From Roseomonas populi (GTDB lineage: Bacteria; Pseudomonadota; Alphaproteobacteria; Acetobacterales; Acetobacteraceae), in the NCBI RefSeq assembly GCF_024594815.1, contig NZ_JANJOU010000001.1, positions 434,001 through 498,000 on the forward strand: a stretch of DNA of 64,000 bases, read 5' to 3'. The translations under genes and the position numbers were made by a program. Below, in pieces: positions 1 through 64,000 of the stretch. How positions within the stretch are numbered: the stretch's first letter is position 1; each line of letters begins with the position of its first letter. Below the pieces are notes generated by a model, which ran no database searches, was not told where the DNA came from, and saw nothing but the letters and a program-made list of their open reading frames with translations.

Positions 1-1085
1 ACGAAGAGCATGGCGGCGGGCATGATGCGGGCCAGGTACTGCGCATCGTGCCCGGCGCCGGACGGCATGCGGAGCGACTTGCCGGGGGCAAGCGCCTCGG
101 CGGCCGCCTCCAGTGCGTCCTGGAAGGCGGGGTCGCAGACGGCGGGGGTGGAGAGGGACATGGCCTCCAGAGTCGCCACCGTGCGCTCGCGCCGGTTGCT
201 CTCGGTGACGCAGCGGCGCAGCACCTCCTCCAGCCGGCGCAGCACGTCGATGTCCACGTCCCGGTACTGGAACAGGATCTCGGCGCGGCCGGGGATGATG
301 GACGGGGCGCCGGGGGAGAGGGCGATGCGCCCGGCGGTCCAGACCGTGCGCTCCGCGCAGTGGCGGGGGAACTCGGAATCGATCATGGCGAGGAGGCGCA
401 CGGCGGCCATGCCGGCGTCGCGCCGCTCGTCCATGGTGGTGGTGCCGGCGTGGTTCTGCTGGCCCTCGATCACGATGCGCCACTGCCAGATGGCGACGAT
501 GCCGGTGACGACGCCGATGCCAAGGTCGCGCTTCTCCAGCTGGCGGCCCTGCTCAATGTGCATCTCCAGGAAGCCGCGGTAGCGGGCGGCATCGGCGCGC
601 AGGCGCGGGCGGCCCTCCAGCCCGGCCTCTCGCAGCGCCTCGCGCAGCGGCTTGTCGTGGTACTTGTTGGCCAGGCGGTCGATCTCCGCCTCCTCCAGCA
701 GGCCGGTGAAGGAGCGGCTGCCGATGAAGCTGCCGTAGTGGCCTTCCTCGTCGGCGAAGACCGCGACGTCCACAGGCAGGCCGCTGGCCGCGAGGTGCAG
801 CGCGGCCACGCAGCCAAGCGCGCCGTCCAGCCAGCCCGCCTCGTTCTGGCTCTCCAGGTGGCTGCCTGCCAGCAGGTACGGGCCGGGCCCCTTGCTGCGG
901 CCGAGGATGTTGCCGACGCCGTCCATCTCGGCCTCCAGCCCCTCCTCCTTCAGGCGGGAGAGGAACCAGTGGCGTGCCTCCATGTCCTGGGGGGAGTAGG
1001 TGGGGCGGTGGACGCCGGTCTTGAACGCGCCGAACTCGCGCAGCCGCTTCAGGTCCGCCAGGAAGCGATCCGTGTCCACCTGCAT
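1..1085 (-). CDS. M20-type Zn-dependent amidohydrolase (hydantoinase/carbamoylase family), 3' end outside window
   Basis: The minus-strand reading frame is open from an ATG at 1085 to the window edge, giving about 361 codons without a stop; the C-terminus is missing. The protein starts MQVDTDRFLADLKRLREFG and has M20 hallmarks: a metal-site segment GSHLESQ followed by WLDGALG, then ADEEGHYGS, a FLEMHIEQG stretch and late SGAGHDAQ. This is the layout of N-carbamoyl-L-amino-acid hydrolases, beta-ureidopropionase-like enzymes and allantoate amidohydrolases, which hydrolyse N-carbamoyl or ureido bonds with two divalent metals. The usual HLD metal motif reads HLE here. A GAGGACGGGAA stretch precedes the start. 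The exact substrate cannot be read from sequence. Confidence 0.82.
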   Translation of the reverse strand, partial: MQVDTDRFLADLKRLREFGAFKTGVHRPTYSPQDMEARHWFLSRLKEEGLEAEMDGVGNILGRSKGPGPYLLAGSHLESQNEAGWLDGALGCVAALHLAASGLPVDVAVFADEEGHYGSFIGSRSFTGLLEEAEIDRLANKYHDKPLREALREAGLEGRPRLRADAARYRGFLEMHIEQGRQLEKRDLGIGVVTGIVAIWQWRIVIEGQQNHAGTTTMDERRDAGMAAVRLLAMIDSEFPRHCAERTVWTAGRIALSPGAPSIIPGRAEILFQYRDVDIDVLRRLEEVLRRCVTESNRRERTVATLEAMSLSTPAVCDPAFQDALEAAAEALAPGKSLRMPSGAGHDAQYLARIMPAAMLF

Positions 1086-1164
1086 GCTCAGTTCCCGTCC
1101 TCTCAATTTACGGGCGCAGGTTAGGGCGGATCGGCCGCGCGCAGAACCGGCGCGCGGCGGGATT

Positions 1165-2343
1165 TCACGCCAGCCAGTCCGAAGCCGCCAGCGGGACACC
1201 ATCCACCGTCAGCTCCATCGCCTCGATGCCGGAGACGGAGAGGCCGAGGTGGAGGTCCGTATAGGCCGCGTCCTCGCCGTGCCCGCCGGCGATCCACCGC
1301 GCCAGTTCGGCGGCGGCCGCGCGGTTGGCGGGATCAACCCAGAAGCCGGACGCGAAGTCCAGCCGTAGCGTGTCGTGGCCCTCGCCGCCGATCAGGATAT
1401 CGGGCGCGGTGGCGCGGTCGGCGAAGGCGTGGATCAGCAGGTCGTCGCCCGTGCCGCCATACAGGATGTCCACCCCCGCCCCGCCATCGAGAATGTCGTC
1501 CCCCTCACCGCCGAGCAGCGTGTCGCGCCCGGCGCCGCCGCGAATCAGGTCGTCGCCTTCGCCGCCATCGGCGATGTCGTCGCCCTCGCCGAGGAGGATC
1601 AGGTCGTCCCCGGCGCCGCCGTCGACCCGGTCGTCACCCGCGCCGGAGGAGATGAGGTCCGGGCCGCCGCCGCCGAGGATGGTGTCGTTGCCGCGCCCCG
1701 TGTTGATCAGGTCGATGCCCGGCCCGCCATCGACAAGATTGCTCCCGTCCCCGGCCTGGATGGCGTCGTTGCCCTCGCCTCCGAGGATCGTGTCGTTCCC
1801 TGCCCCGCCGGTGATGGTGTCGTTCCCAGCGCCGCCGAGGAGGAGGTCGTTTCCGCCACGCCCGTTGATGAGGTCGTTCGCCGCCCCGCCAATCAGGGTG
1901 TCGTGGCCGCCGCCGCCGATGAGGACCAGCGGGGCGGGCGGCGCCGGTGCCGCCGGCGCAGCGGGGGCGGGAGCCGGGGATTCGTAATCCGGGGTGCCGG
2001 TGGTCGGGGCGTCGGGAGCGGGGACAGCGCCGGGGGCGGATGCTCCGGTCGTCGGCACCTCCGGAGCGGGCGCGGCCTCTGGCGGAGCCTCGGACGGAAC
2101 CTCTGGTCGAGCCTCGGGCAGCGTCGGCATGGCGGCTTCGGCCGCCGTCGCTGCGGGAGTGGGCGCGGGCTCCTCCACGGCGGGGCCGGCCGTCACGATC
2201 ACCGGCAAGGGGACGGTTCCGGCCAAGGGCGCCATGAACGGCATCACCCAGGCGTTGAACCAGAACGCGAGGGCCACGGCGTGCGGGTCACCCTCCGGTT
2301 CGGAGATTTCGGCGGAGGGGCGAGGGAAAGGGGTGGCGCGCAC
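1165..2343 (-). CDS. RTX / hemolysin-type calcium-binding repeat protein
   Basis: A 392-residue protein opening with GTG at 2343. Residues about 50-140 are a low-complexity Ala/Pro/Glu linker. Residues about 143-296 are some 17 tandem nonapeptides of the GGxGxDxxx type (for example [20 protein letters not shown]), which fold into calcium-loaded beta-rolls. The final 95 residues are non-repetitive and may hold the secretion signal typical of type I substrates. There is no N-terminal signal peptide, only a short hydrophobic patch near residues 25-50. No HlyB/HlyD/TolC-type genes lie nearby and no enzymatic domain is visible, so secretion and function are inferred from family behaviour. The many repeats make the opposite strand look open in several frames; those frames are artefacts. 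Confidence 0.82.
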
Positions 2344-2344
2344 G

Positions 2345-2369
2345 GATCGTTCACCAATCGCTAACGATC
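2345..2369. promoter_or_regulatory. Inverted repeat just upstream of the RTX gene
   Basis: GATCGTT (2345-2351) and AACGATC (2363-2369) form a perfect 7-bp inverted repeat with an 11-nt spacer, ending one base before the GTG start of the leftward RTX gene. The surrounding 2340-2450 stretch is noticeably more AT-rich than its neighbours, as expected of a divergent promoter region serving the RTX gene and queA. It could be an operator or an mRNA hairpin covering the RTX ribosome-binding region. No particular regulator is implied. Confidence 0.35.
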
Positions 2370-2504
2370 TCTTTTCTGAGACATGGCTGCGTGACCTACA
2401 ACGTCAGACATGGTTAACTATTTTGATGTTCTCGTGAGCGGCCGTGCTTGCCCCCGCGCGCCGGAAGGGCTACCCGCCCCCGCCCCCCACAGCCGCTCTT
2501 CCAG

Positions 2505-5204
<2,700 letters not shown>

Positions 5205-5208
<4 letters not shown>

Positions 5209-6257
5209 GTGACGACGCGCGCAGCGCCATCCGCGACGAGGCCTTGCGCCTGGGCTTCGACGCGGTGGGCTTCGCGCGCGCGGAGCTGGGGCCGGAGGTG
5301 CGGCAGCGCCTGGCGGACTTCCTGGCGGAGGGAATGCACGGCGAGATGGGCTGGATGGAGGGGCGCGCCGACCAGCGCGCGCATCCCCAGGCGCTGTGGC
5401 CCGATGCGCTCTCCGTCATCTGCCTCGGGCTGAACTACGGGCCGGAGGACGATCCGCTCTCCTACCTGGGGATGCCGGATCGCGGGGTGATCAGCGTCTA
5501 TGCCCGCCACCGGGACTACCATGACCTCGTGAAGTCCCGGCTGAAGGCCCTTGCGCGGTGGATGGTGGCGCGCTTTGCCGGCACGGACGTGAAGGTCTTC
5601 GTCGATACCGCGCCGGTTTCGGAGAAGCCGCTGGCGCAGCAGGCGGGGTTGGGCTGGCAGGGCAAGCACACCAACCTCGTCTCCCGCACGCACGGGTCCT
5701 GGCTGTTCCTGGGAGAGATCTACACGACGCTGGCACTGGAGCCGGAGGAGCCGCACGCGGATCGCTGCGGCAGTTGCACGCGCTGCCAGGTAGCCTGCCC
5801 GACGGACGCCTTCCCCGCGCCCTACCGGCTCGATCCCCGCCGCTGCGTTTCCTACCTGACGATCGAGCACCGCGGACCGATCCCGGAGGAGTTCCGGGCG
5901 CGCATGGGCAACCGCATCTACGGCTGCGACGATTGCCTGGCGGTGTGCCCCTGGAACCGCTTCGCCACGCCGACCACCGTGCCGGGGCTGGTCGCGCGGG
6001 AGGACCTGGTGGCGCCGAAGCTGGCCGAACTCGCGGCGCTGGACGATGCCGCCTTCCGCGCGCGCTTCTCCGGCTCCCCCGTGAAGCGCATCGGGCGCGG
6101 GCGCTTCGTGCGGAACGTACTGAACGCCATCGGCAACTCGGGCGACCCGGCGCTGCGCCCCGTTGCGCTGGCGCTGATGGACGACGAGGACCCGGTGGTG
6201 GCGGAGAGCGCGCGCTGGGCCGCCGGACGCCTCGGACAGCCCCGCCCGGAGGCGTGA
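5205..6257 (+). CDS. queG: Epoxyqueuosine reductase QueG
   Basis: Catalyses the last step of queuosine synthesis, reducing epoxyqueuosine in tRNA with a cobalamin cofactor and two 4Fe-4S clusters. The first cluster motif is [12 protein letters not shown] (residues about 188-199) and the second lies around [12 protein letters not shown] (about 242). The [16 protein letters not shown] block carrying the proposed catalytic Asp (near residue 133) is intact, and a HEAT-like C-terminal region ([18 protein letters not shown]) is present. The ATG overlaps the queF stop by 4 nt. The full length of 350 residues fits the family. It is convergent with the GntR gene, 16 bp away. Confidence 0.96.
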
Positions 6258-6273
6258 GCCGGCCCGCGAGGGG

Positions 6274-7008
6274 TCAGGCGATCTCCACCGCGTAGCGGTG
6301 CGCGCGCGTGTCGAGGCGGGAGACGCGGAGCTCCACCGGGCGGCCGGCGGCGTCGAAGGTCACGCGCTCGATCAGCAGAAGCGGCGTTCCCACAGGGCAT
6401 CCCAGCACGGCCGAATCCGCCTCCGTCGCCGCGGTGGCGGAGAGGTTCTCCTCCGCCTGGACCACGATGATGCCGTGGGCATTGCGGTAGTGGACGTAGA
6501 TCTCCGTCCCCAGCTGCTTCGGCGCCAGCGGCAGGAGGAGGTTGGGGAAGAAGGCGGCGGGCAGGCTGATGCGCTCGGCGATTCGCGGCTCGCCCTCGAA
6601 GACGCGGCTGCGGTCGATCCGGTGCACCGCCTCCCCAGGCGCGAGGCGAAGGCGCCGCGCCTCCTCCTCCGAGGCGGGGCCGGTGGTGATGCCGGTGATC
6701 AGGGTCTCCGGCTCCACCGGCCGCCCGGCCAGGTTGCGCACGCGGAAGAACTGGCCCAGCGCCTGCTGGCTGGTCTGCTGGGCGACGTAGGTGCCCCGGC
6801 CCTGCCGGCGCTCGATCAGGTGGCGCCGCTCCAACCCGGCCAGGGCGCGCCGCAGCGTGCCGGCAGAGACGCCGAGCTCGGCCGCGAGCTCGGGCTCGGC
6901 CGGTATGGCCTGACCGGACTTCCAGGAGCCGGACACGATCCTGTCGTTCAGGATCGCCTCGACCTGGACGTAGAGGGGGCGGGCGTCGGGCCGACGCATC
7001 TCGTTCAA
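6274..7008 (-). CDS. GntR-family transcriptional regulator, HutC/UTRA subfamily
   Basis: A 244-residue regulator. Residues about 11-78 form the GntR winged helix (PLYVQVEAILNDRI, ELAAELGVSAGTLRRALAGL, ERRQGRGTYVA), and residues about 85-240 form a UTRA ligand-binding domain (ALGQFFRVRNL, EAVHRIDRSRVFEGEPRIAE, LLLIERVTFDAAGRPVELR). HutC-type regulators typically bind small metabolites and repress nearby or their own genes at TTGT...ACAA dyads; a matching dyad lies about 140 bp upstream (7148-7168). No obvious target operon sits beside it, so autoregulation or control of distant genes is likely. Effector unknown. Confidence 0.92.
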   Translation of the reverse strand: MNEMRRPDARPLYVQVEAILNDRIVSGSWKSGQAIPAEPELAAELGVSAGTLRRALAGLERRHLIERRQGRGTYVAQQTSQQALGQFFRVRNLAGRPVEPETLITGITTGPASEEEARRLRLAPGEAVHRIDRSRVFEGEPRIAERISLPAAFFPNLLLPLAPKQLGTEIYVHYRNAHGIIVVQAEENLSATAATEADSAVLGCPVGTPLLLIERVTFDAAGRPVELRVSRLDTRAHRYAVEIA

Positions 7009-7662
7009 GGGACGCTTCCGCGCTGCATGATGCGCGGCATCCTACCATTCCGCACCGCAGCGATGCGAGAGCGGCCTCGCGCCTGATCGTCTGGCAAACC
7101 GCTTGGAGATGAAGATTCCGTATTCCGGCCCATCCACGGAAGAAAGCGTCTTGTGTCTTATACAAGACTGTGCGACATCATCTCCGCCGCCGTCAAAGAC
7201 GGGCCGGGTTTGGGGAAGGAAACGAAGGAGACGGCGCCGCGCCGTCGCGTCGCTGCCGAGGTGCGTGGCACCGGGCAGCGGGTGGGCGGCGCCGTCATCC
7301 TCTCCATCCCCTTCTCCCATTTTCCACATCGCAGGATCTTGCCAGGCCTTCCGGGTCTCTCCGGGGGCGTTCACTCACGCCCGTCCTTTTCGTTGCACAA
7401 TCGGTTCGTTTCCGGCAGGTCCGGCTCTCTGCCCGATGCGGAATACTGTACTCGCAAGTTCCTTCCGCCGCCCTGATGGGCAGTGGTAAGTAGAAGTTGA
7501 ATGCCGAATACTTGATCTTCGAGGGATGAAGAAACGTCCATCCCCCTTTGTGGCATGAGCAAGGCGGAAACCATCGTTTCGTCCTCGCGTTATACGGCCA
7601 GCGAGCGACCCCGCGGCATTTTGGGTTGCGCTGACCTCTGGGTTGCTGGTAGCGAATGTCGC
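7009..7662. other. Gene-free region, about 650 bp, less GC-rich
   Basis: No convincing coding frame is present. The open frames here encode compositionally odd, unrecognisable peptides. The stretch is visibly richer in A and T than the flanking genes (for example 7480-7600). It holds the GTCTTGT/ACAAGAC dyad at 7148-7168, a 15-nt palindrome ACGGCGCCGCGCCGT at 7231-7245, and a short GCCC-TGAT-GGGC hairpin around 7472. It must contain the promoters of the leftward GntR gene and of the rightward transglycosylase, and could hide a small RNA. No clear -35/-10 pair stands out. Confidence 0.5.
7148..7168. promoter_or_regulatory. Candidate GntR/HutC-type operator
   Basis: GTCTTGT (7148-7154) and ACAAGAC (7162-7168) are perfect inverted arms separated by 7 nt (GTCTTAT). 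HutC/UTRA-subfamily regulators are known to prefer dyads ending in TTGT and ACAA around a TA-rich centre, and the gene at 6274-7008 encodes such a regulator transcribed away from this site. The assignment rests on motif resemblance and position. The spacer is longer than in the best-known HutC sites. Confidence 0.5.
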
Positions 7663-8568
7663 ATGACGTCCGCGCCCCCTGTGTCGACCTCCCCCGGTCG
7701 GCAGCTGAACGCGGCGTTCCCGTGCGCGATGCCGCGGAGCGCCCCTCCGACTCAAGCCGGGAGCCCGACCCCACGACGACGCCGTAGCGGCGCCGCACGG
7801 GTCGTGCTCGCGTCCACTCTCATCGTTGGCCTCGGCTCCCTCGCCGCTGGCTGCGCCACCGCCGAGGATGCCCCCCAGCTGGCATCCGGCGATGCCGCCC
7901 GGGACGGAGCCGACCAGGCCCCGGCCACCGGAACCGAGGCCACCGCCGGCCGCCGCCTGGCGCCCGGGTTCATCCTGGCCAGCAGCCGTCGTCCCGTCCG
8001 CAACGCCGCCGCGACCAGCCCCGTGGTCGAGCGCCGCGACATCGACAGCCCGCGGGCGGCCTGCCTGGACGCTGTCCGCCAGGCGGAGCGCGCGCACGAC
8101 ATCCCCGAGGGCCTGATGGTCGCCGTGGCCCTGGCCGAGTCCGGGCTGCACGCCCATGCCATGAACATCGGTGGCCGCGCCTACTTCCCGGACGGGATGG
8201 CCGAGGCCCGCCGCATCTACAACTCCGCCCGCCCCGGGCAGTACGTGATGGCCGGCTGCGTGCAGGTGAACGCCCGCGTCCATGCCCGCAACTCCGACTG
8301 GCCGCTGGACCCCTGGCGCTCCGCAGACTGGGGCGCCGGCTACCTGCGCCAGCACTACGAGAAGGCGGGGAACTGGGCGGATGCCATCCGGCGCTGGAAC
8401 GGCGGCGGCGCCTCGGGCGACCGGCTGGCCTGCCGCGTCATGGCGAAGCTGAAGGTTTCCAATCCCGGCAGCTCCGTGCTGAGCGATACGCGCTGCGGCG
8501 CGACCAACATCGCGCGGGAGCGGCGGAACGGCGAGGCCCTGCTGGAGGTGGCGGAAGCCGCCGACTGA
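7663..8568 (+). CDS. Lytic transglycosylase (SLT domain) lipoprotein
   Basis: Predicted to cleave peptidoglycan glycan strands. A long basic N-terminal segment (RRRRSGAARVV) is followed by a hydrophobic stretch ending in a lipobox LAAGC, implying outer-membrane or periplasmic anchoring; a low-complexity linker follows. The SLT-like domain in the C-terminal half has the catalytic Glu in VALAESGLHAHAMN, a GCVQVNARVHARN segment in place of the usual GLMQV block, and WGAGYLRQHYEK. ATG 7663 is chosen; ATG 7729 gives a more compact signal peptide and is equally possible, and the frame is open back to 7555. No secretion or conjugation genes accompany it. Confidence 0.82.
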   Translation: MTSAPPVSTSPGRQLNAAFPCAMPRSAPPTQAGSPTPRRRRSGAARVVLASTLIVGLGSLAAGCATAEDAPQLASGDAARDGADQAPATGTEATAGRRLAPGFILASSRRPVRNAAATSPVVERRDIDSPRAACLDAVRQAERAHDIPEGLMVAVALAESGLHAHAMNIGGRAYFPDGMAEARRIYNSARPGQYVMAGCVQVNARVHARNSDWPLDPWRSADWGAGYLRQHYEKAGNWADAIRRWNGGGASGDRLACRVMAKLKVSNPGSSVLSDTRCGATNIARERRNGEALLEVAEAAD

Positions 8569-8609
8569 TGGGTTGAAGCGGTGGGCGGAGGGCCAATCTT
8601 CCCCTCTCC

Positions 8610-9704
8610 ATGCCCGCTCCCCATCCCGAAACCTGGATGAAGGTTACGCCCCTCGGCCTCCTCTGCGAGCCGGGGGGTTTCTACGTGGACCCCTCCCGCC
8701 CCGTGGAGCGCGCGGTGGTCAGCCACGGCCATGCCGACCATGCCCGCCCGGGCCACGGGGCGGTGCTGGCCACGCCGGAGACGCTCGCCATCATGCGCGC
8801 CCGCTTTGGCGAGGACCGGGCGGGGGACGAGCAGCAGGCGATGGCTTACGGTGAATCCGTGACCTGCAACGGGGTGCGGATCACGCTGGCCCCGGCGGGG
8901 CACGTTCTCGGCTCGGCCCAGGTGGTGCTGGAATGGCAGGGCAGCCGGATCGTCGTCTCCGGCGACTACAAGCGGCGGCGGGACCCGACCTGCGCGCCCT
9001 TCCTGCCGGTGGAGTGCGACGTCTTCGTCACGGAGGCGACCTTCGCCCTGCCGGTCTTCCGCCACCCGCCGGATTCGCACGAGATCCGCCGCCTGCTGGA
9101 CAGCGTGGCGCTGTTCCCGGAGCGCGCCCATGTCGTCGGCGCCTATGCCCTGGGCAAGACCCAGCGGATTATTGCCCTGCTGCGGGAGGCCGGGTGGGAC
9201 CGGCCTGTCTATCTGCACGGGGCGGTGGAGAAGCTCTGCACCCTCTACGAATCGCTCGGCGTACGGTTGGGCGAGCTGCTGCCGGTGCCGAAGGGACTGA
9301 AGCGCGGGCATCCGCCGATCCTGGCGGGGGAAATCGTGCTGGCGCCGCCCTCCGCGGAGGCGACTCCGTGGGCGCGGCGGCTGGCCGATCCCGTGACCTG
9401 CGCCGCCTCCGGCTGGATGACGGTGCGGCAGCGGGCGAAGCTGCGCGGTGTGGAGCTGCCCCTGATCATCTCCGACCACGCGGACTGGGACGAGCTTCTG
9501 GAGACGATCGAGGAGGTGCGCGCGCCAGAGGTCTGGGTGACGCACGGGCGGGACGACGCGCTGGTCCACGCGCTGGGGCTGCGGGGCGTGCGCGGCCGGG
9601 CCCTGCACCTGGTGGGGCGCGGTGACGAGGAGGATGAGGGCGCGCCGGAGGCCCCGCCGACCGAGGAGGAAGCGGACGCGGCCCGGCGCGGGGCTCCCTC
9701 GTGA
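8610..9704 (+). CDS. Ligase-associated DNA exonuclease (metallo-beta-lactamase / beta-CASP fold)
   Basis: A 364-residue metallo-beta-lactamase-fold protein with the metal motif SHGHADH (residues about 39-45), APAGHVLGSA, SGDYKRRRDP, and late IISDHADWDE and VWVTHGRDD blocks. This matches the ligase-associated exonuclease family, acting on DNA ends in a repair module. The 3' end overlaps the ATP-dependent ligase gene by GTGA, strong evidence that the two products work together. In many proteobacteria the module also includes a large Lhr-type helicase and a calcineurin-like phosphoesterase; neither is beside it here. An internal ATG at 8637 is an alternative start. The last 25 residues are an acidic, Pro/Ala-rich tail. 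Confidence 0.9.
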   Translation: MPAPHPETWMKVTPLGLLCEPGGFYVDPSRPVERAVVSHGHADHARPGHGAVLATPETLAIMRARFGEDRAGDEQQAMAYGESVTCNGVRITLAPAGHVLGSAQVVLEWQGSRIVVSGDYKRRRDPTCAPFLPVECDVFVTEATFALPVFRHPPDSHEIRRLLDSVALFPERAHVVGAYALGKTQRIIALLREAGWDRPVYLHGAVEKLCTLYESLGVRLGELLPVPKGLKRGHPPILAGEIVLAPPSAEATPWARRLADPVTCAASGWMTVRQRAKLRGVELPLIISDHADWDELLETIEEVRAPEVWVTHGRDDALVHALGLRGVRGRALHLVGRGDEEDEGAPEAPPTEEEADAARRGAPS

Positions 9705-11311
9705 GCGTCCAGGCCTTCGCGGACCTGCTGGAACGGCTGGTCTTCACCCCCGGCCGCAACGCCAAGATCGCCCTGATCCGCCGCTGGTTCGCCGAGCAGC
9801 CGGACCCCGACCGCGGCGTCGGCCTGGCCGCGCTGACAGGAGAGCTGGCCTTCACCGCCGCCAAGCCGATGCTGGTGCGCAACCTCGTGGAGAGCCGGGT
9901 GGACCCGGTCCTGCTCGCCCTCTCCCATGATTATGTCGGCGATCTGGCGGAGACGGTGGCGCTGATCTGGCCGGAGCGGGAGGGGGTGAACGCACCGCCG
10001 CCCTCGCTGTCCGAGGTGGTGGAGGGGTTGGAACTCGCTTCCCGGGCCGAGGTGCCGGCCCTGCTCGAAGGCTGGCTGGACACGCTGGACGCCGGCGGGC
10101 GGCTGGCGCTGATCAAGCTCGTCACCGGCGGCCTTCGCGTCGGCGCCTCCGCGAGGCTGGCGAAGACGGCGCTGGCGGAGTGGGCCGGGCAGGAGGTGGG
10201 CGAGATCGAGGAGGTCTGGCACGGTGTCGCGCCGCCCTACATCCCGCTTTTCCGCTGGCTGGAGGGGAATGGTCCGCGTCCTGACGCCGCTGGCGCTCCC
10301 GTCTTCCGCCCGCTGATGCTCGCCCACCCGCTGGAGGCGCCGGCCGACATTGCCGCTGTCGAGGCGAACCCCGGCGACTGGCGGGCGGAGTGGAAGTGGG
10401 ACGGAATCCGCGTGCAGCTCACCGCCGGGCCGGGTGGGCGGCGCATCTGGTCCCGTACGGGGGAGGACATCTCCAACGCCTTCCCCGAGATCGCGGAGGC
10501 GATGGAGTTCCACGCCGTGCTGGACGGGGAATTGCTGGTGATCCGGGACGGCGCGGTGGCGCCCTTCTCGGACCTTCAGCAGCGGCTGAACCGCAAGGTG
10601 ATCGGGCCAAAGCTGATCCGTGACTACCCCGTGGCCGTGCGGCTCTACGATCTGCTGCTGGACGGGGAGGAGGACCTCAGGTCCCTGCCCTACGACGCGC
10701 GCCGCGCGCGGCTCGAGGCCTGGGTGGCGCGCCATGCGCCGGCGCGGATGGACCTGTCCGAGCAGATCCGCTTCGCGGGGCTGGATGAGCTCTCCGCCCT
10801 GCGCGACACGGCGCGGGAGGCCTCGATCGAGGGGCTGATGATCAAGCGCGCGGACAGCGCCTACGTCCCCGGCCGCGTGAAGGGGCTGTGGTGGAAGTGG
10901 AAGCGCGCGCCGCTGACGGTGGACGCCGTGCTGATGTACGCGCAGCGCGGCCACGGAAAGCGCAGCAGCTACTACAGCGACTACACCTTCGGCCTGTGGC
11001 GCACGAACGAGGATGGCACGCGGGAACTGGTGCCCGTGGGCAAGGCCTATTCCGGCTTCACCGATCAGGAACTGATCTTCCTGGACCGTTGGGTGCGCAA
11101 TCACACCACCGGCCGCTTCGGGCCCGTGCGGGAGGTGGAGAAGAGCTTCGTGCTGGAGGTGATTTTCGACGCCGCCCAGCTCTCCACCCGGCATCGCTCC
11201 GGCGTGGCGATGCGGTTCCCCCGCATTGCCCGGCTGCGGCAGGACAAGCCGGCGGAGGAGGCGGACCGGCTGGAGACGTTGCTGGCGATGGTGGAGAACA
11301 AGTCAGCCTAA
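9701..11311 (+). CDS. ATP-dependent DNA ligase (exonuclease-associated type)
   Basis: A 536-residue ligase with an N-terminal helical DNA-binding region (residues about 1-200), an adenylation domain with the nucleotidyl-lysine motif EWKWDGIRVQL (Lys about 232), DGELLVI, EGLMIKRADSAYVPGR and WWKWKRAPLTVDAV, and an OB-fold region ending in VLEVIFDAAQLSTRHRSG. It starts at GTG 9701, overlapping the exonuclease stop. Bacterial ATP-dependent ligases of this clade act in DNA repair alongside the essential NAD-dependent LigA. It ends 3 bp from the convergent HTH-GIY-YIG gene, marking a sharp drop in GC content. Confidence 0.93.
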   Translation: MSVQAFADLLERLVFTPGRNAKIALIRRWFAEQPDPDRGVGLAALTGELAFTAAKPMLVRNLVESRVDPVLLALSHDYVGDLAETVALIWPEREGVNAPPPSLSEVVEGLELASRAEVPALLEGWLDTLDAGGRLALIKLVTGGLRVGASARLAKTALAEWAGQEVGEIEEVWHGVAPPYIPLFRWLEGNGPRPDAAGAPVFRPLMLAHPLEAPADIAAVEANPGDWRAEWKWDGIRVQLTAGPGGRRIWSRTGEDISNAFPEIAEAMEFHAVLDGELLVIRDGAVAPFSDLQQRLNRKVIGPKLIRDYPVAVRLYDLLLDGEEDLRSLPYDARRARLEAWVARHAPARMDLSEQIRFAGLDELSALRDTAREASIEGLMIKRADSAYVPGRVKGLWWKWKRAPLTVDAVLMYAQRGHGKRSSYYSDYTFGLWRTNEDGTRELVPVGKAYSGFTDQELIFLDRWVRNHTTGRFGPVREVEKSFVLEVIFDAAQLSTRHRSGVAMRFPRIARLRQDKPAEEADRLETLLAMVENKSA

Positions 11312-11314
11312 CTA

Positions 11315-12025
11315 TCAAAAGTTTTCCATTCTGACGTTCAGCAGGTCGTTCGCAAAAGACCTCACAATGAGAGCTTCAAGTTTCCCGATAAGCCCATCGG
11401 GCACTTGATACGCGCTCACGTAACTCGCGATGTCGTGAAGTGCTACCGCTTCGCGGACTATGCGCCTCCGCTTCTCCTCGGTACCTTGGAATTCGACACG
11501 ATTGGATGGATGGTTGACGCGCTTTATATTCTGAACCTCACCACGGTCTCTATTGAAAGCGTTGTTCATTTCCGTCCAAAGTGAGAGACGTTGTGCCTTT
11601 CCGGCGTATATCGCTCGTCCCCGGCTATCGTGAAACACGTAGATCCCGTGTGAGCTGTCCAGCCGTTTCTTCAGCCCCGTATAATACGGATGCGGACGAT
11701 CGTTCTCATCTTGACAAGAGAAGATTTGCCAACTTTTCCCCTTCCTTGTTTCTACTGCATCCAAGTAGAAGAATTCAACAATAGGTACAATCGTGTCCTC
11801 AATAAATCTTCTCTCCTTAGAGCGCGCATAGCTCTCCATCAGGTTGAAGATCTGCCTCGGCGTCAGTTGCCCTTTCCTGTAGTTGCCCAGGGCTGGTTGC
11901 GTCACACCAAGCTCTCTCGCCAAGGCTGCGTCCGTCATGGACGCCTGGCCCTTAGATATCGCGATGCGCTGCTTTATCTCCGCGAGAAGATGCTTTCCAT
12001 GCATTTGCACCGCACTCCGATCCAT
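11315..12025 (-). CDS. HTH + GIY-YIG nuclease fusion protein
   Basis: A 236-residue two-part protein. Residues about 18-65 resemble a lambda-repressor/XRE helix-turn-helix (ALARELGVTQPALGNYRKG). Residues about 120-236 contain a GIY-YIG core: HGIYVFHDSRG, then AIYAGKAQRLSLW, and a distal LEALIVRSFANDLLN segment where the catalytic Glu is expected. The Tyr pair and a candidate Glu are present. The catalytic Arg cannot be placed with confidence, because a Trp sits where UvrC-type proteins have it. Codon use and base composition are far more AT-rich (40-50% GC by eye) than in the flanking 70% genes, suggesting recent acquisition. TTG 12031 is an alternative start. The function could be mobile-element, defence or repair related; none is proven. 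Confidence 0.78.
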   Translation of the reverse strand: MDRSAVQMHGKHLLAEIKQRIAISKGQASMTDAALARELGVTQPALGNYRKGQLTPRQIFNLMESYARSKERRFIEDTIVPIVEFFYLDAVETRKGKSWQIFSCQDENDRPHPYYTGLKKRLDSSHGIYVFHDSRGRAIYAGKAQRLSLWTEMNNAFNRDRGEVQNIKRVNHPSNRVEFQGTEEKRRRIVREAVALHDIASYVSAYQVPDGLIGKLEALIVRSFANDLLNVRMENF

Positions 12026-12110
12026 AGCCAAGACAGGTCCAGTCAGCGTATTGCATCCTCATTCGGGGATACAGCGCGGAGACCTGTGCTCAGCGTTAGG
12101 ATCGGGCAGG

Positions 12111-12506
12111 CTAGCTCGCCGGCTTCCCGGGTTCCGGCGTCATCGCCTCGCCGAAATCCGCCATCTCGTAGAGCGGGCGGATCTCGACCTCGCTGGGGCC
12201 GGGCATGGGGTTGGGACAGCGGCGCACCCAGTCCAACGCCTCCTCCATGCTCTTCACCTGCCAGAGCCAGAACCCGGCGACGAGTTCGCCCGTGGCGGCG
12301 AAGGGGCCGTCGATGACCGTGCGGCTCGCGCCGTCGAAGGCCACGCGCTTGCCCTGGGAGGAAGGCTTCAGCCCCTCCCCGGCCAGCAGGATACCGGCCG
12401 CGGCCAGCTCCTCGTTGTAGCGGCCCATCGCCTCCATCAGCTCGGTGGAGGGCATGGTGCCCGCCTCGCTGTCGGCCGTCGCCTTGACCAGGACCATCAC
12501 GCGCAT
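12111..12506 (-). CDS. YCII-domain protein
   Basis: A 131-residue protein starting MRVMVLVKATADSEAG with a YciI-like dimeric alpha/beta fold (AAAGILLAGEGLKPSS, VIDGPFAATGELVAGFWLWQ, EALDWVRRCPNP). Members of this group are small, often His/Asp-containing proteins of poorly defined enzymatic role, frequently encoded with VOC proteins and sometimes with ECF sigma factors. ATG 12506 is chosen because the frame upstream reads into the preceding gene; that placement overlaps the upstream VOC stop region by a few bases and indicates an operon (VOC, VOC, YCII). No ECF sigma factor is present here. Confidence 0.85.
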   Translation of the reverse strand: MRVMVLVKATADSEAGTMPSTELMEAMGRYNEELAAAGILLAGEGLKPSSQGKRVAFDGASRTVIDGPFAATGELVAGFWLWQVKSMEEALDWVRRCPNPMPGPSEVEIRPLYEMADFGEAMTPEPGKPAS

Positions 12507-12510
12507 CGTC

Positions 12511-12987
12511 TCACTCCCCCGCAAAGGCCGCTTCCAGCGGCGCGATCTCGATCTTCACCATGTCCATCATCGCCTGCATCGCGCGGGCGGCAGCCTCGCG
12601 ATCCGGGCTCATCAGCAGTTCCGGCAGCCGCTTCGGGAAGATCTGCCAGCAGACACCGAAGCGGTCCGTCAGCCAGCCGCAGGCCATGGGCGAGCCGCCC
12701 TCGCCCAGCGCGTCCCAGAAGGCGTCCACCTCGGCCTGGTTCTCGCAGGCGACGGATAGGGAGATGGCCGGAGTGAAGCGGTGCTCCGCGCCGCCGTTCA
12801 GGCCCTGCACCTCGTGCCCGTCCAGCCGGGCGGTGGCGAGGAGCACCCCGTCCGGCCCGGCGGGGCCGCCGCGCAGCACCGGGCCGGGCTCCGCCGGGCG
12901 CCCGGCGCGGCGGAAGGCGGCGACGTAGAAGGCGATTGCCTCCTCCGCCTGCCCGTCGAACCAGAGGCAGGTCGCGATGCCTGACAT
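12511..12987 (-). CDS. VOC-superfamily protein, PhnB/3-demethylubiquinone-methyltransferase-like
   Basis: A 158-residue glyoxalase-fold protein beginning MSGIATCLWFDGQAEEAIAF. The PhnB-like signature is clear: FDGQAEEAIAFY near the start, HRFTPAISLSVACENQ in the middle, and DRFGVCWQIFPKRLPELL followed by an AMMDMVKIEI helix at the end. Proteins of this group are metal-fold homologues of glyoxalase and fosfomycin-resistance enzymes, mostly without known substrates. The ATG overlaps the stop of the upstream VOC gene (TGATG), so the two are co-translated. Confidence 0.87.
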   Translation of the reverse strand: MSGIATCLWFDGQAEEAIAFYVAAFRRAGRPAEPGPVLRGGPAGPDGVLLATARLDGHEVQGLNGGAEHRFTPAISLSVACENQAEVDAFWDALGEGGSPMACGWLTDRFGVCWQIFPKRLPELLMSPDREAAARAMQAMMDMVKIEIAPLEAAFAGE

Positions 12988-13415
12988 CAGGCGGCCGCCT
13001 TGCCGGTGGCGGCGAGGTAGCCCTGCATGTCCATGTACATCGGCTCCCAGATATGGCCGTCCGGGTCCTCGAAGCTGCGGCCGTACATGAAGCCGTAGTC
13101 CTGCTTCGCCGAAGGGTCGGCCACGCCGCCGGAGGCCGCGGCGGCGCCCACCATCTCGTCCACCGCCTCCCGGCTCTCGCAGGAGATGCAGAGGAGGACC
13201 TCGCTCGCGGCCCGGGCATCCGCGATGGGGCGTGGGGTGAAGCCGGCGAACTTCGGATGGGTCAGGAGCATCACGTAGATGGTCTCGGAGAAGACCATGC
13301 AGGCGGCGGTCTCGTCGGTGAAGTCCGGGTTCACCGTCGCGCCGATCGACTCGTAGAAGGCGATGGACCGCTTCAGGTCGGTCACGGGCAGGTTCACGAA
13401 GATCATGCGGGCCAT
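12987..13415 (-). CDS. VOC-superfamily glyoxalase/bleomycin-resistance-like protein
   Basis: A 142-residue glyoxalase-like protein, MARMIFVNLPVTDLKRSIAF at the start, with SIAFYESIGATVNPDF and the C-terminal FEDPDGHIWEPMYMD typical of lactoylglutathione-lyase relatives. ATG 13415 is preferred to ATG 13421 because a GGGGG Shine-Dalgarno lies at the right distance only from the former. It is the first gene of the VOC-VOC-YCII operon, transcribed away from an HxlR-type regulator 62 bp upstream, which probably controls it. Confidence 0.88.
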   Translation of the reverse strand: MARMIFVNLPVTDLKRSIAFYESIGATVNPDFTDETAACMVFSETIYVMLLTHPKFAGFTPRPIADARAASEVLLCISCESREAVDEMVGAAAASGGVADPSAKQDYGFMYGRSFEDPDGHIWEPMYMDMQGYLAATGKAAA

Positions 13416-13477
13416 GGACATCCCCCTTTTTTGGCGTTGCTTGAACAGGTTGCCGCGTTCAGTTATCTATTGCAACT

Positions 13478-14170
13478 ATGGAGTCAGAAAAAATAACTTA
13501 TCGGGCGGAACGGCGGCGCTGGTACGATGATGCCTGCGCGGCTGCCCACGCGCTGGACCTTGTGGGAGAGCGCTGGGCCCTGCTGGTGATGCGGGAGCTG
13601 ATGTTCGGGCCCAGGCGCTTCTCCGAGTTGCGGGCGGACCTGCCGGGGATCAGCGCGAATGTCCTGACGCAAAGGCTGGAGGGGCTGGAGTCTGCGGGCG
13701 TCCTCACCCGCTTCCGGCTGCCGCCACCCGCCTCAGCCCAGGTCTATGAGTTGACGGAGTGGGGAAAGGAGGCCGAGCCGATCTTCCAGGCTCTCGGCCG
13801 CTGGGCGGCGCGGTCGCCGCTGCACGACCCCACCCTGCCCTTCAGCGCGGCATCCCTGCTGCTCTCGCTGCGGACGATGCTGGACCCGGCGCGGGCGGGG
13901 GACATGGCGGCGCGGATTGGCCTGCGGCTGGGGCGTGAGAGGTTCGGGGTCAAGCTTGCCGGCGGGCGGATTGAGATCGCTCACGGCCTGCCGGATGAGG
14001 CGGATGCGATGCTGGAAGGCACGCCACCGGTGCTGGCGGGGCTTATCTATGGCGGGCAGCCAATGGAGGCGTTGGAAGCGGCGGGCGCCCTGCGGGTGGA
14101 GGGTTCCCATGACGTGGTACGGCGCTTCGCCACCCTGTTCCCGCTGCCGCCCAAGGCGGGCGCGGGTTAG
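13478..14170 (+). CDS. HxlR-type regulator with C-terminal sterol-carrier-like domain
   Basis: A 230-residue regulator. Residues about 18-105 are an HxlR winged helix (DACAAAHALDLVGERWALLV, RELMFGPRRFSELR, ISANVLTQRLEGLE). Residues about 120-225 resemble the SCP2-like extension seen in some HxlR proteins (SLRTMLDPARAGDM, FGVKLAGGRIEIAHG, LEGTPPVLAGLIYGG), a plausible hydrophobic-ligand sensor. It is divergent from the VOC-VOC-YCII operon across an AT-rich 62 bp gap, so it most likely regulates that operon and itself. The stop overlaps the convergent hydroxy-acid oxidase stop. Confidence 0.88.
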   Translation: MESEKITYRAERRRWYDDACAAAHALDLVGERWALLVMRELMFGPRRFSELRADLPGISANVLTQRLEGLESAGVLTRFRLPPPASAQVYELTEWGKEAEPIFQALGRWAARSPLHDPTLPFSAASLLLSLRTMLDPARAGDMAARIGLRLGRERFGVKLAGGRIEIAHGLPDEADAMLEGTPPVLAGLIYGGQPMEALEAAGALRVEGSHDVVRRFATLFPLPPKAGAG

Positions 14171-15246
14171 GGGCCGCGCCAGATCACCTCGGGACCGATG
14201 GCGTCGGGGGTGGCGCAGCCCGTCTGCACCATCGCCACCTCGAACTCGGCGCGCAGCAGCTTGATCACGTGCGCCACGCCCATGGCGCCCGCCACCGCCA
14301 ACCCGTGCAGCGGCGCCCGGCCGACCAGCGCGGCCTTCGCGCCGAGGGCGAGGGCCTTCAGCACGTCCGTGCCGCGGCGGATGCCGCCATCCAGCAGCAC
14401 GGGCACGCGCCCGGCCACCTGGCGGGCCACGGCAGGCAGGGCATCGATCGTGGCTGGCAACGTGTCCAGCACGCGGCCGCCGTGGTTCGAGACGATGATG
14501 CCCGCCGCCCCGGCCTCGATGGCGCGCTCCGCGTCGCCGGCGGTCAGGATGCCCTTCAGGAGGATTGGCAGGCGCGTGGCAGCGCGCAGGGCGGCGATGT
14601 CCTCCCAGGTGGCGGCGTGCTCGACGGCGGCGAAGATCTCGCTGGTGGATTGTGCGGGCGGCGGGGCAGCGGCGCCGCGCAGGTTCACGGCCTCCACGCC
14701 CGGGGGCAGGCGGAAGCCGGCGCGCTGCTCGCGGTTCCGCAGGCTGACCGGGGCGTCCACCGTCACCACCAGGGCGGCGTAGCCCGCCGCCTCGGCCCGC
14801 CGCACGAGGGCCAGGGTGAAGGCTCGGTCCGGCTGGATATAGAGCTGGAACCACGGCGCCGGTCGGGCGCCGGATGCGATGGTTTCCAGGGGCAGGCTGG
14901 CTTGGGCGCTGACCACCATCAGGCTGCCGGTGGCCGCGGCCGCCATGGCCGTCGCGGCCTCTCCGTCCCGGTGAAGCAGACGGTGAAAGGCGGTGGGGGC
15001 GATGAGGATGGGGTGCTCCAGCGCCTGGCCCAGCAGTTCCAGCCGGGTATGGGCACCGCGCATCGGGGCCAGGACCCGGGTGTTGAGGCGCAGCCGCGCG
15101 AAGGCGGCGCGGTTCTCCGCCAGCGTGGCTTCGTCCCCCGCCCCGCCGCCGACATAGGCCCAGGCATTCTCCCCCATGCGCTCCCGCGCGGGTGCCTCGT
15201 AGTCGGGCACGCAGACGATGCCGTCCGGGATGGGGTCGAAGGCCAT
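14167..15246 (-). CDS. FMN-dependent alpha-hydroxy-acid oxidizing protein
   Basis: A 359-residue TIM-barrel flavoprotein of the glycolate oxidase / lactate dehydrogenase / mandelate dehydrogenase family, oxidising an L-2-hydroxy acid to the 2-oxo acid. Visible motifs are WAYVGGGAGDEATL, LIAPTAFHRLLHRDGE, WFQLYIQPD, VVTVDAPVSLRNRE, LLKGILTAGDAERA, the catalytic-base loop IIVSNHGGRVLD (His near residue 254), and VLLDGGIRRGTDVLKALALG for FMN phosphate. No signal peptide or quinone-linked extension is seen. Three genes away lies an L-lactate-permease family transporter, but they are separated by the copper genes, so co-function is only suggestive. Confidence 0.92.
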   Translation of the reverse strand: MAFDPIPDGIVCVPDYEAPARERMGENAWAYVGGGAGDEATLAENRAAFARLRLNTRVLAPMRGAHTRLELLGQALEHPILIAPTAFHRLLHRDGEAATAMAAAATGSLMVVSAQASLPLETIASGARPAPWFQLYIQPDRAFTLALVRRAEAAGYAALVVTVDAPVSLRNREQRAGFRLPPGVEAVNLRGAAAPPPAQSTSEIFAAVEHAATWEDIAALRAATRLPILLKGILTAGDAERAIEAGAAGIIVSNHGGRVLDTLPATIDALPAVARQVAGRVPVLLDGGIRRGTDVLKALALGAKAALVGRAPLHGLAVAGAMGVAHVIKLLRAEFEVAMVQTGCATPDAIGPEVIWRGP

Positions 15247-15288
15247 GGGATGGGCTTAGGGCGGATGGCCGGGCGCGGGAACCACCCC

Positions 15289-15319
15289 TTGACCTTCCAA
15301 TGATGGGAATCCCCATCTG
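15289..15319 (+). promoter_or_regulatory. CueR-type promoter/operator for copA
   Basis: TTGACC (15289-15294) and CATCTG (15314-15319) are spaced by 19 bp, the stretched spacing typical of MerR-family-activated promoters. The spacer contains an imperfect dyad, CCTTCC then GGGAAT, at the position where CueR binds. copA starts 21 nt after the -10 and a CueR-like regulator is encoded immediately behind copA. The spacing and dyad are seen in the sequence; CueR control is inferred from family knowledge. Confidence 0.65.
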
Positions 15320-15340
15320 GGCGGGGAAGGAGTTCCCTCC

Positions 15341-17752
15341 ATGAGCCTTGCCGAGATCACCCGCATCACCCTGCCCATCGATGGCATGACCTGCGCGGGC
15401 TGCGCGGGCCGGGTGGAGCGCGCCCTGGCCGCAGTGCCGGGCGTGACGGCGGCGAGCGTGAACCTGGCCACCCGCCGCGCCGCGGTGGAGGGCGAGGCGA
15501 TCGAGCCCGGGGCGCTGCGGGCGGCGGTGGAGGCGGCGGGATACCTCTCGCCGGAGGAGGCCACGGAGATCGCCGTCCAGGGCATGACCTGCGCCGGCTG
15601 CGCGCGGCGCGTCGAGCGGCACCTGGCCGCCCTGCCCGGGGTGAACGGGGCTTCCGTCAACTTCGCGACCCACAGGGCCACGGTGCGGCACGCGCCGGAT
15701 GCGGTGGACCGCGCGGCGCTGGAATCCGCCATCCGCAAGGCGGGCTACGAGCCGGTGGCTGAGGCGGCGCCGGATACGCGCGAGGAGGCCGCGCCCGCCG
15801 AGGCGCGGGAGGAGGCGGGGCTGCGGCGGGACGCGATCCTGGCAATTGCCCTGGCCGCGCCGCTCTTTCTGGTGGAGATGGGCGGGCACCTCCTGCCGGC
15901 GGTGCACCATGCGATCGGCGGCAGGGCCTGGAACCTCCTGCAACTCGCACTGGCCAGCGCGGTCCTGTTCGGTCCGGGGCTGCGCTTCCACCGGATCGGC
16001 TGGCCCGCGCTGTTCCGCGGCGCGCCGGAGATGAACAGCCTCGTCGCCCTCGGCACGCTGGCCGCCTGGGCCTATTCGGCCGTGGTGGTGGTCGTGCCCG
16101 GGCTGGTGCCGGCGGACAGCCGGCACGTCTACTTCGAGGCATCGGCCGTGATCGTCGCTCTGGTGCTGCTCGGGCGGTGGCTGGAGGCGCGGTCGCGCGG
16201 GCGAGCCTCGGCGGCGATCCGCAGGCTGCTGGACCTTCAGCCGCCGGTGGCGCGGGTGGAGCGCGGCGGAGCGGAGGAGGAGGTGCCCGCGGCCGAACTG
16301 CGCGCCGGCGACGTGATGCGCGTGCGCCCCGGCGAGCGCGTGCCGACCGACGCGGTGGTGCTGGAGGGCGAATCCCACATCGACGAATCCATGGTCACGG
16401 GCGAATCCGCGCCGGTCCGGAGAAGCGTGGGCGACGCGGTGGTCGGCGGCACGGTGAACGGCGCGGGCGCGCTGCGCCTGCGGGCCACGGCCGTGGGTTC
16501 GGGCACCGTGCTGGCCCGGATCACGCGGCTGGTGGAGGAGGCGCAGGGCGGCAAGCTGCCCGTCCAGGCGCTGGCGGACCGGGTGACGCTGTGGTTCGTG
16601 CCCGCCGTCATCGGCGTGGCGGCGCTGACCTTCCTGGGCTGGCTCCTGCTGGGCGGGGGCGTGGCGCAGGCGCTGGTGGCCGCTGTCGCGGTGCTGATTA
16701 TCGCCTGCCCTTGCGCCATGGGGCTGGCCACGCCCGTCGCAGTGATGGTGGGCACGGGACGTGGGGCGGAGCTGGGCGTGCTGTTCCGGCGGGGCGCGGC
16801 GCTGCAGGCGCTGCAGGGCGTCTCCGTGGTGGCGATGGACAAGACGGGCACGCTGACGGAGGGCCGCCCGGCCTTGACGGATCTCATCCCGGCGCCGGGC
16901 TTCGATGAGGCGATGCTGCTGCCGCTGATCGCCGCCGCGGAGTCCGGCAGCGAGCATCCCGTGGCGGCCGCCATTCGCGCGGCAGCGGCGGAGCGCGGCG
17001 TCTCCGTCCCCAGGGCCAGCGACATGCGGGCGGTCCCCGGCATGGGGCTGCGCGCGCAGGTCGGGGACCAGAGGGTGGAGGTGGGCGCGGACCGGTACAT
17101 GGTCTCGCTCGGGCTGGATGTGTCGCCCTTCGCGGCCGAGGCGGCGCGGTTGGGCGAGGCGGGGCGCAGCCCGGTCTATGCGGCGGTTAACGGACGCCTG
17201 GCGGCGATCCTGGCTGTGGCCGATCCGCTGCGCCCCGGCGCCCCGGCCGCCATGGAGGCGCTGCGCGGCCTCGGCCTGCGGCTGACGATGGTGAGCGGCG
17301 ACAACCGCCGCACGGCCGAGGCGATCGCCCGCCCGCTGGGCATCGAGGAGGTGGAGGCGGAGGTGATGCCGGAAGACAAGGTGGAAGCGGTACGGCGCCT
17401 GAAGAGCGATCGCGCGCTGGCCTTCGTCGGCGACGGCATCAACGACGCGCCCGCCCTGGCGGCGGCCGATGTGGGCATCGCCATCGGCACGGGCACGGAT
17501 GTGGCGATCGAGAGCGCCGACGTGGTGCTGATGTCCGGCGACCCGCGCGGCATCGCCACCGCCATCGCGCTGAGCCGCGCCACGCTGCGCAACATCCGGC
17601 AGAACCTGTTCTGGGCCTTCGCCTACAACGTGGTGCTGATCCCCGTGGCGGTGGCCGGGCTGCTCTCCCCCGTGCTCGCGGCGGCGGCGATGGGGCTGTC
17701 CAGCGTCTTCGTCGTCGGCAACGCGCTGCTGCTGAGGGGGTTCCGGGCATGA
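15341..17752 (+). CDS. copA: Cu(+)-exporting P1B-type ATPase CopA
   Basis: An 803-residue inner-membrane pump driving cytoplasmic Cu(I) outward. Two N-terminal heavy-metal-associated domains carry GMTCAGC motifs (Cys about 18/21 and 85/88). The P-type core shows the TGESAPV actuator loop, the transmembrane CPC in [11 protein letters not shown] (about residue 456), the phosphorylation motif DKTGTLTEG (Asp about 500), [21 protein letters not shown] and the [16 protein letters not shown] hinge. C-terminal [13 protein letters not shown] is typical of copper rather than zinc/cadmium pumps. A good GGGAAGGAG Shine-Dalgarno precedes the start. It overlaps cueR by ATGA. Confidence 0.97.
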
Positions 17753-18144
17753 GGATCGGGGAAGCGGCCAAGGCCTCCGGCGTCTCGGCGAAGATGATCC
17801 GGCACTACGAGGCGGTGGGGCTGCTGCCGGCGGCCGCGCGGCGGGATTCCGGCTACCGCGACTACGGGGATTCGGACGTCCACGCGCTGCGCTTCATTCG
17901 CCGCGCGCGCGACCTCGGCTTCTCCCTGGCCGAAATTGCGGGGCTGCTGGCGCTGTGGCGGGACAAGGCGCGGGCAAGCGCGGAGGTGAAGCGCTTGGCG
18001 CTGGCGCATGTGGAAGCGCTGGAGAGGAAGGCGCGGGACCTTTCCGCCATGGCCTCCACCCTGCGGCATCTGGCCGCGCACTGCCACGGCGATGCGCGGC
18101 CGGACTGCCCGATCCTGGAGGGGCTGGCGGGCGGGGGCGGCTGA
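17749..18144 (+). CDS. cueR: MerR-family copper-responsive regulator CueR
   Basis: A 131-residue MerR protein with a winged helix ([39 protein letters not shown]), a dimerisation helix, and a C-terminal metal loop CHGDARPDC: two Cys separated by seven residues, matching the Cu(I)-binding pair of CueR. The ATG overlaps the copA stop, so regulator and target form one transcript driven from the CueR-type promoter at 15289-15319. This implies a positive feedback arrangement rather than the more common separate cueR gene. Confidence 0.93.
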
Positions 18145-18159
18145 CCGCGCCCGCCCGCC
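18126..18159. terminator. Strong hairpin between convergent cueR and lactate permease genes
   Basis: Positions 18126-18140 pair with 18145-18159 over 15 bp with one mismatch, around a CTGA loop that contains the cueR stop codon. The hairpin fills the 21-bp gap between two convergent genes and could terminate both. No T-run follows on either side, so rho-independent function is uncertain. Confidence 0.5.
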
Positions 18160-18165
18160 GGACCT

Positions 18166-19833
18166 CTACTGGGTCAGCACCATCTCCGTGAAGGGATGCA
18201 CATAGGCCTGGAGCATCACGAAGCCACCGACGAGGCAGGCCAACGCGATCGAGTGCCAAAAGACGAAGCGGAGGATCGAGCCCTCGTGCCCGAACCAGTT
18301 CGTGGCGGTTGAGGCGACGACGATGGACTGGGCGTCGATCATCTTGCCCATGACGCCGCCCGAGGAGTTCGCGGCCGCCATCAGCACGGGGTTCAGCCCG
18401 AGCTGTTCCGAAGTGATCTTCTGCAGGTTCCCGAACAGTACGTTGGAGGCGGTGTCCGATCCCGTCAGTGCCACGCCGAGCCAGCCGAGCAGCGTGCCGA
18501 AAAAGGGATAGAGCACGCCGGTTCCCGCGAAGGCGAGGCCCAGCGTCGCGTCCAGGCCGGAGAGCCGGGTGAGCGTACCGATCGCGAGCATCGCCGAGAT
18601 GGTGATGAGCGAGAAGGCGCAGACCCGGATGGTGCGCCCGTACTCCGCGATCATCCGGCCCGGGGAGAAGCCCATGACGACGGCCGAGATGATCGCCGCG
18701 ATCAAGATGCCCGTGCCGGTGAAGGACAGCCAGGTGAAGGAGAAGACGGCGCCTTCCGGCGTCGGCCGCGGCGCGACGGGCGGCACCTTGGCGATCATGT
18801 TGTGTAGGTCGGGCACCGGGTAGTTCCAGGTGGCCCAGGGATTGACCGAGGCCTTGAACCAGCCCGTGCCCCAGATCAGCAGGATAACGCAGACGATGAT
18901 CCAGGGCGTGACCGCGGCCCAGATCTCGTCCCTGCTCGGGCGCTCATCGCTCGCGGGCGGGCGGGGCGGCATGGTCGCGGCGGAATCGTCCCTCATGCGC
19001 AGCGCGGGCGAGAGCCAGAGCTCCTTCGGGCGCCAGACCCTCATGAAGCCGATCAGGCAGGCCATGCAGATCAGGGAGGCGCCAATATCGACGATCCAGG
19101 GATTGATGTAGTTGGAGATCAGGAACTGCGGCACGGCGAAGGAGACACCGCAGACCAGGATGGCCGGCCATATCTGCACCATTCCCCGAAAGCCGGCGAA
19201 GGCCCAGATGAGCCAGAACGGCACGATGAGGGAGAAGACGGGCAATTGCCGCCCGACCATCGCCCCGAGGATGTAGGGGTCCATTCCGGTGACGCTGGCG
19301 AGCCCGGCAATCGGGGTGCCGAGCGCACCATAGGCCACCGGTGCGGTGTTCGCGATCAGCGAGAGGCCAGAGGCAGCCAGGGGCGAGAAGCCCAGCCCGA
19401 TCAGGACCGCGCCGGTGACGGCGACGGGCGTGCCGAAGCCGGAAGCCCCTTCGAAGAAGGCGCCGAAGGCGAAGGCGATCAGCAGCAATTGCAGCCGCCG
19501 GTCCGGCGTGACACCGCCGATGGCGCGCTGCAGCGTCTCGAACCGCCCGGCCGCGACGGTGAGCCGGTACATGAAGATGACGTTCAGGACGATCCAGCCG
19601 ATCGGGAAGAAGCCGCTGACCGCGCCCAGCACCGTGGCCCGGATCGACATGCCCGCCGGCATGGTGAAGACGAGGATGGCGACAAGGTTCGCCGCGATCA
19701 GCGCGATGACGGCCGCGATATGCGCCTTCACCTTGTTGGTGGCGATCAGGATGAGCAGCATGACCACTGGGATCGCCGCCGCGAAGGTCGAGAGGGCCGC
19801 GTTCCCGAACGGGTTATAGACCTGGTTCCACAT
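18166..19833 (-). CDS. L-lactate permease family transporter (LctP/LldP)
   Basis: A 555-residue inner-membrane symporter with about 12-14 hydrophobic helices. Family blocks are AFFEGASGFGTPVAVTGAVL, TAPVAYGALGTPIAGLASVT, GSDTASNVLFGNLQ and ANSSGGVMGKMIDAQSIVVA, all typical of LctP-type lactate/glycolate:H+ symporters. The start at ATG 19833 is fixed by a GGGAGGAGATCC Shine-Dalgarno; the open frame extends further upstream but is not conserved-looking. The LysR gene ends 190 bp upstream on the same strand. The local neighbours (hydroxy-acid oxidase, tartrate dehydratase-like enzyme) suggest uptake of a 2-hydroxy acid, but the exact substrate is not readable. Confidence 0.93.
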   Translation of the reverse strand: MWNQVYNPFGNAALSTFAAAIPVVMLLILIATNKVKAHIAAVIALIAANLVAILVFTMPAGMSIRATVLGAVSGFFPIGWIVLNVIFMYRLTVAAGRFETLQRAIGGVTPDRRLQLLLIAFAFGAFFEGASGFGTPVAVTGAVLIGLGFSPLAASGLSLIANTAPVAYGALGTPIAGLASVTGMDPYILGAMVGRQLPVFSLIVPFWLIWAFAGFRGMVQIWPAILVCGVSFAVPQFLISNYINPWIVDIGASLICMACLIGFMRVWRPKELWLSPALRMRDDSAATMPPRPPASDERPSRDEIWAAVTPWIIVCVILLIWGTGWFKASVNPWATWNYPVPDLHNMIAKVPPVAPRPTPEGAVFSFTWLSFTGTGILIAAIISAVVMGFSPGRMIAEYGRTIRVCAFSLITISAMLAIGTLTRLSGLDATLGLAFAGTGVLYPFFGTLLGWLGVALTGSDTASNVLFGNLQKITSEQLGLNPVLMAAANSSGGVMGKMIDAQSIVVASTATNWFGHEGSILRFVFWHSIALACLVGGFVMLQAYVHPFTEMVLTQ

Positions 19834-20023
19834 GGATCTCCTCCCGGGGACCGGCGGGTTGCGGGGCGTCGCGCGTGGCGGCCGCCGGTCCCGTTTGCGG
19901 GGAAGCTTATCGGAAACCCCATGTTTTGGAAGCAGAACGGGATGGGTGCTTGCGCCTGCCAGAACCTGCGCCGCTACCACGCTTCCGCAGCAGGAAACCC
20001 GGGGGCGCCGAGGGTAACAACGC

Positions 20024-20929
20024 CTAGGCCATGGGGGAGCGCGGCCTCAGGGGACGGGTCACCAGGGACCAGAAGGTCTCGGCAGCGGCGCCGAGCGCCA
20101 GCGGACGGATCACGCGGATGTCCAGCGGCACGTCCAGCGCAACCGGCCCGGCGCGGCGGAGAGTGCCGGCCGCGAGGTCCTCGGCCACCAGGCTCTCCGG
20201 CAACCAGGCGAGGCCGCGGCCAGCCCGTGCCATCGTCCGCAGCGTTGCGGCGTGGTGGGCGGTGAAGGCCGCGTTCAGTCTTGCCTCCATCGCCTTCGGC
20301 ACCGCTGCCGCCAAGATGCGGCCGAGACCGGATTCAGGGCTATAGGCGAGGAAGGGGAGCGCCCCCCTTCCCTCCTCCAGCGCGGGCCCGCCGGGTGCCG
20401 CGACCGGCACCAGCCTGTCCGCGCCGACGCTGTGCCACGGGAAACGCGAGGGATCGAGGCGGGAGGGCGCTGCCTCGTGGTGGTGGCAGAGCAGGAACTG
20501 CACCCCGCCGCCCAGCATCAGCTCCTCGCAGGCCTGAAGGCTGTCCGAGACGAGGGACACGGCGCCGGGCGGCGCCCCGCTTTCCAGCGCGCGCAGCCAG
20601 GTCGGGAAGAAGGTGAAGGAGAGGACGTGGGTGGCGGCGAAGCGCAGCGTCGCGCGGCTCCGCTCCGCCGCGGCGCGGGCCGCGTCCCGTCCTTCCGTCA
20701 GGCAGCGCAGCGCCTCGGCCAGCAGCGGGCGCAGCGCCTCCCCCGCCGGGGTGAGCACGATCGGGTGCGCCTCCCGGTCGAAGAGCGGGGTGCCCGCCCA
20801 GTCCTCCAGGGCGCGGATGCGGCGGCTGAAGGCGGGCTGGGTCACGTGGCGCAGGGCCGCGGCGCGGGAGAAGTTCCCGGTTTCGGCGAGCACCCGGAAG
20901 TCCTCGATCTGGGAGAGGTCCAGCGTCAT
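20024..20929 (-). CDS. LysR-family transcriptional regulator
   Basis: A 301-residue LysR protein. The N-terminal HTH (QIEDFRVLAETGNFSRAAAL, VTQPAFSRRIRALEDWAG, LFDREAHPIVLTPAGEAL) is followed by a substrate-binding domain (residues about 90-290, for example LVSDSLQACEELMLGGGVQF, MARAGRGLAWLPESLV). It is divergent from the tartrate-dehydratase-like gene across 87 bp, the classical LysR arrangement, so that gene is the likeliest target, with a 2-hydroxy dicarboxylate as plausible inducer. The permease gene downstream on the same strand may share regulation. Confidence 0.93.
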   Translation of the reverse strand: MTLDLSQIEDFRVLAETGNFSRAAALRHVTQPAFSRRIRALEDWAGTPLFDREAHPIVLTPAGEALRPLLAEALRCLTEGRDAARAAAERSRATLRFAATHVLSFTFFPTWLRALESGAPPGAVSLVSDSLQACEELMLGGGVQFLLCHHHEAAPSRLDPSRFPWHSVGADRLVPVAAPGGPALEEGRGALPFLAYSPESGLGRILAAAVPKAMEARLNAAFTAHHAATLRTMARAGRGLAWLPESLVAEDLAAGTLRRAGPVALDVPLDIRVIRPLALGAAAETFWSLVTRPLRPRSPMA

Positions 20930-21016
20930 GCCGAACCCTTATCACGCAAGGCGCGATCGGCATTGGCCCCGCCGCCCCGCCGGGGGCATGGTCTGCCCCG
21001 CAGGAAGGGAAATGCC

Positions 21017-22177
21017 ATGCGGATCGTGGATCTGAGGGAAGTGACGGCGCCGATCGCCTCCTCCATCGCCAATGCCTATATCGACTTCAGCAAGATGACG
21101 CTCTCCCTCGTCGCCGTGGTCACTGATGTGATCCGGGACGGGCGCCCGGTGGTGGGCTACGGCTTCAACTCCAACGGCCGCTACGGCCAGGGCGGGCTGA
21201 TCCGGGAGCGCTTCGCGCCGCGCTTGCTGGAAGCCGATCCGAAGACCCTGCTGAACGACGCGGGCGACAACCTGGACCCGGACCGTATCTGGGCCACGCT
21301 GATGAAGAACGAGAAGCCGGGCGGGCACGGGGAGCGCTCCGTCGCCGTCGGCACCATCGACATGGCGGTGTGGGACGCGGTGGCGAAGATCGCCGGCAAG
21401 CCGCTGTTCCGGCTGCTGGCGGAGCGGCACGGCCTCACGGCGAATCCGCGCGTCTTCGTCTATGCCGCCGGGGGCTACTACTACCCGGGCAAGGGGATCG
21501 AGCAGCTTCGGGCGGAAATGCGCAGCTATCTCGACCGCGGCTATTCCGTCGTGAAGATGAAGATCGGCAACGGCATCGAGGAGGACCGCCCGCGTATCGA
21601 GGGCGTGCTGAAGGAGCTGGACGGGAAGGCGCAGCTGGCGGTCGATGCCAATGGCCGCCTGAACCTCGAGGACGCGATCGCCTACGCCAAGATGCTCCGG
21701 GACTACCCGCTCTTCTGGTACGAGGAGGCTGGCGATCCGCTGGACTACAATCTCCAGGCGCAGCTCGCCGAGTTCTACCCGGCGCCCATGGCGACCGGCG
21801 AGAACCTGTTCAGCCACCAGGACGCCCGCAACCTCATCCGCTACGGCGGGATGCGGCCGGACCGGGACTGGCTGCAGTTCGACTGCGCCCTCTCCTACGG
21901 CCTCTGCGAGTACCAGCGCACGCTGGAGGTGCTGAAGACCGCGGGCTGGTCGCCCAGCCGCTGCATCCCGCATGGCGGGCACCAGATGTCGCTGAACATC
22001 GCGGCCGGGCTCGGCCTGGGCGGAAACGAGAGCTACCCCGACCTGTTCCAGCCCTATGGCGGCTTCCCCGACGGGGTGCGGGTGGAGGACGGGCACATCA
22101 CCATGCCCGACCTTCCCGGCATCGGGTTCGAGGGCAAGTCGGACCTGATCAAGGTCATGCGGGATCTGGCGGCCTGA
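21017..22177 (+). CDS. tarD: Enolase-superfamily dehydratase, D-tartrate dehydratase-like
   Basis: A 386-residue mandelate-racemase-group enzyme. Signatures are the KMK base motif (Lys about 180 and 182), metal ligands at VDANGRL (Asp about 210), WYEEAGDP (Glu about 236) and TGENLFS (Glu about 262), and the opposite-face His in CIPHGGHQMSLN (about 318). The N-terminal block NAYIDFSKMTLSLVAVVTDV and GHGERSVAVGTIDMAVWDA closely resemble, from memory, the Bradyrhizobium D(-)-tartrate dehydratase, which converts D-tartrate to oxaloacetate. ATG 21017 has a GGAAGGGAAA Shine-Dalgarno. The divergent LysR gene supports an inducible catabolic role. Function is assigned by resemblance. Confidence 0.85.
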   Translation: MRIVDLREVTAPIASSIANAYIDFSKMTLSLVAVVTDVIRDGRPVVGYGFNSNGRYGQGGLIRERFAPRLLEADPKTLLNDAGDNLDPDRIWATLMKNEKPGGHGERSVAVGTIDMAVWDAVAKIAGKPLFRLLAERHGLTANPRVFVYAAGGYYYPGKGIEQLRAEMRSYLDRGYSVVKMKIGNGIEEDRPRIEGVLKELDGKAQLAVDANGRLNLEDAIAYAKMLRDYPLFWYEEAGDPLDYNLQAQLAEFYPAPMATGENLFSHQDARNLIRYGGMRPDRDWLQFDCALSYGLCEYQRTLEVLKTAGWSPSRCIPHGGHQMSLNIAAGLGLGGNESYPDLFQPYGGFPDGVRVEDGHITMPDLPGIGFEGKSDLIKVMRDLAA

Positions 22178-22188
22178 TGTCCCGCGGA

Positions 22189-22214
22189 GCGGGGGAGCCG
22201 TGCGGCGCCCCCGC
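22189..22214. terminator. Hairpin between convergent tartrate dehydratase and EthD genes
   Basis: GCGGGGG (22189-22195) pairs with CCCCCGC (22208-22214), and an inner GCCG/CGGC adds four more pairs after an A-G mismatch. On the + strand it is followed by CCCCTTTA. It lies 12 nt after the + strand gene stop and 6 nt from the end of the - strand gene, so it is positioned as a shared terminator. Confidence 0.55.
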
Positions 22215-22219
22215 CCCCT

Positions 22220-23221
22220 TTACGGCCGGTCCGTCGCGAGCTCCGGCATCAGCCGGTTGATGACGCTGTAGTTCACGGCGGTCCAGAACTCGGATCCCTC
22301 TCCGCAGAGGCCCGCCTCGGAGGCGTCGATCACCGCGTGGTCCGCGCTGACGAGATAGTCTTCCACGTCATTCAGCGAGGCGAAGGCGAGGATCGACACG
22401 GCGTCGATCCGGCTGCCTTCCGGGTCCTCCTGCGTGGAGCCGATGTTGTGCAGCTGCGCGTAGCGCCGCACGTACTCGTGCGTCGCCGGCTGGGCGAGCA
22501 CGAGGGTCGCGTGCTCACCCAGCAACCGTTGCTGGAAGGCCTCCCGGCTCAGCCCGGGCCGGCGGACATGAATGCGGACAAGGCTGATCGGGTCCCGGTG
22601 CCGCGCGCTGGGGATGAGGATGTGCTCGCGCGCAATCTCGCGGGTGACCATGCGGAACGCCACCTGCTCGTCCGCGATGATGCGCTTCGCGAACTTCTCC
22701 TGTCCGAGCGTGCGCTGGATGTCCGCTTCCTCGGCGTAGACGATGTAGGCCAGCCCGTCCCAGCGCGGGCGCCCGAAGGCCGGCACGCGCGCCTCGGGAT
22801 CGGAGACGAGCCGTCCACCCTCCTCGGTCATCGCCCGGTAGGGCGGGCGGAAGAAGGAAGACGGGCCGGAGGCGATACGGTGCAGCTGGTCGTAGCGGAG
22901 CACCAGCTCCGAGGAGCTGCCCGGCTCGTCATAGGCGAATTTCGGCCCGTGGACCTTCCGCCAGTACTCGTCCCAGTGCTCGAAGGCGAGGTTCGGGTCG
23001 GGCTCGATCGCGAGCGCCTCCGGGTGCCGGTCGGGATGCGCCACCTCCTTCCCGTCCCGCCCCTTGCTGGAGCCCTCGTCGCGCGGTCGCCCGCCCGGGG
23101 GCGTGTCGTCCACGCGGCTGACGAAGGTGGGCGTGACGATCAGCGGCTTCGTGGTCGCCTCGAACCGGCGGCGGAGCGGCGGCCGGTGGAGGTTGTCGCT
23201 GCGCGAGAAGTCGGTGGGCAC
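22220..23221 (-). CDS. EthD-domain protein
   Basis: A 333-residue protein with two recognisable ferredoxin-like/EthD-style segments: AFEHWDEYWRKVHGPKFA around residues 79-96, and HVRRPGLSREAFQQRLLGEH with VRRYAQLHNIG around 218-262. EthD-type domains are dimeric alpha/beta barrels found in small decarboxylases, dehydratases and ether-degradation auxiliary proteins. The first 70 residues are basic and low complexity without a clear signal peptide. It follows the PRISE-type reductase gene by 16 bp in the same direction, so both are likely co-transcribed. The enzymatic reaction is unknown. Confidence 0.75.
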   Translation of the reverse strand: MPTDFSRSDNLHRPPLRRRFEATTKPLIVTPTFVSRVDDTPPGGRPRDEGSSKGRDGKEVAHPDRHPEALAIEPDPNLAFEHWDEYWRKVHGPKFAYDEPGSSSELVLRYDQLHRIASGPSSFFRPPYRAMTEEGGRLVSDPEARVPAFGRPRWDGLAYIVYAEEADIQRTLGQEKFAKRIIADEQVAFRMVTREIAREHILIPSARHRDPISLVRIHVRRPGLSREAFQQRLLGEHATLVLAQPATHEYVRRYAQLHNIGSTQEDPEGSRIDAVSILAFASLNDVEDYLVSADHAVIDASEAGLCGEGSEFWTAVNYSVINRLMPELATDRP

Positions 23222-23237
23222 GATCGGTCTCCCGGCT

Positions 23238-24311
23238 TCAGGGAATGAGGCGGTCGGCGCGGAGCTGCGCGAACAGGTCGAAGAACGCGTCGTCCGTCGG
23301 CTGATAGGCCGTGAAGCCGAGCCGCCGGCTCTTGCTCATATCCGTCACCACCTCGATCGGCCGGCCCAGGTCGGCATCGGTGTGCCAGGGCGAGGCAAGG
23401 CGGCCCAGATCGGGCTCGGCCAGCCCCTCGCGCTCCGCGATATGGCGCCAGGTCGGGGCATCACCCGCCATCTGCTCCTCCAGCGGCCGCACCGTGCCGT
23501 CGAAGGGCGCGGGCTCCAGCCCGAACCAGTTGGCGATGCGGCCCCACATCCAGCTCCAGCGGAAAACGTCGCCGTTCACCACGTTGAAGGCCTCGTTCCG
23601 CGCCGCCGGCGTCGTCGCGGCCCAGAGCAGCTGGCGGGCGAGCAGGCGGGCATCGGTCATGTCCGTCAGCCCGTTCCACTGGGCAGCGGAGCCGGGGAAG
23701 CGGAAGGGCCGCCCCGTCTCGCGGCAGAGCGTGGCGTACACAGCCAGGGTGGTGCCCATGTTCATCGCATTGCCCACGGCCTTGCCGATCACCGTGTGCG
23801 GCCGGTGGACGCTCCAGGTGAAGCCGTCGCGCGCGGCGGCGGCGAAGACTTCGTCCTCCTGGGCGTAGTAGAAGTTCTCCACGTCCAGCCGGCCCTGCTC
23901 CTCACGGAAAGGGGTCTGGGGCAGCTTGCCCTTCCCGTAGGCCTCGAACGGACCGAGGTAGTGCTTGAGGCCCGTGACGAGGGCGACGTGGCCGGCGCCC
24001 CCGGCGGGGCGCAGGCCGTCCAGCAGGTTGCGTACCATGGCGGCGTTGACCCGGATGTTCTCCGCCTCGCTGTCCTGGCGCAGCCAGGTGGTGATGAAAA
24101 CCGCGTCCGGGCGCAGCCCCGCCAGCGCGGCCGCGGTGGCCGCCGCGTCCTGAAGGTCGGCCGCGACGGGCAGGATGCCGGAGGACCCGCCGGCCTGCCG
24201 GCCCGGGCGCCGCGCCAGGCCGTGCACCGTCCACCCTTCTTCAAGGAGGAGCTCCGCCGTCGCGCTGCCGACGATCCCGCTTGCCCCTACCACCAGTGCC
24301 GTGCCCTTCAT
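23238..24311 (-). CDS. Short-chain dehydrogenase/reductase, PRISE (progesterone 5-beta-reductase-like) family
   Basis: A 357-residue NAD(P)-dependent reductase. The Rossmann motif is VVGASGIVGSATAELL (residues about 7-22). The atypical active-site segment ENFYYAQEDEVF replaces the usual YxxxK and is the hallmark of PRISE enzymes, which reduce activated C=C bonds such as enones. HRPHTVIGKAVGNAMNMG, WNGLTDMTDARLLA and NEAFNVVNGDVFRWSWMW are further family blocks. ATG 24311 starts the conserved protein. It is divergent, across about 100 bp, from an HxlR regulator that likely controls it and the downstream EthD gene. Confidence 0.87.
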   Translation of the reverse strand: MKGTALVVGASGIVGSATAELLLEEGWTVHGLARRPGRQAGGSSGILPVAADLQDAAATAAALAGLRPDAVFITTWLRQDSEAENIRVNAAMVRNLLDGLRPAGGAGHVALVTGLKHYLGPFEAYGKGKLPQTPFREEQGRLDVENFYYAQEDEVFAAAARDGFTWSVHRPHTVIGKAVGNAMNMGTTLAVYATLCRETGRPFRFPGSAAQWNGLTDMTDARLLARQLLWAATTPAARNEAFNVVNGDVFRWSWMWGRIANWFGLEPAPFDGTVRPLEEQMAGDAPTWRHIAEREGLAEPDLGRLASPWHTDADLGRPIEVVTDMSKSRRLGFTAYQPTDDAFFDLFAQLRADRLIP

Positions 24312-24412
24312 CTGCGCTCTCCATCTCGGTTCAGGGGCGGGAGTTGGGCCGTGCTTGGCGAGGCTTCCAGACGGCACCAAATCGGGACATAGGCACCCGA
24401 AGGTAACCACCC

Positions 24413-24790
24413 ATGCGCCCTGGCAGCCCGGAAGAGGAATGGCGGGAGGACTGCGCGCCCCGGCGCGTGCTGGCGCTGTTCACGACGAAGTGGACCAGCA
24501 TGATCCTGCACACGCTTCACGCCCGCCTCGGCGGCGCGGCGCGGACGGGCGTGCTCCAGCGCAGCCTGCCCGGGATTTCCAAGAAGATGCTGACCCAGAC
24601 CCTGCGGGAGATGGAGGGCAGCGGCCTCCTCACGCGGCATGTCCAGGGCACGGTCCCGCCCGCCGTCGAGTACCGGCTGACGGCGCTGGGCCAGCGCTTC
24701 GTGGTGCCTGTGGAACTGCTCTACGCCTGGGGGCGCGACAACCCGGACGCGCTGGACCAGCTCGGGGATCGGCCGACCGCCAAGCGTTGA
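24413..24790 (+). CDS. HxlR-family transcriptional regulator
   Basis: A 125-residue winged-helix regulator: VLALFTTKWTSMILHTLHAR, LQRSLPGISKKMLTQTLREM, EGSGLLTRHVQGTVPPAVEY and a C-terminal ELLYAWGRDN dimerisation helix. The usual N-terminal Cys of redox- or aldehyde-sensing HxlR proteins may correspond to the Cys in EDCAPRRV. It is divergent from the PRISE reductase/EthD pair, which supports local control in response to a reactive carbonyl or enone; this is inference. It is followed 119 bp later by a CoA-transferase in the same direction. Confidence 0.9.
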   Translation: MRPGSPEEEWREDCAPRRVLALFTTKWTSMILHTLHARLGGAARTGVLQRSLPGISKKMLTQTLREMEGSGLLTRHVQGTVPPAVEYRLTALGQRFVVPVELLYAWGRDNPDALDQLGDRPTAKR

Positions 24791-24909
24791 GGGGCTGGAT
24801 CCGCGAGGCCTGCCCCGTACGGTACGGAGGACCGCCCGCGGTGTACGGCCCGGCCCGGCTTGAGCCGGGAGGCCCGTGGAGGCAGAACGGGGTCACGGAG
24901 GACCATGCC

Positions 24910-26148
24910 ATGACCGATGCCCTGCCCCTGCCCGAGAACGGCCCCGCCCCTGCGGGAGTCAGCGCCGGGGCGCTGGCGGGCATCCGGGTGATCGACCTCA
25001 CCCGCGTCCTCGGCGGCCCCTACTGCACCATGATCCTCTCCGACCACGGGGCGGAGGTGATCAAGATCGAGCCGCCCCAGGGTGACGAGGTGCGCGCCTG
25101 GGGCCCGCCCTTCCAGGACGGCATCGCCAGCTACTTTCTCGGCGTGAACCGCAACAAGCGGAGCATCGCCCTCGACCTCTCCAAGCCGGAGGGCCGCGAG
25201 GTGCTGCTGCGCCTGCTGGATGGCGCGGACGTGCTGGTGGAGAACTACAAGCCCGGCAGCATGGAGAAGTGGGGGATCGGCTACGACGTTCTGTCCCAGC
25301 GCTTCCCGCGCCTGGTGCATTGCCGCGTCTCCGGTTTCGGCGCGGAGGGCCCGTTGGGCGGGCTGCCGGGCTACGACGCCATCGTGCAGGCCATGGTCGG
25401 GCTGATGTCCATCAACGGCGAGCCGGGCAGCGGGCCGCTGCGGATGGGCACGCCGGTGGTGGACCTCGCCACCGGCCTCTACTCCACCATCGGTATCCTG
25501 ATGGCCCTGCAGGAGCGGGAGCGCTCCGGCCGCGGGCAGTACGTGGACATGACGCTGCACGACTGCGGCATGGCGCTGCTGCACCCGCAGGCCGCGAACC
25601 ACTTCCTGAACGGCAAGCGCCCTGCCGCCACCGGCAACCCGCACCCGAACATCTCGCCCTATTCCAAGTTCCGCACTGCCACCTGCGAGATCTTCGTGGC
25701 CTGCGGCAATGATCCGGCCTGGCGCAAGTTCTGCGCCTTCCTCGGCCTGGACGAGCTGGCGAAGGACCCGCGCTTCGCCACCAACGGGGACCGCGTGGTG
25801 AACCGCGGCGACCTGGACACCATCCTGGAGGCGCGGCTGGCGACCGAAGACGGGCACGCCCTCTGCGACCGCATGCTGAAGGCCGGCCTGCCCGCCGGCC
25901 CCGTGCTCTACGTGGACGAGGCGGTGGCGGCGCCGCACACGAAGGCGCGCAACATGGTGGCGGAGATCGGCGAGTTCCGCGCGCTGAACACGCCGGTGAA
26001 GCTCTCCCGCACGCCGGGCGGCGCGCGCACCGTGCCGCCGCGCTTCAACGAGCACGGGGACTCCGTGCTGTCGGCCGCCGGTTATTCGGCGGAGGAGATC
26101 GCGGCGCTGAAGGAGAAGGGCATCCTGGTGGAAACGCCGCGCAGCTAG
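24910..26148 (+). CDS. Class III CoA-transferase (CaiB/BaiF family)
   Basis: A 412-residue family III CoA-transferase moving CoA between carboxylic acids through an aspartyl-CoA intermediate. Visible blocks: GIRVIDLTRVLGGPYCTMIL, HGAEVIKIEPPQGDEVRAWG, NRNKRSIALDLSKPEG, VLVENYKPGSMEKWGIGYD, and the catalytic-Asp region GTPVVDLATGLYSTIG (Asp about 184). Length is normal. The start ATG 24910 has a CGGAGGACC Shine-Dalgarno. Acid substrates are not predictable from sequence; the neighbouring reductase and EthD genes hint at a small degradation pathway but are on the other strand. Confidence 0.92.
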   Translation: MTDALPLPENGPAPAGVSAGALAGIRVIDLTRVLGGPYCTMILSDHGAEVIKIEPPQGDEVRAWGPPFQDGIASYFLGVNRNKRSIALDLSKPEGREVLLRLLDGADVLVENYKPGSMEKWGIGYDVLSQRFPRLVHCRVSGFGAEGPLGGLPGYDAIVQAMVGLMSINGEPGSGPLRMGTPVVDLATGLYSTIGILMALQERERSGRGQYVDMTLHDCGMALLHPQAANHFLNGKRPAATGNPHPNISPYSKFRTATCEIFVACGNDPAWRKFCAFLGLDELAKDPRFATNGDRVVNRGDLDTILEARLATEDGHALCDRMLKAGLPAGPVLYVDEAVAAPHTKARNMVAEIGEFRALNTPVKLSRTPGGARTVPPRFNEHGDSVLSAAGYSAEEIAALKEKGILVETPRS

Positions 26149-26268
26149 GAGGGCCCTCGTTCCGGGCTGCCGGTGTGCCCCGGGGAGAGGAAGAAGGAAC
26201 TCTTCCTCTCGCCGCCCCCCTCACCATCATCATTTTCTGGCGGTGGGGGTCACCCGGCTGACGGTGCG

Positions 26269-26289
26269 CCTCGGCTCGATGAGCCGAGG
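26269..26289. terminator. Perfect 9-bp hairpin between convergent CoA-transferase and pssA
   Basis: CCTCGGCTC (26269-26277) and GAGCCGAGG (26281-26289) are perfect inverted arms around a GAT loop, in the 248-bp gap between two convergent genes. There is no T-run on either strand, so intrinsic termination would be atypical; a protein-binding palindrome is the alternative. Confidence 0.4.
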
Positions 26290-26396
26290 TGATGGCCAGG
26301 GCAGAACCGGGCCTCGTCGTCGGCACGACGCTGCAGGTTTTTCCCCGATGCAGGTCCGGGGAGGCACTGCCTCCCAGGGGCAGCCCGCGCCACGGA

Positions 26397-27239
26397 TCAG
26401 GTGGCGGGCGCCTCGACCTCTGCCAGCCGCCGCGCCGCCTCTGCCCGCAGGCGGCGGTAGGAGCGCAGCGAGAGCGGGATCATGATGCCGTAGAGGATGC
26501 CCGCCGCGGCCAGCGCGGCCCAGGGCTCCGCCACCAGCAGCGCGGCATAGGAGGCGGCGCCGAGCAGCAGCGGCAGCACCACCTGGCTCGGCACCTTGAA
26601 GTTCTTGAACGACCAGGTGGGCAGGGTGCTGACCAGCAGCCCCGCCACCGCCACCAGCACCACCGCGGAGAACACGGGGTGGCGAAGGGCGTGCGCCGTC
26701 CCGTCCAGCCCCCAGCCCTCGAAGGCGAGGGAGGCAAAGATGGGGAAGAGGGCCAGCCCGGCGCCGGCCGGCGCGGGAACGCCGGTGAAGAAGCCGGCGG
26801 GGCGCGGGACGGATCCGGGCGCCACGGGCGCGTCGATGGCTGCGTTGAAGCGGGCCAGGCGCAGCGCCATGCAGGCGGCGAAGAGGAGGCAGGGGATGAA
26901 GCCGAAGCCCCGCGCCTCATGGAGCGTCCAGAGATAGAGGATGAAGGCGGGCGCGACGCCGAAGCAGAGGAAGTCCGAAAGGCTGTCGAACTCCGCCCCG
27001 AAGCGGGAGGTGGCCTGGAGGAGGCGGGCGAGGCGGCCGTCCAGGCCGTCGATGAAGGTGGCGACGACGATCAGCGTCACCGCCGGCTCCCACCGGTCGT
27101 CCATGGCGAAGCGGATCGCCGTCATCCCCGCGCAGAGGCCGAGCATCGTGAGGATGTTCGGCAACAGCCGGTTGAAGGACAGCCCGGGCAGGCGCGGGCG
27201 GCGCTGGCGCGCCAGGCGGAAGCGGCGGATCTCGGCCAT
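26397..27239 (-). CDS. pssA: CDP-diacylglycerol-serine O-phosphatidyltransferase
   Basis: Makes phosphatidylserine from CDP-diacylglycerol and serine in the inner membrane. The 280-residue protein has the CDP-alcohol phosphatidyltransferase signature in DGLDGRLARLL followed by GAEFDSLSD (residues about 64-91) and about eight hydrophobic helices. N-terminal RRPRLPGLSFNRLLPNILTM and PRPAGFFTGVPAPAGAGLAL are typical of the membrane-type (subclass II) PssA. It lies 8 bp downstream of psd in the same direction, so the two consecutive enzymes of phosphatidylethanolamine synthesis form an operon. Confidence 0.95.
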   Translation of the reverse strand: MAEIRRFRLARQRRPRLPGLSFNRLLPNILTMLGLCAGMTAIRFAMDDRWEPAVTLIVVATFIDGLDGRLARLLQATSRFGAEFDSLSDFLCFGVAPAFILYLWTLHEARGFGFIPCLLFAACMALRLARFNAAIDAPVAPGSVPRPAGFFTGVPAPAGAGLALFPIFASLAFEGWGLDGTAHALRHPVFSAVVLVAVAGLLVSTLPTWSFKNFKVPSQVVLPLLLGAASYAALLVAEPWAALAAAGILYGIMIPLSLRSYRRLRAEAARRLAEVEAPAT

Positions 27240-27247
27240 GCCTGGTC

Positions 27248-27934
27248 TCAGCCGCCCGTGGGGCGGGCAAGGTCGGCCAGGACCGTCTCGCCGCCGATGG
27301 TGGTCTGGCCCACTTCGACGAGAGGGCGCACGCCCTCCGGCAGGTAGAGGTCCGTGCGGCTGCCGAAGCGGATGATGCCGAAGCGGTCGCCGGCGCGCAC
27401 GCGGCTGCCCTCCCGCACGTCGCAGAGGATGCGGCGGGCGATGAGGCCGGCGATCTGCACGACCGCGATGTCGCGCCCATCCTCCATGCGGATGGCGAGG
27501 GCATTGCGCTCGTTGTCCGTGCTCGCCTTGTCGAGCGAGGCGTTCACGAAGGCGCCGTGGCGGTAGGCCACGCGCGTCACCGTGCCGTCGATCGGCACGC
27601 GGTTCACGTGCACGTCCAGGACCGAGAGGAAGATCGCCACCCGCCAGCGCGGGGCGGGGCCGAGGCCCAGCTCCTCCGGCGGAACGGCGGGTTCGACCGA
27701 GACGATGTGGCCGTCCGCCGGCGCGATGAAGAGGCCGGGGCGTGCGGGCGTCACGCGCTCCGGATCCCGGAAGAAGTAGAGGCAGAAAGCGGTGAAGGCC
27801 GCCCCCAGCCAGAAGAGCCAGCTTCCCAGAATGGCCCCGCCCAGCACCGCTACCGCGGCGCCACCGATCAGGAACGGCCGGCCCGCCGGATGCGGGGGGG
27901 AGAGGACGAGGCGCAGGCTGTGCCCGAGAGACAT
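27248..27934 (-). CDS. psd: Phosphatidylserine decarboxylase, short form
   Basis: Converts phosphatidylserine to phosphatidylethanolamine. At 228 residues it is the short archaeal-like type common in alphaproteobacteria. The self-cleavage site that generates the pyruvoyl group is the Gly-Ser of [15 protein letters not shown] near the C-terminus. Other landmarks are [37 protein letters not shown] and [20 protein letters not shown], and an N-terminal membrane anchor (about residues 17-50). It is the promoter-proximal gene of psd-pssA. Confidence 0.95.
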
Positions 27935-28006
27935 GGCAATCCAGAGGAATATGAAGGACCGGTTATGGTTGCTCGCCCCCCGCCGGACAACCCGTTCCCC
28001 TTCGCG

Positions 28007-29320
28007 TCAGCGCGCCTCCGGCACGGCGAAGACCTGGCCGGGGTAGATGCGGGCTGGGTGGCGGATCTGTGCCTGATTGGCGCGGTAGATCACGGTGTAG
28101 CGGACGCCGCGGCCATAGGCGTCTCGCGCGATGCGCCAGAGGTTGTGCCCGGGCTGCACCACCACCTTCCCGTCCCGCACCAGGCCCGGAGGCAGGGATT
28201 CGCGCTGGAAGGCCACCTCGATGCGGCCCGCCACGGGGGCGGCGCCCTCGGCCGCCGTGGTGCCGAGCTGGTCCACCCGCAGGGTGTGGCGGCCAATCTG
28301 GGGCGTCTCGGCGGGTGTCAGGCTCCAGCGGCCTTCGGGGTCGGCGCTGGTATCGCCGAGATGCCGGTTGTCCGCGTAGACACGCAGCCGGGCGCCCGGC
28401 GGGGCGGTGCCGGCGAAGCGCATGGTGTTGCTGTCGTCGTAATCGACCACGTCCAGCCCCAGCGGGGTGTTGGGCGCTGCCCTGGCGGGCCCGGCAAGTT
28501 GGCGCGGGGCCGCCTCCGCGGTGGGGGGAAGCAGAAGGACCAGGGTCTGTTCGGCCTTGGCGGGCGCCACGTCGGCAGACGTGGTCCCGGTGGGTTGGGT
28601 CTTGGGAGGTTCAGGCCGGTCCTCGGCCGTGCCGGTCGCGGCCCTACCCTGCGGGGCGCCGGCGGAGCGCTGCGGCGCGGCTTCGGCCACGCGGGTTTCC
28701 TCGCGCGGCCTGGTGGCCTCGGGCTGCCGCCCGGCGGGTCGCGGCGCCAATCTCTCCTCGCCTGGCTCGGCCGCGGCAACCTGCGGCTCCGCGGGCGCGG
28801 GCCCGACGACCACGACCGAGTCCGGTCCTGCCACCTCGTCGCCCCCGGGCAGGCGTGCCCGCAGGGAAAGCTCCCGCGCTCCGGCGCCCAGCGGCTCGGA
28901 AGGCAGGATCACCCACTCGCCGCGCGCATCGGCCCGGGCCCGGCCGATCTCGCGGCCGCCTTCGAGGAGCAGCACTTCCGCGCCCGGGGCGGCGCGGCCG
29001 GCCACCACGACCATCCCGCGGGCACCCATCCGCACCACGTCGAAGCGCGGCGGCTCCGCGCTGCGTGCGGGTCGGGCTTCCGGCGCCGGAGAGGACGGGG
29101 TGGCGGCCCCGGCCTGAGACACCGCCTGCCGCGTCTCCACGGGCCGGTCCTGCGCAGAGGCATCGCGCCGCGGCGCCTCCGCAGCCCGCGGGGCCGAGGC
29201 AACCGGACGGGTCGTGGGAGCCGCCGCACGGTCCCTTGTCCCGTAGAAGGCCCCGGCCGCCAGGGCGCCGGCCAGGACCGTGGCGCCGCCGACGACTCGC
29301 AGCCGAGATGCGTCTGTCAT
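28007..29320 (-). CDS. LysM-domain envelope protein with Ala/Pro-rich linker
   Basis: A 437-residue protein. One N-terminal transmembrane or signal segment (VVGGATVLAGALAAGAFYG, residues about 9-27) is followed by a long Ala/Pro/Arg-rich region, several Ig-like/Big-type segments (ARGMVVVAGRAAPGAEVLLL, GTAPPGARLRVYADNRHLG), and a C-terminal LysM motif (VVVQPGHNLWRIARDAYGRG ... IYPGQVFAVPEA). LysM binds peptidoglycan. Related alphaproteobacterial proteins are annotated only as LysM peptidoglycan-binding proteins. ATG 29320 is chosen over the slightly longer open frame. No catalytic domain is visible. Confidence 0.82.
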   Translation of the reverse strand: MTDASRLRVVGGATVLAGALAAGAFYGTRDRAAAPTTRPVASAPRAAEAPRRDASAQDRPVETRQAVSQAGAATPSSPAPEARPARSAEPPRFDVVRMGARGMVVVAGRAAPGAEVLLLEGGREIGRARADARGEWVILPSEPLGAGARELSLRARLPGGDEVAGPDSVVVVGPAPAEPQVAAAEPGEERLAPRPAGRQPEATRPREETRVAEAAPQRSAGAPQGRAATGTAEDRPEPPKTQPTGTTSADVAPAKAEQTLVLLLPPTAEAAPRQLAGPARAAPNTPLGLDVVDYDDSNTMRFAGTAPPGARLRVYADNRHLGDTSADPEGRWSLTPAETPQIGRHTLRVDQLGTTAAEGAAPVAGRIEVAFQRESLPPGLVRDGKVVVQPGHNLWRIARDAYGRGVRYTVIYRANQAQIRHPARIYPGQVFAVPEAR

Positions 29321-29530
29321 GGAGACGTAACTACGTCCGCCGCCCATCCGATCACAAGGCGCGGGTTGTGCGCTGGATGCGATTTTTCAAGGCCTGCCGA
29401 CCAGTTTCCCGTGCGCCTGCCGCAGCCCGCAAGCTGCGCCCGCGAAAAGTCCCCGCGAAAAGACCGGGCGAGGTGCCCTTGCCGTCCTCCTGGTGGGGCG
29501 CTATACGCCGCCGCCCGGACGCTGTCGTGA

Positions 29531-29607
29531 CGGAGCGTAGCTCAGCCTGGTAGAGCACTGTGTTCGGGACGCAGGGGCCGGAGGTTCGAATCCTCTCGCT
29601 CCGACCA
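29531..29607 (+). tRNA. tRNA-Pro (anticodon CGG)
   Basis: A full cloverleaf can be drawn: acceptor CGGAGCG (29531-29537) with CGCTCCG (29597-29603), D-stem GCTC/GAGC, anticodon stem CTGTG/CGCAG around the loop TTCGGGA (anticodon CGG), T-stem GGAGG/CCTCT with loop TTCGAAT, discriminator A and an encoded CCA ending at 29607. A strong terminator follows 14 nt later. There is no sign of an integrated element at its 3' end. Confidence 0.96.
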
Positions 29608-29620
29608 ACGACGGCTCCGA

Positions 29621-29652
29621 AGCCCCGCATGGCCCTGCCATGCGGGGCTTTT
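29621..29652 (+). terminator. Rho-independent terminator of tRNA-Pro
   Basis: Positions 29621-29633 (AGCCCCGCATGGC) and 29637-29649 form a perfect 13-bp stem with a CCT loop, followed by TTTT. This is the clearest intrinsic terminator in the window and sits directly behind the tRNA gene. Confidence 0.9.
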
Positions 29653-29765
29653 CCGTTCCGGGCCGCGGACCCGGCCCGGAGATCCGGCCCATCGTGGCGG
29701 ATCGGCAACAGCGGCATGACCGCCTCATGAACAGCCGCCGATTTTACGCGATCTCACATATCGGC

Positions 29766-29781
29766 TGGCACGCCCCTCGCA
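29766..29781 (+). promoter_or_regulatory. Sigma-54-type promoter upstream of the porin gene
   Basis: TGGCACG (29766-29772), four bases, then TCGCA (29777-29781): the -24 element matches the sigma-54 consensus TGGCACG exactly, the -12 element differs from TTGCA at one base, and the GG to GC spacing is the required 10 bp. It lies 44 nt before the ATG of the TorF-like porin. An AT-rich stretch with a GATTTTACGCGATC-like half-dyad lies just upstream and might hold an activator site. Confidence 0.6.
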
Positions 29782-29825
29782 ATACAGCGCGGCGCCACGC
29801 CATCGCGTGAGGGGGATAAGAGACC

Positions 29826-30584
29826 ATGACGACCAGGATCGCAGCCGCGGCGACACTCGCGCTGGGCCTGTCCTTCACCGCCGGCACCGCCGGCGCCTTC
29901 GAGATCGAGAGCGCCGGGCTGACCGTCGGCATCACGCCCACCGTCTCGTCCGACTACCTGTTCCGCGGCGTCAGCCAGACCCGGAACCGCCCCGCCGTTC
30001 AGGGCACGATCGACATCCAGCACACGACTGGCCTCTACGTCGGTGCCTTCGCGTCCAATGTCGCCTTCCTCGGCACCAATGCCCGGCAGGAGATCGACGC
30101 GCTGGCCGGCTGGCGGACGACCTTCGCGGGCGTGAGCCTCGACCTCGGCGCCATCGCCTACAACTACCCGGGCTACCAGCACACCGCGCCGGGCACCTTC
30201 GACCTGCAGTACTACGAGCTGGCGGTGAAGGCCGCCTACGAGATCCCGAGCCTGCCCGTGCCGGTTAAGATTCTCGGCGCCTTCAACTGGTCCCCGAACT
30301 ACCAGCTGGAGAGCGGAAACGGGTACTACGTCGAGGGCGGCGTGGAGATCGGCCTGCCCTACGACTTCACCCTGGCCGCCCGCGGCGGCTATCAGTGGAT
30401 TCAGAACAACACCCGCTGGGGCTCGCCCGACTTCGGCAACTGGAACGTGACGTTGTCCTACAAGTTCTCGGACTTCGTCCTCACGGCCGGCTACTTCGAC
30501 ACGAGCCTGAGCCGGAGCGAGTGCTTCGGCAGCCAGAAGATCTGTGACGCGCGCGGCATGGTCTATCTCAGCCGCACCTTCTGA
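29826..30584 (+). CDS. TorF-family putative outer-membrane porin
   Basis: A 252-residue protein with a Sec signal peptide (MTTRIAAAATLALGLSFTAG, cleavage likely after TAGA) and a beta-barrel-like mature part of alternating aromatic and small residues, ending in aromatic Phe. SSDYLFRGVSQTRNRPAVQG and GFASN-like GAFASNVAF are the conserved blocks of this family (TIGR02001), found in many proteobacteria with unknown substrate. A GGGGGATAAGAG Shine-Dalgarno precedes the ATG. Control by sigma-54 is suggested by the promoter at 29766-29781. It is convergent with the DUF2842 gene. Confidence 0.9.
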   Translation: MTTRIAAAATLALGLSFTAGTAGAFEIESAGLTVGITPTVSSDYLFRGVSQTRNRPAVQGTIDIQHTTGLYVGAFASNVAFLGTNARQEIDALAGWRTTFAGVSLDLGAIAYNYPGYQHTAPGTFDLQYYELAVKAAYEIPSLPVPVKILGAFNWSPNYQLESGNGYYVEGGVEIGLPYDFTLAARGGYQWIQNNTRWGSPDFGNWNVTLSYKFSDFVLTAGYFDTSLSRSECFGSQKICDARGMVYLSRTF

Positions 30585-30598
30585 CGGGCCGGGAACAG

Positions 30599-30629
30599 GG
30601 GCGGCGCGGTGCCTATTTCCGCGCCGCCC
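30599..30629. terminator. Bidirectional hairpin behind the porin gene
   Basis: GGGCGGCGCGG (30599-30609) and CCGCGCCGCCC (30619-30629) pair perfectly over 11 bp around a 9-nt loop. The hairpin starts 15 nt after the porin stop and overlaps the last codons of the convergent DUF2842 gene. The loop contains TATTT but there is no external T-run. Confidence 0.5.
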
Positions 30630-30798
30630 AGAGCATGAGCCGGCTGGCCGGCCAGGCCCAGAGGACCCCGGCCACCGTGAAGTAGAGCAGCTGCGCCGCC
30701 CAGTGGCGCGGCACGAGGTCGGCCAGGACCACCGCCGCCCCGATATAGAGCAGGAAGCCCAGGATTCCGGCGATGACGGCCACGGGGACGCGCGACAT
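30613..30798 (-). CDS. DUF2842 small membrane protein
   Basis: A 61-residue protein (MSRVPVAVIAGILGFLLYIG at the start) made almost entirely of two hydrophobic helices, residues about 5-28 and 37-57, ending LMLWAARK. The pattern of a first helix, the PRHWAAQLLYF segment and WAWPASRLMLWA matches DUF2842, a short alphaproteobacterial inner-membrane family of unknown function. The ATG at 30798 is the start that gives the conserved length; the frame is open further upstream but that part is compositionally meaningless. Confidence 0.82.
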   Translation of the reverse strand: MSRVPVAVIAGILGFLLYIGAAVVLADLVPRHWAAQLLYFTVAGVLWAWPASRLMLWAARK

Positions 30799-30918
30799 GC
30801 GGGTTCCCTGCCGCAAACCGGCCCGCGCGCCAAGTCCCGCAGGCGAACCGGGCCGGTTTGATCCGCCGCCCCGCCCCATCCTATGACGCAGGCCCATCCC
30901 GAGACGGAGCCCTGCGTG

Positions 30919-31476
30919 ATGACCGACAACCTCGCCGATGCGGCGCCCCTCGCCGGGGTTGACCTGAAGCAGCACATCCGCGGCATTCCGGATTTCCCGA
31001 AGCCCGGCATCCTTTTCTACGACATCTCCACCCTGCTGCGGCACGGCCCCGCCTGGAAGGAGGCGATGCGCCGCCTGGCCGAGACCGTGCGCCCGCACCG
31101 CCCCACCCTGCTCGCGGGAATCGAGAGCCGCGGCTTCCTGGTGGCGGCTCCGCTGGCGCTTGAACTGGGCCTCGGCTTCGTGATGCTGCGCAAGCGCGGC
31201 AAGCTGCCGGGCGCCATCATCGGGCTGAACTACGCGCTGGAGTACGGCACCGACCGAATCGAGATGCAGGCCGACGCGGTGAAGCCCGGGGACCGCGTGG
31301 TGATCCTGGACGACCTGCTGGCCACGGGCGGCACCCTGGCCGCCAGCATCGCGCTACTCCGCCAGGCAGGCGCCGAGGTGCCGGCGGCGGCCGCGTTGAT
31401 CGAGCTGACCTCCCTCAATGGTCGCGCCCGGCTGGGCGACACCGCTTTCGAGGCCCTGATCTCCTACGAGGGCTGA
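30919..31476 (+). CDS. apt: Adenine phosphoribosyltransferase
   Basis: Salvages adenine with PRPP to AMP in the cytoplasm. The protein has the type I PRTase PRPP loop [17 protein letters not shown] (residues about 125-141), the Apt-specific [34 protein letters not shown] and [13 protein letters not shown] with [11 protein letters not shown] 30919 (MTDNLAD) gives a normal 185 residues; ATG 30883 in the same frame is an alternative. Confidence 0.96.
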
Positions 31477-31525
31477 CCCGAAGGTGCCACAATCCCGCCC
31501 CAGGAGCCGTCCAGCCTTCGCCACC

Positions 31526-32500
31526 ATGAGCGCCTTGCCCGCCCATCCCCGCCCCTTCCCGCTCGGCCGGCGCGAGGCCGGGCTGGCGCTGCTCGGGCTG
31601 GCGGGGCTGCCGGGCGCTGCGCGGGCCCAGGTGGCGGAGAGCACGACCATCCTGGTGCCCGGGCCGGAGGATGGCGGCTGCGCCCGCTGGGCCGCCCGCG
31701 CCGCGGCGGCACTGGCGCGCGGGCTGCACCGGCCGGGGCCCCTGCGCCTCTCCTTCGTGGGTGGGCCGGACGGCGTGACGGCAGCGAACCGCTTCGCCAC
31801 GCTGGATGGGGCGGAGGGGCCGCGGCTCCTCGTCCTGCCCGGCTGGACCTGCCACGCGCGGCTGACCGGCACCACCCGGGCGCGCTTCGAGCCGGGTGCC
31901 TGGCTGCCGCTGATGGCGAGCTGGCAAGGCGCGGTGCTGGCCGGGCGCGGGCCCCGGCCCGGCCGGGGCGGCACGCCGCTGCGCGTGGCGATCCCCGCCC
32001 CCGAGGCGCCGGAGGCGGCCGCCCTGGCCGCGTTGGACCTGCTGGGCGTCCCCGCGGCGCCGGTGACGGGCGCGGCCGAGGCCGCCTTCGCCGCGGGCGA
32101 TGCCGATGCGCTGATCGTCATCGGCGCTGATCCCGTGGCCCGGGCGGCATCGCTGGGGGCCGTTCCCTGGTACCTCCTCTCCACCGGAGAGGGCGAAGCG
32201 ACGGAGATTCCGCCCCTCCCCGGCCGAAGCCCGGAGACGCGCGCGGTGCTCGCGGCCGCGGCCGGTCTGCAGATGCGCGCGGCGCTTGTCATGCCGCCCC
32301 TGACGCCGGCCGATGCCGTGGCGGCCTGGCGCCGCGCCGCAGTCCGATGGCAGGAGGAGGAGCGCGCCCAGCCCACCGAGGGACAGCCGCTTACGGGCAC
32401 GGCCGCGGGCGCCGCCTTCGCCCTGCTGGCGCCCGCCGCCGATGCGACCTTGGCCTATCGGAGTTGGCTGGAGCGGCGCCTGGGCTGGCGCGCGGGCTGA
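31526..32500 (+). CDS. Secreted protein of unknown function, possibly a solute-binding-protein relative
   Basis: A 324-residue Ala-rich protein. The N-terminus carries an RR pair before a hydrophobic stretch (PLGRREAGLALLGLAGLPGA, then ARAQ), which looks like a Tat or Sec signal peptide. The mature part alternates helices and strands (STTILVPGPEDGG, LRLSFVGGPDGVTAANRFAT, GDADALIVIGADPVARAA) in a way loosely reminiscent of TctC/Bug tripartite tricarboxylate binding proteins, but conserved family motifs are absent. It follows apt by 49 bp. I do not recognise a specific family. Confidence 0.65.
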   Translation: MSALPAHPRPFPLGRREAGLALLGLAGLPGAARAQVAESTTILVPGPEDGGCARWAARAAAALARGLHRPGPLRLSFVGGPDGVTAANRFATLDGAEGPRLLVLPGWTCHARLTGTTRARFEPGAWLPLMASWQGAVLAGRGPRPGRGGTPLRVAIPAPEAPEAAALAALDLLGVPAAPVTGAAEAAFAAGDADALIVIGADPVARAASLGAVPWYLLSTGEGEATEIPPLPGRSPETRAVLAAAAGLQMRAALVMPPLTPADAVAAWRRAAVRWQEEERAQPTEGQPLTGTAAGAAFALLAPAADATLAYRSWLERRLGWRAG

Positions 32501-32526
32501 GAGCCGAACCCAGAGGGCTGGGCCAT

Positions 32527-33321
32527 TCAGGCGAACAGGGCCAGGAGACTTGATGTGCTGCCGCTGGCCATGCCGGAATTGGCTGACATCACGTAGCGTT
32601 CGGCCAGCTTCGTGGCCTGCTTCGGATCGGTGAGCTTCGAGAGATCGAGCCGCGACGTGATGGCCCGGGCCTGGGTCTCCACCTCCTGGATCGCGATAGT
32701 CTGCGGCAGGCCCAGCGCGCCAGTGACGACGCGGCGCAGCACCGCATCGCCCAACACCTCGTAGGCGCTCAGCTCCTTCCCCGTCGAAACCCGCTGCTGG
32801 AAATAGAGGGCATCCGAGACGCCGCTTGCCTGATCGTCCTGGGAAAGGCGCCACTGGTAGGAGGTGTAGGCCTCCGTCAGGCTCTTCTGGACCGAGGCGT
32901 CGCGCAACCCGCCCAGGCCCTTGGTGGCGAGGTTCAGCGTGGCGGCCGCGGTCTTCCAGCGCGCATCCGTGGAGGCGAGCTTCGACGCCACCGAGTTGGA
33001 GTCGCTCGGGTCCGACATCAGCGCGCGCAGGGCGAGGCCCGTGCTGTCCACCGCGTCCGGCAGGCCGAGCGCCGGCAGCAGCACCGTCGTGACGCGCGGA
33101 TCCCGCAGCGCGGCCTCCACCGTCTTTGCCTTAGCGATGCCTTCCGTGAAGCGGCTGATCGCCAGCTTCACCTCGGCCTCCTTCGCCACCTGCGTCACGC
33201 CCTTCGCCTCTGCCCCCTTCATGCTGGCACGGCGCAGGGCAAGCAGTGCCGAGGCGGGATCGGCCGTGCTGGTGCCCGCGGTGCTGCCGCCAAGGATGGC
33301 GAGGGCAAGGGCGCCGGACAT
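32527..33321 (-). CDS. DUF1217 protein of the flagellar locus
   Basis: A 264-residue protein, last gene of the leftward flagellar operon, starting 1 bp after the flaF stop. The sequence is helical and rich in Ala, Leu, Lys and Asp (EAEVKLAISRFTEGIAKAKT, VEAALRDPRVTTVLLPALGL, DALYFQQRVSTGKELSAYEV) with no signal peptide or membrane segment. DUF1217 proteins occur next to flagellar genes in alphaproteobacteria and are suspected to take part in filament or hook assembly. The role is inferred from position; the biochemical activity is unknown. Confidence 0.75.
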   Translation of the reverse strand: MSGALALAILGGSTAGTSTADPASALLALRRASMKGAEAKGVTQVAKEAEVKLAISRFTEGIAKAKTVEAALRDPRVTTVLLPALGLPDAVDSTGLALRALMSDPSDSNSVASKLASTDARWKTAAATLNLATKGLGGLRDASVQKSLTEAYTSYQWRLSQDDQASGVSDALYFQQRVSTGKELSAYEVLGDAVLRRVVTGALGLPQTIAIQEVETQARAITSRLDLSKLTDPKQATKLAERYVMSANSGMASGSTSSLLALFA

Positions 33322-33322
33322 G

Positions 33323-33688
33323 CTAGTTGTTCATGGCCAGGCCGGCGGCCATGTTCTCGTTCACCTCGATGAGGAAGGCGAGGTCGGGCTCGTCCTTCTC
33401 CATCTCCCGCAGCACCGTGCGGCCGACCGAGACGATGGAGGCGCGCAGGGGCGCGGGCAGCGCGTTGGTCGGGTCGATCAGCACCCCCTCCACCGCGAGC
33501 CAGAGGCGGCGATTGTCCGCCAGGGCGCGGATGGCGCGGAGCCCCACCTCCCCTCCCCCGCGGCCTTCGCCCTGGGCGGCGCGCAGGGCGCCGTTGACGC
33601 GGCGGAACACGTCCGCCTCCTGCGCGCGGATCGGCATCGCGGCCCGGGTGGCGCGATAGGCCAGGGCGGGATTGGGATGCTGCATCAT
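33323..33688 (-). CDS. flaF: Flagellar biosynthesis regulator FlaF
   Basis: A 121-residue helical protein with the FlaF pattern: ALAYRATRAAMPIRAQEADV at the N-terminus, RAIRALADNRRLWLAVEGVL in the middle and LAFLIEVNENMAAGL near the C-terminus. In Caulobacter-type systems FlaF is needed for flagellin translation and secretion and acts opposite to FlbT. The start overlaps the flbT stop (ATGA), so the two are translationally coupled. Confidence 0.9.
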   Translation of the reverse strand: MMQHPNPALAYRATRAAMPIRAQEADVFRRVNGALRAAQGEGRGGGEVGLRAIRALADNRRLWLAVEGVLIDPTNALPAPLRASIVSVGRTVLREMEKDEPDLAFLIEVNENMAAGLAMNN

Positions 33689-34122
33689 GCCGTCATCTCC
33701 TCCGGCGCGGGGCGGGCGTTCGAGGGTGGGGCAATGCCGAGCACCGCCTCCTCATGCCGCATGACGCGGCGGGCGAGCTTCAGCGCGGTGTAGCAGTCGT
33801 CCTCCTCCGCCGCCGTCAGCGCGCGGTCGAGCATGGCGGAGGCGAGGTTGGAGGTGGTGGCCGCCTGGAACTCGCCGATGAGCTGGCGCGCGGCCTCCAG
33901 CCCGCGCTCCCTCTCCTCCTCGTTGCCGATATAGGCGGTCTGCAGGGCGAAATAGATGCGGCGGGCCGGGGTGTCGGCAGCCTCCGGCGGCAGGATCTGC
34001 TTGCCGAAGAGGAAGCGGGCCTTCGCGGTGAGTTCGATGCGTGCGCGGTTGCGGAAGCGGATAGGGGCGCCGTTGACGACCATCAGGTCGCCCTGGCGAA
34101 GTTCGAGAACCAGCGTGGACAC
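33685..34122 (-). CDS. flbT: Flagellar biosynthesis repressor FlbT
   Basis: A 145-residue protein with FlbT hallmarks: LVLELRQGDLMVVNGAPIRF, RARFLFGKQ-like ARFLFGKQILPPEAADTPAR and YFALQTAYIGNEEERE. In Caulobacter FlbT binds the 5' leader of flagellin mRNA and promotes its decay, coupling flagellin synthesis to hook completion. GTG 34122 gives the family-typical N-terminus and has an upstream AAGGAA; ATG 34146 would add eight residues. The gene lies just behind flagellin, after two hairpins. Confidence 0.9.
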   Translation of the reverse strand: MSTLVLELRQGDLMVVNGAPIRFRNRARIELTAKARFLFGKQILPPEAADTPARRIYFALQTAYIGNEEERERGLEAARQLIGEFQAATTSNLASAMLDRALTAAEEDDCYTALKLARRVMRHEEAVLGIAPPSNARPAPEEMTA

Positions 34123-34186
34123 GGTCTTCGCGTTCCTTCGTGGCATGCGATGCGCGGCGCGGGCCTTGCGCGGCCGCCGCATCGCC

Positions 34187-34211
34187 GCCGGGTGGCAGCT
34201 TGCCGCCCGGC
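34187..34211 (-). other. RNA hairpin in the flagellin-flbT gap
   Basis: GCCGGG (34187-34192) pairs with CCCGGC (34206-34211) and GGCA with TGCC inside it, joined by a T/G position that can wobble on one strand; the loop is three bases. Lying between flagellin and flbT and beside a second hairpin, it may stabilise the flagellin transcript end or act on flbT translation. Confidence 0.4.
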
Positions 34212-34233
34212 ACGATGAATGGGGACGGAACGG

Positions 34234-34258
34234 GGCGCCGCGGGTCTTTCACGGCGCC
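34234..34258 (-). terminator. Hairpin directly after the flagellin gene
   Basis: GGCGCCG (34234-34240) and CGGCGCC (34252-34258) form a perfect 7-bp stem with an 11-nt loop, starting 8 nt after the flagellin stop in the direction of transcription. A strongly expressed flagellin gene is expected to be followed by a terminator or processing hairpin; a T-run is lacking. Confidence 0.4.
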
Positions 34259-34265
34259 GCGCCCT

Positions 34266-35096
34266 TCAGCGGAACAGGCTCATCAGGCTCTGCGGCGCCT
34301 GGTTGGCGATGCTGAGCGACTGCGTGCCGAGCTGCTGCTTGATCTGGAGCGCCTGGAGGGTCGCGCTCTCCTTTGCCAGATCGGCATCGACCAGCGCCCC
34401 CAGCCCGGTCTGCAGGGAGTCCATCTTCTGCTTGTTGTAGTCGACCTGCTCGGTCAGGTAGTTGCTGTTGTTGCCGAAGGTGTTCAGCGCGCTGTTGACC
34501 GCGGTCATCTTCGTCGTGAAGTCGCCGCTGGCGCCGAGCATGGAGGCCGCCGCCGCGGCATCGGTAGGTGCGGCGTTGATGGTGAGGGTCGCGCCGTCCA
34601 CCGCCGCGAGCGTGTAGGTCGTCCCCTTCTCGTTCCGCACGGTGGCAATGTTGCCGCCGCCCGCGCCGGTGGAGGTGCTGAGCAGGGTGCGCCCGTTGTA
34701 GGTGGCGTCCGCGACGTAGTTCTGCACCTGGGTGCGGAGCGAGTCGTACTGCGACTGGTACTGGGACCGCTGGCTGTCGGACAGGGTGCCGTCCGCTAGC
34801 TTCACCAGCACTGTCTTGATGTCGCCCATCGTGTCGGAAACCTTGTTCAGGCCCGACAGGGTGGTGTCCAGCACGCCCTGCACGCCACCGATCTGCTCGT
34901 TGGCGGAGGTGATGCCGGCGATGTCTGCCCGCACGCTCTGGGCCACGGCGAAGGCCGCGCCGTCGTCCTTCGCGTCCGAGACGCGGTAGCCGGTGGAAAT
35001 GCGCTTCTGCGTCGCGTTCAGCGCGTCGTTCGTCTTGTTCAGCGTCTGCAGCGCGACGGATGCGCCGATGTTCGTGTTGACCGAGTTCAGGGCCAT
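34266..35096 (-). CDS. Flagellin (short form)
   Basis: The filament subunit, 276 residues. The conserved N-terminal D0/D1 part (MALNSVNTNIGASVALQTLN, RISTGYRVSDAKDDGAAFAV, RADIAGITSANEQIGGVQG) and the C-terminal part (QVDYNKQKMDSLQTGLGALV, LQALQIKQQLGTQSLSIANQ, ending LMSLFR) are intact. The central variable region is short, as in other alphaproteobacterial flagellins. ATG 35096 has an AAAGGGG Shine-Dalgarno. No convincing sigma-54 or sigma-28 promoter was found in the 122-bp upstream gap, so it may be read from the flgE promoter. Confidence 0.97.
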   Translation of the reverse strand: MALNSVNTNIGASVALQTLNKTNDALNATQKRISTGYRVSDAKDDGAAFAVAQSVRADIAGITSANEQIGGVQGVLDTTLSGLNKVSDTMGDIKTVLVKLADGTLSDSQRSQYQSQYDSLRTQVQNYVADATYNGRTLLSTSTGAGGGNIATVRNEKGTTYTLAAVDGATLTINAAPTDAAAAASMLGASGDFTTKMTAVNSALNTFGNNSNYLTEQVDYNKQKMDSLQTGLGALVDADLAKESATLQALQIKQQLGTQSLSIANQAPQSLMSLFR

Positions 35097-35218
35097 GTCT
35101 TGCCCCTTTCCTGTCCGGCGGGGGCCGTCTCTCCGGCCGCCACCCGTTGCGTTCCGCCTCTTGCGGTATGGGCCCATCCTGGGCCGGGCCGGTTAACGGC
35201 CGTTGAATCCCGCCCTCA

Positions 35219-36292
35219 TCACAGGAACTTGGTGAGGGAGAGGCCGGAAAGCATTGAAAGTGCCTGCCATGAGGCCTGGAGACGGGTCTGGGTGTCCTGC
35301 AGCGCCGTCAGCGTGGTGGCCAGGTCCACCTCCTCCACGTCGGAGAGCTGGGATTTCAGGGCTAGGCCCATGTCCTCGTGGCGCGTCCTGGCCGCCTCCA
35401 GCCGGGACTCGGAGAGGCCGAGCGCGCCCGCCTCCTCGCCCAGTCCGGTCATGGCCGACTCCAGGCTCGCCTTCACCCCGGTCATCACCGCATCGAAGTC
35501 GGCCCCGGCGGCTGCCTGCCCGGCGGTGAGGCTGGCGAGCGTCATCAGGCCGCGCAGCAGGTCCCGGGACCAGCTGCCCGTCTCGCTGCCCGTGGTGGGG
35601 CCGGTGGCGTTGCGGCTGGCGAAGAGGCCGGTGCCCACCGCTTCGCCATCCCCCGTCAGCGTGGTGGGGCGGGGCTCGGCGCCACCCTTCAGCGGGTCGA
35701 GCGCGTAGTCCGAGAAGGGGGTCTCGCCGGGATTCGTGCTGGCCGCCGCGGCGAGCGTGCCGGAGAGCACCGCGGCGCCGTTCCCGGGCGCGAGGGAGGA
35801 CACGGCAGCGGCGATGCCCGTCGCCATCGTCGTGCTCATGATGCCGGCGGGATCGGGGATCGGCGGGTTGGCCGTGTCGGCGCCGCCGAACAGGTAACCT
35901 CCGGCCTGCCTCTCGTTCAGCAGCGCCGCCACCTGCTGGATCGCGTCGTGCGCACCACTCGCCAGCGCGGTGATGCGGGTGCTGTCCGCCGTGGTGACCT
36001 TGCCGGCCTCCGCCAGGAAGCTCTCGGCAATGGAGGAGAGCTGCGCCAGGGCGTCCTGCGCGGCGGCGGTGGTGCCGAGCGCGCGGTCTATCGCGGTGGT
36101 GTGGGTCTCGCGCCGGGTGATCTCGCCGCGCAGGCTGATGGCGCGCGCGGCCTCGCCGGAGAAATCGCCGTACCAGGTGCCGCGCTTCCCATCCGCCGAC
36201 TGCGCCGCCAGCGTGGTGAGCTGCGCCTTGATGACGGAGGATTGCTGCACCAGCCGCGCCAGCGCGCCGGATCCGATTCCCGTGACCGCCAT
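35219..36292 (-). CDS. flgL: Flagellar hook-filament junction protein FlgL
   Basis: A 357-residue flagellin-fold protein: N-terminal SSVIKAQLTTLAAQSADGKR, the FlgL-like block LNERQAGGYLFGGADTANPP, and C-terminal LKSQLSDVEEVDLATTLTAL with LQASWQALSMLSGLSLTKFL. This places it as the second junction protein between hook (via FlgK) and filament. It starts at ATG 36292 overlapping the flgK stop (TGATG). The sequence is more diverged than FlgK, as usual. Confidence 0.88.
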   Translation of the reverse strand: MAVTGIGSGALARLVQQSSVIKAQLTTLAAQSADGKRGTWYGDFSGEAARAISLRGEITRRETHTTAIDRALGTTAAAQDALAQLSSIAESFLAEAGKVTTADSTRITALASGAHDAIQQVAALLNERQAGGYLFGGADTANPPIPDPAGIMSTTMATGIAAAVSSLAPGNGAAVLSGTLAAAASTNPGETPFSDYALDPLKGGAEPRPTTLTGDGEAVGTGLFASRNATGPTTGSETGSWSRDLLRGLMTLASLTAGQAAAGADFDAVMTGVKASLESAMTGLGEEAGALGLSESRLEAARTRHEDMGLALKSQLSDVEEVDLATTLTALQDTQTRLQASWQALSMLSGLSLTKFL

Positions 36293-37824
36293 CACCGCAC
36301 CGCCTGGAAGAGGGTGTCGTACATCGTTTGCACGGTCGAGATGAGCCGGGCATTCGCCGAGTAGGCCGTCTGCAGGGCGATCATCGCCGACAGCTCCTTG
36401 TCCATGTCCACCCCTGATCGATCCGAGAAGCGGCTCTCCAGCGAGGCGAGGAGGTCGCCCGAGGCCTTCGCGTCGCCCTCCGCCCCGGCACGCGCCGAGG
36501 TCTGGGTGGCGACGAGGGAAGCGGCGTGGTCGCTGAGGCTGCGGTTCGAGCGGAGCGAGGATGTGAGGTTGCCGCCCGGGCCGAGGCCGGTGCTGGCGAA
36601 GGCGGGCTGCGCGATCCCGGCCGAGACCTGCGTGCCCAGGCTGTTGTTCAGCACCCGGTCGATGAGGGTCGTGAAGTCCGCCGGACCGGAGTTGGGGTTC
36701 GGCGTGAATGCCGTGGCGCCTCCCGCGCCTGCGGCCACGGCGCGGGTGCCGTCCCGCACCAGGCCGGGATCGGCGGTCACGGCGGGGTTGACCCGGAGCG
36801 CGCCGGCGAAGCCGATCCAGCCGCCGGTTGCATAGGCACCGGAGGGATCGGGAACACTCCCGGCATTGCCGGTGAAAAGCGTGAGCCCCTGCGCGTCGAA
36901 GCGCGCGGCGAGGTTGGCGGCGGAGACGTCCAGTTCCGCCTGTGCGAGGGGCAGCTCCGTGTCGCGCAGGGACGCGTAGGCCGCTAGCGTGCCGTTGCCG
37001 AGCCGGGACGTGACATCGGTGGTGCCGAGCATGACCCCCGGCAGGCTGCCGCCGCTGCCGTAATAGGCCTCCGGGCCGAGCGTGGCATTGGCGACGGTGA
37101 AGGGGCCATTTTCCGAATAGAGGGGCAGGTTCAAGCCGCCTGCCGTGATCAGCGCCACCCCCCCATTCGCCTGGGCCACGGCCTTGACCTGCATGACGGA
37201 GGAGAGGGTGGCGATGGCCGCGTCCCTCTGATCCTCCAGTTCCGCCGTGCTCTGGCCTTGCGCGCGCAGGGGAATGATCTGCTTCGTTAGATCGGAAACC
37301 TTTCGCAGCGCCTCGTTCAGCGTGTCCACATCCCGCACCATCGCGTCCTGCGCGCCCTGGCGCGCCTCCTGGATGGCGGAGGAGACGGTGCCGTAGCGCT
37401 CCGCCAAGTCCTCGGCGGCGCTCACGACCTGTGACTGGAGCAGCGTGTCCGAGGGATCCCCCCGCAGCGCCGTGAAGGCGTCTCCGATCGCAGCGGTGAG
37501 GTCGGCCACGGATTCGCCCGTGGCGCCATGCGCCACCTCCACCCCCTTCAGAAGTGTTGCACGGGCGGTGGCGGCATCGGTGGTGGCGCGTGCCGCGTTC
37601 ATCTGCGCGACGAGCGCCGCGTCCACCGCCCGCGTCGCCTCCGCGCTGCGGACGCCGGATGAGAGGGCGCCGGACACCACCGCCTCGCCCTGCACCTCCT
37701 TGCGGGTGTAGCCGGGCGTGGCGGCGTTGGCGACGTTGGCGACGTTGGAGGCCGATTGCGCGAGCTGCCGGTTGACGTGCGACAGGCCGCTGCGCGCGAT
37801 GGACAGGGCGAGATCGAGGCTCAT
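36292..37824 (-). CDS. flgK: Flagellar hook-associated protein FlgK
   Basis: A 510-residue junction protein. The N-terminus (MSLDLALSIARSGLSHVNRQ, VANVANAATPGYTRKEVQ) is the rod/hook-type signature, and the C-terminus (GVDMDKELSAMIALQTAYSA, ARLISTVQTMYDTLFQAVR) is the matching coiled-coil. A long middle domain carries the filament-proximal part. ATG 37824 has a GGAG at the proper distance, while ATG 37833 is only 9 nt earlier. It is followed immediately by flgL. A decayed tandem repeat lies between it and flgE. Confidence 0.94.
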   Translation of the reverse strand: MSLDLALSIARSGLSHVNRQLAQSASNVANVANAATPGYTRKEVQGEAVVSGALSSGVRSAEATRAVDAALVAQMNAARATTDAATARATLLKGVEVAHGATGESVADLTAAIGDAFTALRGDPSDTLLQSQVVSAAEDLAERYGTVSSAIQEARQGAQDAMVRDVDTLNEALRKVSDLTKQIIPLRAQGQSTAELEDQRDAAIATLSSVMQVKAVAQANGGVALITAGGLNLPLYSENGPFTVANATLGPEAYYGSGGSLPGVMLGTTDVTSRLGNGTLAAYASLRDTELPLAQAELDVSAANLAARFDAQGLTLFTGNAGSVPDPSGAYATGGWIGFAGALRVNPAVTADPGLVRDGTRAVAAGAGGATAFTPNPNSGPADFTTLIDRVLNNSLGTQVSAGIAQPAFASTGLGPGGNLTSSLRSNRSLSDHAASLVATQTSARAGAEGDAKASGDLLASLESRFSDRSGVDMDKELSAMIALQTAYSANARLISTVQTMYDTLFQAVR

Positions 37825-37855
37825 CCGCTCCATTCCTCCGTTGCGGGATCAGGCA

Positions 37856-37931
37856 CCGCGGGCGGGCGGCGTGTGCTGGCTGCCGCGGGTGGGCGGCGCA
37901 TGTTGGCCGCCGCGGTTAGCGGCGCATGTTA
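37856..37931. repeat. Three-copy, about 27-bp decayed tandem repeat at the flgE 3' end
   Basis: Copies begin at about 37856, 37883 and 37910. Copies one and two differ at about five positions out of 27 (shared core CCGCGGG.GGGCGGCG). The third copy, one base shorter, spans the flgE stop codon and its last codons (shared core GCGGCGCATGTT). It looks like tail duplication of the flgE 3' end followed by decay. Confidence 0.7.
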
Positions 37932-39214
37932 ATGGTGTCCTGCAGCAACTCGTCGGAGGCGGTGACGATCTTCGTGTTCGCCGCATAGGCACGCTGCGCG
38001 AGGATGAGCTTCGAGAACTCGGACGCGATGTCCACGTTGGAGCTCTCCAGCGAGGAGGTGACGATCTTGCCGCCGCCGTTGGACGCGGCATCGTTCACCC
38101 GCGCCTCCCCGCTCTCGGTCGTGCGGAGATAGGCCTGGCCGTCCACCTTCTGCAGCTTGTCCGGGTCGGCGAAGGTCACGATGGGCACGCGGCCGATCGT
38201 GCGGCTCTGGCCGTTGTCGTAGTTCACGGTCAGGTCGCCATTGTCGCTGAGCGAGACGGAGGAGAAGCTGCCCTGCGGCACGCCGTCCTGAGAGATGTCG
38301 CGCAGCGTGTACTCCGTGCCGGCGTACTGCGTGACTCCGGAGGGCTGGCCGAAACTGCCGAGGTTGAGCTGGATGCTCTGCGCGCCCTGGCCGAAATCGG
38401 CGGAGAAGGTGACGGTCGCCGGATCGCCCGCCGTGGCGGTGCTGCCCGTCAGCCCCGCGCCCGCGCCGAAGGAGCCGATGGTGCCGGCGGCCGTGGTGGG
38501 GCTGGCGGCGGTGCCGAAGTTCACGTCGATGGTGCGCGTGGTCACGCCCGATCCATCGTCCGGGATGCTCATGGAGAGCTGCCAGGTGTTGGTGCCCGTG
38601 TTCGTCCAGGTCATGTCCACCGCGTGCAGGCGGCCCAGACTGTCGTAGATCTGGATGCTGGCATTGGCCGGGGTGGTGGTGGAATCGGCCGGCAGGTTGG
38701 CGGAGAGGTTCACGTTGCTCGTCGCCACCGGATTGTACACGGACTGGTCCACCCGCAGTGGCCCGACGCTCGACCGATCCGGCACGCCGTTGGACCCCGC
38801 CGTCCAGCCCTGCAGGTAGTAGCCCTGTCCGTTGACCAGGTAGCCGTCCGTGTTCATGCCGAAGTCGCCGGCCCGGGTGTAGAAGGTACGGGAGTCGAAG
38901 GTGGTGGCACCGTTTTCTGTGCCCGTCGCGCTGGCCACGGCGAACATGCCTTGCCCTGCGATCGCCATGGCCAGCGGGTTGTCCGAGGATTGCACCGTGC
39001 CCTGCACGGAGACGGTGTAGTCCGGCCGCGCGGTGACGGAGCCGGGCTGGTTCACCTGCGCGGTGGAGCGCGTGACGTAGGACACGAAATTCGTGTCCGT
39101 GCGCTTGAAGCCGGTGGTCTGGCTATTCGCCACATTGTCCGCGACGTTGCCGAGCGCGCGCGACTGCGCGGTCAGCCCGCTGATGGCCGTGTTCATCGAG
39201 GCGTAGAGCGACAT
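37916..39214 (-). CDS. flgE: Flagellar hook protein FlgE
   Basis: The hook subunit, 432 residues. N-terminal signature MSLYASMNTAISGLTAQSRA, then NVADNVANSQTTGFKRTDTN; FlgE-type body with FTRAGDF-like FYTRAGDFGMNTDGYLVNG and YYLQGWTA; C-terminal ESSNVDIASEFSKLILAQRA YAANTKIVTASDELLQDTI. ATG 39214 is the family-conserved start; the frame is open beyond it but without conserved sequence. It leads the leftward flagellar operon and is preceded by a near-consensus sigma-54 promoter at 39273-39288. Confidence 0.96.
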   Translation of the reverse strand: MSLYASMNTAISGLTAQSRALGNVADNVANSQTTGFKRTDTNFVSYVTRSTAQVNQPGSVTARPDYTVSVQGTVQSSDNPLAMAIAGQGMFAVASATGTENGATTFDSRTFYTRAGDFGMNTDGYLVNGQGYYLQGWTAGSNGVPDRSSVGPLRVDQSVYNPVATSNVNLSANLPADSTTTPANASIQIYDSLGRLHAVDMTWTNTGTNTWQLSMSIPDDGSGVTTRTIDVNFGTAASPTTAAGTIGSFGAGAGLTGSTATAGDPATVTFSADFGQGAQSIQLNLGSFGQPSGVTQYAGTEYTLRDISQDGVPQGSFSSVSLSDNGDLTVNYDNGQSRTIGRVPIVTFADPDKLQKVDGQAYLRTTESGEARVNDAASNGGGKIVTSSLESSNVDIASEFSKLILAQRAYAANTKIVTASDELLQDTINMRR

Positions 39215-39272
39215 GCCGGGCTCCGTGGGGGATGTCGGGCGCCGGTTGCTTCCCGCTGCCCGCCGGCCATGG

Positions 39273-39288
39273 CGCAACGCCCGTGCCA
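39273..39288 (-). promoter_or_regulatory. Sigma-54 promoter of the leftward flgE operon
   Basis: Read on the minus strand: TGGCACG, four bases (GGCG), TTGCG. The -24 element is an exact match to the sigma-54 consensus, and the -12 element keeps the invariant TTGC; GG-to-GC spacing is 10 bp. It sits about 60 nt upstream of the flgE ATG. Confidence 0.8.
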
Positions 39289-39329
39289 GCCCCGGGCCGG
39301 CGTTCCGGCGGCGGTGCGTGCCGGGGGTG

Positions 39330-39421
39330 GGCAAGCCCTGCCGCCCTCCGGGCCGGGCTTGCCGTGCCGGGGGCGGCACGGGCTGGCAGGCGGCTTGCGG
39401 TCACCGCGCCCGGGGCTTGCC
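39330..39421. repeat. GGGCTTGCC 9-mer repeats, candidate enhancer sites
   Basis: The 9-mer occurs three times: inverted at 39330-39338 (GGCAAGCCC), direct at 39355-39363 and direct at 39413-39421. The first two form an inverted repeat with a 16-nt spacer lying between the two sigma-54 promoters. Regulators of the FlbD class bind such enhancer (ftr-like) sites; the match to any published FlbD site was not checked. Confidence 0.5.
39384..39399 (+). promoter_or_regulatory. Sigma-54 promoter of the rightward fliK operon
   Basis: TGGCAGG (39384-39390), four bases (CGGC), TTGCG (39395-39399). The invariant GG and GC are 10 bp apart; only one base of the seven-base -24 block departs from TGGCACG. 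It lies 52 nt upstream of the fliK ATG. Confidence 0.75.
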
Positions 39422-39451
39422 CGATCCGCGGCGGCCAGGGGAGCGGAAGCG

Positions 39452-40939
39452 ATGATGGACGTGCTGGACAGCCCGCCGGCGAGCGCCCCGCCGCGCGGCA
39501 CCGCGCCCGGCAGCGCCGCGGCCGCGCCGGAAGGCGGCGGCTTCGCGCAGGCGCTACTCGGTGCGACAGGCGCGGCGGCGGCACCAGCGGCGCCGGCCGC
39601 AGCCCGCCCCGCGACGAGCCTGCCCGGCGCGCCCGTTCTGGCCGCGCCGATGATGGCCGGATCTCCAGCCGCCCTGCCGCCCGGTGCCGCGCCGGAGACC
39701 GGAGCCAGCCTGCCCGACGCCTCTCTCCAGCAAGCGCCCCGGGTGATGCCGGCGGCCGTGCCACAGGGTGCGGAAGCATTGCCTTTGCCCGGCGCGGCCG
39801 CGGGGGCATCGGCCCCGAAGCCCGCCCCCCGGCCAGCCGAAGGTCCGGATGCGGTTGCACGGGAGGACGATGAGGGCCCGGCGCCAACGGAGCCGGCCAT
39901 GGCTGCCACTCCGGCGCAGGACGCCGCCCCACTCCCATCTCCCATCCTCACCCCGCCGGCCCCGGCCATCCCCGTGCCGACCGCGCCTGCCCAGCATCCC
40001 GGCCCCACCCCGGTGGCGGACCGCGCGCCCGTCGAGGCCGGCGTGACGAGGCCAACCAGGCCGGGCAACGCGGTATCTCCCGCGGTTCAGCCAGCCGCCC
40101 GTTCCGCAGCCCCGCTCCCGGGGGAGGCCACGGATGATCCGGAGACCCATGCGACGAGCGGCGCCGGGGACGTTGCGGTGCCGGGTTGCCCCAAGCCCGC
40201 GGGGCCGCAGGCCGCCGCAAGGCCTGATGCACGGCCGGCGGATGCACCGAAGGAGGTCGCGGCGCCGACGGAGGCGGCGAAAGCCCCGCCAGCCCTCGCC
40301 GCGCCCACCTCCCCCGCCGCACCAGGCATGACCGTCGGGATGGCCGCGGAGACAAGGTCTGGAACGCAGGCCGATGCGGCGGCACCCGCCGTCGTGGCGC
40401 AGCCCGCCGGGCAGGTCTCCTTCGTCATGCCCGGGCTGCTCCCCGCGCCACCGCTGGCCGTACCGTCGCCGGCCGAGGCCCCGCGCCTCGTGCCGCGCAC
40501 CGCCCCGGCCGAGCAGGTGGCGCCCGTTGCCATCGCCATTGCCCTGGGTGGCACCGACGGGCGCATTGCCCTCAGCCTCGACCCCGTCGAGCTGGGCCGC
40601 GTGGAGGTGGTGGTGGAGCGCGTGGGCGAGGCCGCGCATGTGCAGGTGGCCGCGGAGCGGCCGGAAACCCTCGCCCTGCTGGCCCGCGATGGCGCTGCGC
40701 TGGACCGTGCCCTGGGCGGCGCCGGGATCGGCGCGGAGGGTGGGCGCAGCCTCAGCTTCTCCCTCCTCTCCGATTCCGGTGCGGGCACCGGCGGCTTCCC
40801 TGGCGGCGGGAGCGCCGGCGGTGGAACGGGTGGGGGCGGCCGGCGCCCTGGCGGGGGCTGGGCCGCCGAACGCACCGCGGCGGAGGAGGCGGGCCCGCAG
40901 CGCCGCGCCATCCTCGGTCTGCTTGACATCGCGATCTGA
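39452..40939 (+). CDS. fliK: Flagellar hook-length control protein FliK
   Basis: A 495-residue, Ala/Pro-rich protein. The first 350 residues are a low-complexity spacer as in other FliK proteins, and the C-terminal part holds the hook-length domain: VAIAIALGGTDGRIALSLDP, VELGRVEVVVERVGEAAHVQ and SLSFSLLSDSG. FliK acts as the ruler/switch that stops hook growth. The ATG at 39452 follows a GGGGAGCGGAAG Shine-Dalgarno; the same frame is open far upstream into the opposite-strand flgE but that is antisense shadow. It is the first gene of the rightward operon. Confidence 0.9.
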   Translation: MMDVLDSPPASAPPRGTAPGSAAAAPEGGGFAQALLGATGAAAAPAAPAAARPATSLPGAPVLAAPMMAGSPAALPPGAAPETGASLPDASLQQAPRVMPAAVPQGAEALPLPGAAAGASAPKPAPRPAEGPDAVAREDDEGPAPTEPAMAATPAQDAAPLPSPILTPPAPAIPVPTAPAQHPGPTPVADRAPVEAGVTRPTRPGNAVSPAVQPAARSAAPLPGEATDDPETHATSGAGDVAVPGCPKPAGPQAAARPDARPADAPKEVAAPTEAAKAPPALAAPTSPAAPGMTVGMAAETRSGTQADAAAPAVVAQPAGQVSFVMPGLLPAPPLAVPSPAEAPRLVPRTAPAEQVAPVAIAIALGGTDGRIALSLDPVELGRVEVVVERVGEAAHVQVAAERPETLALLARDGAALDRALGGAGIGAEGGRSLSFSLLSDSGAGTGGFPGGGSAGGGTGGGGRRPGGGWAAERTAAEEAGPQRRAILGLLDIAI

Positions 40940-40953
40940 GGGGAGATCTGGGC

Positions 40954-41619
40954 ATGACCACCACCACCGCGACGACGTCCACCACCGCCGCCGCCGGCGC
41001 CTCCGGTACAGCGCGCACGCAGCTGGCGGGCAGCTTCGACAATTTCCTCTCGTTGCTGACGACGCAGCTGAAGAACCAGTCTCCCACCGACCCGCTCGAC
41101 ACGAACGAGATGACCGCGCAGCTCGTGCAGTTCGCCTCGGTGGAGCAGCAGATCGCGATGAACCAGAACCTGGAATCCATGGTTTCGCTGCAGCAAGCCG
41201 CGCAGCTCACCGCTGCTTCTCCCATGCTCGGCCAGAGGGTGGAGGTGGAGGGCGACTTGCTGCCCCTGCAGGACGGCAGCGCCACGGTGCGCCTGCCCGC
41301 CGCCGGGGCCGCGCGCACGGCCCGCGTGGCGATCCTGGACAGCAACGGAAAGACGCTGCGGGAGGCGCAGCTGACCCTGGGCACGGAGAGCAAGGACTGG
41401 GTCTGGGACGGCCGGGATTCCAGCGGCAAGAAACTGCCCGACGGCGCCTACAAGGTGGCGGTGACGGGGGCGGACGCGAATGGCGGCGTCGCCACCACCT
41501 CCTTCACCGTGCTCGGCACCGCGACGGCAGCGGAACGGGTGGACGGCACGCTGAAGCTGCGGATGGGCTCGGCCACCTACGGCTTCGACAAGGTTCGCTC
41601 CATCACTGGCGGCGGCTGA
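40954..41619 (+). CDS. flgD: Flagellar hook capping/assembly protein FlgD
   Basis: A 221-residue protein needed for hook polymerisation. Conserved N-terminal FDNFLSLLTTQLKNQSPTDP with LDTNEMTAQLVQFASVEQQI, followed by FlgD Ig-like/tudor-type domain WDGRDSSGKKLPDGAYKVAV and ending in GSATYGFDKVRSITGG. It lies 14 bp downstream of fliK and is separated from fliF by 133 bp that hold a small leader ORF. Confidence 0.95.
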   Translation: MTTTTATTSTTAAAGASGTARTQLAGSFDNFLSLLTTQLKNQSPTDPLDTNEMTAQLVQFASVEQQIAMNQNLESMVSLQQAAQLTAASPMLGQRVEVEGDLLPLQDGSATVRLPAAGAARTARVAILDSNGKTLREAQLTLGTESKDWVWDGRDSSGKKLPDGAYKVAVTGADANGGVATTSFTVLGTATAAERVDGTLKLRMGSATYGFDKVRSITGGG

Positions 41620-41695
41620 CGCGTAACCGCCGGTTAACCCCCACCCGGCAAGGATTGCCGGGCCGGCAAGAGGCCGGCGCGAGGGGGTTGGCTCC

Positions 41696-41752
41696 ATGCA
41701 GAAGCGGCCTGGGCATGCGGAACGGCTGTCGGCCATGCGGGACGGGCGCTGA
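41696..41752 (+). CDS. Putative 18-residue leader peptide before fliF
   Basis: An ATG at 41696 with a GAGGGGG Shine-Dalgarno opens an 18-codon frame (MQKRPGHAERLSAMRDGR) whose TGA at 41750-41752 directly abuts the fliF ATG at 41753. fliF itself has only a weak ribosome site within this frame. A small hairpin (GCCGGC-AAGAG-GCCGGC, about 41662-41678) precedes it. The arrangement would couple fliF translation to the leader. Whether it is translated is unknown; it may also be chance. Confidence 0.4.
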   Translation: MQKRPGHAERLSAMRDGR

Positions 41753-43381
41753 ATGGCCGCCTTCGTCGCCCAGCTCCGCGCCTTCGGCCCCGCCCGCCTG
41801 GGCGCCATGGCGGCCACGGCGCTCGCCGTGCTCGGGCTGCTGGCCTGGTTCGGGATGCGCGCCGGGCAGCCCGGCATGGCCCTTCTCTACGCGGAACTGG
41901 ATCCGCGTGACGCCGGCGCGGTGGTGGCCTCGCTGGAGCGGCAGAAGGTCGCGTTCCGGCTGGGCGCGGGCGGCAGCTCCATCCTCGTGCCGGAGGAGAT
42001 GGTGCCGCGCCTGCGCCTTTCCCTCGCGCGCGAGGGCCTGCCCACGGGCGGCAGCGTGGGGTGGGAGATCTTCGACCGCGGCGAGAGCCTGACCACCACC
42101 CCCTTCCAGCAGGACGTGAACCGGCTCCGCGCGATGGAGGGCGAGCTCTCCCGCACCATTCGCGGCCTTGCGGGGGTGCGGGCCGCGCGGGTCCATCTGG
42201 TGCTGCCGCGGCGGGAGGCCTTCTCCCGCCAGACGACCGAGGCGCAGGCGAGCGTGGTTCTGACCATGCAGGGCGTGCAGCGCCTGGACCGGGACGGCGT
42301 GCAGGCGGTGCTGCACCTCGTCGCCACCGCCGTGCCGGGGCTGCTACCGCGAAACGTCTCCATCGTGGACAGCCGGGGCGAGCTGCTGGCGCGCGGCGGC
42401 CAGGCGCTCTCCGGCCCCGCCGCGGCCGCCACGCAGGAGGAGACGCGGCGCGCCGAGGGGCTGCGGATCGCGCGAGGCCTGGAGGAGATGTTGGAGCGCA
42501 GCCTGGGCGTCGGCCGCGTGCGGGCGGAGGCGACGGTCGAGATGGATTTCGACCGTGTGCAGACCACCGAGGAGCGCTTCGATCCCGAGAACCAGGTGCC
42601 GCGCAGCGTGCAGAGCAGCCAGGAGCAGTCGCGGGGCGCGGAGGGCGGCAACGTCTCCGTCGCCAACCAGCTGCCGGGGGCCGATGCGGGTGGCGGGGGC
42701 GGGAGCCAGGACAGCAAGAGCGAGGAGACGACGAACTACGAGATCGGCAAGACCGTGCGGAGCACCGTGCGGGAGCACCCGGTCACGCGCCGCCTCTCCG
42801 TCGCCGTGCTGGTGGATGGGGTGTGGGAGGGCACGCCCCCCGCCTTCCGGGAGCGCGGTGCAGAGGAGCTGGCGCGGATCGGGACGCTGGTCCGCAGCGC
42901 CATTGGCTTCGACGAGCGGCGCGGCGACCGGGTGGAGGTGGTCTCCATGCGCTTCGCGGCGCCGGAGGGCGGCGACAGCCCGGCCGATCCCGGCGTACTC
43001 GGCCTTGGCCTAGGCCCTGCCACGGCGGCGCGGCTGGCGGAGTCCGGCCTCTACGCACTGGTGGCGCTGGTGGCGATCCTGCTGGTGGTGCGGCCGATGA
43101 CGCGCCGGCTGACCGCGACCCTGGTTCCCCAGCCAGCCCTGGCCGGCACGGGGACGGAGGGCGTGGCCCTGCCGGGCAACGGGATCGCGGCGGCGCTGGC
43201 GGGCTCGGCGGCTGCCGCCGCCCTGCCCGGGCCGGAGGGCGACGAGATGGTGAGCCTGGAGAACGTGCACGGCCAGCTTCGCGCCTCGTCTGTCGCCCAG
43301 GTGAACGCTCTGATGGAGGCCCATCCCGACGAGGGCTTGGCGGTCGTGCGCAGCTGGCTGGCGCCGGAGGAGACGCAATGA
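41753..43381 (+). CDS. fliF: Flagellar M-ring protein FliF
   Basis: The inner-membrane MS-ring subunit, 542 residues. A first transmembrane helix ([12 protein letters not shown], about residues 22-40), the periplasmic ring-building part ([60 protein letters not shown]), [10 protein letters not shown], a second transmembrane helix ([15 protein letters not shown], about 440-455) and a C-terminal FliG-binding tail. The stop overlaps the fliG start (ATGA). Confidence 0.96.
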
Positions 43382-44370
43382 TGAGGCTGACCGGCCCGCA
43401 GAAGGCGGCAGTTCTTCTGCTCACGCTCGGAGAAGAGCAGGCGCGGCGCCTCTTCGGCCGCCTGCACGAGGACGAGATCCGCGACGTCTCCGCTGCCATG
43501 GCGACGCTGGGCGCGATCGACGCGGCGGTGGTGGAGGAGCTGTGCAAGGAGTTCAGCGACAGTCTCGGCGCGACCGGCAAGCTCATCGGCTCCTTCGAGA
43601 CGACGGAGCGGATGCTGCTGAAGACCCTGCCGCCCGACCGCGTGGCGCAGATCATGGAGGAGATCCGCGGCCCGGCCGGGCGGACCATGTGGGACAAGCT
43701 CGGCAACGTCTCCGAGGCCGTCCTCGCGAACTATCTGAAGAACGAGTACCCGCAGACCGTCGCCGTGGTGCTCTCCAAGGTGCGCCCGGACCATGCAGCG
43801 CGCGTGCTGGCCCTCCTGCCCGAAGGCTTCGCGATGGAGGTGGTGATGCGGATGCTGCGCATGGAGACCGTGCAGAAGGAGGCGCTGGAGGGCGTCGAGC
43901 GCACGCTGAAGATGGAGTTCATGAGCAACCTGGCCCGCGCCAGCCGCCAGGACAGCCACGAGGTGATGGCTGAGATCTTCAACAACCTGGACCGCGCGGC
44001 CGAGGGACGTATCATGGCCGCGTTGGAGGAGCGCAACCACGAGAGCGCGGAGCGCATCCGCGCGCTGATGTTCACCTTCGACGACCTGAGCCGCCTGGAT
44101 GGCCAGGGCGTGCAGCTGCTGCTGCGGAGCGTGGACAAGGACAAGCTGGCGCTGGCCCTGAAGGGCGCGAGCGAGACGCTGAAGGACCTGTTCTTCGGAA
44201 ACCTGTCGGAGCGTGCCGCGAAGATGCTGAAGGACGACATCGCGGCGCTGGGCGCCGTGCGTCTGCGCGACGTAGACGAGGCGCAGGCGATGATGGTGGC
44301 CATGGCGAAGGACCTTGCCGCCTCCGGCCAGATCCAGCTGGAGGACGGGCAGGAGCAGATGATCGCCTGA
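43378..44370 (+). CDS. fliG: Flagellar motor switch protein FliG
   Basis: A 330-residue C-ring protein linking MS-ring and stator. N-terminal [20 protein letters not shown], middle-domain [20 protein letters not shown] (EHPQ-like motif, here EYPQ), and C-terminal torque helix [20 protein letters not shown] with [23 protein letters not shown] 43378 overlaps the fliF stop; ATG 43381 follows at once. Confidence 0.97.
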
Positions 44371-44371
44371 C

Positions 44372-44998
44372 ATGTCCCCCCTTCTCACCGGCCTTCGCGG
44401 CCTCGCCCTCCCCGACCTCGACGCGCTGGACAGGCCGCCGCCCGATGTCCCCGAACCCGCCGGCCCCTCTATCGACGAGATGCTGGATGCCGCGCGCCGC
44501 GAGGGCCACGCCGCCGGGCTGCGCGAGGGCGAGGCACGAGGCCGCGCTGCCGAGGGTGCCTCGCGCGAGGCCATGGCGGAGGAGGCGGTCCGCATCGCGC
44601 TGCTGCAGCTTGATGAGGCGCGGGAGGCCGCCCGCGCGGCAGCGGACGAGAACGCCACCGCCCTGGCGGGGATGCTGCTGGCGGTGGTGGACGCCGCCCT
44701 GCCCGGCGCCGCGGCGCGCGAGGCGGCGGCGCTGCTGGAACCGCTGATGCGCGCCCTGGGCCCGGTGGAGGATGCGCCGCCGGGCGCGACCCTGCGCGTG
44801 CCGCCCGCCCTGCTGGAGCACGCCCGCGCCCGCTTCGACGGCGTGGGCCTGCCGATCGAGCCTGATCCGGCCCTGCCCGAGGGCGATGCGCGCATCGTCT
44901 GGCGCCATGGCGGGCTCGACCTCGACCTTTCCCGCCGCCGCGCCGCGATCCGCGAGGCGCTGGCCGCCCTGGACCTTCCGATGGAGGACGACGCATGA
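44372..44998 (+). CDS. fliH: FliH-like flagellar export-ATPase regulator
   Basis: A 208-residue protein between fliG and fliN, where alphaproteobacteria encode FliH (also called FlbE). A proline-rich N-terminus is followed by an Ala/Glu-rich helical segment (DEMLDAARREGHAAGLREGE, EEAVRIALLQLDEAREAARA) and a C-terminal domain. FliH binds the ATPase FliI and FliN. Sequence identity to FliH is weak, and the assignment relies mainly on position and on the Ala/Glu helices. FliI itself is not in the window. The stop overlaps the fliN start. Confidence 0.8.
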   Translation: MSPLLTGLRGLALPDLDALDRPPPDVPEPAGPSIDEMLDAARREGHAAGLREGEARGRAAEGASREAMAEEAVRIALLQLDEAREAARAAADENATALAGMLLAVVDAALPGAAAREAAALLEPLMRALGPVEDAPPGATLRVPPALLEHARARFDGVGLPIEPDPALPEGDARIVWRHGGLDLDLSRRRAAIREALAALDLPMEDDA

Positions 44999-45309
44999 GC
45001 AACGGCTTCGAGCCCGTGAGCGCCGACGAGGCCACCGAATCCCGCCCCGCCCCAGGCATCCAAGGGCTGGACGCCGTGTACGACATCCCCGTGCAGGTCA
45101 GCGCCGTGCTGGGCCGCGCGACGCTGCAGGTAAGCCAGCTGTTGAAGCTCGGGCGCGGTGCGGTGGTCGAGCTGGACCGCAAGCTGGGCGAGGCAGTGGA
45201 CATCTACGTCAACAATCGCCTCGTCGCACGCGGCGAGGTGGTGATGGTGGAGGACAACCGCCTGGGCGTGACGATGACCGAGATCGTGAAGGCGGACCGC
45301 GCGGGATGA
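44995..45309 (+). CDS. fliN: Flagellar motor switch protein FliN
   Basis: A 104-residue C-ring protein with a single SpoA domain: VYDIPVQVSAVLGRATLQVS, LLKLGRGAVVELDRKLGEAV, DIYVNNRLVARGEVVMVEDN and LGVTMTEIV. Length and domain content are normal. It overlaps fliH upstream and flbD downstream, both by 4 nt (ATGA). fliM is not seen in this window. Confidence 0.97.
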   Translation: MSNGFEPVSADEATESRPAPGIQGLDAVYDIPVQVSAVLGRATLQVSQLLKLGRGAVVELDRKLGEAVDIYVNNRLVARGEVVMVEDNRLGVTMTEIVKADRAG

Positions 45310-46688
45310 CGCGCCTCCTCATCATCGGCAGCCTGGAGGCGGAGCTGGGCCAGGCGGCGCGCATCGCGGTATCGCGCGGGGCGCGGCTGCGGCAGGCGGA
45401 TGGCGTGACCTCCGGGATCGCCATGGCGCGGGGCGAGGGCTTCGACCTCATCCTCTGCGACGTGCTGCACGACGTGGCCTGGCTTGTCTCCTGCCTGGAG
45501 GCGGAGCGGATCGCCTGCCCGGTGGTGGCCTGCGGCCGCAACGCCGATGCCGCGGCCGCCGTGCGCGCCATCCAGGCCGGCGCGAAGGAGTTCCTGCCGC
45601 TTCCACCGGATGCGGAGCTGATCGCCGCCATGCTCCAGGCCGCCGCCGGCGAGGCGGACGCGCCCGTGCACCGGGATCCCGCCATGGCGGCCGTTCTGAA
45701 GCGGGCGGAGGGCGTGGCGCGGGCCGAGGCGAGCGTGCTGATCACCGGGGAGAGCGGCACGGGCAAGGAGGTTCTGGCGCGCCACATCCACCGCCACTCT
45801 CGCCGCGCCGATGGTCCCTTCGTCGCTTTGAATTGCGCGGCGTTGCCGGAGGCCCTGTTGGAGAGCGAGTTGTTCGGCCACGAGAAGGGCGCCTTCTCCG
45901 GTGCCGTCGCCGCGCGCCGAGGCAAGTTCGAGCAGGCGGATGGCGGCACGCTGCTGCTTGACGAGATCGGCGAGATGGACCCGCGCCTGCAGGCCAAGAT
46001 CCTGCGCGCCTTGCAGGAGCGGGAGATCGACCGGCTGGGCGGCGCAGGCCCTGTGAAGGTGGACGTGCGAATCCTGGCCGCCACCAATCGCGATCTTGCG
46101 GCCGAGGTCGCCGCCGGGCGGTTCCGCGAGGACCTGTTCTTCCGCCTGAACGTCGTCGCGCTTCGCATTCCCGCCTTGCGCGACCGCCCGGATGACATCC
46201 TGCCCATCGCCGAGCACTTCGCGCGCCGCTACGCCGAGGCGAATGGCATGCCGCCGCGCCGCTTTGCCCCCGCAGCCCGCGCCGCGCTTCTCGGCCATGC
46301 CTGGCCGGGCAATGTGCGGGAGTTGGAGAACACCGTGCATCGCGCCGTTCTGCTGGCCGAGGGCGACGAGATCGGCGCGGAGGCGGTGGAACTGCACGTG
46401 CCCGCGCTGCGCCTCTCGTCTGCCGCGGTACCGGCCGAGGCGCATCCCGCGCGCGCCGTGGGCGTCGCGGCCCTGGTCGGGCGACGCATGGAGGACGTGG
46501 AGCGCGACCTGATCCTGGAGACGCTGACGCACTGCCTGGGCAACCGCACCCGGGCGGCGGAGATCCTCGGCATTTCCATCCGCACGCTGCGGAACAAGCT
46601 GCACGAGTACCGCGCGGCCGGCGCGCCCGTGCCCCTGGCGCCCGGGCAGATGCCGGTCGCACCCTTCCCCTACGCGCAGCTGGGCTGA
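45306..46688 (+). CDS. flbD: Sigma-54-dependent flagellar activator FlbD
   Basis: A 460-residue bacterial enhancer-binding protein. The N-terminal receiver-like part keeps an Asp (LILCDVLHD) but lacks the acidic pair that binds magnesium in phosphorylatable receivers. The AAA+ domain has Walker A GESGTGKE (about residue 147), the sigma-54 loop as GAFSGA (consensus GAFTGA, about 198), Walker [10 protein letters not shown], and the C-terminal Fis-type [23 protein letters not shown] (about 413-432). Members activate late flagellar promoters and repress others. It overlaps fliN by ATGA and so belongs to the operon that its sigma-54 promoter may drive. Confidence 0.93.
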
Positions 46689-46694
46689 CGCGGC

Positions 46695-48746
46695 GTGACG
46701 CTCCCCCCCTGGCTGCGGAATCTCGGCGGCTCCACCGACGTGGCGCTGGCGATGGGCGTCGCCATGCTCATCGTCGTGCTGGTGGTTCCCTTGCCGGTGG
46801 TGCTGCTGGACGGGGGGCTGGCGCTCTCGGTCACGCTCTCCGTGCTCGTGCTGATGACGGCGTTGTTCCTGCAGCGGCCGCTGGACTTCACCTCCTTTCC
46901 CACCATCCTGCTGTTGACCACTCTGCTGCGCCTGGCACTGAACGTCGCCACCACGCGCACCATCCTGACGCATGGGCACGAGGGGCCGAGCGCGGCCGGC
47001 CATGTCGTCTCAGCCTTCGGTGGGTTCCTGATGGGCGGCGACGTGCTGGTGGGCATGATCGTCTTCGCCATTCTCCTTGTCGTGAACTTCATGGTCGTGA
47101 CGAAGGGCTCCGGCCGCATCGCGGAGGTGGCGGCGCGCTTCAGCCTGGACGCCATGCCTGGCAAGCAGATGGCGATCGACGCCGATCTCTCCGCCGGCCT
47201 GATCGATGACAAGACCGCCCGCCAGCGCCGGGCCGACCTGGAGGCAGAGAGCGGCTTCTACGGCGCCATGGACGGCGCGGCAAAGTTCGTGCGCGGCGAT
47301 GCGATCGCGGGCCTCATCATCACCGGGATCAACCTGATGGGCGGCATCGCCATCGGCGCGGGGCGGCACGGGCTGCCCTTCATGGACGCGATCACCACCT
47401 TTTCCTCTCTCACGGTCGGCGACGGGCTCGTTTCGCAGATCCCGGCGCTGCTCACCTCGGTCGCCGCGGGCATCGTGGTGACGAAGGGCGGCACGGAGGG
47501 CACGGCGGACAAGGCGCTGGTGAAGCAGCTCGGCCTTGAGAAGCCGCTGTGGATCGCGGCCGGCGCGGCGGGGATGATGGGGTTCCTGCCGGGCATGCCG
47601 TTGATCCCGTTCCTGCTGCTTTCGGGCGGCTTCGCGGCCGGGGCCTGGAACCGCCGCAAGGCCGATGTCAAGGCCGGGGAAGTGGCCGCCGCGTCGCCCG
47701 GGCCTGCGCCCGAGGTACCGATCGCGGAGACGCTGCGGATCGACATGCTGCGGATCGAACTGGGCTACGGGCTGCTCTCGCTCGCCGCCGGTGAGGGGCC
47801 GCGGCTGACGGAGCAGATCCGCAACCTCCGCAAGACGGTGGCGCAGGAGATGGGCTTCGTGCTGCCCAGCGTGCGGCTGCAGGACAACCTGCACCTGCAG
47901 CCGCACGAGTACGTAGTGCGCGTGAAGGAGATCGAGGCCGGGCGCGGCGAGCTGCGCATCCCCATGCACCTGGCGATCGACCCTTCCGGCGGCCGCCCCG
48001 CCATGCCCGGCGAGCCCTGCGAGGAGCCCACCTTCGGCCTGCCCGCCCTCTGGATCGACGAGCACCGCAAGGACGAGGCCCTGGCGCGCGGCTGCACGGT
48101 GGTGGACGGCGCCGGCGTGATGGCGACGCACCTGACGGAGATCGTGCGCGACAACATGCCGGAGTTGCTGAGCCACGCGGAGGCGCAGAAGCTGATCGAC
48201 GAGCTGCCGCCGGAGAACGGCAAGCTCGTCGCCGACCTCATTCCCCAGCAGATCACCACCGGCGGCGTGCAGCGCGTGCTGCAGGCGCTGCTGGCGGAGC
48301 GCGTCTCCATCCGCGACCTGCCGACCATCCTGGAAGGCATCCAGGAAGCGATGGCGGCAGGCGCCCGCGGCGTGCCGGCGCTGGTGGCGGTGGTGCGCGC
48401 GCGGCTGGCGCGGCAGCTCTCCGACGCCGCGCGCGGCCCGGCGGGCTACGTGCCGCTGATCACGCTCTCTGCCGAGTGGGAACAGGCCTTTGCGGAGGCG
48501 CTGGTGGGCCCGGGAGACGAGCGGCAGCTGGCCATGGCGCCTTCCCGCCTGCACGACTTCATGGCGCGGCTGCGGGAATCCTTCGATCGTGCGACGTCGC
48601 AGGGCGAGTCCCCGGTCCTTGTCTGCAGCCCGGGCATTCGGGCGCATGTGCGGGCCATCGTGGAGCGCTTCCGCCCCGCCACCCCCGTGCTCGCGCAGAC
48701 GGAGATCCACCCGCGCGCCCGCATCCGCACGGTGGGGGCGATCTGA
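46695..48746 (+). CDS. flhA: Flagellar type III export component FlhA
   Basis: The 683-residue export-gate protein. Eight hydrophobic helices lie in the first half, with the FHIPEP-family cytoplasmic loop (VVTKGSGRIAEVAARFSLDA, MPGKQMAIDADLSAGLIDD). The cytoplasmic nonamer-ring domain has PSVRLQDNLHLQPHEYVVRV, VDGAGVMATHLTEIVRDNMP, EAQKLIDELPPENGKLVADL and RVSIRDLPTILEGIQEA. It starts at GTG 46695, 6 nt after flbD; a second start was not found nearby. It is 41 nt ahead of flhF. Confidence 0.97.
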   Translation: MTLPPWLRNLGGSTDVALAMGVAMLIVVLVVPLPVVLLDGGLALSVTLSVLVLMTALFLQRPLDFTSFPTILLLTTLLRLALNVATTRTILTHGHEGPSAAGHVVSAFGGFLMGGDVLVGMIVFAILLVVNFMVVTKGSGRIAEVAARFSLDAMPGKQMAIDADLSAGLIDDKTARQRRADLEAESGFYGAMDGAAKFVRGDAIAGLIITGINLMGGIAIGAGRHGLPFMDAITTFSSLTVGDGLVSQIPALLTSVAAGIVVTKGGTEGTADKALVKQLGLEKPLWIAAGAAGMMGFLPGMPLIPFLLLSGGFAAGAWNRRKADVKAGEVAAASPGPAPEVPIAETLRIDMLRIELGYGLLSLAAGEGPRLTEQIRNLRKTVAQEMGFVLPSVRLQDNLHLQPHEYVVRVKEIEAGRGELRIPMHLAIDPSGGRPAMPGEPCEEPTFGLPALWIDEHRKDEALARGCTVVDGAGVMATHLTEIVRDNMPELLSHAEAQKLIDELPPENGKLVADLIPQQITTGGVQRVLQALLAERVSIRDLPTILEGIQEAMAAGARGVPALVAVVRARLARQLSDAARGPAGYVPLITLSAEWEQAFAEALVGPGDERQLAMAPSRLHDFMARLRESFDRATSQGESPVLVCSPGIRAHVRAIVERFRPATPVLAQTEIHPRARIRTVGAI

Positions 48747-48787
48747 TCTTCACCATTCAGCAACCCCGGGCGCGCGAGCCTTAGCCC

Positions 48788-49708
48788 ATGCGGCTCCGAG
48801 TCTTCCGCGCAACCAGGATGGCCGATGCCATGGCGGAATGCCGCCTGGCGCTGGGCCCCGACGCGCTGATCCTCTCCACCCGGCGCACCGCCGCGGGGGT
48901 GGAGGTGACGGCCGCGCTGGAGCCGGCGGAAGAGGAGCCCCCTCCCCCACCGCCGCCACCGGTCCCGGTTGCCGGCGCACCGGATCCTCTGGCACGCCAC
49001 AACATGCCGTCGGCGCTGCGCGGGCGGGTCGGCCCCGGCGATGCCGCCTCCCTGGCCGCGGCGCTGCGCTTCTCGGCACTGCCGGACGCCGCGGCGCGCC
49101 CCTTGGCCCTGGTGGGTCCGCCCGGGGCGGGAAAGACGCTGACGCTCGCGAAGCTCGCCACGCGGATGGTGATGCGCGGGGCCCGCCCACTGGTCGTCAC
49201 CGCCGACTCCCAGCGCGCGGGGGCGGCGGAGCAGATCGCGGCCTTCACGCGGGTGCTGGGCATCCCGCTCGCCACCGCCGGCACGGGCACGCAGCTGGCG
49301 GCAGCGCTGGGCGCGCGGCATCCCGGGCAGCACCTCCTGCTGGACACGGCGGGGTGCGACCCCTTCGATCCCGGCCAGGCGGAGCAGCTCCTCGCCCTGT
49401 TGCGCGTCACGGATGCGGCGCCGCTCCTAGTCCTGCCCGCCGGTCTGGACGCGGAGGAGGCGATGGAGACGGCGCGCGCCTTCGCGGCGCTCGGCGCCCG
49501 CCACCTGCTGCCGACTCGGCTGGACGGCGCCCGCCGCCTGGGCGGCGTGCTGGCGGCCGCCTTCGCCGGGCCGCTCGCGCTGACCGAGGCCGGCACGGGC
49601 CCGGGCGCGGCGGACGGCCTCACTCCCCTCACCCCGGCCTGGCTGGCGGAGCGGCTGCAAGGCCCGGCCCGCCCAAGGATCACCGGGCCCGAACAGGAGG
49701 CCGCATGA
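48788..49708 (+). CDS. flhF: SRP-type GTPase FlhF-like protein
   Basis: A 306-residue protein with an N-terminal FlhF-like start (MRLRVFRATRMADAMAECRL, LGPDALILSTR), a poly-proline linker (about residues 48-60) and an SRP54-like GTPase domain: P-loop VGPPGAGKTLTLAKLATRM, VVTADSQRAGAAEQIAAF, LLDTAGCDPFDPGQ and LPTRLDGARRLGG. FlhF positions the flagellum at the pole. It is shorter than the 400-residue family norm. Placement between flhA and the MinD-like gene fits. Confidence 0.9.
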   Translation: MRLRVFRATRMADAMAECRLALGPDALILSTRRTAAGVEVTAALEPAEEEPPPPPPPPVPVAGAPDPLARHNMPSALRGRVGPGDAASLAAALRFSALPDAAARPLALVGPPGAGKTLTLAKLATRMVMRGARPLVVTADSQRAGAAEQIAAFTRVLGIPLATAGTGTQLAAALGARHPGQHLLLDTAGCDPFDPGQAEQLLALLRVTDAAPLLVLPAGLDAEEAMETARAFAALGARHLLPTRLDGARRLGGVLAAAFAGPLALTEAGTGPGAADGLTPLTPAWLAERLQGPARPRITGPEQEAA

Positions 49709-50448
49709 GCCGCTTGATTGGTATCGCTTCCGGCAAGGGCGGCGTCGGGAAAACGGTGCTGGCGATCGGCCTCGCCCAGGCCCTGGCCCGTGCGGGGCGC
49801 CGCGTGCTCCTGGCCGATGGCGATCTTGGCCTGGCGAACGTGGACGTGCAGCTGGGGCTGGAGGCGCGGCACGACCTGATGGCCGTGCTCGCCGGAGACG
49901 TGACCCTGGGCGGGGCGGCGATCCGGGTGGAGGCGGGGTTCGAGGTGCTGCCCGGCCGATCCGGCTCCGGCGCGCTGGCGGCGCTGGACCCGGGCTGGAT
50001 CGACCGCTTTCTCGGCCTGCTGCGGGGCGCCCCGCAGGACGACGTCGTGCTGGACATCGGCGCGGGGTTGGACCCCGTGCCGCGCCGCCTCTCCGCGGGC
50101 TGCGACACCCTGCTGGTGGTCGCCACCGACGAGCCGACGAGCCTGACGGACGCTTATGCCGTGCTGAAGCTGCTGCGCCGGGACGCTCCGGCGACGGAGG
50201 CGCGGGTGGCCGTCAACATGGCGGCCGACGCTGCCGCGGGCACGCGCACCCACGCCGCGCTGGACCGCGCCTGCCGCGGCTTTCTCGGGCGCGGCGTGCC
50301 GCTGGCGGGGGTAGTGCGGCGCGACCCGAAGGTGCGCGACGCCATCCGCCATCAGGCGCCGCTCCTGACCCGCCACCCTGCCTGCAACGCCGCACGCGAC
50401 ATCGAGGCGCTGGCGGCGGGCCTGATGGCAGCGCGCGCCGCGGCCTGA
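49705..50448 (+). CDS. flhG: MinD-like ATPase FlhG (FleN)
   Basis: A 247-residue ParA/MinD-type ATPase limiting flagellar number together with FlhF. The deviant Walker A is GIASGKGGVGKTVLAIGLAQ (residues about 6-25). DGDLGLANVDVQLGLE follows, then DDVVLDIGAGLDPVPR and VATDEPTSLTDAYAVLKLL. The C-terminal membrane-binding helix of MinD is not obvious, as usual for FlhG. ATG 49705 overlaps the flhF stop. It is the last gene of the rightward operon. Confidence 0.92.
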   Translation: MSRLIGIASGKGGVGKTVLAIGLAQALARAGRRVLLADGDLGLANVDVQLGLEARHDLMAVLAGDVTLGGAAIRVEAGFEVLPGRSGSGALAALDPGWIDRFLGLLRGAPQDDVVLDIGAGLDPVPRRLSAGCDTLLVVATDEPTSLTDAYAVLKLLRRDAPATEARVAVNMAADAAAGTRTHAALDRACRGFLGRGVPLAGVVRRDPKVRDAIRHQAPLLTRHPACNAARDIEALAAGLMAARAAA

Positions 50449-50453
50449 GGTGT

Positions 50454-51395
50454 TTACTGCTGGAACATCTTGCCCAGGAACAGCAGCGCGCCCTCCGAGC
50501 CGGAGCGCCAGTAGTCCCAGTTGTGCAGGCCCGGGCGGATCATGAAGCTGTGCGCCACGCCCATGTCCCGCAGCTTCTGGTGCAGGATGGCATTGCCGTC
50601 GAAGAACCGGTCCTCCGCCCCGCAGTCGATGTAGAAGGGGGTGCCCTTGACGTTCTCCGGCGGCAGCCGGTCCACCATGTCGAGCACGCTGTAGTCCCGG
50701 TAGAGGTTGTTCAGCCGCGCCTCACCCTGCAGGCCAAGCCCCCAGGCCTTGCCGTAGCGCCGGTCATAGCCGGGCTGGTCCATGGTGACGATCTGCTGAT
50801 CCGTGCGGAACGCCGCGCTCAGCGCCGCGGCGCCGATGAAGGTGCGGGGGTGGCGCATGGAATAGGCCAGGGCGCCGTAGCCGCCCATGGAGAGGCCCGC
50901 GATCGCCCGCCCCTCCCGCCCGCCGATCACGCGGTAGCGCTCCTCGATCTGGGGCATGAAGTCGGCGAAGAACATGTCCTCCCAGCGAAAGGCGCCGTCG
51001 GCGTCGTTCATGTAGTAGGTGTTGTTCCGGTTGGCCTCGTCGCGCTGGCCGTTCGGGCTCACCACGATCGCGGCCGGGAAGCGGCCGCTGCCGATCAGCC
51101 GGTCCAGCAGCACGTTCAGCCGGCCGAAGCGGAACCAGTCCGTGTCCGTCCCGCTCTCCCCGCCGTGCAGCATGTAGATCAGGGGATAGGCGCGCTTCGA
51201 GCTGTCGTAATCGGGTGGCAGGTACACGCTGTAGCGCACGTCCTTGCCCAGCACGGCGCTGCGCGCGAACTGGCGCTCCTCGACACGCCCCGCTGCCGTG
51301 GCGCGGGCGCCGCCCGCGGCCAGGGCCAAGGGCGCGCCCGCCGCCAGGGAGACGAGGCGCCGGCGCGCCAGACCCTTCTCCGTCATCGGGTGCAT
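50454..51395 (-). CDS. Exported alpha/beta-hydrolase esterase (esterase D-like)
   Basis: A 313-residue hydrolase with a Tat-like signal (LARRRLVSLAAGAPLALAAG) and a putative esterase fold. The nucleophile elbow is IAGLSMGGYGALAYS (Ser near residue 167), with an oxyanion region LIYMLHGGESGTDTDW, a late acidic site CGAEDRFF and a catalytic His in GLHNWDYWRSG. Mycolyltransferase/S-formylglutathione-hydrolase relatives have this layout. ATG 51395 has a GGAGGAC Shine-Dalgarno. Substrate unknown. It is convergent with flhG, 5 bp apart, and independent of flagella by function. Confidence 0.88.
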   Translation of the reverse strand: MHPMTEKGLARRRLVSLAAGAPLALAAGGARATAAGRVEERQFARSAVLGKDVRYSVYLPPDYDSSKRAYPLIYMLHGGESGTDTDWFRFGRLNVLLDRLIGSGRFPAAIVVSPNGQRDEANRNNTYYMNDADGAFRWEDMFFADFMPQIEERYRVIGGREGRAIAGLSMGGYGALAYSMRHPRTFIGAAALSAAFRTDQQIVTMDQPGYDRRYGKAWGLGLQGEARLNNLYRDYSVLDMVDRLPPENVKGTPFYIDCGAEDRFFDGNAILHQKLRDMGVAHSFMIRPGLHNWDYWRSGSEGALLFLGKMFQQ

Positions 51396-51455
51396 CGGGC
51401 GTCCTCCGTTTTTTGTTCTCACCTTCCCTACCGCAGGCCGGGCCGGCGCGCAGCC

Positions 51456-52676
51456 CTAGTCCCGCCGTAGCACCATCAGCGTGCCCGCTACCGGCTCCCC
51501 GCGCTCCTCGCGCAGGGTCACGTCCTCCAGCTCCACCAGGCTCAGCCGGGTGGCCTCGGCCAGGGCGATGAGATGGGCAGGATCGTGGCGGTAGCGCATC
51601 CCCGGCCCCAGGGCGTAGGGCGTGCCGAGGCCCGTCTCCACGCTGAAGGCGGCGTGGCCGCCCGGGCGCAGCGCGGCCGCCATGGCGTTCAGCGCCGGGG
51701 CGAGGTCGCCGAGATAGTTCAGCACGTCCGCCGCCGCCACCAGATCGTAGGCGCCGCGGTGGCGGGCCAGGAACTCCACCAGATCCGCCTCTTCCAGCGC
51801 GTCGTAGACGCCGCGCGCGAGCGCTGCCTCCAGCATGCGGGGGGAGAGGTCCACGCCCGTCATCCGCCCCGCCCAGGGGCGCAGCGCCTGGCCGGAAAGG
51901 CCGGTGCCGCAGCCAGCGTCCAGCACGTCCAGCCCGCCCTTCGGTTCCAGCCCGGCCCCGCGCAGCAGCGCGGCCAGGGCTTCCGGCGTGCGGTATCCCA
52001 GGGTGCCCGTCAGTTCCGCATCAAAGCGCGGCGCATAGTTGTCGAAGAGGTTGCGCACATAGGCGGCGGAGGGCCTGGCCGGCGCCTTCCCCTCGCCCAG
52101 GGAGGCGAGGAGGAAGCGCGCCTGGGCCGCCACTTCCCCCCCGGCGGAGAGGGCGCGGCGGGCCGCCTCGGCCGCGCCCGGCGCGCCGGCCTCGCGCAGT
52201 CCATGGGCCAGGGCGAGCTGCGCCTCCGGGTCGTTCGGCGCCAGGGCCACAGCCTCCCGCAGATGGGGCAGCGCCTCCTTCACCCGGCCGAGGGCGGAGA
52301 GCGCCTGGCCGAGGTTGCGGCGGGAGATGGCGTCGGCCGGGCGTTTCGCGACGGCGCGGCCGAGGACCTCCACAGCCTCCTCCAGCATTCCCGCCGCCGC
52401 CAGGGTGGCCCCACGGGCCGCGAGGAAGACCGGGCTCTCAGGCATCCGGGCCAGGGCACGGCGGGAGAGGGTAAGGGCCAATTCCATGTCGCCGTTCTGC
52501 CGGGCGATGAGGCCCATCAGGTGCGTCGCGTTCGGCTCGTCCGGGTCGATCTCGAAGGCGCGGCGGAACAGGGCGATGGCGCCCTGGATGTCCCCGATCG
52601 CCTGGCGCGCCGCCGCCTCCCGTACGATGGCTTCCAAGGTCTGACGGCTGTCCTGGGGCGTGCTAGGCTGGGGCAT
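51456..52676 (-). CDS. TPR-containing SAM-dependent methyltransferase
   Basis: A 406-residue two-domain protein. Residues about 20-190 are TPR-like helix pairs (GDIQGAIALFRRAFEIDPDE, PNATHLMGLIARQNGDMELA, PESPVFLAARGATLAAAGML). Residues about 215-400 are a class I methyltransferase with motif I DVLDAGCGTGLSGQA, TGVDLSPRMLEAA and YDLVAAADVLNYLGDL. The combination is found in several alphaproteobacterial proteins without a known target. ATG 52676 has a GGAG at a good distance; the ATG shares bases with a possible start of the divergent OpgC gene. Confidence 0.88.
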   Translation of the reverse strand: MPQPSTPQDSRQTLEAIVREAAARQAIGDIQGAIALFRRAFEIDPDEPNATHLMGLIARQNGDMELALTLSRRALARMPESPVFLAARGATLAAAGMLEEAVEVLGRAVAKRPADAISRRNLGQALSALGRVKEALPHLREAVALAPNDPEAQLALAHGLREAGAPGAAEAARRALSAGGEVAAQARFLLASLGEGKAPARPSAAYVRNLFDNYAPRFDAELTGTLGYRTPEALAALLRGAGLEPKGGLDVLDAGCGTGLSGQALRPWAGRMTGVDLSPRMLEAALARGVYDALEEADLVEFLARHRGAYDLVAAADVLNYLGDLAPALNAMAAALRPGGHAAFSVETGLGTPYALGPGMRYRHDPAHLIALAEATRLSLVELEDVTLREERGEPVAGTLMVLRRD

Positions 52677-52698
52677 GAAGGGCTCCGGAAAGGCCGGC

Positions 52699-53859
52699 AT
52701 GGGGGGACTGATCCGCACGCCTCTGATTCGGGGCGGCCGCGATCTGCGCGTGGATCTCGCGCGGGGGATCGCGCTGTGGTTTATCTTCGTGGACCACGTG
52801 CCCGGCAATGTGCTGGGGCAGCTGACGATCCGCAACGTGCTGCTGTGCGACGCGACGGAAGTCTTCGTGCTGCTGGCCGGCTACGCCGCCGGCGTCGCCT
52901 ATGGCCGCCAGATGGAGCGGGAGGGCTGGCTGCGCGCCGGCACCCGGGTGGCCGGGCGGTGCTTCACGCTCTACGTGGCCCACATCTTCCTCTTCGTCGT
53001 CTTCACGGCCCAGGTCGGGTACTCGGCAGCGACGCTGGACGCCAGCGCCTATCTGGACGAGATGCACCTCGACCCCTTCGGGGACGCGCCCTACCTGGCG
53101 CTGCTGAAGGCGCTGCTGCTCTCCTACCAGCCGGCCTTCCTCAACATCCTGCCCCTCTACGTCGTGGTGCTCGGCCTCTTCGCCCTGGCGCTGCCGCTGC
53201 TGCGGCGGCCGGGCCTGATGCTCGGGGCCTCGCTGCTGCTCTACGGCGTGGCGCGGCTGGGGGAGGTGAACCTGCCCTCCTGGACGGGGGGTGGATGGTT
53301 CTTCAACCCCTTCGCCTGGCAACTCCTTTTCGCCATCGGGGCGGTGCTGGGGGGCGGCGGCCCCAATGTGGAGCGCGGCGGGGTGCGCTGGCGGCCCTGG
53401 CTCGGCGCGGCCTGCGGGGCGGTGCTGCTCCTGTCCTTCGCGGCCACGCTCGTCATCTATCTCCGCCGGGACCTGATCGGGCTGTTGCCCCTGCCGGTGG
53501 CCACGGTGGTGGACGCGGTGGACAAGTCGGCGCTGCACCCCTTCCGTCTGCTCTCCATCCTCGCCCTGGCCTACCTCGTCGCCCACGGTGTGCCGCGCGG
53601 GGCGGCCTGGCTTGGCGGGGCGCTGGCGCGGCCCTTCGTTCTGATCGGGCAGCAGGGGCTGCCGGTGTTCTGCGCGGGCATCTTTCTCTCCTTTCTCGGC
53701 CGGCTGGCGCTGGAGTGGCGAGAGGGCTGGGAGATGCAGATCGGGGTGAACGTCGCCGGGCTGGGGGCGCTGGTGGCGATCGCGGCGGTGGTGGCCTGGG
53801 CGGATGCGCGACCGCCGAAGCCCGCCTTGCCGCCCGCGCCCGCGCTCGATACGGCTTGA
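52699..53859 (+). CDS. opgC: OpgC-domain membrane acyltransferase-like protein
   Basis: A 386-residue inner-membrane protein with about ten hydrophobic helices. The OpgC/acyltransferase-3-like start is DLRVDLARGIALWFIFVDHV, followed by VLLCDATEVFVLLAGYAAGV, LLSYQPAFLNILPLYVVV, WFFNPFAWQLLFAIGA and VFCAGIFLSFLGRLALEW. OpgC proteins succinylate periplasmic glucans. ATG 52699 is preferred for its GGAAAGG Shine-Dalgarno; ATG 52675 would overlap the start of the divergent TPR-methyltransferase gene. It is followed 5 bp later by an SGNH-like secreted protein. Confidence 0.88.
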   Translation: MGGLIRTPLIRGGRDLRVDLARGIALWFIFVDHVPGNVLGQLTIRNVLLCDATEVFVLLAGYAAGVAYGRQMEREGWLRAGTRVAGRCFTLYVAHIFLFVVFTAQVGYSAATLDASAYLDEMHLDPFGDAPYLALLKALLLSYQPAFLNILPLYVVVLGLFALALPLLRRPGLMLGASLLLYGVARLGEVNLPSWTGGGWFFNPFAWQLLFAIGAVLGGGGPNVERGGVRWRPWLGAACGAVLLLSFAATLVIYLRRDLIGLLPLPVATVVDAVDKSALHPFRLLSILALAYLVAHGVPRGAAWLGGALARPFVLIGQQGLPVFCAGIFLSFLGRLALEWREGWEMQIGVNVAGLGALVAIAAVVAWADARPPKPALPPAPALDTA

Positions 53860-53864
53860 GGACG

Positions 53865-54605
53865 ATGCGCCGCCGGGCCGCCCGATTCGCGCCTGCCCTC
53901 CTCCTGCTGCTCCTGCTGGCGGCCGGCGCGCGTGCCGCGCCCTGCGGCGCACCGGACGAGCTGATCGAGCCGGTCCCCCTGCCCGCCGCCGCCGCTGCCA
54001 TCTCGGCCGGGACCCTGCCCGTGCTGGTGGTGGGTTCGGCCAGCGTGTCCGGCCCCGGTGGCAGCGGGGCGGAGAGCGCCTACCCCGCCCGGCTGGAAAC
54101 CCTTCTCTCCGCCGCATTCCCCAGAGCACGGGTGGAAGTGGTGGTGCGCGGCGCGCGTAGCATGGTGGCGGCCGACCACTTGGCCCTGATCCGCGAGGCT
54201 CTGGCCGGGGGACGCCGCGCCCTGGTGCTATGGCAGGCCGGGACGGTGGAGACGGTGCGCGGCACCGATGTGGCGGAACTGACCGACGCCATTCAGGCAG
54301 GCGCGGAGCGGATCGAGGAATCCGGCGGTGACCTGATCCTGCTGGACCCGCAGTGGTCACGCTTCCTGCGCGCCAATGCCGACGTGGAGTCCTACCGCGA
54401 TGCCATGCGTGCCGCCGCAGCCGCCACGGGCGCGGGACTGTTCAGCCGCTACGCCCTGATGAACGCCTGGGCCGAGGCCGGCACCGTGGACGTGGAGCGC
54501 GCGCCGCAGGGGCTGAAGGTGGTGGAGGTGGATAAGCTGAACCGCTGCCTGGCGGAGGGGCTGGCGGAGATGATCGAGCGCGGCGTGGCCGAGGCGCGGC
54601 GGTAG
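53865..54605 (+). CDS. SGNH/GDSL-like secreted protein
   Basis: A 246-residue protein with a Sec signal peptide (RRRAARFAPALLLLLLLAAG, cleavage likely after ARA). The mature part resembles an SGNH hydrolase: block I-like LVVGSASVSGPGGSG in place of GDSxT, VEVVVRGARSMVAADHLALI, LVLWQAGTVETVRGTDV and ILLDPQWSRFLRANADVE. The typical GDS triad start is changed, so activity is uncertain. It is tightly coupled to opgC and may modify the same periplasmic glycan. Confidence 0.72.
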   Translation: MRRRAARFAPALLLLLLLAAGARAAPCGAPDELIEPVPLPAAAAAISAGTLPVLVVGSASVSGPGGSGAESAYPARLETLLSAAFPRARVEVVVRGARSMVAADHLALIREALAGGRRALVLWQAGTVETVRGTDVAELTDAIQAGAERIEESGGDLILLDPQWSRFLRANADVESYRDAMRAAAAATGAGLFSRYALMNAWAEAGTVDVERAPQGLKVVEVDKLNRCLAEGLAEMIERGVAEARR

Positions 54606-54614
54606 GCCCCTGCC

Positions 54615-55076
54615 CTACTCGCCGGGATAGGGCGTTCCGTCCTTGTGCAGGAACCGCCCATCGGCGTTGGCACTCATCAAATCCACGTCCGAGCAGGTGG
54701 TCACGTCGGCATAAGCGCGGGAACCGACCTCGAGATAGACGGCCATCGAATCCGACCGGTTGATCATGTGGTGGCCGTTGCCCGTGCCCTTCGGAAAGGC
54801 CGCGGCGTCGCCGGCGCGCAGCAGCGTCTCGCCCTCGTCCTCCACCAGAACAAGCTCGCCCTGGAGGACGAGGACGAACTCGTCCTCGTGCGAGTGCCAG
54901 TGGCGCTGGCTGGACAGTTCCCCCGGCGGGAGGCGCATGAGGTTGACGCCGAAATCGGTCAGGCCGCCAGCATCGCCCAGCCGCTGCCGGATGCGGTTGG
55001 CGCTCGCGGCGTTGAACTCCGGCGGATAGCCCGTGCCCTTCAGCTCGGGCACGGCGCCTCTGTCGATCTTCGGCAT
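54615..55076 (-). CDS. Cupin-domain protein
   Basis: A 153-residue single-cupin protein. Cupin motif 1 is QRHWHSHEDEFVLVLQGELV and motif 2 is GDAAAFPKGTGNGHHMINRS; the His/Glu residues that would bind a metal are conserved. The family includes sugar isomerases, dioxygenases and storage proteins. It is convergent with the SGNH-like gene and 25 bp from obgE in the same direction. Function unknown. Confidence 0.88.
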   Translation of the reverse strand: MPKIDRGAVPELKGTGYPPEFNAASANRIRQRLGDAGGLTDFGVNLMRLPPGELSSQRHWHSHEDEFVLVLQGELVLVEDEGETLLRAGDAAAFPKGTGNGHHMINRSDSMAVYLEVGSRAYADVTTCSDVDLMSANADGRFLHKDGTPYPGE

Positions 55077-55101
55077 CGCGGGCTCCCGTCCGCGGTGCCT
55101 C

Positions 55102-56447
<1,346 letters not shown>

Positions 56448-56476
56448 CTCTCAGATCTCCTGGTCTTGCTGCCGGC

Positions 56477-56791
56477 TCAGGCCGCGAAGTCGCCGATCCG
56501 CAGCACGGTGAGGTGCTGGCGGTGGCCGTTCTTGCGGCGGCTGTTCTGCCGGCGGCGCTTCTTGAAGATGATCACCTTGTCGCCGCGCTTCTGCTCCAGC
56601 ACGGTCGCGGTCACGGAGGCACCGGGAACGGTCGGGGCACCGATCTGCAGGCCACCCTCGCCGCCCAGGGCGAGCACGTCGTGCAGGGTGACGGTGGCGC
56701 CAACCTCGGCCTCGAGCTTCTCGACGGTGAGGACGGCGTTCGGGGTCACGCGGTACTGCTTCCCGCCGGTGCGGATCACTGCGTAGGTCAT
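56477..56791 (-). CDS. rplU: 50S ribosomal protein L21
   Basis: A 104-residue L21 protein. Signatures are [40 protein letters not shown] and the C-terminal basic block [20 protein letters not shown]. The conserved start at ATG 56791 is used; the longer open frame upstream is not part of the family. It begins the rplU-rpmA operon. The 205 bp between this start and tRNA-Ser must hold the promoter. Confidence 0.98.
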
Positions 56792-56996
56792 GGGGATGCG
56801 GTCCGCCTCGTCTCGGCCTGGTTCAGATGCGCTCATGCAGATACCGGCGCGGCCCACGCCCAGGACGGGGGGCCCCACCGGAAGAGGGGCGGCGTATAGC
56901 GGGGATGTCACGCGGGAGTCAACCATTCCCCTGAATCATCCATCGCGGCGCGTTGCGCCCGGCCGCGCCGCCCATTATACGGCGGTCACGCGCCCC

Positions 56997-57086
<90 letters not shown>

Positions 57087-57118
57087 TTTTCCCTGATTAT
57101 TAGGGGCTTGCAGGCCTT

Positions 57119-58672
57119 TCAGCCTGCCGTCAGCGCGCTCCGCCCCGCCTCCACCACGTAGCGCCGCGGCGTCGTGATGCCCGTTTCGCGGTCGCGCACA
57201 TTCGTCAGCGCCCGCAACTCTGCGGTCGCCGTCTCCGGCGTCAGCGTCATCATCACGTAGCCGCGGGACCGGCCATCGGCATAGGCCACGTGCGGGTCGT
57301 CCGGGTAGGTCCCGCCATAGCGAGGTCCGGGGCTGGAGATGGAGGTGCCGGTAAACTCCACTGCCACCGGCGCCGCCTCCGGCCGGTCAAAGTCCGGCCG
57401 GAGCGTGGAGACGACGTGGGCGTGCACGTCGCCGCCGATCACGATGGGATTTGGCGCGCCGCTGGCCACCAGATCCTCCAGCAGGCGGCGGCGCGCGGCG
57501 GGATAGCCGTCCCAGTTATCGGTCTGGTAGCGGTGCGGCGCCTCGGGCGTGCCGAAGCGGGCCATGCGGGTCTGCTGCGCCAGGATCGTCCAGCGCGCCC
57601 CTCCTTCGGCCAGCCCCTCCCGCAGCCAGGCCTCCTGTGCCGCGCCGAGCATCGTGCGGCCGGGATCGTCCAGCGCCGGGCAGCTCTCCCGCGGGACGAG
57701 GTTGCCGCCGCCCATGCCGGGCTTCGGGCAGGGCTGGTGGCCGCGGTACTGGCGGTCGTCCAGGATGTGGAAGCGCGCCAGCCCGCCGAACCCGGCCCGC
57801 CGGTAGATCCGGGTGGCGGCGCCCCGCGGGCGCGCCGATTCCGGCAGCGGCATGTGCTCCCAGAACGCCTTGTAGGCGGCGGCGCGCTTCCTCAGCACCG
57901 CCTCGCCCTCCTCCCGCCCGTCGCGGTCGTCGGCGTAGTCGTTGCTCACCTCGTGGTCATCCCAGGTGACGAGCCAGGGGCAGGCCCGGTGCATCGCCCG
58001 CAGGTCCGGGTCGGTCTTGTAGAGGGCGTAGCGGTCCCGATAGCCCGCCAGGTCCCGCGCGGTCGGCGCCTCGTGGCTGCGGACGGGATTCCGCGCCGTG
58101 GAAGCCTCGTAGATGTAGTCGCCGAGGAAGACGACGAGGTCCGGATCCTCCGCCAGCATATGGCGGTAGGCGCCGTAGAACCCAGCCTCGTAGTTCTGGC
58201 AGGAGGCGAAGGCGAAGCGCAGCCGCGCGGGGGCAGCGCCGGGGGGTGGGGTGGTGCGGGCGCGGCCGGTCTCGCTGGCGGCGCCGAGCGCCGTGAAGCG
58301 GTACCAGTAGGGCCGGTCCGGCTCCAGCCCGCTCAGCTCCACATGGACGGAGTGCACGTCCTCCGGCAAGGCGACCGCCTGCCCGCGCCGCACCACGTCT
58401 CGCAATCCCTCGTCCCGGGCCACCACCCAGTCCACGGGCACGGCCTGCGCGGGCATGCCGCCGCCGCGCCACTCCGTTGCCAGCCGGGTCCAGAGGACGA
58501 AGCCGCCCGGTGCCGGTTCCCCGGAGGCGACACCGAGGAGGAAGGGGTCGCCCTCCGCCGCCCGGGCACGGAAATGGCCGAACAGCGCGAGGCCGGGCAG
58601 CGCCAGGGCGGCCCGGCGGGGGACCAGGAGGGGCGAGGCGCCTGCCGGCCGTCGCGGGTGGGGTTCGGACAT
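57119..58672 (-). CDS. phoD: PhoD-like alkaline phosphatase/phosphodiesterase
   Basis: A 517-residue exported phosphatase of the PhoD/metallophosphoesterase group. The N-terminus has a Tat-like RR pair before a hydrophobic segment (LLVPRRAALALPGLALFGHF). An Ig-like N-terminal domain is followed by the catalytic part: FAFASCQNYEAGFYGAYRHM, LVVFLGDYIYE, TWDDHEVSNDYADDRDG, LDDRQYRGHQPC with the metal-binding Cys and Asp/His residues, and IVIGGDVHAHVVSTL. PhoD hydrolyses phosphomono- or diesters, using calcium and iron in known members. ATG 58672 is chosen at the family start. No Pho-box search was possible. Confidence 0.93.
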   Translation of the reverse strand: MSEPHPRRPAGASPLLVPRRAALALPGLALFGHFRARAAEGDPFLLGVASGEPAPGGFVLWTRLATEWRGGGMPAQAVPVDWVVARDEGLRDVVRRGQAVALPEDVHSVHVELSGLEPDRPYWYRFTALGAASETGRARTTPPPGAAPARLRFAFASCQNYEAGFYGAYRHMLAEDPDLVVFLGDYIYEASTARNPVRSHEAPTARDLAGYRDRYALYKTDPDLRAMHRACPWLVTWDDHEVSNDYADDRDGREEGEAVLRKRAAAYKAFWEHMPLPESARPRGAATRIYRRAGFGGLARFHILDDRQYRGHQPCPKPGMGGGNLVPRESCPALDDPGRTMLGAAQEAWLREGLAEGGARWTILAQQTRMARFGTPEAPHRYQTDNWDGYPAARRRLLEDLVASGAPNPIVIGGDVHAHVVSTLRPDFDRPEAAPVAVEFTGTSISSPGPRYGGTYPDDPHVAYADGRSRGYVMMTLTPETATAELRALTNVRDRETGITTPRRYVVEAGRSALTAG

Positions 58673-58826
58673 CCTCGCGCCTCTGCGATTCGCGGACGCC
58701 GTTCGAATACACCAACCCAGCGCGGGCAGATTGTGACATCGCCGCGTCGCGGGCTGGCCCGATGACACAACTGAAAGTAGAAAATCTTTTACCTCGATCG
58801 CGTTAATGGCCCCGAGCAGTGCTTGG

Positions 58827-58852
58827 CGCGGGCGGCCCTAGGGCCGCCCGCG
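58827..58852. other. 26-bp perfect palindrome upstream of the diguanylate cyclase
   Basis: CGCGGGCGGCCCT (58827-58839) and its exact reverse complement (58840-58852) abut without a loop, centred on CTAG. It lies 29 nt before the preferred TTG start of the diguanylate cyclase, within its leader. It could form a stable RNA hairpin in the untranslated leader or be a dimeric-protein site; no T-run follows. Confidence 0.6.
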
Positions 58853-58881
58853 GCCGGGCCGGACCGCTGGAAGGATCTGCC

Positions 58882-60822
58882 TTGCCCGCCCCTGCCGCGC
58901 CCAGCCCAGCTGCCGCCCCGGGCAGTCCCTCCCTCACAGCCCGGCTGGCCTATGTCCTCCTCTTCGCCTGCAGCGTGCTGCTGGTCCCCCTGGAGGTCTG
59001 GCACGAGTGGTCGGGCCGACAGACCCGGATCGAGGAGGTACGGACGGCGGCGTCCAACCTCGCCCATTCCCTCGTCCGCGACGCCGAGGGGAATGTCGCC
59101 ATGGCCGACATCGCCTTGGTGAGCCTCGTGGAGCAGATGGAGGCTGAGGGAGCCGGTTCCGCCAGCCTCGCCCAGTCGTCCCGCCTGATGCGCCGGCAGC
59201 TCGACAATCAGCCGGGGCTGCGGAACTTCTCGGTGTACGGGGCGGATGGCGGGCTTCTGCTCAGCTCCTACAACCAAGTGACGGCCGGGATCAGCATCGC
59301 CGACCGGGACTACTTCGCCCGGCACCGGGAGAATTCCTCCCCCGACCTGCTGGTCGGGACGGCCGTCCGCAGCAAGCTGGACGGGCAGTGGGTCGTTACC
59401 CTCTCCCGCCGCTTCCGGGACCGGGAGGGGCGGTTCGGCGGCGTGGCCGTGGCCGCCATGGAGATCGGCGCGCTGATGCGCGGCTTCGTGGGCTACGACC
59501 TAGGGGCGCACGGCTCCATCACCCTCGTCCGCTCCGATGGCCGCCTGCTCGCGCGCATGCCCCTAGACGAGGCGGTGCTCGGCGCGCCCATCCTCAACCG
59601 GACGCCGGTGCGGGACTCCGTGGCGCGCGGCGAATCCGGGCGGTTCCAGTTCGTCTCCCCCATCGATGGGGTGGACCGGATCGGCGCCTACGCGAGCGGC
59701 GAGCGCTACCGGCTGGCAGTGCTGGTCGGCCAGGGGACGCAGGACGCGCTCGGCGCCTGGACCTGGCTCGCCCTCCTGCGCATCGCCTTCGTTGCCCTCG
59801 TCGCCGGCCTCATGGGCTTCCTGGGGGAGCGGCTGATCCGCCACGCGGAGCGGCGCCGGGCAGCGGAGCGAACCCTGGCCGAGAGCGAGGCGCAGTTCCG
59901 CCTGCTTGCGGAGCACGCGAGCGACATGGTCTCCCGCATCGGGGTGGATGGGCGGATCCGCTACGCCTCGCCTGCCGCCGTGCATCTCCTGGGGCTGCCA
60001 GCCCGGGCGCTGCTGGGCCGGCACTTGGCGGACCTGGCCGAGGCGGATGACCGCCCGGCGCTGCAGGCGGCCCTCGACGAGGCGGCCGGATCACGCGCCC
60101 CGGCGGACGCGACGAGCCGCATCACCAAGCCGGACGGAACCCGGGGCTGGATGGAGACGACCATCCAGCAGGTCCGCGCGGGCAATACGGCCGAGCGCGA
60201 GGGCTTCGTCGCCGTCTCCCGCGACGTGACGGAGCGCCGGCTGATAGAGGAGCGCATGGCCGAGCTCGCCGCGACGGACGGGCTGACCGGCCTGGCCAAC
60301 CGGCGCCGCTTCGACGAGGTGCTGGCGACGGAATGGCTGCGCGCCGCGCGCGACGGCACCTGGCTCGCGGTGCTGCTGCTGGATGTGGACCGCTTCAAGA
60401 TGTTCAACGACCGCTACGGGCATCTGGCGGGGGACGACGCGCTGCGCGGCGTGGCGCGCGCGGTGGACGCCGCGATCCGCCGCCCCGGCGACCTCGCGGC
60501 CCGCTACGGCGGGGAGGAGTTCGCGGTGATCCTGCCGGCCACCGACGCCGCCGGCGCCCGCGACGTGGCCGAGCGAATCCGCGCCATCATCCTGCAGACG
60601 GACATCCCGCATGAGGCGAACGAGTCCGGCCTAGTGACGGCGAGCATCGGCGTGGCGGCAGTGCAGCCCGTCTCCGCCGCGCAGCCGGAACCCTCCATGC
60701 TGGTGGCAGCCGCCGACGCCGCTCTCTACGAGGCCAAGCGCACCGGGCGTGACCGGGTGGTCCAGGCGCCTTCCATCACGGTCATGCAGGCCCGGCGCAA
60801 CGCCCAGGGAGGTGTGCGCTAA
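58882..60822 (+). CDS. Membrane diguanylate cyclase with Cache-like sensor, PAS and GGDEF domains
   Basis: A 646-residue signalling protein. A first transmembrane helix (LAYVLLFACSVLLVPLEVWH), a periplasmic Cache-type sensor (LRNFSVYGADGGLLLSSYNQ, GISIADRDYFARHR), a second helix (ALLRIAFVALVAGLMGFLG), a PAS domain (DMVSRIGVDGRIRYASPAAV) and a C-terminal GGDEF domain with the active loop RYGGEEFAVI. An RxxD inhibitory site (RPGD) lies five residues upstream of GGEEF, so product inhibition is expected. TTG 58882 has a GGAAGGA Shine-Dalgarno; GTG 58819 would put the palindrome in coding sequence. The 3' end overlaps the GNAT gene by 41 nt. Confidence 0.92.
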   Translation: MPAPAAPSPAAAPGSPSLTARLAYVLLFACSVLLVPLEVWHEWSGRQTRIEEVRTAASNLAHSLVRDAEGNVAMADIALVSLVEQMEAEGAGSASLAQSSRLMRRQLDNQPGLRNFSVYGADGGLLLSSYNQVTAGISIADRDYFARHRENSSPDLLVGTAVRSKLDGQWVVTLSRRFRDREGRFGGVAVAAMEIGALMRGFVGYDLGAHGSITLVRSDGRLLARMPLDEAVLGAPILNRTPVRDSVARGESGRFQFVSPIDGVDRIGAYASGERYRLAVLVGQGTQDALGAWTWLALLRIAFVALVAGLMGFLGERLIRHAERRRAAERTLAESEAQFRLLAEHASDMVSRIGVDGRIRYASPAAVHLLGLPARALLGRHLADLAEADDRPALQAALDEAAGSRAPADATSRITKPDGTRGWMETTIQQVRAGNTAEREGFVAVSRDVTERRLIEERMAELAATDGLTGLANRRRFDEVLATEWLRAARDGTWLAVLLLDVDRFKMFNDRYGHLAGDDALRGVARAVDAAIRRPGDLAARYGGEEFAVILPATDAAGARDVAERIRAIILQTDIPHEANESGLVTASIGVAAVQPVSAAQPEPSMLVAAADAALYEAKRTGRDRVVQAPSITVMQARRNAQGGVR

Positions 60823-61705
60823 GGCGGGGACCGCGATAGGCGGGAAAGTAGCCCCCCGCGGCGTGCCCGGCCGAGAGCCGGGCATAGGCCGCCTCATCCA
60901 GCACCCGGCCGCAGAGATGCGCGACGCGGGATGTGTTGGCGAAGCCGCGCTTGAAGGCCGAGAGCCCGTCCGCAGCATCGTCCGCCAGCCCCGCGCCGCC
61001 GCCGAGATCGATTGCGTCCCGCCCAGCGAAGTGCTCGATGGCCGCGGCGTAGAGGGCGTAGGGCGCGCGGGCGCGGTAGCCCGCCTCGCTCGCCGCGACC
61101 AGATGGCTGTAGGCGACATGGCCGTCATCGATCCAGAGCTGCATCCCGATCACCTCACCCTCCCCGCTCTCCGCCAGGAAGCCGCGCAGGCCCTCCACCT
61201 CCGCCAGGACGGCGAACGCGGCGCGGGGGTAGTCGTGCAGCCCGGAGATGCCATGCCGACGGGTCAGCCCGGCGTAGAGCCGGCACCAATCGTCCAGGTG
61301 GTCCCGCAGCGCCGCGGCCCGCACCCGGCAACGGCGGTTCGCGAAGCGGATGTATCTTCTGTGGTAGGCACCGGGCGCGAAAGGCCCCGCGCTGCGCTCC
61401 ACCGCCCAGTGCGTCTTGAAGGGGGAGACAAGGCTGAAGGCCGTCCGCAATCGCTCCGGCGCGGGGCCCTGAAACGGGTCGGCGACCATCACCGCGCTGA
61501 CGGCGCCCGCCGCCCGCAGCACCGCCATCCCGGCCTCCAGCTCGGCCCCTTCGCCCGGCATGCCGTAGGGATGCGGGCCGGCCGCGTCCACCGCCCCGCC
61601 GGGCGCATCGCGCAGCAGCATCGTGGCATTCCATGGCTCGACCCAGACAGGGCGCCCCACATGCGCCAGCGTCGCGGCGTAACCCGGGCTGGCGTAGGGG
61701 TGCAC
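60782..61705 (-). CDS. GNAT/FemAB-like acetyltransferase of a glycan locus
   Basis: A 307-residue protein, GTG start at 61705. The C-terminal half looks like a FemAB/GNAT-like acyltransferase fold (VLAEVEGLRGFLAESGEGEV, GMQLWIDDGHVAYSHLVAAS, YALYAAAIEHFAGRDAIDLG), with a conserved glycine-rich block GGGAGLADDAADGLSAFKRG. Proteins of this type transfer acyl or amino-acyl groups to sugars or peptidoglycan precursors. It follows the DegT aminotransferase gene by 6 nt and partly overlaps the diguanylate cyclase stop. It probably adds an acyl group to the amino sugar made by its neighbours; this is inferred from context. Confidence 0.68.
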   Translation of the reverse strand: MHPYASPGYAATLAHVGRPVWVEPWNATMLLRDAPGGAVDAAGPHPYGMPGEGAELEAGMAVLRAAGAVSAVMVADPFQGPAPERLRTAFSLVSPFKTHWAVERSAGPFAPGAYHRRYIRFANRRCRVRAAALRDHLDDWCRLYAGLTRRHGISGLHDYPRAAFAVLAEVEGLRGFLAESGEGEVIGMQLWIDDGHVAYSHLVAASEAGYRARAPYALYAAAIEHFAGRDAIDLGGGAGLADDAADGLSAFKRGFANTSRVAHLCGRVLDEAAYARLSAGHAAGGYFPAYRGPRLSAHLPGRCAGPA

Positions 61706-61711
61706 GGCCTT

Positions 61712-62881
61712 TTACCCCCCCCTCGCCGCCCGCAGCGCCTCGCCGCAGATGTAGTCCACCTGCGTTGCCGTCATGTCGCGCCAGAAGGGCAGACCGATCG
61801 CGCACCGGGCGATTCGCTCCGTCACCGGGAGCGGATCGCGGGGAGATCCGGCATAGGCGGGGTTGCTGTGGCAACCATCCCCCCACCAGCGCAGCGCGCC
61901 GATCCCCACCCTCGCCAGGGCCGCCACGCCTTCCGAAGCGTCGTCCGGCCAGAGCACCGAGAGAGTTGCGCTGACCCAGTCCTCGCCGAAGCCGGGCGAA
62001 GAGGGTAACGGCGCGCCTGCCAGCGCCGCGGCGTAGTGGCGGGTGACGGCGAGCCAGCCCTCCCGCGTCCCGGGCCAGGCGTCCAGCGCCGCCAGCCCGA
62101 TGGCCGCCGCGTACTCCGACATCTTCGCGTTGGTTCCCGCCAGCACCGCCTGCCTCGATCCGAGGAAGCCGAAGTTGCACAGGCGCCGCAGCCGCTCCAT
62201 CCACGCCGAATCGCGCGAGAGCACTGCCCCGCCCTCCCCGATGCCGAAGGACTTCGTAGCGTGCAGGCTGACGATCACCGGCGCCCGCCCGACGGCCATC
62301 GGGCCGCCGGCGCGCAGCGCGTCGAAGGCAGCGGCGGCGTCAACGATCACGGGGATGCCGGTGCGGGCCGAGACCACGTCCCAGCGCACCAGATCCAGTG
62401 GACGCCCGAAGGGTGCAACCACGAGGATAGCTCCGATCTCGTCCAGGTCCGTTCGCGCCTCCACCGCCTCTGGGTCCAGCGCCCAGCTCGCCGGATCCAC
62501 GTCGGCGAAGTGCGGCACCAGCCCCGCCTCCCGCGCCGCGCCGGCGGTGGCGACGAAGGTCCAGGCCGGCATCAGGCACTTCCGCCCGGGCGCCGCGCCC
62601 GAGGCCCGCAGCGCGAGGGCCAGGGCCAGGGTGGCGTTGGCCGTCAGCGCCACCTCCTCCGCCGCCAACCCCCAATGCGCCGCCAGGCGCGACTGCAGGC
62701 GCAGCCAGAGCAGGCCGTGATTGGCATACCAACGGTTGGCGTCGATCTCCTGCAGGTAGGGCAGGATCGCCTCGGCCGCGGGCAGGCGGGGGCGGGCCAC
62801 CGGGATGCCCGGCGCCAGGAAGCCGCTGGCGGGGGTGCAGGCGGCGACCGGGGTGGAGAAGCGCGTCGTGTCCAACGGCAT
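61712..62881 (-). CDS. DegT/DnrJ/EryC1-family PLP aminotransferase
   Basis: A 389-residue sugar aminotransferase of the DegT family, which forms amino sugars for polysaccharide, LPS or glycoprotein glycans. The PLP lysine is in SLHATKSFGIGEGG (Lys near residue 211), the PLP-phosphate/aspartate region is IPVIVDAAAAFDALR, with GRKCLMPAWTFVATAG and NFGFLGSRQAVLAGTNAKMS as family blocks. Only a few nucleotides separate it from the GNAT gene, and 59 bp separate it from the glycosyltransferase upstream. Confidence 0.92.
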   Translation of the reverse strand: MPLDTTRFSTPVAACTPASGFLAPGIPVARPRLPAAEAILPYLQEIDANRWYANHGLLWLRLQSRLAAHWGLAAEEVALTANATLALALALRASGAAPGRKCLMPAWTFVATAGAAREAGLVPHFADVDPASWALDPEAVEARTDLDEIGAILVVAPFGRPLDLVRWDVVSARTGIPVIVDAAAAFDALRAGGPMAVGRAPVIVSLHATKSFGIGEGGAVLSRDSAWMERLRRLCNFGFLGSRQAVLAGTNAKMSEYAAAIGLAALDAWPGTREGWLAVTRHYAAALAGAPLPSSPGFGEDWVSATLSVLWPDDASEGVAALARVGIGALRWWGDGCHSNPAYAGSPRDPLPVTERIARCAIGLPFWRDMTATQVDYICGEALRAARGG

Positions 62882-62940
62882 GGTGACGCTCCTGATCCTC
62901 TTGATCGGGCGCCGCCCGGCTACCGGACGGCAGAGGAAGC

Positions 62941-64000
62941 CTAGGCAGGGAATCTTTCCAGCCGGTTTCCGGCGCGCACGAGATCCGCCAGCTCCACCAG
63001 AGCCTGCAGGAAGATGCCTGGCGCGAAGTCGCGCTCGGCCACGGCGAGGCCGGCAGCAGCGTCCGCATCGCGGTCAGCGGAGTTGTGAAAGATGGCGGCA
63101 ATCCGCTCGCTGAGGTCGGGCGCCGTCCAGTCCAGCCCGTGGAAGGCGCCCAGATTCGGGAAGCGGGCCCGCATGTACTCGTTGCTGTCGGAGACCACGC
63201 AGGCGCGCGCGGCGAATCCGCCGACCACGCGCTCGTGCACGCCGCCGCCGAAATTCGGCGTGGTGCTGACGAGGTACTGCGTGTCCGCGTAGAGCCCGGG
63301 CAGCTCGGCAGCGTGGATCGCGGGGCGCAGCGTCGCGCGGGCGCCCGCCGCGTCCAGGTGATCCCATCCGCGGCCGATGACCAGCGCGCCCAGCGGCAGC
63401 AGCGCGCGGGCGAAGGCGTTGGAACGCAGCGCGCGCGTGTGCTGGTCCACCTCGTAGGTCAGGGCGAAGAGGATCTCCAACCGCTCCTCCAGGTGCAGCC
63501 CGTTCGCACGCGTTGCCTCGATCACTAGGTCGGTGATGTCGCCCGTCGGGCGCCGCGCCGCCTCCTCCGACGCGTCGTGCAGTGCGCGGCGCAGCCCGGC
63601 GGGCCAGCCCTCCCAACCCGCACGGCGCCGCGCGGGGTCCTCGCCCGTCTTAACGAAGACCATCCGGTGCGGGCGGCGCGCCCAGGGTGTCCTCTCCCTG
63701 AACGGGTTGGGGAGAACGGCGAAGGGCAGCAGCGCCGAGATCTGCGGCGATCGGATCAGCCGCCGCTGCACCCCCAGCCAATCCTCCATCAGGTAGCCAT
63801 TCGCCACCCAGCGCGAGGCGACGCGGTGGTTCACCGGCAACTGGCAGGGCGTGTCGGCGAGGACGGAGACGAAGGGAACCTGCAGCATGTCCCAGAGATT
63901 GCCGTCCCCGGCCGAGAGCGTGGCGCCGATCCCGGCGGAGCCCCAGGCGAGGCGGATCCCCTCCCGCGCCAGGGGCAGAAGCCGGTCGGCCCAGTTGGGC
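62941..64000 (-). CDS. Glycosyltransferase-like protein (CgeB-type), 5' end outside window
   Basis: The minus-strand frame is open through the right edge; the segment encoded upstream of ATG 63888 (WADRLLPLAREGIRLAWGSA, then GDGNLWDMLQVPFVS) continues smoothly, so the true start lies outside and about 353 codons are visible. C-terminal GT-B-like features are GLYADTQYLVSTTPNFGGGV, HERVVGGFAARACVVSDSNE and YMRARFPNLGAF, like the CgeB/DUF3880-type glycosyltransferases. The donor and acceptor are unknown. It heads the leftward glycosyltransferase-aminotransferase-GNAT set. Confidence 0.75.
   Translation of the reverse strand, partial: PNWADRLLPLAREGIRLAWGSAGIGATLSAGDGNLWDMLQVPFVSVLADTPCQLPVNHRVASRWVANGYLMEDWLGVQRRLIRSPQISALLPFAVLPNPFRERTPWARRPHRMVFVKTGEDPARRRAGWEGWPAGLRRALHDASEEAARRPTGDITDLVIEATRANGLHLEERLEILFALTYEVDQHTRALRSNAFARALLPLGALVIGRGWDHLDAAGARATLRPAIHAAELPGLYADTQYLVSTTPNFGGGVHERVVGGFAARACVVSDSNEYMRARFPNLGAFHGLDWTAPDLSERIAAIFHNSADRDADAAAGLAVAERDFAPGIFLQALVELADLVRAGNRLERFPA

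Follow-up and report, generated by a model that had tools for sequence, protein, structure and literature searches.

How did an isolated, AT-rich gene, predicted to join a helix-turn-helix (HTH) domain to a GIY-YIG nuclease domain, come to lie between a DNA ligase gene and a YCII-type gene in Roseomonas populi, and what might its product do there? The window, i.e., the whole 64,000-nucleotide stretch that was analysed, contains the following features at this place:

9701–11311, forward strand: cisplatin damage response ATP-dependent DNA ligase (TIGR04120, E = 3e-241), the convergent left neighbour, outside the element
11315–12004, reverse strand: HTH-GIY-YIG gene, 229 amino acids, ATG at 12002–12004, TGA at 11315–11317
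11327–11689, reverse strand: predicted GIY-YIG-fold domain, residues 106–226, with Y122, Y133/K136 (YAGK), W143/E145, E210 and N223
11876–11998, reverse strand: Cro/C1-type HTH domain, residues 3–43, with predicted helices at residues 3–18, 25–32 and 36–43
12111–12524, reverse strand: YCII-type protein gene, co-oriented, 106 bp upstream of the nuclease gene, outside the element
11301–12133, no strand assigned: segment of 833 bp without a counterpart at the same place in two related genomes (G006 and G013)

The Gene and Its Composition

The initial annotation had given the protein 236 residues, which corresponds to an in-frame ATG further upstream, at 12023–12025. In 14 of the 15 HTH-bearing homologues of a 17-row alignment, the start codon (ATG, or GTG in L003) falls at the position of Met8 of the window frame (MHGKHLL..), the start of L037 being in a slightly different register. 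Because the homologues share this start, the gene likely spans 11315–12004 and encodes 229 rather than 236 residues. As had been described, three bases separate its stop codon from that of the convergent ligase gene (TAA, 11309–11311). The description of an AT-rich island was also borne out, the gene having a GC content of 51.2% against a mean of 72.0% (sd 2.9, minimum 61.2) for 2055 overlapping 690-nt segments taken elsewhere in the window. In the seven closer pairs tested, dN values of 0.09–0.34 were obtained, whereas dS was not computable (a value of −1 was returned and taken as saturation); the low dN, with dS so taken, points to a gene under purifying selection in which changes are mostly silent. 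These values, together with 16 homologues of 31–64% identity, ruled out a spurious frame. A promoter scan, which is weak evidence in any case, gave no match upstream of the window gene and a sole match inside it.

Domains and Active Site

When the window protein was searched alone, its N-terminal part matched Pfam HTH_37 with an E value of 0.013, below the cut-off. The domain is more readily recognised in relatives, where the best of 17 members reached 1.3e-8 for HTH_3 and 1.9e-6 for Phage_CI_repr, and the structural neighbours of the HTH in the predicted model were HigA2 and phage repressors. By profile match and predicted fold, the domain is thus of the Cro/C1 type. One member (L036:1498-1998) has no HTH. 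For the C-terminal part, the single-sequence matches were likewise below the cut-offs: Pfam GIY-YIG was matched by 4 of 17 members (best E value of 0.071, below the curated cut-off), and the NCBIfam UvrC and DEDD-exonuclease models matched the window protein at 0.00036–0.1, also below their curated cut-offs. A profile searched against PDB sequences reached UvrC only at 0.09–0.29. The predicted model has a UvrC-like GIY-YIG fold, and the assignment is supported by family-profile searches, profile-profile comparison and this predicted fold together, so that the fusion of an HTH to a GIY-YIG domain, as initially proposed, is upheld on these grounds.

Ten residues were found to be invariant in all 16 aligned members (E77, G120, Y122, Y133, G135, S197, Y199, E210, R215 and N223). 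They include both tyrosines of the GIY...YIG hairpin motif (G120, Y122, Y133 and G135), and the putative metal-binding Glu with its following Asn (E210 and N223, at a spacing of 13 compared with 12 in UvrC); the equivalence of this last pair rests on spacing and fold, as the hhalign alignment covers residues 108–155. The Arg of the first helix after YIG (R39 in UvrC, R27 in I-TevI) was not found at the aligned position. There, hhalign places E145 opposite the invariant Arg of UvrC; at this position 15 of 16 members have Glu and only L036 has Arg. A two-residue gap makes this register slightly uncertain, and an ungapped alignment would bring W143 to the position (Trp in 13 of 16 members, Arg in L072). 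Of the active site that the initial annotation had expected, therefore, the two Tyr and the distal Glu are present and the Arg is not. In the available passages of one study, this Arg and the metal-chelating Glu are given as conserved and catalytically important residues of the GIY-YIG fold (PMC9071465). A GIY-YIG domain that lacks the aligned Arg may be inactive or may use another residue, and R152, R180 or R215 could stand in for it. Since the first-helix Arg is missing at the aligned position, we can only infer nuclease activity for the window protein.

The protein could instead be a DNA-binding regulator that has lost GIY-YIG catalysis and whose C-terminal domain only binds DNA or a ligand. 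The Glu aligned with the catalytic Arg in nearly all members speaks for such a loss, whereas the invariance of both Tyr, the Glu and the Asn, despite identities to the window protein of as little as 24% among the most distant members, speaks against it, as does the lack of a constant neighbour gene to regulate. This reading is very doubtful, and stands last among the three rivals considered here.

Occurrence of the Family

The 16 other rows of the 17-row alignment come from Alpha- and Gammaproteobacteria (in the GTDB sense) and one Myxococcota MAG; 14 of them are near full length, L036 is the member without an HTH and L037 is shorter. The gene is sporadic, as had been anticipated: it occurs in one of 15 genomes of the genus (its own, with none in the 14 others) and in 2 of 299 genomes of the family. 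In taxon samples that overlap in part, members were found in 4 of 398 genomes for the phylum (its own, L035, L036 and L037), in 2 of 385 for the class (its own and L041), in one of five for the order of G889 and in one of 292 for the order of G667. The other eight hits in the class were seven UvrC-sized frames and L048, a different frame with a GIY-YIG motif. Six hits were obtained in the class of G693 (369 genomes), namely the close member L035, the distant HTH-GIY members L072 and L074 (the HTH of both being judged from the alignment) and three UvrC-sized frames. The GTDB species genomes produced 47 pattern matches, which yielded 14 loci, and two of these loci are pieces of a single Rhodopila MAG, in which the copy is divided between two contigs (L007:8001-8516 and L013:115-354). 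A 5'-truncated copy is present in Rhizobium tropici (L012:7929-8317).

Viral contigs of IMG/VR provided three members (L038–L040). With the window protein alone as query, no match was obtained among PLSDB plasmids or INPHARED phages, and a viral scan with L014 as query returned nothing; L050, a match of 28 residues only, was left out. A viral-structure search with the predicted model gave no match at E values up to 0.001. The fifth-ranked entry, BFVD A0A8S5RX13 (a GIY-YIG domain-containing protein of 268 aa from Siphoviridae sp. ctEJG5), was weak, with 195 columns and an E value of 0.098, and its predicted structure may share the two-domain architecture. For the comparisons below, L016 shares a contig with L038, and L034 agrees with L004 in protein and neighbourhood, so each of these pairs counted once. 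Neither the GC count nor the tree includes L012 (truncated), L013 or L017/L040 (partial), and L007, whose frame is broken, entered the GC count and is absent from the tree. The GC count thus has 19 rows, the tree 18, and the alignments 12, 17 and 16.

The Site in the Window

G006 and G013 are the two species with the most similar ligase (96–97%), and both keep the ligase and YCII genes (the YCII label is that of the initial annotation, no NCBIfam match at 1e-5 being found for that gene). Their homology to the window ends at 11300 and restarts at 12134, within the last codons of the two flanking genes. In G006 the gap holds a lipoprotein-like gene, judged from its sequence and without an NCBIfam match, and in G013 roughly 1.5 kb of different sequence; neither of these two nearest species shows a simple empty site, since both hold other DNA there. 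From these alignments, the gap between the ligase and YCII genes appears to be a variable junction. The same gap is represented by loci L020 and L019/L056, and its contents differ in each of the three most similar species.

The exonuclease next to the ligase is TIGR04122, which forms an ordinary ligase-associated pair with TIGR04120. The placement beside this pair had been regarded as either a coincidence or the mark of a repair or defence hotspot. Coincidence is what it looks like: all 15 genomes of the genus carry the ligase, and the relatives of the nuclease gene lie beside unrelated genes. A functional partnership with the pair was discounted because neighbours vary between loci.

Several vehicles were also considered for this locus. 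No direct repeats or terminal inverted repeats surround the window gene, the three inverted pairs detected being all inside it, and transposon or IS cargo was therefore rejected; an IS-like transposase, judged from its sequence, lies near one member elsewhere (L011). A tRNA-associated island was rejected as the two tRNAs of the window are 17 and 45 kb away. A group I intron was rejected for want of an Rfam match, none being obtained in L001, L036 or L041. At the sdh and sox sites described below, the insert marks the end of one flanking gene and the start of the other, so that the gene is not within an intron or intein.

Insertion Sites in Other Genomes

In an all-versus-all blastn comparison that took in 21 loci and 13 kb of the window, similarity stopped at the ends of the gene, give or take about 10 bp, and the neighbours were unrelated from locus to locus. 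The exceptions were sdhA and sdhB, common to three loci, and three short patches that have no relation to the gene. The gene had a GC content of 43–56%, lower than that of the flanks at all 19 loci measured. Three inserts were found between sdhA and sdhB:

L014:8004-8669: insert in Parvibaculum
L015:8001-8663: insert in Henriciella
L041:680-1381: insert in a third alphaproteobacterial lineage

In each of these three lineages the gene begins 9–11 bp past the sdhA stop, before sdhB. The encoded proteins are 34–47% identical and were grouped in the tree with support of 95/92. Near L041, the junction is empty in three family members (L052–L054), i.e., one occupied and three empty among the four family genomes (of five) with an sdhB match. 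The inserts are more diverged than the SdhA and SdhB flanks, which are 57–75% identical between L041 and L014/L015. A second operon is entered in L036, where the gene lies between soxB (TIGR01373) and soxD (PF04267), 10 bp past the soxB stop and 2 bp ahead of the soxD start. In two congeners (L065 and L066) the same junction is empty, with 9 and 7 bp between the genes; three genomes of the genus were searched, giving one occupied and two empty sites. All three also carry a distant second soxD copy, and two of the three were searched for the gene there with no match. An intergenic single gene with an empty site in close relatives, as is characteristic of free-standing homing endonucleases, was thus observed at sox and, for L041, at sdh.

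Apart from sdhA|sdhB, no junction was used twice among the loci examined. A motif shared by the left junctions of the sdh and sox inserts (YAYTRRGG) was rejected as a target, since it consists of the last codon and the stop codon followed by bases of the ribosome-binding site. The clade of the window gene showed no target motif in common.

Members were also found in mobile surroundings. On phage contigs, a tail gene lies about 3 kb from L038, a terminase small subunit gene adjoins L039, and a major head gene is found no more than 2 kb from L040. The distant members L037:1372-2143 and L072:1234-1853 lie in integron-type cassettes, with an attC-like site after each and also before L037; these sites were found by repeats and pattern, an Rfam scan of L037 for attC and a first attC pattern on L072 having given nothing. 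Such settings, together with the consistently low GC content, would suit an ordinary transferred passenger, a repair-type nuclease moved by phages, integrons or illegitimate recombination and having no mobility of its own. Against this stand the single-ORF inserts at tight stop/start junctions that carry no vehicle DNA and the use of one junction in three lineages, since tight inserts and reuse ask for a targeting step. The passenger explanation is accordingly rather improbable, and is ranked second among the rivals.

The main rival is a solitary restriction nuclease directed against phages or plasmids, in which the HTH would control its own gene or recognise the invader, GIY-YIG would cut, and spread would follow from protection of the host. 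AbiE, AbiU2, HsdM or TIR-like neighbours occur in four loci, and in L008:5340-9171 the gene lies between two tandem hsdM-type methylase genes, overlapping each by 4 bp. For at least seven members, however (the window, L014, L015, L036, L041, L009 and L004/L034), no defence gene was recognised among the neighbours examined. When 16 members were searched against PADLOC-DB 2.0.0, five had a match at E values up to 0.01, the best being UzuA at 3.3e-4, so that a known defence protein was rejected for lack of a convincing match; the UzuA family was not traced in the open-licence literature searched. Insertion within sdh and sox operons would be odd for a defence gene, phages themselves carry members, and no constant partner exists. 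A defence role is unlikely on this evidence.

Proposed Mode of Spread

The explanation preferred here, to which just under an even chance is given, is that the gene is a free-standing, single-gene mobile nuclease that spreads by intronless homing. The mobility of the single gene is well supported by the sequence comparisons, because no flanking DNA is shared, the junctions are empty in the relatives examined and the GC content is below that of the surroundings; cleavage and homing themselves are proposed by analogy. In this scheme, the N-terminal Cro/C1-type HTH would recognise a target in the DNA, perhaps with autorepression as a further role. Alleles without the gene would be cut by the C-terminal GIY-YIG domain, and the break would be repaired with the occupied allele as template, so that the gene is copied in, as happens with the seg genes of T4. 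By settling between the stop codon of one gene and the start of the next, the insert could make use of the promoter and ribosome-binding region of the host operon. The window copy would be one such insert, at the gap between the ligase and YCII genes. The missing first-helix Arg, a domain order opposite to that of I-TevI, the absence of the HTH in L036 and the defence-rich surroundings of several members (AbiE, AbiU2, HsdM) count against homing. The sdh pattern fits site-directed spread and also one old insertion followed by many losses, given that 383 of 385 class genomes have no recognisable member and that the empty sdh relatives are those of L041. A more specific form of the proposal is tentative and on balance rather doubtful: a chromosomal proteobacterial family of intronless homing nucleases that would be aimed by a phage-repressor-type HTH, have the catalytic Arg replaced by a Trp/Glu pair, colonise sdhAB and soxBD stop/start junctions and travel in phages and integron cassettes.

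Comparison with Known Systems

The best-documented free-standing homing endonucleases are those of phages. If the proposal is true, intronless homing would extend to core bacterial genomes, including, more than once, the space between subunits of one respiratory enzyme, and a natural HTH-to-GIY-YIG fusion would exist in the order opposite to I-TevI. The family would also test whether the supposedly essential Arg of the superfamily is replaceable. Because sdhA|sdhB and soxB|soxD are available in both empty and occupied form, suitable substrates already exist and the question is directly testable.

The family differs from the UvrC N-terminal domain, and from the DEDD-exonuclease/Cho proteins, in being rare, apparently mobile and without Arg at the column of the invariant UvrC Arg; the UvrB-binding, EndoV and HhH parts of UvrC are also lacking. 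From the GIY-YIG restriction enzymes Eco29kI and PD-T4-3, the window gene differs in having no adjoining methyltransferase, an N-terminal HTH and no strong PADLOC match. There is a parallel in arrangement with the T4 endonucleases SegA–SegG, which share the GIY-YIG domain and the position of a single gene between conserved genes, whereas the members described here are mostly on bacterial chromosomes, have a Cro/C1-type HTH and do not conserve the first-helix Arg. In the portion of the account consulted, the T4 free-standing endonucleases are placed between conserved genes, several being promoter-less and carried on host polycistronic messages (PMC2988022). The HTH of I-TevI is C-terminal according to excerpts of two papers (PMC10448857, PMC1564403), and the I-TevI/Seg-type order, with an N-terminal GIY-YIG and a C-terminal DNA-binding domain, is reversed here (HTH at 3–43, GIY-YIG at 106–226). 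The Figure 1 legend of PMC1564403 lists HTH and wHTH among the domains found with GIY-YIG, so that, as far as this legend goes, combining the two domains is in principle nothing new. In the open-licence literature searched, no account was found of an N-terminal HTH with a C-terminal GIY-YIG domain as a family, nor of the chromosomal operon junctions and the missing Arg of such a family. The family is thus rare and apparently undescribed, although each of its ingredients is known.

A GIY-YIG nuclease gene in an integron attC cassette, orf6 of Aeromonas sp. 3925, is described in the available part of PMC10609294, and L037 and L072 resemble it in their cassette setting. Beside the L072 copy, a TIR-like gene and a RelA/SpoT-like gene were found.
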